38,935 bases of DNA, from contig DUCS01000011.1 in assembly GCA_012959695.1 (NCBI GenBank), positions 1 to 38,935 of the forward strand, in the 5' to 3' direction. The notes under the pieces are model-generated. The model searched no databases and was not told the origin of the DNA. It worked only from the letters and a program-made list of their open reading frames with translations. How positions within the stretch are numbered: position 1 is the first letter of the stretch; each line of letters begins with the position of its first letter. Shown piece after piece: positions 1-38,935 of the stretch. Made by a program: the position numbers and the translations under genes. This DNA comes from Cycloclasticus sp. Lineage in GTDB: Bacteria > Pseudomonadota > Gammaproteobacteria > Methylococcales > Cycloclasticaceae.

Positions 1-1
1 T

Positions 2-877
2 GTTGTGGTTGCTGGCGCTGCTGACTCTCCAGCACTTCAGTTTATCGCACCTTATGCAGGTTGTGCGATGGGCGAATATTTCCGTGACAAAGGCGAAAAT
101 GCTCTCATCGTGTATGATGATTTAACAAAACAAGCGTGGGCATACCGTCAAATCTCGTTATTACTTCGCCGTCCTCCGGGCCGCGAAGCATATCCAGGTG
201 ACGTTTTCTATCTGCACTCACGTTTATTAGAACGTGCTTCGCGTATCAACGTTGCTGAAGTTGAGAAATTAACAGACGGCAAAGTAAAAGGCAAAACAGG
301 ATCTTTAACAGCGTTACCGATTATTGAAACACAAGCGGGTGACGTATCTGCTTTCGTACCAACTAACGTTATTTCTATTACTGACGGTCAGATTTTCTTA
401 GAAACTGATTTGTTTAACGCGGGTATTCGCCCTGCTGTTAACGCGGGTTTGTCCGTGTCACGAGTAGGTGGTGCTGCGCAAACAAAATCAGTTAAAAAAT
501 TAGGCGGTGGCACACGTTTAGATTTGGCTCAATATCGCGAATTAGCGGCGTTTGCTCAGTTTGCATCTGATTTGGATGATGCAACGAAAGCGCAGATTGA
601 TCGCGGTATTCGTGTAACAGAATTAATGAAACAAAATCAATATTCACCGTTAAGTGTATCGCAAATGTCCATGTCATTATTTGCTGCCAATGAAGGTTTT
701 ATTGATGATGTTGAAGTAGAAAAAGTATTGGCATTTGAAGCGGCGCTACACAGCTACATGGAAAGAGAAGAGGCTGATTTGGTGGCTTCAATTGGTGATG
801 AAGGTAACTACAACGACGACATTATTGCAGGCCTTAGATCTGGAATCGAAGCGTTTAAAAAGACTCAAACCTGGTAA
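2..877 (+). CDS. atpA: F1-ATPase alpha subunit, C-terminal part (5' end outside window)
   Basis: This is the alpha subunit of the F1 catalytic head of ATP synthase, a regulatory nucleotide-binding subunit on the cytoplasmic side of the membrane. The reading frame is open from base 2, so the gene starts upstream; about 291 residues are visible of the roughly 513 usual for the family. Visible family signatures are the [19 protein letters not shown] stretch (near residue 57 here) and the [14 protein letters not shown] signature. The Walker A region lies before the window. The stop is TAA, followed 12 bases later by atpG, and the order atpA-atpG-atpD-atpC is the standard atp operon. Identification is secure; only the start is missing. 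Confidence 0.97.
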
Positions 878-889
878 GCGAGAAAAGCT

Positions 890-1753
890 ATGGCCGTCGG
901 AAAAGAGATAAAAACCAAAATCGCGAGTGTTCAAAGCACGCAAAAGATTACGCGTGCGATGGAAATGGTTGCTGCAAGTAAGATGCGCAAAACTCAAGAG
1001 CGTGTATTAGCAGCTCGTCCTTATGCAAAAAAGATGAGTCAAGTTATTCGTCATTTAGCGCAAGCGAGTTCAGAGTATAAGCATGCTTATTTGTCTGAAA
1101 GAGAAGTGAAACGAGTGGGCATTATTCTTATCAGCAGTGATCGAGGCCTATGTGGTGGCTTGAACTCAAATTTGTTCCGTAAATTTGTTAAGCAACTTAA
1201 AGCGTGGGATGCCGAAGGTACTGAGGTAGTGATGGCCGCTATCGGCTCAAAAGGCGAAGGCTTTTTAGGGCGCTTAGGCGGTGAAGTACTAGGGTCAGTG
1301 ACGCATTTGGGTGAAGCACCTTCAATTGAAGATTTGATTGGTGTTGTTAAAACCATGTTGAAAGCTTATGACGAAGGTAAGATTGATCGTTTTTATATAG
1401 CTCATAATGACTATGTAAATACCATGACGCAGCAGCCTGAAATCGTGCAGTTGTTACCAGTTTATACAGAAGAATTGGAAGAAGAGTTAACGCATCATTG
1501 GGATTATATTTATGAACCAGATGCAAAAGATGTGTTGGACCAACTGTTGATTCGTTACATTGAATCATTGGTTTACCAAGGCGTACTTGAAAACAATGCT
1601 TGTGAACAGGCTGCACGTATGGTCGCAATGAAAAGCGCGTCAGACAATGCAGGTGATTTGATCGATGAATTGCAGTTGATATACAACAAAGCAAGACAGG
1701 CATCAATTACACAAGAACTATCGGAGATTGTTGCTGGTGCAGCAGCGGTCTAA
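890..1753 (+). CDS. atpG: F1-ATPase gamma subunit
   Basis: The gamma subunit is the central rotor stalk of F1 that couples proton flow to rotation. The protein has 287 residues, the normal length for a gammaproteobacterial AtpG. The N-terminal helix carries the expected [20 protein letters not shown] pattern and the C-terminal helix the conserved [13 protein letters not shown] segment. These two ends form the coiled coil that penetrates the alpha3-beta3 ring. The gene lies 12 bases after atpA and 36 before atpD, so it is co-transcribed. The ATG at 890 begins [11 protein letters not shown], the typical family start. Confidence 0.97.
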
Positions 1754-1780
1754 TACAGAATTTTAAATTAAGAATATTGA

Positions 1781-3172
<1,392 letters not shown>

Positions 3173-3187
3173 TAAAAAGGTACTGAA

Positions 3188-3604
3188 ATGACCATGACAA
3201 TCCATGTAGACATCGTAAGTGCAGAGGCTTCCATTTATTCGGGTCTTGCAGAAATGGTTTATGCGCCAGGTGAAATGGGTGAATTAGGTATCGCGCCTCG
3301 TCACGCACCACTTGTTACGCGTCTAAAACCAGGTGAAATTCGTATTGATACAGGCAGCGAAGAGCTAGATTTCTTTATTTCTGGTGGTATTCTTGAAGTT
3401 CAGCCTCATGTTGTTACTGTATTGGCAGACACGGCTATTCGTGCTGATGACCTTGATGAAGCAAAAGCACTAGAAGCTAAAAAGCGCGCAGAAGAAGCGT
3501 TAGCAGACAAATCTGCCAACATTGACTTTGCTAAAGCTCAAGCTGAACTTGCTGAAGCTGCAGCGCAATTACAAGCGATTAGCCGATTACGAAAAACACG
3601 TTAA
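3188..3604 (+). CDS. atpC: F1-ATPase epsilon subunit
   Basis: The epsilon subunit sits on the central stalk and can inhibit ATP hydrolysis. It has 138 residues. The N-terminal beta-sandwich includes the conserved [19 protein letters not shown] region and ends with [20 protein letters not shown]. The C-terminal part is the helical hairpin rich in Ala, Glu and Lys. Two in-frame ATGs (3188 and 3194) are possible starts; 3188 is reported, and the choice changes only two residues. It is the last atp gene and is followed by a strong terminator at 3631-3653. Confidence 0.96.
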
Positions 3605-3630
3605 TTCAGCGATCAATGTAGAAATATTAA

Positions 3631-3653
3631 GCCCGCCAATTGGCGGGTTTTTT
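3631..3653 (+). terminator. Rho-independent terminator of the atp operon
   Basis: A GC-rich self-complementary stem CCCGCC-AATT-GGCGGG (3632-3647) is followed directly by six T residues. It lies 27 bases after the atpC stop and before glmU, so it ends the ATP synthase transcript. Confidence 0.93.
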
Positions 3654-3704
3654 ATATCGATTAAGTTGAATTACCCTGAAGATTTTAGTCAGGCTGAATG
3701 AAAC

Positions 3705-3723
3705 TTATACTCTTTGGGTATAA
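3705..3723. promoter_or_regulatory. Inverted repeat in the glmU upstream region
   Basis: TTATAC and GTATAA form 6-bp inverted arms separated by 7 bases, about 30 bases before the glmU start and after the atp terminator. TATACT and TATAAA within it could serve as -10 hexamers for the glmUS promoter, but I see no good -35 match. It is either a promoter core or an operator; the evidence is only the symmetry and position. Confidence 0.3.
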
Positions 3724-3753
3724 ACTATCAACAATACAATTATCCTGACTTAC

Positions 3754-5112
3754 ATGAATATAAAAACAATTATTCTTGCTGCTGGTAAAGGCACGAGAAT
3801 GAAGTCCAATAAAGCCAAGGTTTTGCATCAAATAGCGGGTAAGTCAATGTTGCAACTTGTTGTGGAGTCGGTTGATGATTTAGCCGGTGATGTGATTGTT
3901 GTATATGGGCACGATGGAGAGCAAGTACAACAGGCGTTACAAGGTTTAGATATCACTTGGGCGGAGCAGAACGAACAGTTAGGAACAGGCCACGCCGTAC
4001 AACAAGCGATGCCGCAGGTTAAACAAGATGACACCGTACTGATATTGTATGGTGACGTACCCTTAATAAAGCCCGATACACTGAAGAAGATGATCAGCGG
4101 TTTGGATAGCAAAACACTATCACTACTCACGGTAAAGCTATCAGACCCTAGCGGTTACGGACGTATTGTTAGAAGTAACGACAATATTTGTAAAATTGTT
4201 GAACAAAAAGATGCGACTAAAGAAGAGCAGTTAATTAACGAAGTCAATACCGGCATGATGGCGGTTAATGGCGGCTTATTAGCAGGATGGTTATCTTCGC
4301 TTAAGAATGACAACACCCAAAACGAATATTACTTAACTGACGTGATTGAAATGGCGGTTAATGATGGCGTGCAAGTTAAAGCTTTTCATCCAGAAGATGA
4401 ATACGAAGTACAGGGCGTTAATTCAAAGTCTCAATTAAACCAGTTGGAACGACATTACCAAACTGAATTGGCAGAACGCCTGATGGATGATGGGGCTACG
4501 CTCGCTGATAAATCCAGATTAGATGTCAGAGGGAACCTGCAGTTAAAAGGTTTGGACACCTTCATTGACATAAATAACGTGTTTGAGGGTGATGTGAGCT
4601 TAGGTGAAAACGTCATTATCGGGCCTAATTGCGTGATTAAAAATGCAGTCATTGGTAGCAATACGGTGATTAAAGCGAATTCAGTGCTCGAAGACTGTAT
4701 GGTTGGAAATGATTGTAATGTAGGGCCCTTTGCAAGGTTGAGACCTGGCACAAAACTGGCCAATGGTGCGATGGTAGGTAACTTCGTAGAAGTGAAAAAA
4801 TCAATGGTTGGTGAAGGGTCTAAAATAAGCCATTTAAGTTATATCGGTGATGCTGAGATAGGAAAAGGTGTCAACATCGGCGCGGGGACTATTACGTGCA
4901 ATTACGACGGCGTGAATAAATTCAAAACGGTGATTGAAGATGGTGCATTTATTGGCTCAGGCACCCAATTAGTGGCGCCGGTTACCGTAGGAAAAAATGC
5001 AACGTTGGGTGCGGGCACTACCTTATCAAAAGACGCACCGGGAGATACACTAACCGTGACAAGAGCCAAACAATTAACATTAAAAAGCTGGAAAAAGCCA
5101 ACAAAGGAATGA
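3754..5112 (+). CDS. glmU: Bifunctional GlmU: GlcNAc-1-P uridyltransferase / GlcN-1-P acetyltransferase
   Basis: GlmU acetylates glucosamine-1-phosphate and transfers UMP to give UDP-GlcNAc, the precursor of peptidoglycan and lipopolysaccharide. The 452-residue length is typical. The N-terminal pyrophosphorylase domain carries LAAGKGTRMKS at residues 8-18, and YGDVPLI follows. From about residue 250 the protein is a left-handed beta-helix of hexapeptide repeats, with the acetyltransferase signatures NFVEVKK and TITCNYDGVNK. The ATG at 3754 gives the standard N-terminus, though the Shine-Dalgarno signal is weak. It is coupled to glmS with one base between stop and start, so the two hexosamine genes form an operon. 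Confidence 0.97.
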   Translation: MNIKTIILAAGKGTRMKSNKAKVLHQIAGKSMLQLVVESVDDLAGDVIVVYGHDGEQVQQALQGLDITWAEQNEQLGTGHAVQQAMPQVKQDDTVLILYGDVPLIKPDTLKKMISGLDSKTLSLLTVKLSDPSGYGRIVRSNDNICKIVEQKDATKEEQLINEVNTGMMAVNGGLLAGWLSSLKNDNTQNEYYLTDVIEMAVNDGVQVKAFHPEDEYEVQGVNSKSQLNQLERHYQTELAERLMDDGATLADKSRLDVRGNLQLKGLDTFIDINNVFEGDVSLGENVIIGPNCVIKNAVIGSNTVIKANSVLEDCMVGNDCNVGPFARLRPGTKLANGAMVGNFVEVKKSMVGEGSKISHLSYIGDAEIGKGVNIGAGTITCNYDGVNKFKTVIEDGAFIGSGTQLVAPVTVGKNATLGAGTTLSKDAPGDTLTVTRAKQLTLKSWKKPTKE

Positions 5113-5113
5113 T

Positions 5114-6943
5114 ATGTGTGGAATAGTTGGCGCGTTAGCCAAAAGGGACATAACGCCTGTTTTGCTACAGGGCTTACAGCGACTTGAATATCGTGGTTAT
5201 GATTCAGCTGGTATAGCCGTTGTTGATGCTGAAAATGCAGTTCAGCGTAGAAGAACCCAGGGAAAGGTCAAAAACTTAGAAGCGCTAATAAACGAACAGC
5301 CTTTATCGGGCTTTTGTGGTATTTCGCATACGCGCTGGGCCACTCACGGCGTGCCGTCAGAAAATAATGCACACCCTCACTTATGCGAAGACATTGCTCT
5401 AGTCCACAATGGCATTATAGAAAACCACGAAGAGTTACGTAAGCAACAAATAGAACAAGGACACGAGTTCGACTCGGAAACTGATACCGAAGTAATCGTT
5501 CATCTAGTACACGATGAATACAAAGCAGAAGGTGATTTATTTAAGGCGGTGCAGAACAGCATTAAACAGCTTGAAGGCGCCTATGCACTTGGCGTTATAG
5601 AACAAAGTAATAATAATCGCTTAGTGGCCGCAAGAAAAGGCAGTCCACTGGTTATTGGTATCGGTGAAGGTGAATATTTTATCGCTTCTGATGTGTTCGC
5701 CTTATTAGGCGAGGCGAAAAAGTTTATTTACCTTGAAGACGGCGATATTGCCGACATAACGTTAGAGGGAGTAACTATTTATGACGTTGCTGGCAAGCAA
5801 GTTACACGTGCAATTAACGAGACCGAATTAAAGGCGAACAACATTGGCTTGGGGCGCTACCGTCACTACATGCAAAAAGAAATTTTTGAACAAGCTGCAG
5901 TTCTTAAACAAACCATTGAAGGTAGAATTGGTAACGGACGTCTGCTTGATAGTTGTTTTGGAGTAGATGCAAACGAAGCCTTTAAAACAATCGAAGAAGT
6001 ACAAATAGTGGCGTGTGGCACCAGCTATCACGCCGGTGTCGTTGCAAAGTATTGGTTTGAATCGATAGCCGGCATTCCTTGCCATATTGAAGTTGCGAGT
6101 GAATTTCGTTATCGCCCGCATATCGTTAATAAAAAGACCTTATTTGTCACCATTTCTCAATCAGGCGAAACAGCAGATACTCTTGCTGCATTACAAGCAT
6201 CAGCAGAGTTAGGCTATGCGAATACACTATCAATTTGTAATGTGCCAGAGAGTTCATTGGTTCGTGGTTCAGAATGGCATTTAATGACAAAAGCAGGGCC
6301 AGAAATAGGCGTTGCATCAACAAAAGCATTTACAACACAATTGGCCGCATTGTTATTGTTAGTTGTCGCATTAGGAAAGCATCACCTAATCAGCAAAAAA
6401 ACCGAAGTTAATATCGTTCGACAATTAGAAATATTGCCAGAAAAGGTCGCCGAAGTATTAAGGTTAGAACCGGAAATAATAAAGTTTGCCGAAGCCTTCG
6501 AAGGTGCAAATAATGCATTGTTCTTAGGCCGTGGTGAGCAATATCCCGTAGCAATGGAGGGTGCGCTTAAACTTAAAGAAGTCTCGTATATTCACGCCGA
6601 AGCGTATCCGGCCGGGGAGCTAAAGCATGGGCCACTGGCCTTGGTTGACGAGCATATGCCCATCGTTGCCGTGGCACCAAATAACGACTTACTTGAAAAA
6701 TTAAAATCAAACCTTCAAGAGGTACAAGCACGTGGCGGCAAGCTATTTGTATTTGCAGATAAATTGGCTTCATTTGAAGAAGCAGAAGGCCTAAGCTTAA
6801 TCCGCGTGTCTGAAATAGACGACATCATTGCACCTATCATATATACCATCCCCCTTCAGCTTCTTGCTTATCACGTAGCGGTTATTAAAGGCACGGATGT
6901 TGACCAGCCAAGGAATTTGGCAAAATCAGTGACAGTCGAATAG
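5114..6943 (+). CDS. glmS: Glutamine-fructose-6-phosphate aminotransferase (isomerizing)
   Basis: GlmS makes glucosamine-6-phosphate from fructose-6-phosphate and glutamine, the first committed step towards UDP-GlcNAc. It has 609 residues as in Escherichia coli. The N-terminal nucleophile is Cys2 (MCGIVGA), followed by the glutaminase motif HTRWATHG. Two SIS sugar-isomerase domains follow, with CGTSYHAG and SQSGETADT in the first. The C-terminus DQPRNLAKSVTVE is the family tail that forms part of the active site. An AAGGAA ribosome site overlaps the end of glmU. I see no obvious terminator in the short gap before the convergent hydrolase gene. Confidence 0.98.
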   Translation: MCGIVGALAKRDITPVLLQGLQRLEYRGYDSAGIAVVDAENAVQRRRTQGKVKNLEALINEQPLSGFCGISHTRWATHGVPSENNAHPHLCEDIALVHNGIIENHEELRKQQIEQGHEFDSETDTEVIVHLVHDEYKAEGDLFKAVQNSIKQLEGAYALGVIEQSNNNRLVAARKGSPLVIGIGEGEYFIASDVFALLGEAKKFIYLEDGDIADITLEGVTIYDVAGKQVTRAINETELKANNIGLGRYRHYMQKEIFEQAAVLKQTIEGRIGNGRLLDSCFGVDANEAFKTIEEVQIVACGTSYHAGVVAKYWFESIAGIPCHIEVASEFRYRPHIVNKKTLFVTISQSGETADTLAALQASAELGYANTLSICNVPESSLVRGSEWHLMTKAGPEIGVASTKAFTTQLAALLLLVVALGKHHLISKKTEVNIVRQLEILPEKVAEVLRLEPEIIKFAEAFEGANNALFLGRGEQYPVAMEGALKLKEVSYIHAEAYPAGELKHGPLALVDEHMPIVAVAPNNDLLEKLKSNLQEVQARGGKLFVFADKLASFEEAEGLSLIRVSEIDDIIAPIIYTIPLQLLAYHVAVIKGTDVDQPRNLAKSVTVE

Positions 6944-6968
6944 ACATTTCTTTAATATTGGCTATAAA

Positions 6969-7814
6969 TTAATCAAGCACGCCTTCAAAGAAGGCCTTAA
7001 CTAAGTTATTAAACGCAGTTTTTTGCTCAACTTGAATCCAGTGCCCACAATGATGAAAAACATGTAACTGAGCATTGGGAATCCTTTCTGCCAAGTGGTA
7101 GGCATTATTCAAGGGAATAAAGTAATCTTCACGGGCATGGGTGATGAGCATCGAGTGTTGAATAGATGTTAACTCAGTATCGGACAAAACAAAGGCATCA
7201 ATAGCATCTTTTGTGCCCCCAGAAAACATCGCCTCGAATTGCACTCGAACATTATCTTGCATAACATTTTTATAGCGCTCTGCGGCTATGCTTCGAACGT
7301 TATCGCCGAGGATGGCTGGGTTAAACAAGAACTTTTGTATCAAATTAAATAAGGCTTCTTCAGACGGGTTGTTATAAAACTCCCAGCCTTTAGTTAAACC
7401 CTCGGTTGGCGCGAAGGGTGCGCCAACGGGGCCCATTAGTATCGCTTTGTTAAATCGTTCTGGATGCCTGTTTAATAAATGCAGTGTCACGCCGCCACCC
7501 ATTGAATTACCAATAATATGGGCTTTCTCTATGTCCATAGCATCTAATAAATCAATTTGTTGTTGCGCCCAGATGTCGATCCAATTTGCAGTGCTTTGCG
7601 GAGGTGTATCGTGCTGGCTTTGCCCAAAACCGGCAATATCTGGCGCGATGCAATGATATTTATCGGCTAAAAAGGGCAATATGAACTGCCAATTAGACAT
7701 GGCATTTGCTCCAGGGCCAGAACCATGTAGTAGCAAAATGGCATCGTCGTTAGACGTTCCCGTTTGGTTGACAAGTGTTTGGAATGAGCCTGTTTTAATT
7801 AATGTATTTTGCAT
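6969..7814 (-). CDS. Alpha/beta hydrolase of the meta-cleavage product hydrolase type
   Basis: This is a 281-residue alpha/beta hydrolase resembling the BphD/TodF/CumD group, which cleave C-C bonds in 2-hydroxy-6-oxo-dienoate products of aromatic ring cleavage. The oxyanion-hole segment HGSGPGANAMSNW (30-42) is the form typical of that group. The nucleophile elbow GNSMGGG places Ser104, the acid is probably Asp230 (AREDYFIP), and the base is His258 (CGHW). It is cytoplasmic with no signal peptide. It diverges from the AlkB-like gene, so it probably belongs to the neighbouring catabolic island, acting after an extradiol dioxygenase such as the one at 17366-18175. The substrate cannot be read from sequence, and an esterase role is possible. 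Confidence 0.85.
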   Translation of the reverse strand: MQNTLIKTGSFQTLVNQTGTSNDDAILLLHGSGPGANAMSNWQFILPFLADKYHCIAPDIAGFGQSQHDTPPQSTANWIDIWAQQQIDLLDAMDIEKAHIIGNSMGGGVTLHLLNRHPERFNKAILMGPVGAPFAPTEGLTKGWEFYNNPSEEALFNLIQKFLFNPAILGDNVRSIAAERYKNVMQDNVRVQFEAMFSGGTKDAIDAFVLSDTELTSIQHSMLITHAREDYFIPLNNAYHLAERIPNAQLHVFHHCGHWIQVEQKTAFNNLVKAFFEGVLD

Positions 7815-7827
7815 GTGATTTTGAGTT

Positions 7828-7842
7828 TTAGAAATAATCTAA
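7828..7842. promoter_or_regulatory. Inverted repeat between divergent hydrolase and AlkB-like genes
   Basis: TTAGA-AATAA-TCTAA is a perfect 5-bp-arm inverted repeat in the 82-base gap between the two divergent starts. It is well placed to be an operator controlling both, but it is AT-rich and short, so chance is possible. No clear sigma70 hexamers stand out on either strand. Confidence 0.3.
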
Positions 7843-7896
7843 CAAGTGTTATATTACCAACGGGTTATATATACCATAATTTTATACGGATGTTGC

Positions 7897-9093
7897 ATGA
7901 TGAGCGTAACCAGTACCCTAAAAAGAAACGTGAGTATCGTTACAAAATACACAACGGTGCCGCTGTTATTGTTTTCAACAACCCCTGTATTAGGTTATTT
8001 AGCGGGCGGCGGGGTTTGGTATTGGCTAACGGTATTTGTTTTATTACTGTCTATTGCGCTTGATCCTATTGTTGGCGAAGACCCAGTTAATGCACCTTTA
8101 GAAATGGATGCGCAGCTAACGAATAAATTATTTTTTAGGGTAATGCTTTGGCTGTATGTGCCGATGCAGTTTTTAATGACGTTATTTTGTTATTCACTGA
8201 TAACCCAAACGCCGATGGATGTTTTCCTTACACTAGGTGTGACATATGTGCCGTTGAGTTGGGGAGAGATTATTGGCTTGGCGCTATCTTTATCGCTTGT
8301 CACCGGCTTTGGTGCAACGATTGGGCACGAGCTATGTCACCATGGCAACGCCTTTGATAGATTTATGGGGCAGGCCATATTAACGCCGATTAGCATGGCT
8401 GATTTTTTTGTTTATCATAACTTTCACCATCACTTAACAGTGGCAACACCGGAAGATCACGCGACAGCGCCATACGGTGAACACTTTTGGCGGTTTGCCT
8501 TACGAAGCACAATTAAAAAGTCAATTTGCGCCTGGCAGGTAGAGGCAAAACGCTTAGCTCGTAAAGGGTCGGGTTGGCTGAATGCAGATAATAGAATGAT
8601 TAGAATTACGATAGCCCAAGTCGCTTGGCTACTTTTGTTATTGATTCTTTTTGGCTGGGCGACGATCCCCTTATTTATTTTGCAATACTTGTTCCCAAGA
8701 ATGTTACTAGCGACAGCTGATTTTGCTGAACATTATGGTTTGATGAGGAAGCAATTACCTGATGGTAGTTATGAGAAAGTTCGCCCAGAACATGCGTGGG
8801 ACGACAGCGCGATTATCAGTAGTTTTTATATGTGCCAAATTGACAGGCATTCTGATCACCACACGAACGTTGGCCGGCCTTATCAAGTATTACGGGTGAT
8901 GGAGAAAGCGCCTCGCTTGCCTTACGGTTATCTAAATATATTATTTGTGGTGATGGTGCCATCAGCGTGGCGAAAATTGATGCACCCGATTATTGAAGAG
9001 TTTTACGACACGGCAGATATTATTCCCTATGCATTGCCTAATACATTACCGGAAAGGTTTGTTGAAAGAGCAGTGATTGCGGATATAGGATAA
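7897..9093 (+). CDS. AlkB-family membrane di-iron hydroxylase (alkane/xylene monooxygenase type)
   Basis: This integral-membrane non-heme di-iron monooxygenase should hydroxylate a terminal methyl group of a hydrophobic substrate. All histidine clusters are present: HELCHH (144-149), HNFHHH (174-179) and HSDHH (318-322), plus the AlkB-specific EHYG motif near residue 278 followed by the DGSYEKVRPEHAW region. Several hydrophobic segments lie between them. The start is taken as ATG 7897 (398 residues), or ATG 7900; an upstream GTG at 7846 would add 17 residues but has no ribosome site. Electron delivery normally needs rubredoxin or ferredoxin plus reductase, and none is encoded nearby. The EHYG motif argues against a fatty-acid desaturase. 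Whether it acts on alkanes, alkylbenzenes or terpenes is not visible. Confidence 0.88.
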   Translation: MMSVTSTLKRNVSIVTKYTTVPLLLFSTTPVLGYLAGGGVWYWLTVFVLLLSIALDPIVGEDPVNAPLEMDAQLTNKLFFRVMLWLYVPMQFLMTLFCYSLITQTPMDVFLTLGVTYVPLSWGEIIGLALSLSLVTGFGATIGHELCHHGNAFDRFMGQAILTPISMADFFVYHNFHHHLTVATPEDHATAPYGEHFWRFALRSTIKKSICAWQVEAKRLARKGSGWLNADNRMIRITIAQVAWLLLLLILFGWATIPLFILQYLFPRMLLATADFAEHYGLMRKQLPDGSYEKVRPEHAWDDSAIISSFYMCQIDRHSDHHTNVGRPYQVLRVMEKAPRLPYGYLNILFVVMVPSAWRKLMHPIIEEFYDTADIIPYALPNTLPERFVERAVIADIG

Positions 9094-9096
9094 GCG

Positions 9097-9561
9097 ATGT
9101 TTTCTTGGCTAGAATTAAAAATACCCCCGCCTGTTGTAGCAATAATTTCCGCAGGTTTAATGTGGCTTTTAACTACAAAGCTTGGATTGTTTAGCGTTGA
9201 TATTCCAAATAAACTTGTACTGTGTGGCTTTTTAGCAGGGTTGGGCTTGCTGGTTGATTTTGTCGCACTTTGGCGATTTATGAAGGCAAAAACAACTGTT
9301 AACCCAATCAAGCCAAATAATGCATCGGCGTTAGTAACATCAGGGATATACCAGTACACACGAAATCCGATGTACGTCGGTAATTTCATTTTTTTAACGG
9401 CTTATCTTATTTGGTTAGGGTCCCCCTATAACGTAATCTGTCTAGCGTTGTATGTTTTGTATATGAATGAATTTCAGATTCAGCCAGAAGAGCGCGTATT
9501 GCAAAATATGTTTGGGGACGAATATCGGTCGTTTTGCAGTAAGGTTAGACGCTGGATATAA
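9097..9561 (+). CDS. Small ICMT/PEMT-like membrane methyltransferase
   Basis: This 154-residue integral-membrane protein has about four hydrophobic segments. It carries the isoprenylcysteine carboxyl methyltransferase-like signature: SGIYQYTRNPMYVGN around residues 82-96, followed by a C-terminal EERVLQNMFGDEYRSFCSKV segment typical of the SAM-binding end of this superfamily. Such proteins methylate small or lipid substrates, but many members have no assigned role. The start lies 3 bases after the stop of the AlkB-like gene, so the two are translated from one message. Its role here is unknown; it might methylate a substrate or be a maturation partner. Confidence 0.75.
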   Translation: MFSWLELKIPPPVVAIISAGLMWLLTTKLGLFSVDIPNKLVLCGFLAGLGLLVDFVALWRFMKAKTTVNPIKPNNASALVTSGIYQYTRNPMYVGNFIFLTAYLIWLGSPYNVICLALYVLYMNEFQIQPEERVLQNMFGDEYRSFCSKVRRWI

Positions 9562-9575
9562 ATTTATTTGATGAG

Positions 9576-9591
9576 TTAAGTCATTGCTTAA
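9576..9591. promoter_or_regulatory. Inverted repeat upstream of the dioxygenase alpha gene
   Basis: TTAAG-TCATTG-CTTAA lies 42 bases before the Rieske dioxygenase start in the 72-base gap after the methyltransferase gene. It could be an operator or part of a separate promoter for the dioxygenase genes. The symmetry is short and AT-rich. Confidence 0.25.
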
Positions 9592-9633
9592 AAGTATGAA
9601 AAAGGTAAGCTAGAAAAAACGTTAGGAGTAAAT

Positions 9634-10878
9634 ATGCCAGCTAAAATTGATTATCACCACCTGATACAAGAAGATAAAATTCACGGTTCGTTGTATACCG
9701 ATGAAGCTATTTATGAAGATGAGCTAGAGAAGCTTTTTTATAGTAGTTGGGTGTATATAGGCCATGAAAGCGAAATAAAAAAACGCGGTGATTATGTAAC
9801 GCGTGATATAGGCCGTTCATCGGTCATTATGGTGCGCAATAAAGACGAGAGCGTGAAAGTGATGGTGAATCGCTGCCAACACCGTGGCAACATGTTGTGT
9901 AATGAGTCGCAGGGTAATAAGCGCAATTTTACCTGCCCGTACCACGGTTGGGTATTTGGTTTAAATGGTGACTTGTTGGATGTGTCGTATCCCGGTGGTT
10001 TCGATAAACCATTAGAAGAGCTTAATCTTGAAGTATTAGTGACGGATAGTTACCGTGGTTTTGTATTTGCTTGCTTTAAAAAGCCAACGATTAGTTTTGA
10101 TGATTATTTAGGGCACGGGAAAGCGTTAATTGACCGGGCTTGTAATATGTCGCCAAATGGAAAAATTGACCTAAAAGGAGGCTGGATTCGCCAACATTTC
10201 GATGCCAACTGGAAAATGTTGCCTGAAAATGACACAGATGGCTATCACGTTAATTACGTGCACCAGTCTTTCGTTATGGCGATTGATTCTCAGTACGGCG
10301 ACTTTGTGGGCGCTGAAGATAGTATCAAAGGTGTCATCAAAAACTGGGGTAATGGGCATACGGAAATAGACTTTGCACCGGGTTATAAAAAAATGCTCGA
10401 TTGGCTAGGCTCTACACCCGAAAAGGTAAAAAGCTACGTCGATAGTATGACGAAAACCTATGGTAAGGAGAAAGCGGATCAAATGCTCTACGATGGCCCG
10501 CCGCACGCGTGTATTTTCCCCAATTTATTCTTGGCGGAAATGAATATTGTTATCTTTCAGCCGACCGGCGTAAATAGTGCCGTGCAGTGGAGCACGCCGA
10601 TGTTTTTGGAGGGTGCGCCTGAGTTAGATTTTAAACTACTAAGGCAAAGCGAAGGTGCGCTTGGGCCAGCGGCATTTTTGTTAGCGGATGATGCAACCAT
10701 TGCCGAGCGAGCACAAAAAGCATTAAGTGCAGGAACGCCTTGGTGTGACTTAAGTCGTGGTTTAAATCGTGAAACTGAAGACAGCGATGGAGTAAAAACA
10801 TCGCACATGACAGATGAAACGTCTAACCGAGGGTTTTGGCATCATTATCGTGCACTGATGATGGGAGAATTATCATGA
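9634..10878 (+). CDS. Aromatic ring-hydroxylating dioxygenase, Rieske alpha subunit
   Basis: This is the catalytic large subunit of a Rieske non-heme iron oxygenase, 414 residues, which normally adds both atoms of O2 to an aromatic ring to form a cis-diol. The [2Fe-2S] Rieske motif is C81-x-H83 and C101-x2-H104. The mononuclear iron site is DTDGYHVNYVH, giving His205 and His210, with the bridging Asp202 and the third ligand in GPAAFLLADD near residue 352. A strong ribosome site (TTAGGAG) precedes the ATG. The NDTDGYH form resembles benzoate/toluate-type enzymes, but the substrate is not certain. The beta subunit follows with an ATGA overlap. No ferredoxin or reductase gene is nearby, so electron transfer must come from elsewhere. 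Confidence 0.93.
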   Translation: MPAKIDYHHLIQEDKIHGSLYTDEAIYEDELEKLFYSSWVYIGHESEIKKRGDYVTRDIGRSSVIMVRNKDESVKVMVNRCQHRGNMLCNESQGNKRNFTCPYHGWVFGLNGDLLDVSYPGGFDKPLEELNLEVLVTDSYRGFVFACFKKPTISFDDYLGHGKALIDRACNMSPNGKIDLKGGWIRQHFDANWKMLPENDTDGYHVNYVHQSFVMAIDSQYGDFVGAEDSIKGVIKNWGNGHTEIDFAPGYKKMLDWLGSTPEKVKSYVDSMTKTYGKEKADQMLYDGPPHACIFPNLFLAEMNIVIFQPTGVNSAVQWSTPMFLEGAPELDFKLLRQSEGALGPAAFLLADDATIAERAQKALSAGTPWCDLSRGLNRETEDSDGVKTSHMTDETSNRGFWHHYRALMMGELS

Positions 10879-11369
10879 GCCAAATAATGTCAGCAGAATT
10901 AACAAAGCGGTTGGAAGACTTTGTTATCAAAGAGGCAAAGCTTGCCGATGAGGGTGAGTATCAGGCTTGGGAAGACTTATGGGCGGATGATGGTGTGTAT
11001 TGGGTGCCTTTAAAAGAAGGCGATGACCCGACGCAGCAAGTGTCACATCTTTATGATAACCGAACGCGCTTAGCAACGCGGATTCGCCAGTTAAAAACGG
11101 GTTATCGATATAGTCAGATGCCTATTTCTGGCATGCGTCGAGTTATTTCAAATTATGAGTTTTTTGCCGAAGCAGATGGACGGTACCGGGTTGAGGCAAA
11201 TTTCTTTTTGCCAGAATACTCAATTCAATCTATCCATGATTTTAGATTGTGGTCAGGGCGTTACATATACACGTTAAGCCCAAGGGATGATGGCTTTCAA
11301 ATTCACATCAAAAAGGTTTTGTTAGTGAACGGTAGCGAGCCCATTCCTTCACTTGCTTTCTTGATTTAA
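10875..11369 (+). CDS. Aromatic ring-hydroxylating dioxygenase, beta subunit
   Basis: This 164-residue protein is the small structural subunit of the alpha3-beta3 Rieske dioxygenase, with an NTF2/SnoaL-like cone fold. Typical features are the N-terminal YQAWEDLWADDGVYWVPL pattern (residues ~27-44), the central YDNRTRLATRIRQL segment and the C-terminal KKVLLVNGSEPIPSLAFLI end. I chose ATG 10875 because it overlaps the alpha stop codon as ATGA and has GGGAG upstream; an upstream ATG at 10836 lies inside the alpha gene. The beta subunit mainly stabilises the hexamer. Two bases separate it from the next gene. Confidence 0.92.
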   Translation: MSQIMSAELTKRLEDFVIKEAKLADEGEYQAWEDLWADDGVYWVPLKEGDDPTQQVSHLYDNRTRLATRIRQLKTGYRYSQMPISGMRRVISNYEFFAEADGRYRVEANFFLPEYSIQSIHDFRLWSGRYIYTLSPRDDGFQIHIKKVLLVNGSEPIPSLAFLI

Positions 11370-11371
11370 CC

Positions 11372-12553
11372 ATGTCGAAAAAAGCACCGTTATCAGCCAT
11401 CGTAGGGCTCGGCATGACTGAGTTCACACGAGACTATCAGCTACCTGCTTGGCAATTGGCATCGCAAGCGATTGGCTCAGCGATTGAAGATGCGGGATTA
11501 AAGCACGCTGATATTGATGGCTTATTACTGAATAAAAGCCCCTTGGCGGAGCTAAAAGATTTCCCAATGGAGATTCAAGACTACGCGGGTTTAAGTAATT
11601 TAAGTTTATTGAGCGTGGTTGAAGCGGAAGGCAGCTCGATGGTGCAAACCATTCAACAAGCGACAATGGCCATTCAGTCCGGCATGGCAACAAAAGTCGT
11701 GTGTGTATTTGCCGATACGCCGATACAAGCCAATGTCTCTTCTGGCGATGCGTTTGCCGTAGCAATGCCAATGATGGGACATCTCGGTATAGAAATAGCC
11801 AACGGTTTTTACACGCCTATTGCGGCGTATGCGATGGCTGCGCAACGTTATTTGGCCGTGCATAACAGAACCACGGATGATTTGGGCGCGGTGGCAGTTT
11901 CAAATAGACGCTGGGCGGAATTAAACGAGTTAGCAAAGTTGCGTAAGCCGCTAACAATGGAGCAATACCGTGCAGCACCTTTTTTAATTGAACCATTAAG
12001 AATGCTGGATTGTGCTTACCCTGTTAATGGTGCCATTGCGGTAGTGGTAACAGGAATTGAACAGGCCAAACAATGCCCACAACCGCCTGCGTATATCTAC
12101 GGCATGGGGCAAGGCCATGCGGGTAATATTAATCGCCGTGGCCATCAACCAGAAATGGATACCGGTGCAAAGCAAGCGGGCGAGATAGCCTACAGCATGG
12201 CCGGTATAACGGCGGCTGATATAAATGCCTGCCAGTTTTACGATGCGTTCAGTATTTCTACGCTAATAAATCTTGAGCTTTACGGCTTATGCGAAAAAGG
12301 CCAAGCGGGTGAATTTGTTCAAGCGGGTGAAACGTCGCCCGGTGGGTCGCTGCCGGTTAATACAGGTGGCGGGCATTTATCGGGCTATTACTTGCAAGGT
12401 GCAACCCCTGTGTCAGAAGCCATTATGCAAATTAGGCAGCAGGCAACTGGGCGACAGCTAGAAAAACTAGACCATATGTTGGTAACGGGCTACGGTGGCA
12501 GGATGCAGTTTCACGCAGCACTGATTATGGGTCAACAGGAGGTTCGCCAATGA
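11372..12553 (+). CDS. Thiolase-like protein lacking the catalytic cysteine (SCP-x / Ltp2-like)
   Basis: This 393-residue thiolase-superfamily protein resembles the SCP-x branch. The N-terminus AIVGLGMTEFTRD and the late NTGGGHLSGYYLQGA segment are typical. Where true thiolases have a nucleophilic Cys in the first domain, this protein reads VEAEGSSMVQ (around residues 85-94), so the thiolytic cysteine is absent. Members lacking it that pair with a DUF35 Zn-ribbon/OB protein act as retro-aldolases in steroid side-chain degradation (Ltp2 with DUF35), a known precedent. The DUF35 partner starts inside this gene's stop region (4-base overlap). I infer CoA-ester C-C cleavage in the catabolic island; condensation is less likely. 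Confidence 0.8.
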   Translation: MSKKAPLSAIVGLGMTEFTRDYQLPAWQLASQAIGSAIEDAGLKHADIDGLLLNKSPLAELKDFPMEIQDYAGLSNLSLLSVVEAEGSSMVQTIQQATMAIQSGMATKVVCVFADTPIQANVSSGDAFAVAMPMMGHLGIEIANGFYTPIAAYAMAAQRYLAVHNRTTDDLGAVAVSNRRWAELNELAKLRKPLTMEQYRAAPFLIEPLRMLDCAYPVNGAIAVVVTGIEQAKQCPQPPAYIYGMGQGHAGNINRRGHQPEMDTGAKQAGEIAYSMAGITAADINACQFYDAFSISTLINLELYGLCEKGQAGEFVQAGETSPGGSLPVNTGGGHLSGYYLQGATPVSEAIMQIRQQATGRQLEKLDHMLVTGYGGRMQFHAALIMGQQEVRQ

Positions 12554-12963
12554 AATTTGCCCAAGCCGATGTGATTTGGCCTGATATTGAAGAGGTCGCG
12601 CGCCCATTTTATGAAGGCATGCAACAAAAAAAGGTAATGATTCAGCAGTGTTCAGCCTGCTCAACTCACTTACCACCGGCCCAAATAGTTTGCGATCATT
12701 GTGGTTGTGATGAATTGAATTGGTTAGAAGCTAATGGCTCGGGTGAAATTTATAGTTACGTGGTGTATCACCGAAGTTTCCATCCCTTTTTTGATGATAA
12801 ATTACCGTATACCGTCGCCCTAGTGGAATTAGATGAAGGCCCGCGTTTGCAGGTGCTGTTTTATGGAGATGCTTGTGTAGTCGGTATGAAAGTACAACCA
12901 ATATTTACAGATGTGGCTGGTAAACATACCTTGTTAGCTTACCAACCAGCGGAGAATGCTTAA
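12550..12963 (+). CDS. DUF35 Zn-ribbon / OB-fold protein, partner of the thiolase-like enzyme
   Basis: This 137-residue protein begins with a rubredoxin-like zinc ribbon, C-x2-C at CSAC (about residues 35-38) and C-x2-C at CDHC (about 49-52). An OB-fold domain follows, with the typical GSGEIYSYVVYHRSF and LPYTVALVELDEGPR segments. In characterised cases DUF35 proteins bind a cysteine-less thiolase-like protein and complete an acyl-CoA hydratase or aldolase active site. ATG 12550 overlaps the thiolase-like stop as ATGA, and its own TAA overlaps the start of the ligase gene (TAATG), so the three are tightly coupled. Confidence 0.87.
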   Translation: MKFAQADVIWPDIEEVARPFYEGMQQKKVMIQQCSACSTHLPPAQIVCDHCGCDELNWLEANGSGEIYSYVVYHRSFHPFFDDKLPYTVALVELDEGPRLQVLFYGDACVVGMKVQPIFTDVAGKHTLLAYQPAENA

Positions 12964-14546
12964 TGGGTACGATGCCCAGAGATTTTTTAACGCGTTGTGC
13001 AAAAGCCTTGCCGAAGAAGGTGGCATTTTATGATGGTGACAGGGCAAGCACGTGGAGTGAATTAAACCAAAGAGCGAACCAATTTGCTGCGGCGCTACAA
13101 TCATTAGGCGTTAATAAAGGGGACGTGGTGGCTGTTTTAGCGCACGAACACACAGAAGTGTATGAACATTTTCACGCTTGCTTAAAATTGGGTGCACCAC
13201 GGGTGGGTATCAACTGGCGTTTTTCAGAGAAAGAAGTGAAATACGTAGTAGATGACGCCAATGTACGGGTTATTTTAGTACAGCAAAACTGCATAGAGCT
13301 CATTCAAGGCTTGCGGGAAACATTCAGCGCGAACGGTGTGCTTATTATTGGCTTTGGTGGCACGCATGACTTACCGTTGGATTATGAAACGTTGATGTCA
13401 GAGCAGCTCAATAGTTCGCCCGATTTACCTGTATTAATCGAAGACGATATCGTTGCCATCAGCTACACATCGGGCACAACGGGTTCACCAAAAGGTGCCG
13501 TGTTATCTCAAAAGGCGTTGCGAGAAGCCATGGTGCATACCGTGTTGAATATCGGTTTAACGTCGGAAGATGTCTGGTTTGCACCTACCTCTTCTGCTTG
13601 GATTACCTTTGTATTGGTGTCCATGAACTGCGTGAATGGCATGCCATCCGTATTGCCGAATGGTGATTTTGAGCCGTATCGTTTCTTAGAGTTTGTGAAC
13701 AAATACAAAGTAACAAGCACCATTATGGTGCCGCTGATTATGCGTCGTCTGATCGAAATAATCGAAGATGAAGGGATCACGTTGCCGAGTTTACGGTTGA
13801 TTACATTTGGCTCATCACCCGCGACACCACAACTTATTCGTAAAGCAGATGAAGTATTTAATTGTGGTCTAGCCCAGCTATACGGCGTGACGGAAGCAAC
13901 CGGCGGTTGGATTACCATTATGTCTCCGGAAGATACCAAGCGAGGTTTAGCCGGCGAGGAACACTTACTTAAATCGTGTGGTCGGCCATTTTTACATTTT
14001 GATATAGAAATACGTGATGGTGATAACAACATTTGCGCGGCCAATACTGGCGGTGAGATTTGGCTAAAGTCCGACACGCTGATGACCAAATACCTGGGCT
14101 TAGACGAACAAACAAAAGAAGCGTTGCAAGATGGTTGGTTGCAAACCAACGACATGGGCTATTTGGATGACGAGGGTTTTTTGTACCTTACCGATAGAAA
14201 AAACAACCTGATCATTACCGGCTCCGCGAACGTGTTCCCTAGCATGGTCGAGAATGTGCTCGACGAACACCCGCAAATTAAAGAAGTCGCTGTCGTGGGT
14301 GTGCCTCACCCAGAATGGGATGAGGCGGTAGTGGCGGTGATTATTCCTAATGATGCAGATGCGTTTAACCCTGACGAAATTATTGCTTTTAGTAAAACTA
14401 AAATGGCAAAGTTTGAAGTGCCAAAAGCCTTGGTGTTGGTGGATGATTTACCAAAGGGATTAACTGGGAAAGTGCTTAAAAAGGATATTCAAGCGATGTT
14501 TAAAGATGGCCGTTTGACGGTACCGTGGGAGATCCCCGCTAGTTAG
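12963..14546 (+). CDS. Acyl-CoA synthetase / AMP-dependent ligase
   Basis: This 527-residue member of the ANL superfamily activates a carboxylic acid with ATP to an acyl-adenylate and then to a CoA thioester. The AMP-binding P-loop [14 protein letters not shown] is at about residues 167-180. The A5-like YGVTEATGG, the hinge [16 protein letters not shown] and the catalytic lysine near 503 in LTGKVLKK are all present, so it looks active. The substrate is probably a carboxylate made by upstream oxidation, since it is the last gene of the catabolic run. It overlaps the convergent pterin dehydratase gene by 8 bases. Confidence 0.9.
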
Positions 14547-14829
14547 AAGCAATACGTTCCATTTGTTTTGCCAAAGCAAAATCGCGCTCGGTAATACCGC
14601 CGGCTTCGTGGGTGGTTAAATCCACCACTACTTTTTTATATACGTTAAACCATTCAGGGTGGTGGTTGGCTTTCTCGGCTAATATCGCTGCTTTGGTCAT
14701 AAAGCCAAACGCGTCAACAAAATTGGCAAATATAAATTCACGGTGTAGTTTGCCGTTTTCGATAGACCATCCGCTGAACTCATGGGTAAAATTAGCCACT
14801 TCTTCCTGTGGCGCAATGGGTATAGTCAT
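14539..14829 (-). CDS. phhB: Pterin-4a-carbinolamine dehydratase
   Basis: This 96-residue protein dehydrates 4a-hydroxytetrahydropterin, recycling the cofactor of pterin-dependent hydroxylases. The active-site pattern is present: [20 protein letters not shown] (around residues 52-71) with the His-His pair and Trp, followed by [17 protein letters not shown]. No pterin-dependent aromatic amino-acid hydroxylase gene is in the window, so its role here is open; some members act as transcription coactivators or are free-standing. The ATG overlaps the stop of the small membrane gene (ATGA). The start SQ and length match the family. Confidence 0.93.
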
Positions 14830-15020
14830 TCTGTATTTTTTGAGCCGTCGGTTACTTCTTCAGCATGTCCCATTTGATATAGCAAAAGAATAAAGGCCAT
14901 AAAAATAATACCGAGGTGCCAAATTAATGTGAAGACATACATCGATTCTCTAGCGATATCCCCGCCAAACCAAGCAATAGACACTTGCGCTAGCCCAACG
15001 ATTGAAATGGTTCCGCCCAT
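14826..15020 (-). CDS. Small two-helix membrane protein, possibly the 3' part of a broken gene
   Basis: I do not recognise this 64-residue protein. It has two hydrophobic segments (about residues 3-18 and 27-48) and a charged tail. Its stop overlaps the pterin dehydratase start as ATGA, which supports real translation. However, the hydrophobic reading continues upstream of the ATG for seven codons (LTVFIVL) up to a TAG, and no ribosome site precedes the ATG at 15020. About 110 bases further upstream, an ATG at 15127-15129 has a good GGAG signal but its frame closes after 19 codons; other frames there also encode short hydrophobic runs. This fits a membrane-protein gene with frameshifts in its 5' half. 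Confidence 0.45.
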
Positions 15021-15164
15021 TAGGACAATAAAAACGGTTAACTAAGGAGTTATTTTCTGTATTATTATTTCAAATAAAGGACACAGAAGATGAGCAGAAA
15101 AAGACGTAACCATTTACTTTAATGGTCATCTTTATCTCCGTTATGTGATTAACTTAGAATAATT

Positions 15165-15893
15165 CTATTTTGCTAACTCGTCTGCCAGCTTAAGTAGCAA
15201 AGCCGCACCATCACCTCGCCACGCGCTGCCGTGCATGCAGGCAAGGGTGGTTGGCTTTGTTGAGGCCAGTTTTTCAAGCAATGCCCGTTCATCTTTGCTG
15301 TGTGAATAATAGTCCATTTGTTGTCTGAACGCCTCACTAGGCCCTAAAATATCGTTCTCTGTTAAGGCCGGTGTGTCGGTTCCGCCTTGAGTGAATAAGT
15401 CACCGCAAAACAAGGTGCGGGTTGTTTCTTCCATCAGGTAGCCGCATTCCCACGCATGTGGAAGGTGCGGTGCATCGTACCAACGCACCACGTGTGAACC
15501 AAGGTTGATACTTTCACCTTCAGCCAATGGTCGGGGTTCTCTGTCAGCAAGATCGGTAATAGATACCATTGCCGCAACCGTACTGCATAAAGGTTGGGAC
15601 TGGGGAGCCACAGCGAGCCATTCATTAAGTGAACCGCACTCGTCAGATTCCACGTGAGAAAATGCAATATAGCGGAGTTGCTCGACGGGTATAAGACTCT
15701 CAACCGCTTCACGTATCAGCGGAAACATTTTTCGTGGGCCGGTGTGGAACAGCAGCGGTTTATCATCGACTACTAAATACTGGTTGTACGAAAACCCATT
15801 GCCGTTTGGAAAATGTACGGGTGTATTAATACGGTAGATACCATCAGCCACTTCTTGTACGTTTGTTCCAGATTCGTTGTTTGTAATGGTCAT
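15165..15893 (-). CDS. MBL-fold diiron (oxygen-binding type) protein
   Basis: This 242-residue metallo-beta-lactamase-fold protein has no signal peptide. The metal-binding first motif reads SHVESDECGS (about residues 78-87), the form seen in flavodiiron and oxygen-binding diiron proteins rather than the HxHxDH of hydrolases. Later ligands are likely in APHLPHAW, FCGDLF and CMHGSAW. Flavodiiron relatives bind and reduce O2 or NO, but this protein has no flavodoxin domain. A good ribosome site (AGGAG) precedes ATG 15893. It follows the SDR gene by 42 bases and lies in the dioxygenase/quinone-reductase operon, where O2 or redox sensing would make sense. Function is not proven. Confidence 0.8.
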   Translation of the reverse strand: MTITNNESGTNVQEVADGIYRINTPVHFPNGNGFSYNQYLVVDDKPLLFHTGPRKMFPLIREAVESLIPVEQLRYIAFSHVESDECGSLNEWLAVAPQSQPLCSTVAAMVSITDLADREPRPLAEGESINLGSHVVRWYDAPHLPHAWECGYLMEETTRTLFCGDLFTQGGTDTPALTENDILGPSEAFRQQMDYYSHSKDERALLEKLASTKPTTLACMHGSAWRGDGAALLLKLADELAK

Positions 15894-15935
15894 GATAACT
15901 TTCTCCTAATTGATTAAGCCTTTTCAGAATGAGTT

Positions 15936-16724
15936 TTAAACGCAAGCTTTAACCACGCCGCCGTCCACCCGAATAGCCGCGCCTGTTGTTGCAGATGCAA
16001 GCGGGCTACATAAATAAACAACCATGTTGGCCACTTCTTGTACTTCAGCAAAGCGTTTAATGAGCGATGAGGGCCTGACGGATTGAAAGAACTCTTTTTC
16101 GAATGTTTCGAAGTCTTGGCCACCGCTAATTTGATTAACAAATTCAACCACGCCTTCGGAACGTGTGGGGCCGGGCAATACGGCATTGACGGTAATACCT
16201 GTGCCAGCGCAGGTTTCAGCCAAACCACGGGAAACAGCCAGTAGCGCTGTTTTAGTGGTGCCGTAATGAATCATTTCTTGCGGAATTTGCACCGCGCTTT
16301 CACTACTGATGAAGATAATGCGCCCCCAATCTTGTTCTAGCATATAGGGTAAATACGCACGGGATAGGCGCACACCGCTGAGTACATTGACGTTAAAGAA
16401 CCGCTCCCAATCTTCGTCGGGAATATCCAGAAAGTCTTTAGGCTCAAAAATGCCTAGAGCATTCACCAAGATATCTACAGCAGAGTGTTCGTTCGCTAAT
16501 TGTTGGCAAACATCGGCATCGGATAAATCACCGGCAAAGCATTCAACGTGTGCTTGTGGATATTCGGTAAGAATTTTTTGCTTGGCCGCGTTTAATTTTG
16601 ACTCACTTCGGCCATTGATAACGACTTGTGCGCCTTCAGTTGCGAGCGTTTTAGCAATGGCAAAACCTATGCCTTGGCTTGAGCCAGATACGAAGGCCTT
16701 TTTGCCAGCAATTTGTAAATCCAT
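15936..16724 (-). CDS. Short-chain dehydrogenase/reductase (SDR)
   Basis: This is a 262-residue NAD(P)-dependent SDR oxidoreductase. The cofactor motif is SGSSQGIG (14-21) in place of TGxxxGIG, the structural motif reads LVNALGIF, and the catalytic set is Ser in FISSESA with YGTTK. The C-terminal IRVDGG end is typical of classical SDRs. In this context it may oxidise a dihydrodiol or a hydroxyacyl intermediate produced by the dioxygenase or AlkB-like enzymes. The ATG overlaps the azoreductase stop (TAATG), so the genes are coupled. The substrate is not identifiable. Confidence 0.88.
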   Translation of the reverse strand: MDLQIAGKKAFVSGSSQGIGFAIAKTLATEGAQVVINGRSESKLNAAKQKILTEYPQAHVECFAGDLSDADVCQQLANEHSAVDILVNALGIFEPKDFLDIPDEDWERFFNVNVLSGVRLSRAYLPYMLEQDWGRIIFISSESAVQIPQEMIHYGTTKTALLAVSRGLAETCAGTGITVNAVLPGPTRSEGVVEFVNQISGGQDFETFEKEFFQSVRPSSLIKRFAEVQEVANMVVYLCSPLASATTGAAIRVDGGVVKACV

Positions 16725-17350
16725 TAAACGTTGGCTCCAAGTTTTGCAGCTTGCTCTTTTGCTGTGTTGATAGCTACGCCGACGGTGTCGGGGTCAGCAA
16801 GGGTCGGTTCTATAATCACACTGTTAATATCCCTAAAGCCGATGAAACCGAGGGACATTTCTAGGTAAGGCTTTTGGAAGTCCATGCCCTTCGCTTCGGG
16901 GTTATTGTATTCACCGCCACGTGAATAAATAGCGGTAACCGGTTTACCGGTGACGAGTCCGAAAAATCCTGTTTCAGGGTCGAAGCCGAATGTTAAGCCG
17001 GGCTGGGTAATCACATCAATATAGTGTTTTAGTTTATAAGGAATAGAGAAATTCCACATGGGCACACTGTATAAATAGCAATCGGCAGCCTTAAATTGGT
17101 CTGCTAAAGAAACAATTTCTTGCCAAGCGGCCGCTTCTTCATCACTGGGGTTTTGCCCATGTAAAAAGCTATATTTTGCATTGAGCCGCTCGCCATCAAA
17201 TTCGGGTAGGTTTGCATCCCACACATTTATAGTGGTTACCGTGTTGTCATTTGATGCTGCTTTGAAGGCTTCAATATAGCTATTAGCAACGTCACTAGAG
17301 CTTGAACGTTCACCGCGGGGCGATGCTTGAATATAAAGTAACTTGCTCAT
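16724..17350 (-). CDS. azoR: FMN-dependent NADH:quinone oxidoreductase / azoreductase
   Basis: This 208-residue AzoR-family flavodoxin-fold protein performs two-electron reduction of quinones and azo compounds. The N-terminal FMN phosphate loop is IQASPRGERSSSS (7-19), and the central VPMWNFSIPYKLKHYID segment is the family hallmark. YSRGGEYNNPE is the later FMN-contact region. It is preceded by AGGAAAATATC and lies between the extradiol dioxygenase and SDR genes. Reductases of this type often protect against quinones formed from catechols, which fits the dioxygenase next to it. Confidence 0.92.
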   Translation of the reverse strand: MSKLLYIQASPRGERSSSSDVANSYIEAFKAASNDNTVTTINVWDANLPEFDGERLNAKYSFLHGQNPSDEEAAAWQEIVSLADQFKAADCYLYSVPMWNFSIPYKLKHYIDVITQPGLTFGFDPETGFFGLVTGKPVTAIYSRGGEYNNPEAKGMDFQKPYLEMSLGFIGFRDINSVIIEPTLADPDTVGVAINTAKEQAAKLGANV

Positions 17351-17365
17351 GATATTTTCCTGTTA

Positions 17366-18175
17366 TTAACCAAATTGATAGGCTGATACATTAACACCCA
17401 TCACATTGTCTGTGAATACGTTTACACCCGCATCATTGCCAGCGGCGCCTTCGGCTACCATTAGCGGGATAAGGTGTTCCTCACGCGGGTGACAAATTGT
17501 TGCAGACGGTGCTTGTGCCCAGTTTGTTAAGCCTTCTTTACGGGCGGTAGGGCTTTTGGTGCAGGTTTTAGTGAGCCACGAATCAAACTGTATTGAGTGA
17601 CCATCGGGGTCATTGCATTGCATTAAAATCTGCATATTATGGAAGCTGATACCGCTGCCAAGAATGAGTATATTTTCATCTCTTAATGACTGCAGAGCGT
17701 CCCCCATTCGTTGGTGAAACGCGGGGTCAAGGCTGCTGTGAAGTGACACTTGAACAACGGGAATATCGGCATCAGGAAACATCACTTTTAAGGGCACAAA
17801 GGTGCCGTGGTCAAAACCGTGCTCAGGGTCAAGTTCACTTTTTATATCAGCGGCTGTGAAGAGACTTTGAATTTTATTTGCCAAAGCTGGTGAGCCGGGA
17901 GCGGGATAAGTAAGCTCATAAGTATGTGGCGGGAAGCCGTAGTAATCGAAAATTAATTCAGGGTTAGGGTGGCTGTTTATTTGAATAACATCTGCTTCCC
18001 AATGCGCAGAAAAAATAACGATGGCGTTGGGTTTTTGTGGCAACGATGTGTGCACATTTCTGAGCCAATGTTCTGTTTTGTCCCAGGTGTCAGCAGCGCC
18101 CCGTGTCCAGTCCATAAAAAAACAAGGGCCAGCACCATGTGGAATATACAGCGAAGGAAATTGTTGTTTGTTCAT
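17366..18175 (-). CDS. DODA-type class III extradiol ring-cleavage dioxygenase
   Basis: This 269-residue protein belongs to the LigB/DODA family that opens catechol-like rings next to the hydroxyls using one metal ion. The metal-ligand segments are YIPHGAG (His13), FSAHWEAD (His ~56) and GFDHGTFVPL (His ~118), with a late NMQILMQ region. It is the first gene of the - strand run and diverges from cytochrome b561. It could cleave the catechol made from the dioxygenase/SDR product and pass it to the hydrolase at 6969-7814. Family members also act on DOPA or act as quinone-stress proteins, so the role is inferred. Confidence 0.88.
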   Translation of the reverse strand: MNKQQFPSLYIPHGAGPCFFMDWTRGAADTWDKTEHWLRNVHTSLPQKPNAIVIFSAHWEADVIQINSHPNPELIFDYYGFPPHTYELTYPAPGSPALANKIQSLFTAADIKSELDPEHGFDHGTFVPLKVMFPDADIPVVQVSLHSSLDPAFHQRMGDALQSLRDENILILGSGISFHNMQILMQCNDPDGHSIQFDSWLTKTCTKSPTARKEGLTNWAQAPSATICHPREEHLIPLMVAEGAAGNDAGVNVFTDNVMGVNVSAYQFG

Positions 18176-18204
18176 GCGTTAAATCATTTTAATTAGGTGG
18201 ATTT

Positions 18205-18216
18205 ATGATATATCAT
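18205..18216. promoter_or_regulatory. 12-bp perfect palindrome in a divergent promoter
   Basis: ATGATATATCAT is a perfect palindrome in the 64-base gap between the divergent dioxygenase and cytochrome b561 genes, 30 bases from the former start. It is a likely operator for a dimeric repressor. MarR-type quinone-responsive regulators control similar azoreductase/dioxygenase pairs in Firmicutes, but no regulator gene is present here, so this is only an analogy. Confidence 0.45.
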
Positions 18217-18239
18217 CTAATGCTTATAAATCGTAAAAG

Positions 18240-18812
18240 ATGGGCGTTAATATGAGTGATTCAAAAACAAAATTGTCGTGCGTAACAGTAGGGCTTCATT
18301 GGGTTGTCGGCATTACGATGATTATTATGCTGACAGTGGGCTGGTATATGGCCGAATTTGAAGAGCACTGGCTATATCCTATCCATAAATCCGTGGGCAT
18401 GATTGCTTTTGTCATTATTCTTGCGCGGGTTGTTTGGCGCATTAAGCAGGGTTGGCCAGAAGCTGCAAGTAACTACAAAGCGTGGGAACATACTTTGTCG
18501 AAAATCATTCACTGGGCGCTGATTGTCGGAACAGTGATGATGCCAGTATCCGGCATACTGATGTCTGGTTTAGGTGGATATGGCCTGTCTATATTTGGTT
18601 TGGAATTATTGGCAGCAACACCAAACCTAGAAGAAGCGGGAAAAATGATACCGATTAATGGTCCTATGGCGGGCACAGCGCATGAGATACACGAAATTGC
18701 CGGCTATGTGATTATGCTATCGGTGCTGTTGCATGTATTGGGTGCCTACAAGCATCACTTTATGGATAAAGACGGGACATTGAGAAGAATGCTGGGCAAG
18801 AATATTGCTTAG
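18240..18812 (+). CDS. Cytochrome b561
   Basis: This 190-residue four-helix membrane cytochrome of the bacterial b561 family is a di-heme quinol-linked electron carrier in the inner membrane. Likely heme ligands are histidines in VGLHWVVG (helix 1), YPIHKSVG (helix 2), HEIHEIAGYV (before helix 4) and LLHVLGAYKHH. ATG 18240 is used; the in-frame ATG 18252 (MSDSKTKL) matches the usual family start and is equally possible. It could act as a superoxide:quinone oxidoreductase or deliver electrons, and its divergent placement beside the quinone reductase suggests a link to quinone redox balance. Confidence 0.9.
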   Translation: MGVNMSDSKTKLSCVTVGLHWVVGITMIIMLTVGWYMAEFEEHWLYPIHKSVGMIAFVIILARVVWRIKQGWPEAASNYKAWEHTLSKIIHWALIVGTVMMPVSGILMSGLGGYGLSIFGLELLAATPNLEEAGKMIPINGPMAGTAHEIHEIAGYVIMLSVLLHVLGAYKHHFMDKDGTLRRMLGKNIA

Positions 18813-18830
18813 TTATATTCTTGTTTTGTG

Positions 18831-18868
18831 AAAAAAAGGCTGCCATGTAATCACATAGCAGGCTTTTT
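18831..18868. terminator. Bidirectional terminator between cytochrome b561 and globin
   Basis: An imperfect stem, GGCTGCCATGT pairing with ACATAGCAGGC (18838-18863), is flanked by seven A on the left and five T on the right. It can therefore end transcription from both sides, and the - strand side with T7 is stronger. It separates the convergent b561 and truncated hemoglobin genes. Confidence 0.85.
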
Positions 18869-18880
18869 AATAAAAGTAAG

Positions 18881-19254
18881 TTATTTGCCTAGAACGTCAC
18901 CGCGGACTGTTTCACAAACAGCAACAACTTGGCCAATTAAATCATCAGAAACACCAAGTTCAGTTAGTGTTGCACCCAAATTTTCAACAACAGCATCGAA
19001 ATGACTATCGTTTAAGCCTCTTTCAACTAAGTGGGCATGCCCTCTTCGCATATCAGCGCCTGAATAATTGTTGGGGCCACCGAAAGCCATCGTCATAAAG
19101 GCTTTTTGTTTTGCTATTTGTCTGTCCATATCAACGCCGTCAAAGAAGCCATTGATTCGGTCATCTGCTAGTACTTTTTTATAAAAAATATCAACGGCTG
19201 CATCAACAGCAGGCTCGCCACCTAAGCTAAGTTCTCAAATAATGTGTTGCTCAT
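18881..19254 (-). pseudogene. Group I truncated hemoglobin, frameshifted by a 5-bp tandem duplication
   Basis: Read from ATG 19252-19254 (preceded by a good GGAG), the frame gives MSNTLFENLA and then a TAG. The rest of a truncated hemoglobin continues in another frame: GGEPAVDAAVDIFYKKVLA, then AKQKAFMTMAFGG, then RGHAHLVERGL with the proximal heme His. The sequence CTAAG is repeated exactly at 19222-19226 and 19227-19231. Removing one copy restores a 122-residue protein of normal length that runs straight into GGEPAV. The intact 82-residue downstream reading frame (start 19129) lacks the N-terminal helices and is unlikely to bind heme. It could be a true recent mutation, a slippage-variable allele, or a sequencing error. 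Confidence 0.85.
19222..19231. repeat. 5-bp tandem duplication (CTAAG x2)
   Basis: Two adjacent copies of CTAAG interrupt the truncated hemoglobin gene near codon 9. One copy is expected from the intact family sequence, so the second copy is the insertion that shifts the frame. Confidence 0.9.
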
Positions 19255-19335
19255 GTGTTCTCCTTTAGTTTAGTTGGAAGAGATAAATTAAACGACATCT
19301 TGGTTTTTTACAATGATTTTAAGCACATTTTAAAA

Positions 19336-20184
19336 TCACTTAAAGGTAACCGATACCGTTACGGCCGGTTGCGAACCTAAGCCATTATAGACAGCAGTCA
19401 AACGCCCTTTTTGCACGGGAATCGGCGATGTTAAGCTACCAAGCGATAAAAACGCGCCGGGTTTTAAGGGGTAGTTCATCGCTAATAATTTGTCGCGAAG
19501 CCAACGAATCACATTAACAGGTTTACCCATTAACGAGGCGCAAGAACCTGTTTTTAGATGACTTCTGTCGTCATACACAATACCCACTTGGCAAAAGTTA
19601 AAATCGCCGATATCTTGCATTGCAATGGGTTCGCCCATTACGCCATATCGCGCGCCGGTGTTAATGGCGGTAAGCATTTCGGCAGTTAGTGGTTTTTCGG
19701 TTGAATAGAGTCGGTCGGGTATTTCGATAAAGGGAATCACTTGGTCTATGGCAGCTAAAATTTCTTCATCTGTCTTTGCATCGTTAATAGAGGCATCTTT
19801 TACTCGCACTAATAGATCAGCTTCAGCAAAGGGATGTACAGCGGATGATATTTTTATTGTGGCAGAATTTTCCAATAACATTTTCTTTAGGAAAATTCCT
19901 AATAAAGGCTCTTTAATGCCCATTTTTTGTTGAATATCTGGGTTTGTTAATGCCGCTTTGTAGCCGGCAATACCGCTCCAGTTTTCAGATAAGGCATAGA
20001 CCACGCGTTTTTGAATGGCCAGTGCTGCATCGGGCGTTAACCCTGCTATGGCTTCAGCTTCGGTTTTGTTAATAAAATTGTTGAAGATGTCGAGAGAAGT
20101 ACGCGGAATAAAGTTTTCCTGACGCATAAAGAATATCGCAATGGCAGCGACAATGAATATCAAAAAGGTAAATTTAAACTTCAT
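19336..20184 (-). CDS. Membrane-anchored 2-keto-4-pentenoate hydratase / FAH-fold protein
   Basis: This 282-residue protein has the fold of MhpD-type hydratases and decarboxylases, which handle dienoates from aromatic meta-cleavage. Matches are the AGYKAALTNPDIQQKMGI segment (residues ~68-85), the metal-site region PFAEADLLVRVKD and VIPFIEIPDRLY, and the C-terminal PLKPGAFLSLGSLTSPIPVQKG region. The usual first Glu-x-Glu is Glu-x-Asp here. Unusually, residues 4-20 (KFTFLIFIVAAIAIFF) form an N-terminal signal anchor, which implies a periplasmic location. It is the last gene of the DUF4202-lipoprotein-MBL-MsrB-peptidase operon, 6 bases after the peptidase gene. Catalytic activity is not assured. 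Confidence 0.75.
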   Translation of the reverse strand: MKFKFTFLIFIVAAIAIFFMRQENFIPRTSLDIFNNFINKTEAEAIAGLTPDAALAIQKRVVYALSENWSGIAGYKAALTNPDIQQKMGIKEPLLGIFLKKMLLENSATIKISSAVHPFAEADLLVRVKDASINDAKTDEEILAAIDQVIPFIEIPDRLYSTEKPLTAEMLTAINTGARYGVMGEPIAMQDIGDFNFCQVGIVYDDRSHLKTGSCASLMGKPVNVIRWLRDKLLAMNYPLKPGAFLSLGSLTSPIPVQKGRLTAVYNGLGSQPAVTVSVTFK

Positions 20185-20190
20185 AAAGGG

Positions 20191-21477
20191 CTAACTAAAA
20201 AATTGAGTGAATACTTGAGTGATGTATTGATGGTCTTGCACGCCTGCACTTTCACGAATGCTATGCATTGCCCACATTGGGCAGCCTACATCCACGGTAT
20301 TTATGCCTAAGCGGGCAGATGTCATGGGGCCAATGGTGCTGCCGCACCCAATATCTGTGCGGTGTGAATATTGTTGATAGGGCACGTCGGCTTGTTCGCA
20401 TAACTGGATAAACCGAGATTGCGAGGCGCTGTTTGAGGCATATCGAATATTCGCATTAACCTTAATAACAGGGCCCTGATTGACCAATACTTTGTGGTCA
20501 GGTTCATAGGCGCTGGGGAAATTCGGTTGGTAAGCGTGAGCCATATCGGCGCTGATCATAAAACTATTGGATAAGGCACGTTTATAGTCTTCGGCGGTCA
20601 TATCTAGCGAGCCGGCAATGCGCTCAAGCACATCAGGTAAGAAACTGCCATCGGCGCCTTTATGGCTGTTACTGCCAATTTCTTCATGGTCGAAAAATGC
20701 ACACACATTAAATTTATTTGATTTGAGTGAATCATCCGATAACAAAGCGCTCAATCCGGCGTGGCAGGAGGCCAAATTATCGAGCTGGCTATTGGCGTAA
20801 AATTCATCATTCAGGCCATATAACGTGCCAGCTTGTGTATCGCAGGCGTGTAACTCCCATGCCGAAATTGCGCTGGCATCAACCTTCAATTCGGCAGCGA
20901 GTAAATCAATAAGTAGGGGTTGATCGTTTGAAACGGATAGCAATAAAGGTAATTCTGTTTGCTTGTTCAGCTTTAAACCGTCGGTGTTTACTTTCGGATT
21001 CATGTGAATAGCCAGGTTGGGCAAACGTAAAAATGGCTTCTTAAAATGGACGAGTTTAGATGTTAGCTTACTGTTTTGGTTTATATGTACGCGCCCTGCC
21101 AAACTTAAATCACGGTCGGTAAAGGTTGCCAGCAAAGCGCCACCATATACTTCAACACCTAATCTATTAATGCCGCTTAGTTGGTTGTCTGGCTTTGGTT
21201 TTACGCGTAAACCAGGCGAGTCAGTATGCGCGCCAAGCAGCCTAAAACCACCCTGCGCCAAATCATTAGTGCCGACGGTAAACGCAATAATCGATGAGTC
21301 ATCTCGTTTAACGTAATAACGCCCATTTCGTTCTAACGACCAAGCATCACCCTCAATGAGTTCGCTAAAGCCTTTTTCAATGAGCGCTTTTTCGCTTGTG
21401 TTAACAGCATGCCAAGGGCTTGGGCTGGTATCAATATAATCCAATAACGCCTGAGCGTGTGCGGTAGCAGAAGACAT
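20191..21477 (-). CDS. M18-family aspartyl aminopeptidase
   Basis: This 428-residue zinc aminopeptidase of the M18 family removes N-terminal acidic residues and forms a dodecameric tetrahedron in the cytoplasm. Metal-binding residues are seen in GAHTDSPGLRVK (His ~82), FFDHEEIGS (Asp/Glu-Glu), ADMAHAYQPN and the late HRTDIGCGSTIGP (His). Length is typical. It starts 1 base after the MsrB stop, so it is co-translated. The start ATG 21477 gives SSATAHAQALLDYIDTSPSPWHA, a normal M18 N-terminus. Confidence 0.93.
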   Translation of the reverse strand: MSSATAHAQALLDYIDTSPSPWHAVNTSEKALIEKGFSELIEGDAWSLERNGRYYVKRDDSSIIAFTVGTNDLAQGGFRLLGAHTDSPGLRVKPKPDNQLSGINRLGVEVYGGALLATFTDRDLSLAGRVHINQNSKLTSKLVHFKKPFLRLPNLAIHMNPKVNTDGLKLNKQTELPLLLSVSNDQPLLIDLLAAELKVDASAISAWELHACDTQAGTLYGLNDEFYANSQLDNLASCHAGLSALLSDDSLKSNKFNVCAFFDHEEIGSNSHKGADGSFLPDVLERIAGSLDMTAEDYKRALSNSFMISADMAHAYQPNFPSAYEPDHKVLVNQGPVIKVNANIRYASNSASQSRFIQLCEQADVPYQQYSHRTDIGCGSTIGPMTSARLGINTVDVGCPMWAMHSIRESAGVQDHQYITQVFTQFFS

Positions 21478-21478
21478 G

Positions 21479-21868
21479 TTATTCCTTAGAATCTAAATTG
21501 AGTGAAGCTGAGTTAATGCAGTAGCGTAAGCCGGTGGGTTGCGGGCCATCGGGAAATACGTGGCCTAAGTGGCAATCACATTCAGCACAAACGACTTCAA
21601 CACGCGTCATGCCATGGCTCACATCCCTGTTTTCTTTAATATTATTTGGGTTGATGGGTTTCCAAAAACTTGGCCAGCCACTACCCGAATCGTATTTTGT
21701 GTCGGATTCAAACAAAGGTGTATTACAACATTTGCAGTTATACACGCCGGCTGCTTTGCTGTCGGCATACAGGCCAGAAAAAGCGGGTTCAGTGCCTTTT
21801 TGGCGACAGACTCTATAATCTTCAGGCGAGAGTGTTTCTTGCCATTGTTGGTCGGTCTTTTCTGCCAT
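21479..21868 (-). CDS. msrB: Peptide methionine-(R)-S-oxide reductase
   Basis: MsrB repairs the R form of methionine sulfoxide in oxidised proteins. The 129-residue length fits a single-domain MsrB. Zinc is bound by CxxC pairs at YNCKCC (42-47) and [11 protein letters not shown]. The substrate site is [13 protein letters not shown], and the catalytic Cys is in [11 protein letters not shown] near the end. It lies between the MBL hydrolase gene and the aminopeptidase gene with 2-base and 1-base gaps. Confidence 0.96.
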
Positions 21869-21870
21869 CG

Positions 21871-22779
21871 TTATTTGGGTAAGCTAAAGTAAATAACTTT
21901 AATCCAATTGGCTTCGTTAACAAAACCGCCACCCCAAGCTGTCCATTCGCTTGGTAAGCCGCCAAGCTGAATGTCTTCAAGTGTTTCGCCACTAGCGGCT
22001 TGCTGTTTAACGTATTCAGTAGTGGCTTTTAGCATGGCGTAATAGGCATTCAAACCCTTCATGTCAGATAAACCGCCGTGACCAGGAATCACTAGAGCAT
22101 CGTCTGGTAGTGTTTTGATAATAGCGCCTACATTACGCGTTAAGCTAAAGGCATTGCCGCCAGTATCTAAGTCAACAAAAGGGAAAATGCCGTTGAAAAA
22201 ATGGTCGCCCAAGTGAGCTACGTTACTGTTTGGAAAATACACCACTGCATCACCATCGGTATGGCCGTGTGCGTAATGAATAAATTGAATATCTTCGTCG
22301 TTAAAATGAATGTTTACCGCATCTTCAAATGTAATCAAAGGCCACGCTTCTTTGGGCCCCGCAGGTGACTTACCAAAAAAGTTATTTTGCTCTGCCATTA
22401 AACGCTTTCTAACATTAGTGTGCGAAATGATAGTGGCTTGCTTAGAAAAATGCGCGTTACTGCCGGTGTGGTCGCCGTGCCAGTGAGTGTTTAAAATGAA
22501 GCGTAATTTGCCTTTATTGATGCTTGCCAAGGCAGCATTGATTTTTTCAGGCATCGGGCTAAGTTGGTCGTCTACTAACAACACACCATCTGTGCCGGCA
22601 GAAACGCCGATGTTACCGCCAGCAAAACCACCGACGCCTTCAAGCATGTAAATGTTGCCGCGTACGTGCGTTGTTTTTAAGGTGATTTTAGAGAAATCCT
22701 GATCTAAAAACCCGGCAAATGCTTGGCTGTAGAAAAAGGCCGAGAAAAAGAATGCGAAAAGCGTATGAGTAAGTTTCAT
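21871..22779 (-). CDS. Exported MBL-fold metallo-hydrolase
   Basis: This 302-residue metallo-beta-lactamase-fold protein has a signal peptide ([20 protein letters not shown], cut after QAFA), so it acts in the periplasm. The zinc site is the classical [10 protein letters not shown] (residues ~118-127), with further ligands in [17 protein letters not shown] and PGHGGLSD. It belongs to the quinoprotein-relay/lactamase-like group of exported MBL proteins whose substrates are mostly unknown. It precedes msrB by 2 bases, which suggests a periplasmic protective role, but this is an inference. It is not a confirmed beta-lactamase. Confidence 0.85.
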
Positions 22780-22805
22780 GATGTTGCTCCTATAAAGGGT
22801 TTTAG

Positions 22806-23408
22806 TTAGTTACGTTTGTCTGGGTGCCAACCAGAGTACCACAGCTTGGCAGGTATTATTTCTGGCTGAATACCATTTTTATGAAACCAAGAATCGACAG
22901 CATAGAGCTCGCCGGTGTGGGTGTCTTTCATCATGGCAGAGGTATGTGGCCAGCCGTTAAAGAAAAACCCTCTGTTAATACGGTGTCCTTCCTTATGAAA
23001 GTTAATAAACCCACGTTGACGAAACTGTTTTAGGTAAACAGTGGTATTTGTCGCTTCATCGACGCAATCCATTTGGTCTTCTAAGTCATGAAAAAGGGCG
23101 GCGAACGTGCCAGGCAAATCGTTGGTAGTATTGGTTTTGATGCCAACAAACTGTTCCATTTGGGCAATAGCCTCGGCTATTTGTTGGCGCTCGGTTTTTG
23201 CGTTAGTCGCTTTAGGGCTGAAAGCCTGCTGTATTAATAGCCACTGTTCTTTATTTAACGTGACAGTTTGAACATTTGCGCAACCATATGAATAGCAGAC
23301 TTGAAATGACTCAATAGGCTCTAAGGGCTTTTCATTTTTAAGGGACGCGCAACCGGAAAGAGCGAATAAACAAGCAAATACAACAAAAAGAGAAATCGCG
23401 TTACGCAT
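22806..23408 (-). CDS. Predicted lipoprotein of unknown function
   Basis: I do not recognise the family. The 200-residue protein begins with a lipoprotein signal peptide whose lipobox is LSGC (Cys19), so it is likely anchored in the outer or inner membrane. The mature part is soluble and mixed, with a YGCANVQTVTLN segment and a C-terminal aromatic-rich GELYAVDSWFHKNGIQPEIIP region. Its ATG overlaps the stop of the DUF4202 gene (TAATG). It leads the exported-MBL/MsrB operon in membrane-facing function. Confidence 0.7.
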   Translation of the reverse strand: MRNAISLFVVFACLFALSGCASLKNEKPLEPIESFQVCYSYGCANVQTVTLNKEQWLLIQQAFSPKATNAKTERQQIAEAIAQMEQFVGIKTNTTNDLPGTFAALFHDLEDQMDCVDEATNTTVYLKQFRQRGFINFHKEGHRINRGFFFNGWPHTSAMMKDTHTGELYAVDSWFHKNGIQPEIIPAKLWYSGWHPDKRN

Positions 23409-23965
23409 TAAGCTAATGCCTTACCAACAAGGTTTTGTAGATGAGGAGGTAAGGTTAACGCTAAGGCAGATTGATGACCCTTGTCGGACATTTTTCCCCA
23501 AGTTTTTTGAACAATATCAATGATCTTCTCTTCGGCATGTTTGCTTGCAAAGGCATCAAGGTAATAGTTTAAAAAAACTAAACAAGAGACATCTTCCAAC
23601 GTTTGAGCTTCGGGGTCAGTTTTTAGTTTTTTCTTTTGAATGATATTACCTGCACGTTCAATGTCGTCCTCGCTATAACTAGATTCTTGCATCGCCTCAG
23701 CTAGAATGTTGGCGTGCAATTTAGCTAGGTCTGTACGCCAGGTTAAGTAGCCGGTTAACCCAGCGGGGTAATCTTTACGGATGAGCTTCCAGCGACAAAC
23801 GTGTTGTGCGTAACACGCCAACGTTAACGGTTCAGACGCATGCGGATTAAACGTGTGTAACGTTTCTAGCATGCGTTGTGAATACAGCGCTTCAACCCCA
23901 TCTTTTGGGTCACCAGCATTCGCTTGGTCAATAAGTTGTAGCGTTTGTTTTAATCGATGGTTCAT
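23408..23965 (-). CDS. DUF4202-family protein
   Basis: This 185-residue cytoplasmic protein matches the pattern of the DUF4202 family: LACYAQHVCRWKLIRKDYPA (~52-71), GYLTWRTDLAKLHANI and KLKTDPEAQTLEDVSCLVFLN, ending with a TLPPHLQNLVGKAL tail. The conserved His, Arg, Glu and Asp suggest an HD-like or metal site, but no biochemical role is established to my knowledge. It is the first gene of the operon running to the membrane-anchored hydratase. The ATG is at 23965, with a TATAAT-like stretch just upstream. Confidence 0.8.
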   Translation of the reverse strand: MNHRLKQTLQLIDQANAGDPKDGVEALYSQRMLETLHTFNPHASEPLTLACYAQHVCRWKLIRKDYPAGLTGYLTWRTDLAKLHANILAEAMQESSYSEDDIERAGNIIQKKKLKTDPEAQTLEDVSCLVFLNYYLDAFASKHAEEKIIDIVQKTWGKMSDKGHQSALALTLPPHLQNLVGKALA

Positions 23966-24065
23966 CAGTTAATTATATTGAGTAATTGATAACGGGCCGT
24001 CGGTGTATGGTGAAGAGGGGCTGGGGACAAAGCAAGCTTTAGTTTTTTAGACGAATGGCCATGGC

Positions 24066-25328
24066 TTATTCAATATCGCCAACAGGTGCGGCAAAGGCAT
24101 CGGAGATGAGTTGGTCAACATTGGAGCCTGTTAAGCTGTTTAAAAAGGCAAGCAGGTCACTTCGCTCGCTATTTGAAAGGTGAAGCGGATTGATAAGAGG
24201 ATCTAAGTCTTCATTTGGGACGCCGCCTTGATCATAAAACGTAATGACTTCTTCTAGTGTTTTAAACGCGCCGTCGTGCATATAAGGTGCGGTTAAAGCG
24301 ATGTTTCTGAGCGTTGGGGTTTTATATTTCCAGCGATCTTCAGTGTTTTCGGTTATCTCGTACAGGCCAACATCATTTGGTTTTTTTTCTGCAACAGAGT
24401 CGAATAAGTCAGAGTCAATTTCAATGGTTTGACCGGGCGCGAGGGTGATGAATTGCTTGGCTGGACGCGGTTGAGTGGAAACGCGAAAACCGTGTCCCGT
24501 ATTGTGTAAGCGGTTATTAGTAAACAAGGCATTGTCTTTTTTGACGGTATGACAGGCAATGCAATTTGCTTTACCCGCAAATAATTTAAAGCCTCTTTTT
24601 ACTGACGGGCTAACAGCGCCTTCGTTATGACCAAAATACCATTGATCAAATGGGCTGTTGGCAGAATTTAAAGTACGCTGATAGGTGGCTAATGCCATCC
24701 CAATAGTCTCCATGCTGAGCGGTTTGTTGAAAACAGCTTTAAATAAACCGTTGTAATCATTTAATGCGAGAATTTTTCGCAGAACAATGGCTGGTGATGG
24801 ATTGCCCATTTCATTATGCGCTAATAAAGGCCCCCAAACTTGTTGTTCCAAGCTATCTTCCCGCCCGTCATGGAAAAGCTTTTCGGCATATGCAACATTG
24901 AATAAAGTCGGGCTGTTGCGGCGGCCGGATCGTCCTTCAATGCCAACGGCAGTGGCCAGCTCATTATGGCTAAAGCCCTGTTCGGCAACATGACACATGG
25001 CGCAAGAGAAGGTGTTGTTGAGTGATAACCGGCGGTCATAAAAAAGCTTACGGCCTAGCTCAATTTTCTCAACTGTAATGGGGTTGTTGCTTGGTACGGG
25101 AACGGCGGGTAAACCAAGAGGCGGTTGTTTGACAAGGGCGATTAAGTTGGCTTTTTGGCCAACGCGAGTTGTTAAGGCCTTGCTGTTGGTTTTATATTCT
25201 TTGGTTTCATAGCCTGTTTTATCATCTCCAGCACCATGTAGTAGTGGTGCGCCTGTGTTCATTTTCTCGGCAAAGCTAACAGAGCTTAATAACGAAATGA
25301 GCAGACAATAGAAGAGTTTGTTTTTCAT
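24066..25328 (-). CDS. MauG-like di-heme cytochrome c peroxidase, methanethiol oxidase-associated
   Basis: This 420-residue exported di-heme cytochrome has a signal peptide MKNKLFYCLLISLLSSVSFA and two heme-c sites, CAMCH (109-113) and CIACH (256-260). It belongs to the CcpA/MauG family, which either reduces H2O2 or carries out post-translational oxidation of partner proteins. A mauG-like gene next to methanethiol oxidase and an SCO1-like gene is a known neighbourhood of bacterial mtoX. I therefore infer that it helps mature or support MtoX. ATG 25328 was preferred to the TTG at 25343 because it gives a clean signal peptide, but no ribosome site is evident for either. Confidence 0.88.
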   Translation of the reverse strand: MKNKLFYCLLISLLSSVSFAEKMNTGAPLLHGAGDDKTGYETKEYKTNSKALTTRVGQKANLIALVKQPPLGLPAVPVPSNNPITVEKIELGRKLFYDRRLSLNNTFSCAMCHVAEQGFSHNELATAVGIEGRSGRRNSPTLFNVAYAEKLFHDGREDSLEQQVWGPLLAHNEMGNPSPAIVLRKILALNDYNGLFKAVFNKPLSMETIGMALATYQRTLNSANSPFDQWYFGHNEGAVSPSVKRGFKLFAGKANCIACHTVKKDNALFTNNRLHNTGHGFRVSTQPRPAKQFITLAPGQTIEIDSDLFDSVAEKKPNDVGLYEITENTEDRWKYKTPTLRNIALTAPYMHDGAFKTLEEVITFYDQGGVPNEDLDPLINPLHLSNSERSDLLAFLNSLTGSNVDQLISDAFAAPVGDIE

Positions 25329-25375
25329 AATAAATGATAACAAAGTCGGTAAAAGGTGGGGTGTGTTAATGAATA

Positions 25376-26059
25376 TTATTCTAACGTCAGTGTTTTAACG
25401 TCATTAATTAAAATATCGGGGTGTAAAAATCCAACGCTGTATATTTTTCTAATTTTTTTGTTCTTATCAATTAAATAAACGCGCAAGGTATGTGAAAAGG
25501 TACCGCTTGATTGGCCTTCATCGTCATATTCTTGTTGAATGGTTTGATTGTAACCTTCAAGAATAGGGCGTAATTCTTTTTGTGATTCGGTGGTTAAAAA
25601 ACGCCAATCGGTCTGTTGTGTTTCCAGTGATTTCGCGTAGTCCGCCATTACCTCTGGCGTGTCGTGCTTTGGGTCAAAGCTTAATGTAATCAGGCGTAAA
25701 TCATCTTTAAGGCCTGCTTTTGATAAGCGGCGCTTTATTTTATGGAAAACAGCCGTTGATAAGGGGCAGCCGTTAACGTCATTACAGGTGGCGTAGATGA
25801 AGCTTAATAAAACAACTTTATCGCCCATCAAGTCATATAGTTTTTGCGATGTTCCGGCGCTATTAATAACCTTGCCATCGGTTGCTTCGCCATAAATGGG
25901 TTGGCGATAAGTGCCGGCTTTAGGTGCTTCAAATGTTAGCGGTCCGTAGCCTGGCGCCAACAAAATAGGTGCTTGGAGTATATCAATGTCTTTTTTATCG
26001 TTGTGCGCAAGGACATTTAACGAGAATAAAGCGATTGATAATAAAAATAGTTTTTTCAT
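25376..26059 (-). CDS. SCO1/SenC-like periplasmic copper chaperone
   Basis: This 227-residue thioredoxin-fold protein has a signal peptide MKKLFLLSIALFSLNVLAH. The copper/redox cysteines are Cys92 and Cys98 in ATCNDVNGCPLS (a C-x5-C spacing found in one SCO1 subgroup), and the copper-binding His is in FSHTLRVYLID. SCO1 proteins deliver copper or reduce thiols at copper sites, and methanethiol oxidase is a copper enzyme in characterised bacteria. I therefore infer a role in loading copper into MtoX. ATG 26059 is chosen because the upstream in-frame start at 26104 would put a terminator stem inside the gene. Confidence 0.88.
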   Translation of the reverse strand: MKKLFLLSIALFSLNVLAHNDKKDIDILQAPILLAPGYGPLTFEAPKAGTYRQPIYGEATDGKVINSAGTSQKLYDLMGDKVVLLSFIYATCNDVNGCPLSTAVFHKIKRRLSKAGLKDDLRLITLSFDPKHDTPEVMADYAKSLETQQTDWRFLTTESQKELRPILEGYNQTIQQEYDDEGQSSGTFSHTLRVYLIDKNKKIRKIYSVGFLHPDILINDVKTLTLE

Positions 26060-26065
26060 AAGCTT

Positions 26066-26092
26066 AAAAAAAGGGCTACCCGAAGGTAGCCC
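26066..26092 (-). terminator. UUCG-loop terminator between mtoX and the SCO1-like gene
   Basis: On the - strand, GGGCTACC and GGTAGCCC form an 8-bp perfect stem closed by the extra-stable TTCG tetraloop, followed by seven T. It lies between the mtoX stop and the SCO1-like start and would end most transcripts after mtoX, allowing only partial readthrough. The T-run ends 6 bases before the SCO1-like ATG, which leaves no room for a normal ribosome site. Confidence 0.9.
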
Positions 26093-26107
26093 AAATGTGG
26101 CCAAGGG

Positions 26108-27505
26108 TTACTTGCTTAATGAAGCAATTATTTTATCAGCACTTTTTAGAGCAGGCGCTTTTGAATAAAGAGCATTTGAACCAAAACGCATTTGGTGAGG
26201 GAAACCGTATCCGGCTTTAACAAAATCGATATCCATTGTTTTTGTTAATTTTGTGCCATCCCAATCATATGCGCGGAAGAACTGATCTTGGTTCTCGCCT
26301 TTTTTGTCCCAGTTAGACAATACAGATGATGTGAAGTACATACGTTTGCCATCCCAGCTTGACGATACCATGTTCACTTGCTTACCAATTTGCTCTTCGA
26401 AAACAACTTTTGGTGCATGTGGGTTTGAAATATCAAACAAACGAGTTTTGCCGTCCATCAAAGTGTTTACCCATAATTGGTTGTCATCACTTGTGATTGA
26501 AATATCAACAGGAAGAGGAATTTTAGATGCATCGCCAATGGCAGCAACATCTTTTGCTTGCCATTCGCCTTTATCATCTTCATAAATCAACCAAAGTCTT
26601 GATGTTAATGCAGTTGTTGTGAAGCAATAATTCTTATCTGAACCCCAAGCACAACGAATTTCTAGAGGTGCTCCTGGTACATCTAATACTTTCTTAGGTT
26701 GCTTTGTGTGCAAGTCCCAAATCACAACAGTGTTACCCATGCGTTTCATCGCTTCAGCATCGCCAACAAGTTTGCCGAAATCCATCATGTAGTTGTTCCA
26801 GCCAGTGAAAGATGAAGTCACCATCATGTTGCGACGAGGAAGAACGCGAACGTCATAACCATAACCGTCAGCAAATTGGCCGGATTTTTTAGCACCGTTC
26901 AATTTCTCATCTGTTGGCATCCAATGTGTGGCAACAAAATCACCAGCATTTGTATATTCAACTAATGCAGTACGGCCACCGTGATCTTTATTGTTAGATA
27001 AGCCACTGATCATCATTGTGCCAGGCATTGCGTAGGTTGTGTGTGGTCCTACAACGCCGCCGCTATCTGCAACAAAGTTTTCAATAGTTTTATGTAGCGT
27101 AGGTTTTGATGGGTTTGTGTGGACATCAAAAATAAAGATTTTGTTTGTGTCTAAACCGCCAGCCCAAAGGTATTTACGATCATCAGTAAAGCCTGAGTGA
27201 TGCGCTTCGTTACGACCACCAACAGAAATACTGTTAATCACTTTGCCGTAGTCTTTGTCTGCAGGGTTAACTGAAACAGTCACCATTTTGTCTTGTTCGT
27301 CACCAACGCCAATAACGCCCAACGTCCAAACGTAAACGTAATCTTCTTGGCCAACAATTTTAGCCATATAAGGAGACATGCAGGTTTCATCAGCTTGCGC
27401 TTGTTGTGGTAGAGCAGTTAAGCCCATGCTTAGCGCAACGGCAGAACCTAGCATCACGCCTTTAAGCGTTTTGCCAAATTGTGTAAAAGTTTGTTTTGTA
27501 ATCAT
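26108..27505 (-). CDS. mtoX: Methanethiol oxidase (SBP56/SELENBP1 family), periplasmic
   Basis: This 465-residue selenium-binding-protein 56 family enzyme is predicted to oxidise methanethiol to formaldehyde, H2S and H2O2. The signal peptide (residues 1-38, cut after QAQA) exports it. The mature N-terminus and the NEAHHSGFTDD motif (100-110) match the conserved metal-site histidines of the family. Repeated beta-propeller-like segments follow (IFIFDVHTN, VVIWDLHTK, TRLFDISN). It is followed by SCO1-like and MauG-like genes, the known mtoX arrangement. A strong GAGG ribosome site precedes ATG 27505. The upstream 166 bases carry a shared regulatory element. The family identity is firm; the specific substrate is inferred from family and context. 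Confidence 0.9.
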   Translation of the reverse strand: MITKQTFTQFGKTLKGVMLGSAVALSMGLTALPQQAQADETCMSPYMAKIVGQEDYVYVWTLGVIGVGDEQDKMVTVSVNPADKDYGKVINSISVGGRNEAHHSGFTDDRKYLWAGGLDTNKIFIFDVHTNPSKPTLHKTIENFVADSGGVVGPHTTYAMPGTMMISGLSNNKDHGGRTALVEYTNAGDFVATHWMPTDEKLNGAKKSGQFADGYGYDVRVLPRRNMMVTSSFTGWNNYMMDFGKLVGDAEAMKRMGNTVVIWDLHTKQPKKVLDVPGAPLEIRCAWGSDKNYCFTTTALTSRLWLIYEDDKGEWQAKDVAAIGDASKIPLPVDISITSDDNQLWVNTLMDGKTRLFDISNPHAPKVVFEEQIGKQVNMVSSSWDGKRMYFTSSVLSNWDKKGENQDQFFRAYDWDGTKLTKTMDIDFVKAGYGFPHQMRFGSNALYSKAPALKSADKIIASLSK

Positions 27506-27568
27506 TTCCCAACCTCGTGTTTATAATTTAGAAGACTATCCCCCTATAGTGCGGTGGGATATATTTCG

Positions 27569-27589
27569 TTGAGCGGTTACGCGGCTCAA
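27569..27589. promoter_or_regulatory. Inverted repeat upstream of mtoX
   Basis: TTGAGC and GCTCAA form 6-bp arms with a 9-base spacer, about 64 bases before the mtoX start. It could be an operator or part of an upstream promoter element. Its distance from the 40-nt shared element (27626-27665) is 37 bases. Confidence 0.35.
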
Positions 27590-27625
27590 TGAGCGAATCA
27601 TTCTTTCATTCTTAGATAAGCGAAA

Positions 27626-27665
27626 TAAGGTCTAAATAAGACAAAAGCGTGCTATTCATGCCAAA
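27626..27665. promoter_or_regulatory. 40-nt element shared with the regulator gene start (mtoX copy)
   Basis: This 40-base block reads TAAGGTC, 7 bases, GACAAAAGCGTGCTAT, 2 bases, ATGCCAAA. The same layout with the same spacing is found at 30401-30440; by my count 33 of 40 positions agree. On the - strand it ends with the box TTTGGCAT and lies 121-160 bases upstream of the mtoX start, in the activator position. I infer a binding site for the GlxA/AraC-type regulator encoded at 30433-31443. Confidence 0.7.
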
Positions 27666-27672
27666 AAAGACG

Positions 27673-29919
27673 TTAGTTGCTCTCGTTACCACGACACCAT
27701 TGGGTTATTTGGTTAATGGAAGATGAGTATCCGAGGTCTGCAATTTGCTGCAAACGTTCATATTCGAGTGTTCCAACGGCTTCAACGGACAGTAGCAGGT
27801 ATAAACTGGCTAAACTTTTCTCATCCGTTTGCATGCTTTTATTAACAGCGGCTAATGTCATGGAACGGGAGATAATATCGAAAATACTGGGGATGTATTC
27901 TTTACGGCGAAATGGGTTTAAGCGTGCGAATAAAAGCTTTAGCCCAGAACCTGACATCAAGCGACTTTCATTGCTGGCTAAATCAACTTTAGGTGAAATA
28001 TCGACAGCAATAATTTTACCGCCAGAATACAAGTCATTCATTACATCAATGGGCAGGTTATTGAGTACACCGCCATCGACTAACAAATCACCTGACTGAA
28101 TAACAGGCGGAACCATCGCTGGCAAACTCATGCTGGCGCGAAGTGCGTCGGCAATAGAGCCTCTGGTGTGGATGACTTGTTCTGCACGGGTTAAGTTTGT
28201 GGAGACACAGAAAAAAGGAATAAATAAATCTTCAATCCTCTTGTCACCAAGGGCGCCTTCAAGGTTCTTTTCAATTTTTCTCCCCTTAATAAGCGAAACA
28301 ATGGGCAGTGTGAAATCAAAAAACCGTCGGAAATATTGTGAGCATAAATCAAAAATTCTGTTTGAATCGTATTGTAGGGCAACCGCTGCAGCGATAATGC
28401 CGCCAATGCTCGTTCCACCAACAGCATCAATGGTCACGCCGTTTTCTTCTAATGCGCGAATCACGCCAATGTGTGCATAACCACGTGCGCCACCGCCTCC
28501 CAATACCAGTGAGTTTGCTTGTCCGGTGAGAATTCTGGAGAGTCGAGCATAGTCTTCCGACTGTTCTTTGCGAACATGGTTGAAACTTATAATCCTACGT
28601 TCTTCTAACCAGTGTTTGGTACCTGATATATCTGTTGTGTCGGCAGGGTGAATAAGAATTAAACTTTGCTTTAAGTGGCTGGAAAAATCCCATAGGGCAT
28701 TAATTTTCTTTTCTTGCTCGCTTTGTTTTACATCTGAATCAAAGTCAGCTACCAGCAATAAATGGTCGGCTTGTCGAATAGCCCGTTCAGACCAATTAGA
28801 CCAAGGGCCGTCAGCAATCAAAATAACATTCTCATAAGCGGCTTCTTTTTTATGTAGCCATTGTGAAATATCCGTGTTTCTGATGCTGGTACTGGGTTCG
28901 TTAGCGATGCCTTCACGATCGAGTTCTTTATCAATATCTTGTGCTGTAAAGCAGGCTGTCGAGCCGGTAAATTTCATTGTCTCAAAAAAGGAAGCGACAA
29001 ATTCGCTGATATCAAAACCTTCGTGAACAGGGGTGATGACAAAGGTGGTTCCTTTTTGATGTTGCTGCGCCTTATTTGCGACTTGGTTTCGTAACCTGGT
29101 TGCAACAATGCGGGCAATTCGAAGTATGATTTGTGGGTGGGAGCTGGTCAGTTTTTCAAAGCCGGTGCTTGAAAGCCGAGCCAAGACGGTATCGCGTGCT
29201 GCCGTTAAGGTAGATTGGCGTTCAGAACGGGTGAGTAATGCCACTTCGCCGACTGTTTCACCCGAGACCATCTCAGTCACAAGTCTGTGTCGGCCATTAC
29301 CTTCATCGATAGTGGCTCGCATTCTCCCAGATAAAATTAAATAAATTGAATCGCCCTCGTCGCCTTCGCGGTAGAGTATTTCTCCGCTATTTAGGCTTCG
29401 CCACTCAATGCCACCTAACAGTTTTTTAAGACCGGCGGGGTCATAAAGGCCGAATAAACGGCTCATATACGTGGCAAATTGTCCTCTATGGATGATATTC
29501 CGGATGGTTTTATCAAACTGGAACTGAGCACTAGGGGATTGATCTAATAGAGGGGTTAATGTTTTATTCTCAATAGACAGCAGCACGGTCGGTTCGGTAG
29601 CTACTAAAGAGACGTTTCCTTTGACGCTCAAACGGGCATTAAAGTGCCCAACTAGCGAGCCAGCCTCAAACTCATCAATGGCTTGTTTGCCCGTAATGTG
29701 GTTTTCTAAAACAAAAGAAAGCTTGCCCGAAACAATGATATAAACGGTGTGTTGATTCTCATAATTGAACAACATCTTTTCGTTAGTTTGTAGCGTTAAC
29801 TCACCACTATGATTTGCAAGCTCCTCCAGCATAGCGGAGTCCATCCGCATTAGATCGGGTGAGTTTCGCAGAATATCGTATCGATCTTTAATGGTGGTGG
29901 TCATAAGTTTCAGGGGCAT
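27673..29919 (-). CDS. Cyclic-nucleotide-binding / patatin-like phospholipase (NTE-like)
   Basis: This 748-residue protein carries two cNMP-binding-type domains (about residues 20-135 and 150-270), a middle region, and a C-terminal patatin domain. The patatin part has the oxyanion loop GGGGARGYAH (~473), the Ser elbow GTSIG (~500) and the DGG Asp near 614, so the Ser-Asp dyad is intact. The architecture resembles neuropathy-target-esterase proteins, lysophospholipases controlled by nucleotide binding. ATG 29919 or ATG 29904 (MTTTIKDRY) could be the start; neither has a clear ribosome site. It sits between mtoX and the DUF4242 gene on the same strand but is separated from both by at least 88 bases. 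Any link to methanethiol metabolism is not evident. Confidence 0.88.
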   Translation of the reverse strand: MPLKLMTTTIKDRYDILRNSPDLMRMDSAMLEELANHSGELTLQTNEKMLFNYENQHTVYIIVSGKLSFVLENHITGKQAIDEFEAGSLVGHFNARLSVKGNVSLVATEPTVLLSIENKTLTPLLDQSPSAQFQFDKTIRNIIHRGQFATYMSRLFGLYDPAGLKKLLGGIEWRSLNSGEILYREGDEGDSIYLILSGRMRATIDEGNGRHRLVTEMVSGETVGEVALLTRSERQSTLTAARDTVLARLSSTGFEKLTSSHPQIILRIARIVATRLRNQVANKAQQHQKGTTFVITPVHEGFDISEFVASFFETMKFTGSTACFTAQDIDKELDREGIANEPSTSIRNTDISQWLHKKEAAYENVILIADGPWSNWSERAIRQADHLLLVADFDSDVKQSEQEKKINALWDFSSHLKQSLILIHPADTTDISGTKHWLEERRIISFNHVRKEQSEDYARLSRILTGQANSLVLGGGGARGYAHIGVIRALEENGVTIDAVGGTSIGGIIAAAVALQYDSNRIFDLCSQYFRRFFDFTLPIVSLIKGRKIEKNLEGALGDKRIEDLFIPFFCVSTNLTRAEQVIHTRGSIADALRASMSLPAMVPPVIQSGDLLVDGGVLNNLPIDVMNDLYSGGKIIAVDISPKVDLASNESRLMSGSGLKLLFARLNPFRRKEYIPSIFDIISRSMTLAAVNKSMQTDEKSLASLYLLLSVEAVGTLEYERLQQIADLGYSSSINQITQWCRGNESN

Positions 29920-29963
29920 TCATAGTAGAGGTGTTAATACGGTTGGTATCATTATGCACGACA

Positions 29964-29993
29964 AGACAGGCCGGTGTTAAAACAAGCCTGCCT
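29964..29993. terminator. Hairpin between DUF4242 gene and patatin gene
   Basis: AGACAGGC and GCCTGCCT pair over 8 positions (one G-T) with a 14-base loop, just after the DUF4242 gene on the - strand. There is no T-run, so it may be a weak terminator or processing site only. Confidence 0.35.
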
Positions 29994-30007
29994 TATCTTA
30001 TGTGGAT

Positions 30008-30283
30008 TTAAGCTTCTGAAGTAGTTGGGTCGATAATAGATTTTACTTCTGAAATGGTGTTTGCTGGAAATCCACCTCTTTCAGCGTGCTCGCGAACAGC
30101 GTCTTCGTTTGGGGCTATATAAACACAATATATTTTGTCGTTAGTAACGAAGCTTTCGAGCCATTGTGTTTGGCTGCCCATTTCACGTAACACCCCACAA
30201 GACGTTTGAGAGATACCTTGTAATTCTTCACTTGATAATTGTCCTACGTTTGGGATTTCACGTTCGATAATATATTTTGGCAT
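30008..30283 (-). CDS. DUF4242 small protein (SCO4226-like)
   Basis: This 91-residue protein matches the DUF4242 family, ferredoxin-like small proteins, one of which binds nickel. The pattern is MPKYIIEREIPNVGQLS, then CVYIAPNEDAVREHAERGGF, then a VKSIIDPTT end. The conserved His in REHAERGGFPAN is the likely metal-contact region. It diverges from the GlxA/AraC regulator, with a 149-base shared promoter region containing TGGCAT-like boxes, so it is probably under that regulator. Function in this context is unknown. Confidence 0.82.
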   Translation of the reverse strand: MPKYIIEREIPNVGQLSSEELQGISQTSCGVLREMGSQTQWLESFVTNDKIYCVYIAPNEDAVREHAERGGFPANTISEVKSIIDPTTSEA

Positions 30284-30322
30284 GGTAATTCCTTGGTTGT
30301 GGTTAAAGGTAAAACAGCTAGC

Positions 30323-30366
30323 ATGCCAATAATTGAATGATGTGATTTACGACGACCCTTTGGCAC
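30323..30366. promoter_or_regulatory. Two TGGCA-like boxes between DUF4242 and regulator genes
   Basis: ATGCCAA at 30323-30329 (TTGGCAT on the - strand, preceded by AAAACAGCTAGC) and TTTGGCAC starting at 30359 lie in the divergent gap. The first resembles the shared element (AAAA, GCTA and ATGCCAA in the same order but shorter spacing). They may be weaker sites for the same regulator. Confidence 0.35.
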
Positions 30367-30400
30367 ATAGGTTCATTTTGATGCTTAAAGTGACGTATAG

Positions 30401-30440
30401 TAAGGTCGATTAATGACAAAAGCGTGCTATATATGCCAAA
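30401..30440. promoter_or_regulatory. 40-nt element shared with the mtoX upstream region (regulator copy)
   Basis: Same block as at 27626-27665: TAAGGTC (30401-30407), GACAAAAGCGTGCTAT (30415-30430) and ATGCCAAA (30433-30440). The last part includes the ATG start of the regulator gene. Binding here would block ribosome or polymerase access, so autorepression is the likely effect; the mtoX copy is placed for activation. Confidence 0.7.
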
Positions 30441-31443
30441 TATAACCATTTCTATCCTCGCCATCGAAGAAACGATGATTTACACCTTGGCGGGCCCCTA
30501 CGATATTTTTTCAACAGCGGCAATTTGTAGCCAGCAAATGGCGCCGAAGAAACCTGCTTTTGTCACTAATACATCAATAGTGGGTTTAAAGAAAGGCGCG
30601 TTGACTTGCTACAACGGCTTGACGATTGAGTGCCAACAGTCACTTGATGAGGTGGACAATACGGATCTTATTATCCTTCCTTCCATTGAGTTTCTTGAGC
30701 AGCCATTTTTAAGCAAATACCCTGAATTACAAGGCTGGTTGACGAAGCATTATAAAAAAGGCACAGTGATTGCCAGTGTGTGCGCAGGGGCTTTTTTATT
30801 GGCAGAAACGGGTTTGTTAGATGGCAAAATAACCACAACCCACTGGGCGTTTGCGGATGATATGCAGGCAAAGTTCCCTGATGTTGATGTGCATAGCGAT
30901 AAGATCATTACAGAGCAAGATAATTTGGTTTGCGCGGGCGGGGCAACGTCTTGGCAAGATTTGGTGAGTTATTTAGTAGAGAAGTATTCAACGGTAGAAA
31001 CGGCAAAACATATCGACCAGTTTTTCCTTTTAAATACACGCCAAGAAGGTCAGCTTCCATACAAATTATTAAAAAGCATGGTACGCCATGAGGATAAGGT
31101 GATTAAGGAGTCGCAAGAGCTGATTGAGAGCAGTTTGGTTGAGGAAGAATTGCTGGCTAATGTTACACAAGCATCAGGCTTGCCCGAAAGGACCTTTAAG
31201 CGCCGATTTAAAGTGGCGACAAAACAAACGCCGAATGAATATATTCAAAATGTGAGAATTGATACGGCTAAAAATTTATTGTTGGTATCGTCTTCCACCG
31301 TGCAAGAAATAGCGGAGCAAGTTGGGTTGATGGATGGCAGTTACTTTAGGCGGCTGTTTAAGCGAAAAACCAGTTTGACTGCACAAGACTTTAGACGAAG
31401 TTTCGCCAGCTCTGAGGAGTCAAAAAAAGTATTACGAAAATAA
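30433..31443 (+). CDS. GlxA-family transcriptional regulator (DJ-1/PfpI domain plus AraC HTH)
   Basis: This 336-residue regulator has an N-terminal amidotransferase-like (DJ-1/PfpI) domain, about residues 1-180, with the nucleophile-elbow-like IASVCAGAFLLAETGLLDG and the THWAFADDMQ segment. A C-terminal AraC-type double helix-turn-helix follows (ASGLPERTFKRRFK and VQEIAEQVGLMDGSYFRRLF). GlxA-type regulators sense small metabolites such as carnitine or glycine betaine. ATG 30433 is chosen because the upstream GTG at 30424 adds only three residues and has no support. It diverges from DUF4242, precedes mddA by 141 bases, and sits beside a sequence shared with the mtoX upstream region, so methanethiol-related control is likely. 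Confidence 0.9.
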   Translation: MPNITISILAIEETMIYTLAGPYDIFSTAAICSQQMAPKKPAFVTNTSIVGLKKGALTCYNGLTIECQQSLDEVDNTDLIILPSIEFLEQPFLSKYPELQGWLTKHYKKGTVIASVCAGAFLLAETGLLDGKITTTHWAFADDMQAKFPDVDVHSDKIITEQDNLVCAGGATSWQDLVSYLVEKYSTVETAKHIDQFFLLNTRQEGQLPYKLLKSMVRHEDKVIKESQELIESSLVEEELLANVTQASGLPERTFKRRFKVATKQTPNEYIQNVRIDTAKNLLLVSSSTVQEIAEQVGLMDGSYFRRLFKRKTSLTAQDFRRSFASSEESKKVLRK

Positions 31444-31458
31444 AAGTACGGTTATTAC

Positions 31459-31495
31459 TGGCATTTGATGGTGGCATGAACTGAACTATTTGTCT
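31459..31495. promoter_or_regulatory. Two TGGCAT boxes and TTTGTC upstream of mddA
   Basis: TGGCAT at 31459-31464 and TGGCATGAA at 31472-31480 are direct repeats 13 bases apart, and TTTGTC follows at about 31489. The mtoX copy of the shared element reads TTTGGCATGAA... TTTTGTC on its coding strand, so order and sequence are similar but spacing differs. A candidate site for the same regulator, in the gene's transcription direction. Confidence 0.45.
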
Positions 31496-31520
31496 GTGTC
31501 TGTGTCTGTGTCTGTGTCTA
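31491..31520. repeat. Hexanucleotide repeat (TGTCTG, 5 near-perfect units) upstream of mddA
   Basis: TGTCTG is repeated four times and followed by TGTCTA, a 30-base simple-sequence repeat between the TGGCAT boxes and the mddA promoter region. Repeats of this kind change copy number by slippage; each unit moves the upstream site about half a helical turn relative to the promoter. That consequence is an inference. Confidence 0.85.
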
Positions 31521-31537
31521 TGATGTATTATTGAGCG

Positions 31538-31567
31538 TTGTAGAAAAAATTAAACAAGAATTTTAAT
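31538..31567 (+). promoter_or_regulatory. Possible mddA promoter
   Basis: TTGTAG, 18 bases, then TTTAAT (31562-31567, 5 of 6 matches to TATAAT) lie just before the mddA ribosome site. The -35 is weak, as expected for an activator-dependent promoter. The start of transcription would be very close to the ribosome site, which makes this only a moderate candidate. Confidence 0.3.
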
Positions 31568-31584
31568 ATTAAAGGGGAAAGGTT

Positions 31585-32307
31585 ATGAGAGCGTTAGTGA
31601 TGTTGTACGGAGTGGTTTGTTATTTTGCATTTTTTGTGGTGTTTGTTTACTTTATGGGTTTCGTTGGCGATGTGTTTGTGCCCGTTTCAATTTCATCAGA
31701 AGTTGAAGTGTATTCACAAAATGCCTTAATGATTAATATCGGTTTAATGCTGATGTGGGGCGTGCAACACAGCGTGATGGCGCGCGGTTGGTTTAAAGAC
31801 ATGATTGCATCTGTGGTGCCACATCATGTTGAACGCAGTACCTATTGTTTAGCATCGGCTATCGCTTTGGGTGCGTTAATGTACTACTGGCAACCAATGG
31901 AAGGCATTATTTGGCAAGTTGAAAATGCAATGATGGCTAATGTGTTATGGGGCTTTTTCGGGTTAGGCTGGGCGCTAATCTTTTTATCAACATTCCTAAC
32001 AGATCACTTTGATTTATTTGGCTTGCGTCAACCGTGGTTACATTTCGTGAAAAAGACGTACACACCGGTTGTGTTTACTGAAGTGCTTTTTTACCGCTGG
32101 ATTCGTCACCCAATGATGTTGGGTTTGTTCATCGCATTTTGGTCATTACCAACAATGACAGTAGGCCATTTGGTATTCTCAATTGGCATGTCAATTTACG
32201 TGTTGGCCGGCATTCACTTTGAAGAAAGAGGCTTGGCCAGAGAGCTTGGTCAAACATATGTGGATTATCAAAAACGTACGTCAAAAGTCATTCCTAAAGT
32301 TTACTAG
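31585..32307 (+). CDS. mddA: Methanethiol S-methyltransferase (membrane), DMS-forming
   Basis: This 240-residue multi-pass membrane protein belongs to the MddA family, which transfers a methyl group from SAM to methanethiol to form dimethyl sulfide. Matching segments are the N-terminal LYGVVCYFAFF, the QHSVMARGWFK region (about residues 61-71), the PHHVERSTYCL segment and the C-terminal HFEERGLARELGQTYVDYQK SAM-binding end shared with NnrU/ICMT proteins. RHPMMLG is the methyltransferase core. The GGGGAAAGG ribosome site is strong. It is followed by a perfect terminator and stands alone. It lies 4 kb from mtoX and directly before the methionine-cycle operon. Family assignment is good; activity is inferred. 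Confidence 0.85.
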   Translation: MRALVMLYGVVCYFAFFVVFVYFMGFVGDVFVPVSISSEVEVYSQNALMINIGLMLMWGVQHSVMARGWFKDMIASVVPHHVERSTYCLASAIALGALMYYWQPMEGIIWQVENAMMANVLWGFFGLGWALIFLSTFLTDHFDLFGLRQPWLHFVKKTYTPVVFTEVLFYRWIRHPMMLGLFIAFWSLPTMTVGHLVFSIGMSIYVLAGIHFEERGLARELGQTYVDYQKRTSKVIPKVY

Positions 32308-32318
32308 TATTAGTTGTT

Positions 32319-32354
32319 CAAGGGCTTGGCGTTGCTAAGCCCTTGATTTTTTTT
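32319..32354 (+). terminator. Terminator of mddA
   Basis: CAAGGGCTT and AAGCCCTTG form a 9-bp perfect stem with a 9-base loop, followed by ATTTTTTTT. The end of this T-run also contributes a -35-like TTGATT to the next promoter. Confidence 0.94.
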
Positions 32355-32370
32355 GGGCATGCTCTAAAAT
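32343..32370 (+). promoter_or_regulatory. Promoter of the metK operon, overlapping the mddA terminator
   Basis: TTGATT (32343-32348), 16 bases, then TAAAAT (32365-32370) form a reasonable sigma70 promoter. It would start transcription about 32377-32378, exactly at the first base of the riboswitch P1 stem. It separates the methionine-cycle operon from mddA transcription. Confidence 0.6.
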
Positions 32371-32377
32371 GCTCCCT

Positions 32378-32460
32378 CTTGAATAAGGAACGCTGCGACA
32401 GGGCTTCCCTGCTAGGCTTATTCAAGGTGTCGGTTTTAAATCGATTAGTTAACGGCGTTC
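32378..32460 (+). promoter_or_regulatory. S-adenosylhomocysteine (SAH) riboswitch
   Basis: P1 is CTTGAATAAG (32378-32387) with CTTATTCAAG (32417-32426), a perfect 10-bp pair. P2 is CAGGG-CTT-CCCTG (32399-32411). The conserved GAACGCTGCGAC strand (32388-32399) holds GAACGC, which pairs with GCGTTC at 32455-32460 as the pseudoknot helix, and CTAGGC leads into the closing P1 arm. This order matches the SAH-riboswitch class found in proteobacteria upstream of ahcY. SAH riboswitches turn genes on when SAH accumulates. It lies 126 bases before metK and controls the operon containing ahcY. I see no terminator hairpin in the following leader, so the expression platform is unclear. Confidence 0.9.
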
Positions 32461-32586
32461 ATTATTAACAGGAAACTGAAATAATGGGCGTTGTGCAGAG
32501 GTGATTCATTCACTTTCTACCCTTCTTGGTAACAGCGCACATTACTCATATTCCAGTGTCTATTTTTATAATGAGGCGGATTTATA

Positions 32587-33750
32587 ATGAGCAAAAATTT
32601 TATTTTTACATCTGAGTCGGTGTCTGAAGGGCACCCAGATAAAGTAGCAGATCAAATTTCTGACGCAATGCTTGATGCATTGTTAGAGCAAGACCCTGCA
32701 TCACGCGTAGCGGTAGAAACCATGGTGAAAACAGGCATGGTGATCCTAGCGGGTGAAGTCACTACCAGCGCATGGGTGGATACTGAAGAGCTCGTGCGGA
32801 ATGTTGTTAAAGACATCGGTTACGACAAACCAGAGATTGGTTTTGATTGGCAAAGTTGCGCGGTATTGAACGCGATTGGTAAACAATCACACGATATTGC
32901 TATTGGTGTGGATGATTCTGATGACCATGAACAAGGTGCGGGCGATCAAGGCCTGATGTTTGGTTACGCCTGTGATGAAACCGATGTGTTAATGCCAGCG
33001 CCTATTACCTATTCTCATTTATTGGTACAAAAACAAGCGGAAGTACGTAAATCGGGTCAGCTCGGTTGGTTGCGCCCTGATGCGAAAAGCCAATTAACAT
33101 TCCGTTATGAAAATAACAAGCCAGTGGGTGTTGAGGGGGTTGTTCTTTCAACACAACATGCGCCGGATATCAGTTTAAAAGACTTGCGCGAAGCGGTGAT
33201 TGAAGAAATTATCAAGCCGGTTCTACCAGAAGAATGGTTTGCGGGCTGTAAGGCTGAAAACATTCACATTAACCCAACAGGTCAGTTTATTATTGGTGGC
33301 CCAGTGGGTGACTGTGGTTTAACAGGTCGTAAGATTATTGTTGATACTTATGGTGGTATGGCGCGGCATGGTGGCGGTGCTTTCTCAGGCAAAGACCCGA
33401 GTAAAGTGGATCGATCTGCTGCGTACATGGGTCGATATGTTGCTAAAAACATCGTTGCGGCTGGTTTAGCCACGCGCTGCGAGATTCAAGTGTCTTATGC
33501 TATTGGTGTGCCAAAACCAACGTCCATTTCGGTTGAAACATTTGGTACAGAAACGATTCCAAGTGCAAAAATTGAAGCATTGATTAGTGAACACTTTGAT
33601 TTGCGTCCTAAAGCACTGATTGCAGAGTTGGACTTATTACGCCCAATCTACCAACAAACTGCTGCGTATGGTCACTTTGGTCGTGAGCTTCCTGACTTCA
33701 CATGGGAACGTACCGACAAAGCAGACTTATTACGCGACGCAGCGAAATAA
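32587..33750 (+). CDS. metK: S-adenosylmethionine synthetase
   Basis: MetK makes SAM from methionine and ATP. It has 387 residues, normal length. Key motifs are [20 protein letters not shown] (8-27), [12 protein letters not shown] and [19 protein letters not shown]. The ATG is preceded by GAGGCGG. It is the first gene of metK-ahcY-metF and provides the methyl donor used by the MddA-type enzyme upstream. It lies 126 bases after the SAH riboswitch; a metK-first operon behind this riboswitch is less usual than an ahcY-first one. Confidence 0.98.
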
Positions 33751-33782
33751 CCTACATAACAAACAATACGAGAGGATTAATT

Positions 33783-35186
33783 ATGAGTTTTACAGATTAT
33801 AAAGTAGCCGATATGTCATTGGCAGAATGGGGCCATAAAGAAATAGCGATTGCTGAAAACGAAATGCCGGGTTTAATGGCGTTGTGCGAAGAGTTTGGTG
33901 AGAGCAAACCGTTAAAAGGCGCGCGTGTTGCGGGCAGTTTACACATGACGATTCAAACAGCCGTGTTAATTAAAACATTGGTGGCGCTAGGCGCTGAAGT
34001 TCGCTGGTGTTCATGCAATATTTTTTCAACACAAGACCATGCTGCTGCCGCGATTGCTGATTTGAATATTCCGGTTTACGCTTGGAAAGGCGAAACCATT
34101 GAGGAATACTGGTGGTGTACTGAAAAAATGATGACATGGCCAGAAGGTCAAGAAGCGAACATGATTCTTGATGACGGTGGCGATGCAACCTTGTTATTAC
34201 ACAAAGGCGTTGAATTTGAAAAAGCCGGTGCAGTGCCGGACGCGAAAGAAGGCGATAACGAAGAGTGGGTGGCTATTCTTGAGGTATTGCGTCGTAATTT
34301 ACCTGTTAAGCCAACAAGATGGCAAGACATGGCGGCGAGCGTTAAAGGTGTAACAGAAGAAACAACCACAGGTGTTCACCGTTTGTATCAAATGCAAGAA
34401 GCCGGTGAATTATTGTTCCCAGCGATGAATGTAAATGACTCGGTGACAAAAAGTAAATTCGATAACTTGTATGGCTGTCGTGAGTCTTTATTAGACGGCA
34501 TCAAGCGTGCAACCGACGTGATGATAGCCGGCAAAATTGCCATTGTTATTGGTTATGGCGATGTGGGCAAAGGCTGTGCGCAAGCATTTAAAGGTATGGG
34601 CGCAACCGTTTGGGTAACCGAAGTGGATCCGATTTGTGCGTTGCAAGCAGCAATGGAAGGTTACCGTGTTGTACGTATGGATGAAGTGGCTGACCAAGGC
34701 GACATCTTTGTAACCACAACAGGCAACCTAGGCGTGATTAATCACGACCATATGATTTCAATGAAAAATGAAGCCATTGTTTGTAACATTGGCCATTTTG
34801 ATTCAGAAATTGATATTGCTTCATTAGAACAGTACGAATGGGAAGAAGTGAAACCACAAGTGGATCACATTATTTTTCCAGACGGTAAACGGATTACCTT
34901 GTTAGCTAAAGGTCGCTTGGTTAATTTAGGTTGTGCAACCGGTCACCCAAGTTTCGTGATGTCAGCATCATTTACAAACCAAGTGATGGCGCAAATGGAA
35001 TTCTTTAGCAATGGCGATGCGTATAAAAATGAAGTGTACGTACTACCAAAAACCTTGGACGAAAAAGTGGCGCGTTTGCATTTAGAAAAAATTGGTGTAA
35101 ACCTAACCGAATTAAGCCAAGAACAGGCAGACTACATTAATGTACCTGTCGAGGGCCCATATAAACCTAATCATTACCGTTACTAA
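33783..35186 (+). CDS. ahcY: S-adenosylhomocysteine hydrolase (adenosylhomocysteinase)
   Basis: AhcY splits SAH into homocysteine and adenosine, removing the product that inhibits methyltransferases. The protein has 467 residues. The NAD-binding loop [11 protein letters not shown] (about residues 258-268) and HFDSEIDI are intact, and the C-terminal [10 protein letters not shown] is the family end. Upstream in-frame ATG 33702 lies inside metK; ATG 33783 is preceded by GAGAGGA, so it is the true start. It follows metK by 32 bases and is controlled by the SAH riboswitch. Confidence 0.98.
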
Positions 35187-35189
35187 ACT

Positions 35190-36038
35190 ATGGCATTAGA
35201 ATCACATCAACCGATTAGTTTTGAATTTTTCCCGCCCAAAACAGAAGAAGGGCGAGAAAAACTATTAGCGGTTAGCAAAAAGCTGGGTCAATTAGACCCA
35301 GCTTACTTCTCTGTTACCTTTGGCGCGGGTGGCAGCACCCAGCAGGGTACGATTAATACCGTAATGGACATTAAAAAGCAGGGCTTTTCCGCTGCGCCGC
35401 ATTTGTCTTGCGTGGGTTCTACCAAAGAGAACATCCGTGAGATATTAGCGAATTATAAAACGCAGGGTGTTGATCGTATTGTCGCCTTGCGTGGTGATAT
35501 CCCGTCTGGGACATTGGATGTTGGCGAATTCCGTTATGCAAACGAACTCGTTGGATTTATTCGTGAAGAAACTGGCGATCACTTCCACATTGAAGTGGCA
35601 GCGTATCCTGAGATTCATCCGCAAGCAAAGAACGCGCAAACGGACTTAGCCAACTTTAAACAAAAAGTAGAGGCGGGTGCTAATGGCGCCATCACGCAAT
35701 ACTTTTTCAACTTTGAAGCCTATATTCGATTTGTCGAAGATTGCGACAAAATGGGCGTAAATGTTCCGATTGTGCCGGGAATTATGCCGATAACGAACTA
35801 TTCACAGTTAGCGAGATTCTCTGATATGTGTGGTGCGGAAATCCCCCGTTGGATTGCTAAACGCTTAGAAGGTTTTGCAGATGATCGTGAATCAATAAAA
35901 GCTTTTGGTTTGGATGTGATGAGTGAGCTGTGCCAATCGTTACTCGATTATGGCAGCCCAGGCTTACATTTTTATAGCATGAACCAAGCGGAAGCGAGTT
36001 TAGCGATTTGTCGTAATTTAGGGATAGACAACGCATGA
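35190..36038 (+). CDS. metF: 5,10-methylenetetrahydrofolate reductase
   Basis: MetF reduces methylene-THF to methyl-THF, the methyl source for methionine synthase. It has 282 residues, typical for bacteria. Conserved parts are SFEFFPPKTEEG (10-21), FGAGGST, and the FAD-binding ALRGDIP with AAYPEIHP. The start ATG 35190 lies only 3 bases after ahcY; I see no strong ribosome site, so translational coupling is likely. It completes the SAM/methionine cycle genes of the operon. Confidence 0.97.
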   Translation: MALESHQPISFEFFPPKTEEGREKLLAVSKKLGQLDPAYFSVTFGAGGSTQQGTINTVMDIKKQGFSAAPHLSCVGSTKENIREILANYKTQGVDRIVALRGDIPSGTLDVGEFRYANELVGFIREETGDHFHIEVAAYPEIHPQAKNAQTDLANFKQKVEAGANGAITQYFFNFEAYIRFVEDCDKMGVNVPIVPGIMPITNYSQLARFSDMCGAEIPRWIAKRLEGFADDRESIKAFGLDVMSELCQSLLDYGSPGLHFYSMNQAEASLAICRNLGIDNA

Positions 36039-36331
36039 GCGAGAAAAAAGAAGTGTCTTGCGCGATTTACAAAACAAAGAAACGTGATGGCCTGTACCTA
36101 TACGTAAAAGAACAAGATGATTTTGAAGATGTGCCGCCAGAAGTGATGAAGCAGTTCCCAGAGCCAGAGCATGTATTCGATTTGGAACTATCGGCTGAAA
36201 GGCCATTAGCACGAGAAGATGTGATTAAAGTGATCAGTAATTTGAAAACTCAAGGCTTTCACCTGCAAATGCCGCCAAAGCTTGAAGCCCCGATTGACAC
36301 GATAACCTTGCCCGATAGTTTGCACGGCTAA
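36035..36331 (+). CDS. YcgL-domain protein
   Basis: This 98-residue protein matches the YcgL family: CAIYKTKKRDGLYLYV (10-25), then PEVMKQFPEPEHVFDLEL, ending with a FHLQMP segment. YcgL proteins are small and usually found in gammaproteobacteria; their function is not defined. The ATG overlaps the metF stop as ATGA. Confidence 0.9.
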   Translation: MSEKKEVSCAIYKTKKRDGLYLYVKEQDDFEDVPPEVMKQFPEPEHVFDLELSAERPLAREDVIKVISNLKTQGFHLQMPPKLEAPIDTITLPDSLHG

Positions 36332-36333
36332 TT

Positions 36334-37065
36334 ATGCGTATTTCGCGACTGTTTGTTGACCAGCAACTCGCCGAAGGCAAACCAATTACTTTAGAGCCAG
36401 ACGCGGCGCATTATCTACGCAATGTGTTGCGGCTTAAAAAGGGTTTTCAGCTGACCGTTTTTAACGGTCAAGGTGGCGAGTATTCAGCAACCGCTTCAGA
36501 AATACATCGTAAAGCGGTTGTGCTGGACATTAACACTTGGCGAGATATTAATCTTGAATCACCATTAGCTATTGAACTAGGTTTAAGCGTGTCGCGTGGC
36601 GAACGAATGGACGTCGCTATTCAAAAAGCAACCGAGCTTGGCGTAGCAACGATTACCCCCGTTATAACTCAACATTGTGTCGTTAAGCTAACGGATGAGA
36701 GGCGACTTCAGCGCCATCAACATTGGCAAAATATTGTTTATCGGGCTTGCGAGCAGTGTGGGCGCAATGCTCCGCCGTTATTAAATGTAACTCAAGATTT
36801 TTCTGATTGGTTAGGCAGTGATTTATCTTCAAACAGAATTATATTTGAGCCGGGTAAAACCGAAACATTGAAAAGCTATCAACAACCCGAAACTGCAGTT
36901 ACCGTATTTATTGGCCCAGAAGGTGGTTTTTCGGAAGAAGAAGTTGTTGTTGCGGAAAAAGCAGGTTTCACGGCACTTGGCTTCGGTCCGCGAGTGGTTA
37001 GAAATGAAACAGCGGCGATTGCATCTATTGCAGCAATGCAGGTGTTATGGGGTGATATGGGCTAA
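36334..37065 (+). CDS. rsmE: 16S rRNA (uracil1498-N3)-methyltransferase
   Basis: RsmE methylates U1498 of 16S rRNA using SAM. The 243-residue protein has an N-terminal PUA-like region (HYLRNVLRLKKG) and the SPOUT knot signatures VFIGPEGGFSEEE (~190-202) and LGFGPRVVRNETAAI. It closes the operon that includes the SAM synthetase gene. It starts 2 bases after the YcgL-like gene and is followed by a hairpin at 37072-37101. Confidence 0.96.
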   Translation: MRISRLFVDQQLAEGKPITLEPDAAHYLRNVLRLKKGFQLTVFNGQGGEYSATASEIHRKAVVLDINTWRDINLESPLAIELGLSVSRGERMDVAIQKATELGVATITPVITQHCVVKLTDERRLQRHQHWQNIVYRACEQCGRNAPPLLNVTQDFSDWLGSDLSSNRIIFEPGKTETLKSYQQPETAVTVFIGPEGGFSEEEVVVAEKAGFTALGFGPRVVRNETAAIASIAAMQVLWGDMG

Positions 37066-37071
37066 AAGAGC

Positions 37072-37101
37072 GGAGGCCTTATGAGTAACTCATAGGCCTC
37101 C
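37072..37101. terminator. Long hairpin between rsmE and the peroxiredoxin remnant
   Basis: A near-perfect inverted repeat, GGAGGCCTTATGAGT with AACTCATAGGCCTCC (one bulged T), lies between two convergent genes. A TTTT run follows on the - strand side only, so it works best as terminator for the - strand, and probably also as an rsmE transcript end. Confidence 0.7.
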
Positions 37102-37131
37102 ACTCACCTTTGTTCACGCCATATCTACCGG

Positions 37132-37386
37132 TTAGCTTTTTGGTGCTTTCGTAAACCTGAGGTAAGGCAATTTAATATCGATGTTTCCGAATTTATTTTT
37201 TGCTTGTTCATCATCCAAACCTAATCCGACAATCACATCTTCACCCGGAACCCAGTTAGCAGGTGTTACGATAGGTGCGCCATCAGTGGCTTGAATTGCA
37301 TCCAGTGCGCGTAAAATTTCAGCAAAGTTGCGACCCACAGACATTGGGTAAGACATAGTAAGTCGAATTTTTTTATCAGTACCAAA
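37132..37386 (-). pseudogene. Peroxiredoxin (1-Cys, Prx6-type) C-terminal remnant
   Basis: The longest ATG-started frame (37132-37356) encodes 74 residues matching the end of a 1-Cys peroxiredoxin: YPMSVGRNFAEILRALDAIQ and TPANWVPGEDVIVG, then KLPYLRFTKAP. The similarity extends upstream of that ATG as FGTDKKIRLT to about 37386 and is then cut by an in-frame TAA. The catalytic Cys and the whole N-terminal two-thirds are absent, and no match to them is visible in the upstream sequence. It is a 5'-truncated remnant. Confidence 0.85.
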
Positions 37387-37530
37387 TTAATTTATAGTTA
37401 TATTTAGCAAATTGATTGTGTTGTGAGCCTTGCGAGGGTCATTCGACAAAAGAGCAATACAAGTATAAAAACTTTTGAGATATGTAAGAATAATACTCAT
37501 ATAACGAAAACTTAATACCGGAGTAGACCC

Positions 37531-38478
37531 ATGCGCCTAGGCGTTGTAATGGACCCCATCGGGTCAATCAATATTAAAAAAGACACGACGTTTGCTATGT
37601 TGCTTGAGGCGCAAAGCAGGGGTTGGGAGTTGTTCTATATGGAGCAACAAGATTTGTACCTGTTTAATGGCACAGCCAAAGTTACTTATAGGCCGTTAAC
37701 TGTTCAGCGCGATGAAAACAGTTGGTTTGAGTTGGGCGACATCATTGATGACGTGATGAGTGAGATGGATGCGATTTTAATGCGTGTTGACCCGCCGTTT
37801 AATATGAATTTTATTTATACGACGTACGTTTTAGAACAAGCTGAGGCGGACGGTGTGTTGGTGGTGAATAAGCCGCAAAGTTTGCGTGATGCGAATGAAA
37901 AATTATTTACCGCGTGGTTTCCGGAGTGTTGCTCCCCGACACTCGTTACATCTCAAACGCAGCGCATTAAGGATTTTTTGATTGAACACGAAGATGTGAT
38001 TGTTAAGCCGCTTGACGGTATGGGTGGCGCGTCTATTTTTCGTTTAAAGAAAGCCGATCATAATTTGGGTGTCGTTTTAGAAACAATGACAAATCACGGC
38101 AAAGAACTAACGATGGTTCAGCGTTATTTGCCTGAAATTAAGCAGGGTGACAAACGGATTCTTATTATTAATGGCAAACCGGTCCCATACGGTTTGGCGC
38201 GTATTCCTGCAAAAGGTGAAACGCGTGGTAATTTGGCGGCCGGTGGTACGGGGGAAGGGCGTGAGTTAACCGATAGAGAATATTGGTTGTGCGAGCAGAT
38301 TGGACCAACATTGATTGAAAAAGGCTTGATGTTTGTAGGCTTAGATGTCATTGGTCATTATGTGACGGAAATTAATGTCACCAGTCCAACGTGTGTTCAA
38401 GAGCTGGATAATTTGTATGGCTTGAACATTAGTGGTTTATTGATGGATTGCATTGAGGAACAGTTAGCAAAGCGGTGA
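37531..38478 (+). CDS. gshB: Glutathione synthetase
   Basis: GshB joins glycine to gamma-glutamylcysteine to make glutathione. The protein has 315 residues, normal for the ATP-grasp prokaryotic form. Signatures are VVMDPIGSINIKKDTTF (5-21), VKPLDGMGGASIFR (ATP loop) and the C-terminal VTEINVTSPTCVQELD. CCGGAG precedes the start. The next gene starts inside the stop region, and the gshB/TonB-like order is a common gammaproteobacterial arrangement. Confidence 0.97.
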   Translation: MRLGVVMDPIGSINIKKDTTFAMLLEAQSRGWELFYMEQQDLYLFNGTAKVTYRPLTVQRDENSWFELGDIIDDVMSEMDAILMRVDPPFNMNFIYTTYVLEQAEADGVLVVNKPQSLRDANEKLFTAWFPECCSPTLVTSQTQRIKDFLIEHEDVIVKPLDGMGGASIFRLKKADHNLGVVLETMTNHGKELTMVQRYLPEIKQGDKRILIINGKPVPYGLARIPAKGETRGNLAAGGTGEGRELTDREYWLCEQIGPTLIEKGLMFVGLDVIGHYVTEINVTSPTCVQELDNLYGLNISGLLMDCIEEQLAKR

Positions 38479-38935
38479 CTTCTACAGCCATTTCATCGGG
38501 GGATAAACTAGGGTTAACGTTATTTATGGCGGGCATTGTGCACGCTCTGATTATCTTGGGAATAAGCTTTGATGTAGATATTCCCCGCTCGATGAGCAAA
38601 GTGCTAGAAATTGTTTTAGTCACAAAACCTGATAAAGAACGGCCTGATAAGGCGGATTTCCTAGCTCAAGAAGACCAAGTTGGTAGTGGCGATGCTGAAG
38701 AAAAAGCGATCAATCAGCAGCAAGCGGCGCCTCAGCCGATGAAAAAAGCGGTACTGACAGAATCCGATAAAACTCAAAAAGCACAGGCACAAGCTCAAAA
38801 AGTTTTGTTGCAAGCTGAAGCTGAGGTGGCGATTGATGCAAGTAATAAGAAAGTGCCGAAAGAAAGTAAAGTGCTTACGACAGCCGACTTGTTGCGACAA
38901 AGCGAAGAAATTGCACGTTTGCAAGCTGAATTGAA
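38475..38935 (+). CDS. TonB-like energy transducer, N-terminal part (3' end outside window)
   Basis: The frame opens at GTG 38475, overlapping the gshB stop (GTGA), and runs to the window end (153 codons visible). Residues ~14-30 (LTLFMAGIVHALIILGI) are a single membrane helix, followed by VLEIVLVTKP and a long Gln/Ala/Lys/Glu-rich stretch that would span the periplasm. The TonB C-terminal domain is outside the window. Placement after gshB matches known TonB-family genes. A TolA-like protein is possible but less likely. Confidence 0.8.
   Translation, partial: MTSTAISSGDKLGLTLFMAGIVHALIILGISFDVDIPRSMSKVLEIVLVTKPDKERPDKADFLAQEDQVGSGDAEEKAINQQQAAPQPMKKAVLTESDKTQKAQAQAQKVLLQAEAEVAIDASNKKVPKESKVLTTADLLRQSEEIARLQAEL

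Follow-up and report, generated by a model that had tools for sequence, protein, structure and literature searches.

AraC itself makes use of tandem direct half-sites that lie about two helical turns apart in its araI1-I2 region. At the level of the GATR regulators, CdhR of Pseudomonas aeruginosa is described in the available sections of PMC5806209 as binding direct repeats in the region that separates its own gene from a divergent operon, and as affecting its own gene. Its half-sites read GGTCGC and are separated by a 15-bp spacer, and those of GbdR, SouR and ArgR are said to be similar (PMC5806209). Regarding methanethiol oxidation, the available sections of PMC5739008 report that in Ruegeria pomeroyi the gene of an IclR-type regulator (SPOA0268) adjoins mtoX, SCO1 and mauG-like genes, and that transcription of mtoX is enhanced about 14-fold by methanethiol. 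The word AraC does not occur in the text of PMC5739008, and a search of the largely open-access literature on mtoX and methanethiol regulation found no AraC-type regulator or operator for mtoX.

Here we describe a locus of Cycloclasticus sp. (contig DUCS01000011.1, positions 1 to 38,935; this whole stretch of 38,935 nucleotides is referred to as the window) in which a 40-nt element occurs both at mtoX and at the gene of a regulator. We consider it likely that the GATR regulator encoded at 30433-31443 has its operator in this 40-mer, a predicted site that would have been shared ancestrally with mtoX and now exists as one copy per gene. As with CdhR, in what the available source describes, a regulator with a DJ-1/GATase-1-like domain and an AraC HTH is encoded divergently from its target operon and direct-repeat half-sites are present. 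In contrast to CdhR, GbdR, SouR and ArgR, the half-sites are here offset by 20 and CTAWWTATGMCAAA-like, GGTC being confined to the left margin of the first half-site (columns 4-7), the predicted target is a methanethiol oxidase, and the operator is duplicated with a cassette separating its copies. The locus resembles that of SPOA0268 in having a regulator gene that adjoins mtoX, SCO1 and mauG-like genes; however, the regulator family is unrelated, the bacterial class is another one, and the available part of the Ruegeria source describes no operator. The tandem direct layout is like that of araI1-I2, whereas sensor domain, sequence and target differ. GATR regulator-operator pairs are known, and what would be new here is mtoX as the target.

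Genes of the locus and the two copies of the element

The regulator gene (30433 to 31443, + strand) was taken to start at the ATG at 30433, its open reading frame opening at a GTG at 30424. The product, GATR/GlxA/FtrA-like, carries the N-terminal DJ-1/PfpI domain and the C-terminal AraC-type HTH that characterize a GATR (PF01965, 60.7 bits; PF12833, 67.1; PF00165, 45.8; each above its cut-off) and scores below the NCBIfam equivalog cut-offs for FtrA (167 against 425) and GbdR (97.7 against 480). A predicted structure model with a mean pLDDT of 65.6 was set aside and no conclusion was drawn from it. The methanethiol oxidase gene mtoX (SBP56 family; 26108 to 27505, - strand) is assigned by its 739.8 bits against NF052453, which pass the equivalog cut-off of 650, and by its neighbours: a SCO1/SenC family gene downstream (25376 to 26104, - strand) and a gene for a MauG-like di-haem cytochrome c peroxidase family protein (24066 to 25343, - strand), above the Pfam CCP_MauG cut-off and below the NCBIfam one for MauG. 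Two further genes form the cassette, both on the - strand: one encodes a patatin with two cNMP-binding stretches and an NTE P-loop domain (27673 to 29919) and the other a DUF4242/SCO4226-like protein (30008 to 30283) that is divergent from the regulator-side copy of the element. Downstream of the regulator lies a gene for an MddA-like methanethiol S-methyltransferase (31585-32307; NF045656, 268.7 bits, just below the cut-off of 270), and an SAH riboswitch is found at 32379-32467 upstream of metK-ahcY (RF01057, 42.5 bits, cut-off 37).

Copy 1 of the element (27626 to 27665, + strand) lies in the intergenic stretch that runs from mtoX to the 3' end of the patatin gene, at a distance of 121-160 nt from the start of mtoX (27505); its tandem half-sites, offset by 20, cover 27632-27645 and 27652-27665. 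Copy 2 (30401 to 30440, + strand) has its half-sites at 30407-30420 and 30427-30440 and spans the regulator ATG at 30433 plus the in-frame GTG at 30424. A first-pass annotation had reported this pair with its identical spacing and 33 of 40 identities, placing one copy upstream of mtoX and the other over the regulator start, and every one of these particulars was confirmed. The possibility of a chance repeat was ruled out, given that no other direct ungapped 40-mer pair of the window matches as well (the runner-up reaches 29 of 40) and that order-2 Markov simulations of the window (n=5) gave maxima of 28-29. Clear similarity between the copies stops at the edges of the 40-mer. Throughout the 1.7-Mb genome (about 80% complete), exact matches to the 16-mer core are restricted to these two places, and the core pattern with up to three mismatches occurs in 12 places against 13 for a reversed control, that is, at background level. 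Between copy 1 and mtoX, an alignment with three relatives places about 60 extra bases at 27530-27610, which hold a possible hairpin (TTGAGC...GCTCAA); the window-wide Rfam search gave no match there.

Distribution and conservation in relatives

Close orthologues of the regulator (E <=1e-100) are present in 12 of the 311 genomes of the order: seven from the genus of the window, one from another family (G029) and four Methylococcales relatives, whose family also holds methanotrophs. These genomes are related, and all genome counts are inflated thereby. The first-pass annotation had expected the element to be conserved in relatives that share the genes, and this is what was found, since it stands at the regulator in 12/12 genomes and upstream of mtoX in 10/10 of those in which mtoX neighbours the regulator. 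Full-length or nearly full-length matches to the model of the element (positions 1-40 or 2-39) occur in 12/12 orthologue genomes and in 0/299 of the others, two of which (G267 and G241) gave weak partial matches. Because eight of the 12 genomes supplied training sites for the model and the four Methylococcales supplied none, the latter are the independent part of the 12/12 count. Strict filters and a limit of 21 scored candidates per genome applied to the order-wide search, which can therefore miss weak sites; with these settings, seven genomes with more distant regulator homologues (E 1e-62 to 1e-80) showed no model match. As for mtoX itself, 47 places were found, of which 30 loci were retrieved (seven from the genus of the window) and the other 17 were covered by the genome-wide model search only; at the mtoX loci of other taxa, model R2 detected the element in 0/23 (L046-L068).

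The 18 genomes of the genus divide into six with both mtoX and a regulator orthologue, one with mtoX only, one with the regulator only and ten with neither (Fisher p 0.0025). Conservation and this co-distribution, together with half-site symmetry and presence on both sides of the cassette, are the features that the sequence itself provides. The link of the regulator to mtoX is nevertheless not obligatory because of two genomes: in G029, mtoX lies on another contig than the regulator and lacks the element, the regulator keeping its operator, and in G010 (83% complete) the regulator and operator are present and no mtoX was found. Phylogenetic footprinting lends broad support to the earlier proposal that the element is the operator of this regulator and connects it directly to mtoX, with the mtoX of G029 falling outside that connection. 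In G015 (L071:5281-6319) a break near codon 41 interrupts the regulator frame, and the operator of the regulator itself is changed at otherwise conserved positions, the mtoX operator being intact; the SCO1 and MddA-like genes of this genome look broken too, which would point to a reductive symbiont genome or to assembly errors.

The size of the predicted regulon is small. No third site was found in the window's own genome, where the next match has an E of 0.17 (150 candidates scored). A wider regulon was rejected, as the own genome offers only six further matches (E 0.17-0.85) and the next matches of the relatives, for which 108 candidates were scored, are partial with E of at least 0.013. Membership of mddA was also discarded as a weak link: it adjoins the regulator in G000, G002, G010, G011 and G029, is located elsewhere in G007, G012 and G015, and no operator was found between it and the regulator in the window; 17 of the 18 genus genomes carry it, two with broken frames. 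These data bear on the idea that a different protein, a more global factor, binds the element, which would then overlap the regulator by coincidence. Such a factor is compatible with the present sequence-level evidence, but the restriction of full-length matches to close-orthologue genomes and the lack of a third site in the own genome make it very unlikely.

It is important to remark that the element behaves as conserved DNA and not as coding sequence, because in the Methylococcales it ends 14 nt before the regulator start codon and because the mtoX copy of G007 has no ATG. Together with the stop of similarity at the 40-mer edge, the same observations rule out a relic of a coding start. The element need not overlap the start codon, to judge by the absence of such an overlap in the Methylococcales. 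A matrix built from the Methylococcales sites only (three distinct) scores 42.5 at position 27626 of the window and 29.2 at 30401, the next score being 10.9, and ranks the known sites top in 7/7 relative loci scanned. A related proposal is that the element acts as RNA or as coding sequence through a small upstream frame, MTKACYICQI (30413-30445), which overlaps the regulator start and would be translated and coupled to it. AAGG lies seven bases upstream of the ATG at 30413, an NTG occupies the same place in 7/8 regulator-side or shared copies, and TAA is kept in 8/8 together with ATA, a less used Ile codon that accounts for 110 of the 718 Ile codons across 33 ORFs of the window. However, the element is kept where the start codon is absent, namely in 4/4 mtoX copies, in G012 and in the four Methylococcales, and the T of NTG also brings half-site 1 closer to half-site 2; a translated frame is thus extremely improbable as the reason for conservation.

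Half-site layout and the proposed mode of control

Columns 7-20 and 27-40 of the element constitute a direct repeat with an offset of 20, and the most fitting reading of the whole is a pair of half-sites in tandem, 20 bp apart. In column permutations that used 15 rows of related sequences, the direct-repeat score was reached by 78, 23, 2 and 3 of 2000 permutations for arms of 10, 12, 14 and 16, respectively, against 156, 488, 50 and 82 of 2000 for the inverted-repeat score; an inverted-repeat operator, being the weaker of the two, was rejected. The offset falls within the layout of GATR operators, two direct half-sites about 20-21 bp apart. The half-sites would read roughly CTAAATAaGACAAA-N6-CTATTTATGCCAAA, with each subunit of a regulator dimer taking one of them. 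When compared with the GGTCGC half-site, GGTC is found at columns 4-7 in 16/16 sites and has no repeat in the second half.

At the edge of copy 2 lies TATAGT (30396 to 30401, + strand), a putative -10 of the regulator promoter that is not among the predictions of a consensus promoter scan. It occurs at the left edge in 6/8 regulator-side or shared copies (G015 has TATATT and G012 lacks it) and in 0/4 mtoX-only copies, a difference that fits an operator that was retained beside mtoX when the regulator promoter was not. We infer that the regulator binds both copies and that, since copy 2 is placed just after the putative -10 and over the start codon, it would repress its own gene by binding there. 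Copy 1, next to a promoter, would activate the mtoX-SCO1-mauG genes, a role that its position fits. The inducer would probably be methanethiol or one of its products. From the operator edge nearest mtoX to the mtoX start, the distance is 57 nt in G007, 58 nt in G002 and 121 nt in the window, and in L086 it is about 170 nt (by eye); it thus varies from 57 to about 170 nt and indicates no fixed activator position.

Whether copy 1 has any function at all must be considered, as the element might be only the operator/start region of the regulator itself, copy 1 being a relic left after the cassette separated the genes. Copy 1 still holds the start context ATGCCAAA, the mtoX of G029 does without a copy, and autoregulation may predate the link to mtoX, judging from degenerate sites at distant homologues without mtoX. 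Yet copy 1 keeps 32, 32, 36, 32, 32 and 34 of 40 positions in the six pairs among four species, while its adjacent 40-nt flanks have drifted to 10-22 (left) and 5-20 (right); moreover, mtoX copies devoid of ATG (G007) or of TATAGT (4/4) keep both half-sites. A functionless copy 1 is therefore unlikely.

Regarding the signal that an operator-bound regulator might respond to, Cys117 is invariant in 10/10 aligned regulators. Its aligned counterpart in isocyanide hydratase is the Cys of the SVCTGS motif, which we take to be the catalytic nucleophile of that enzyme. A more speculative proposal, possible rather than probable, is that the system is a dedicated methanethiol-response switch of marine Gammaproteobacteria, in which Cys117 would sense methanethiol or its oxidation products (H2S, formaldehyde, H2O2) and a single operator type, present only at the regulator's own gene and at mtoX, would turn the oxidase on; the cassette would have split the two genes, with the operator kept on both sides and its copies specialised.

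Probable history of the proposed operator and its meaning

In six genomes (G011, G012 and the four Methylococcales) mtoX and the regulator gene are directly divergent and share one copy of the element, and in four (G000, G002, G007 and G015) mtoX has its own copy and the cassette stands between the genes. The two-copy state of the window looks derived from one shared divergent operator. Ancestrally, a single operator between divergent mtoX and regulator genes would have served both, and in this Cycloclasticus lineage the DUF4242-patatin cassette would have come to separate them, with an operator on each side. Among the 18 genus genomes, DUF4242 is confined to the four that have the cassette, and so is the patatin orthologue with at least 69% identity; G029 also has a patatin of 74%, and copies of 41-61% are found in G000, G008, G011, G023 and G029. 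In the tree, G011, which has one shared operator, falls among the cassette-bearing genomes with weak support, so that the cassette may have been lost in G011 or gained repeatedly.

The 40-nt direct repeats might also be read as the boundaries of a mobile 2.7-kb cassette, produced by recombination or target duplication, instead of an operator. They do flank the DUF4242 and patatin segment, which is found in four genomes and is missing from this place in G011, G012 and the four Methylococcales. However, single copies persist without the cassette (Methylococcales, G029), always at the regulator, and neither cassette gene is a recombinase, so this origin is highly improbable as the whole explanation; it may account for how the copies arose, not for why they were kept.

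With the element taken as an operator, more distant homologues of the regulator (33-39% identity) are informative about its age. They lack mtoX in their loci of about 4 kb and have a degenerate element near their own promoters. Model R2 found no site at 14 loci of this kind; in a lower-stringency scan of eight of them, the site upstream of the regulator ranks first (six) or second (two), with scores above zero only in L131 (12.4) and L130 (2.1), L118 and L119 being identical at the scanned site and the L132 site looking unrelated by eye. These degenerate sites suggest that self-control is older and that mtoX was a later target; autoregulation may thus precede the mtoX link. By eye, the operator-like sites of L118 and L131 are divergent from a methyltransferase-like and an OsmC-like gene, respectively, and not from mtoX.

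In the marine sulfur cycle, the oxidation of methanethiol is an important step. For mtoX of Cycloclasticus and marine Methylococcales, the present analysis gives a specific and testable regulator, an operator sequence and a very small predicted regulon. The locus also looks like a clean case in which a shared divergent operator was duplicated when a cassette split a gene pair, with both copies being kept.
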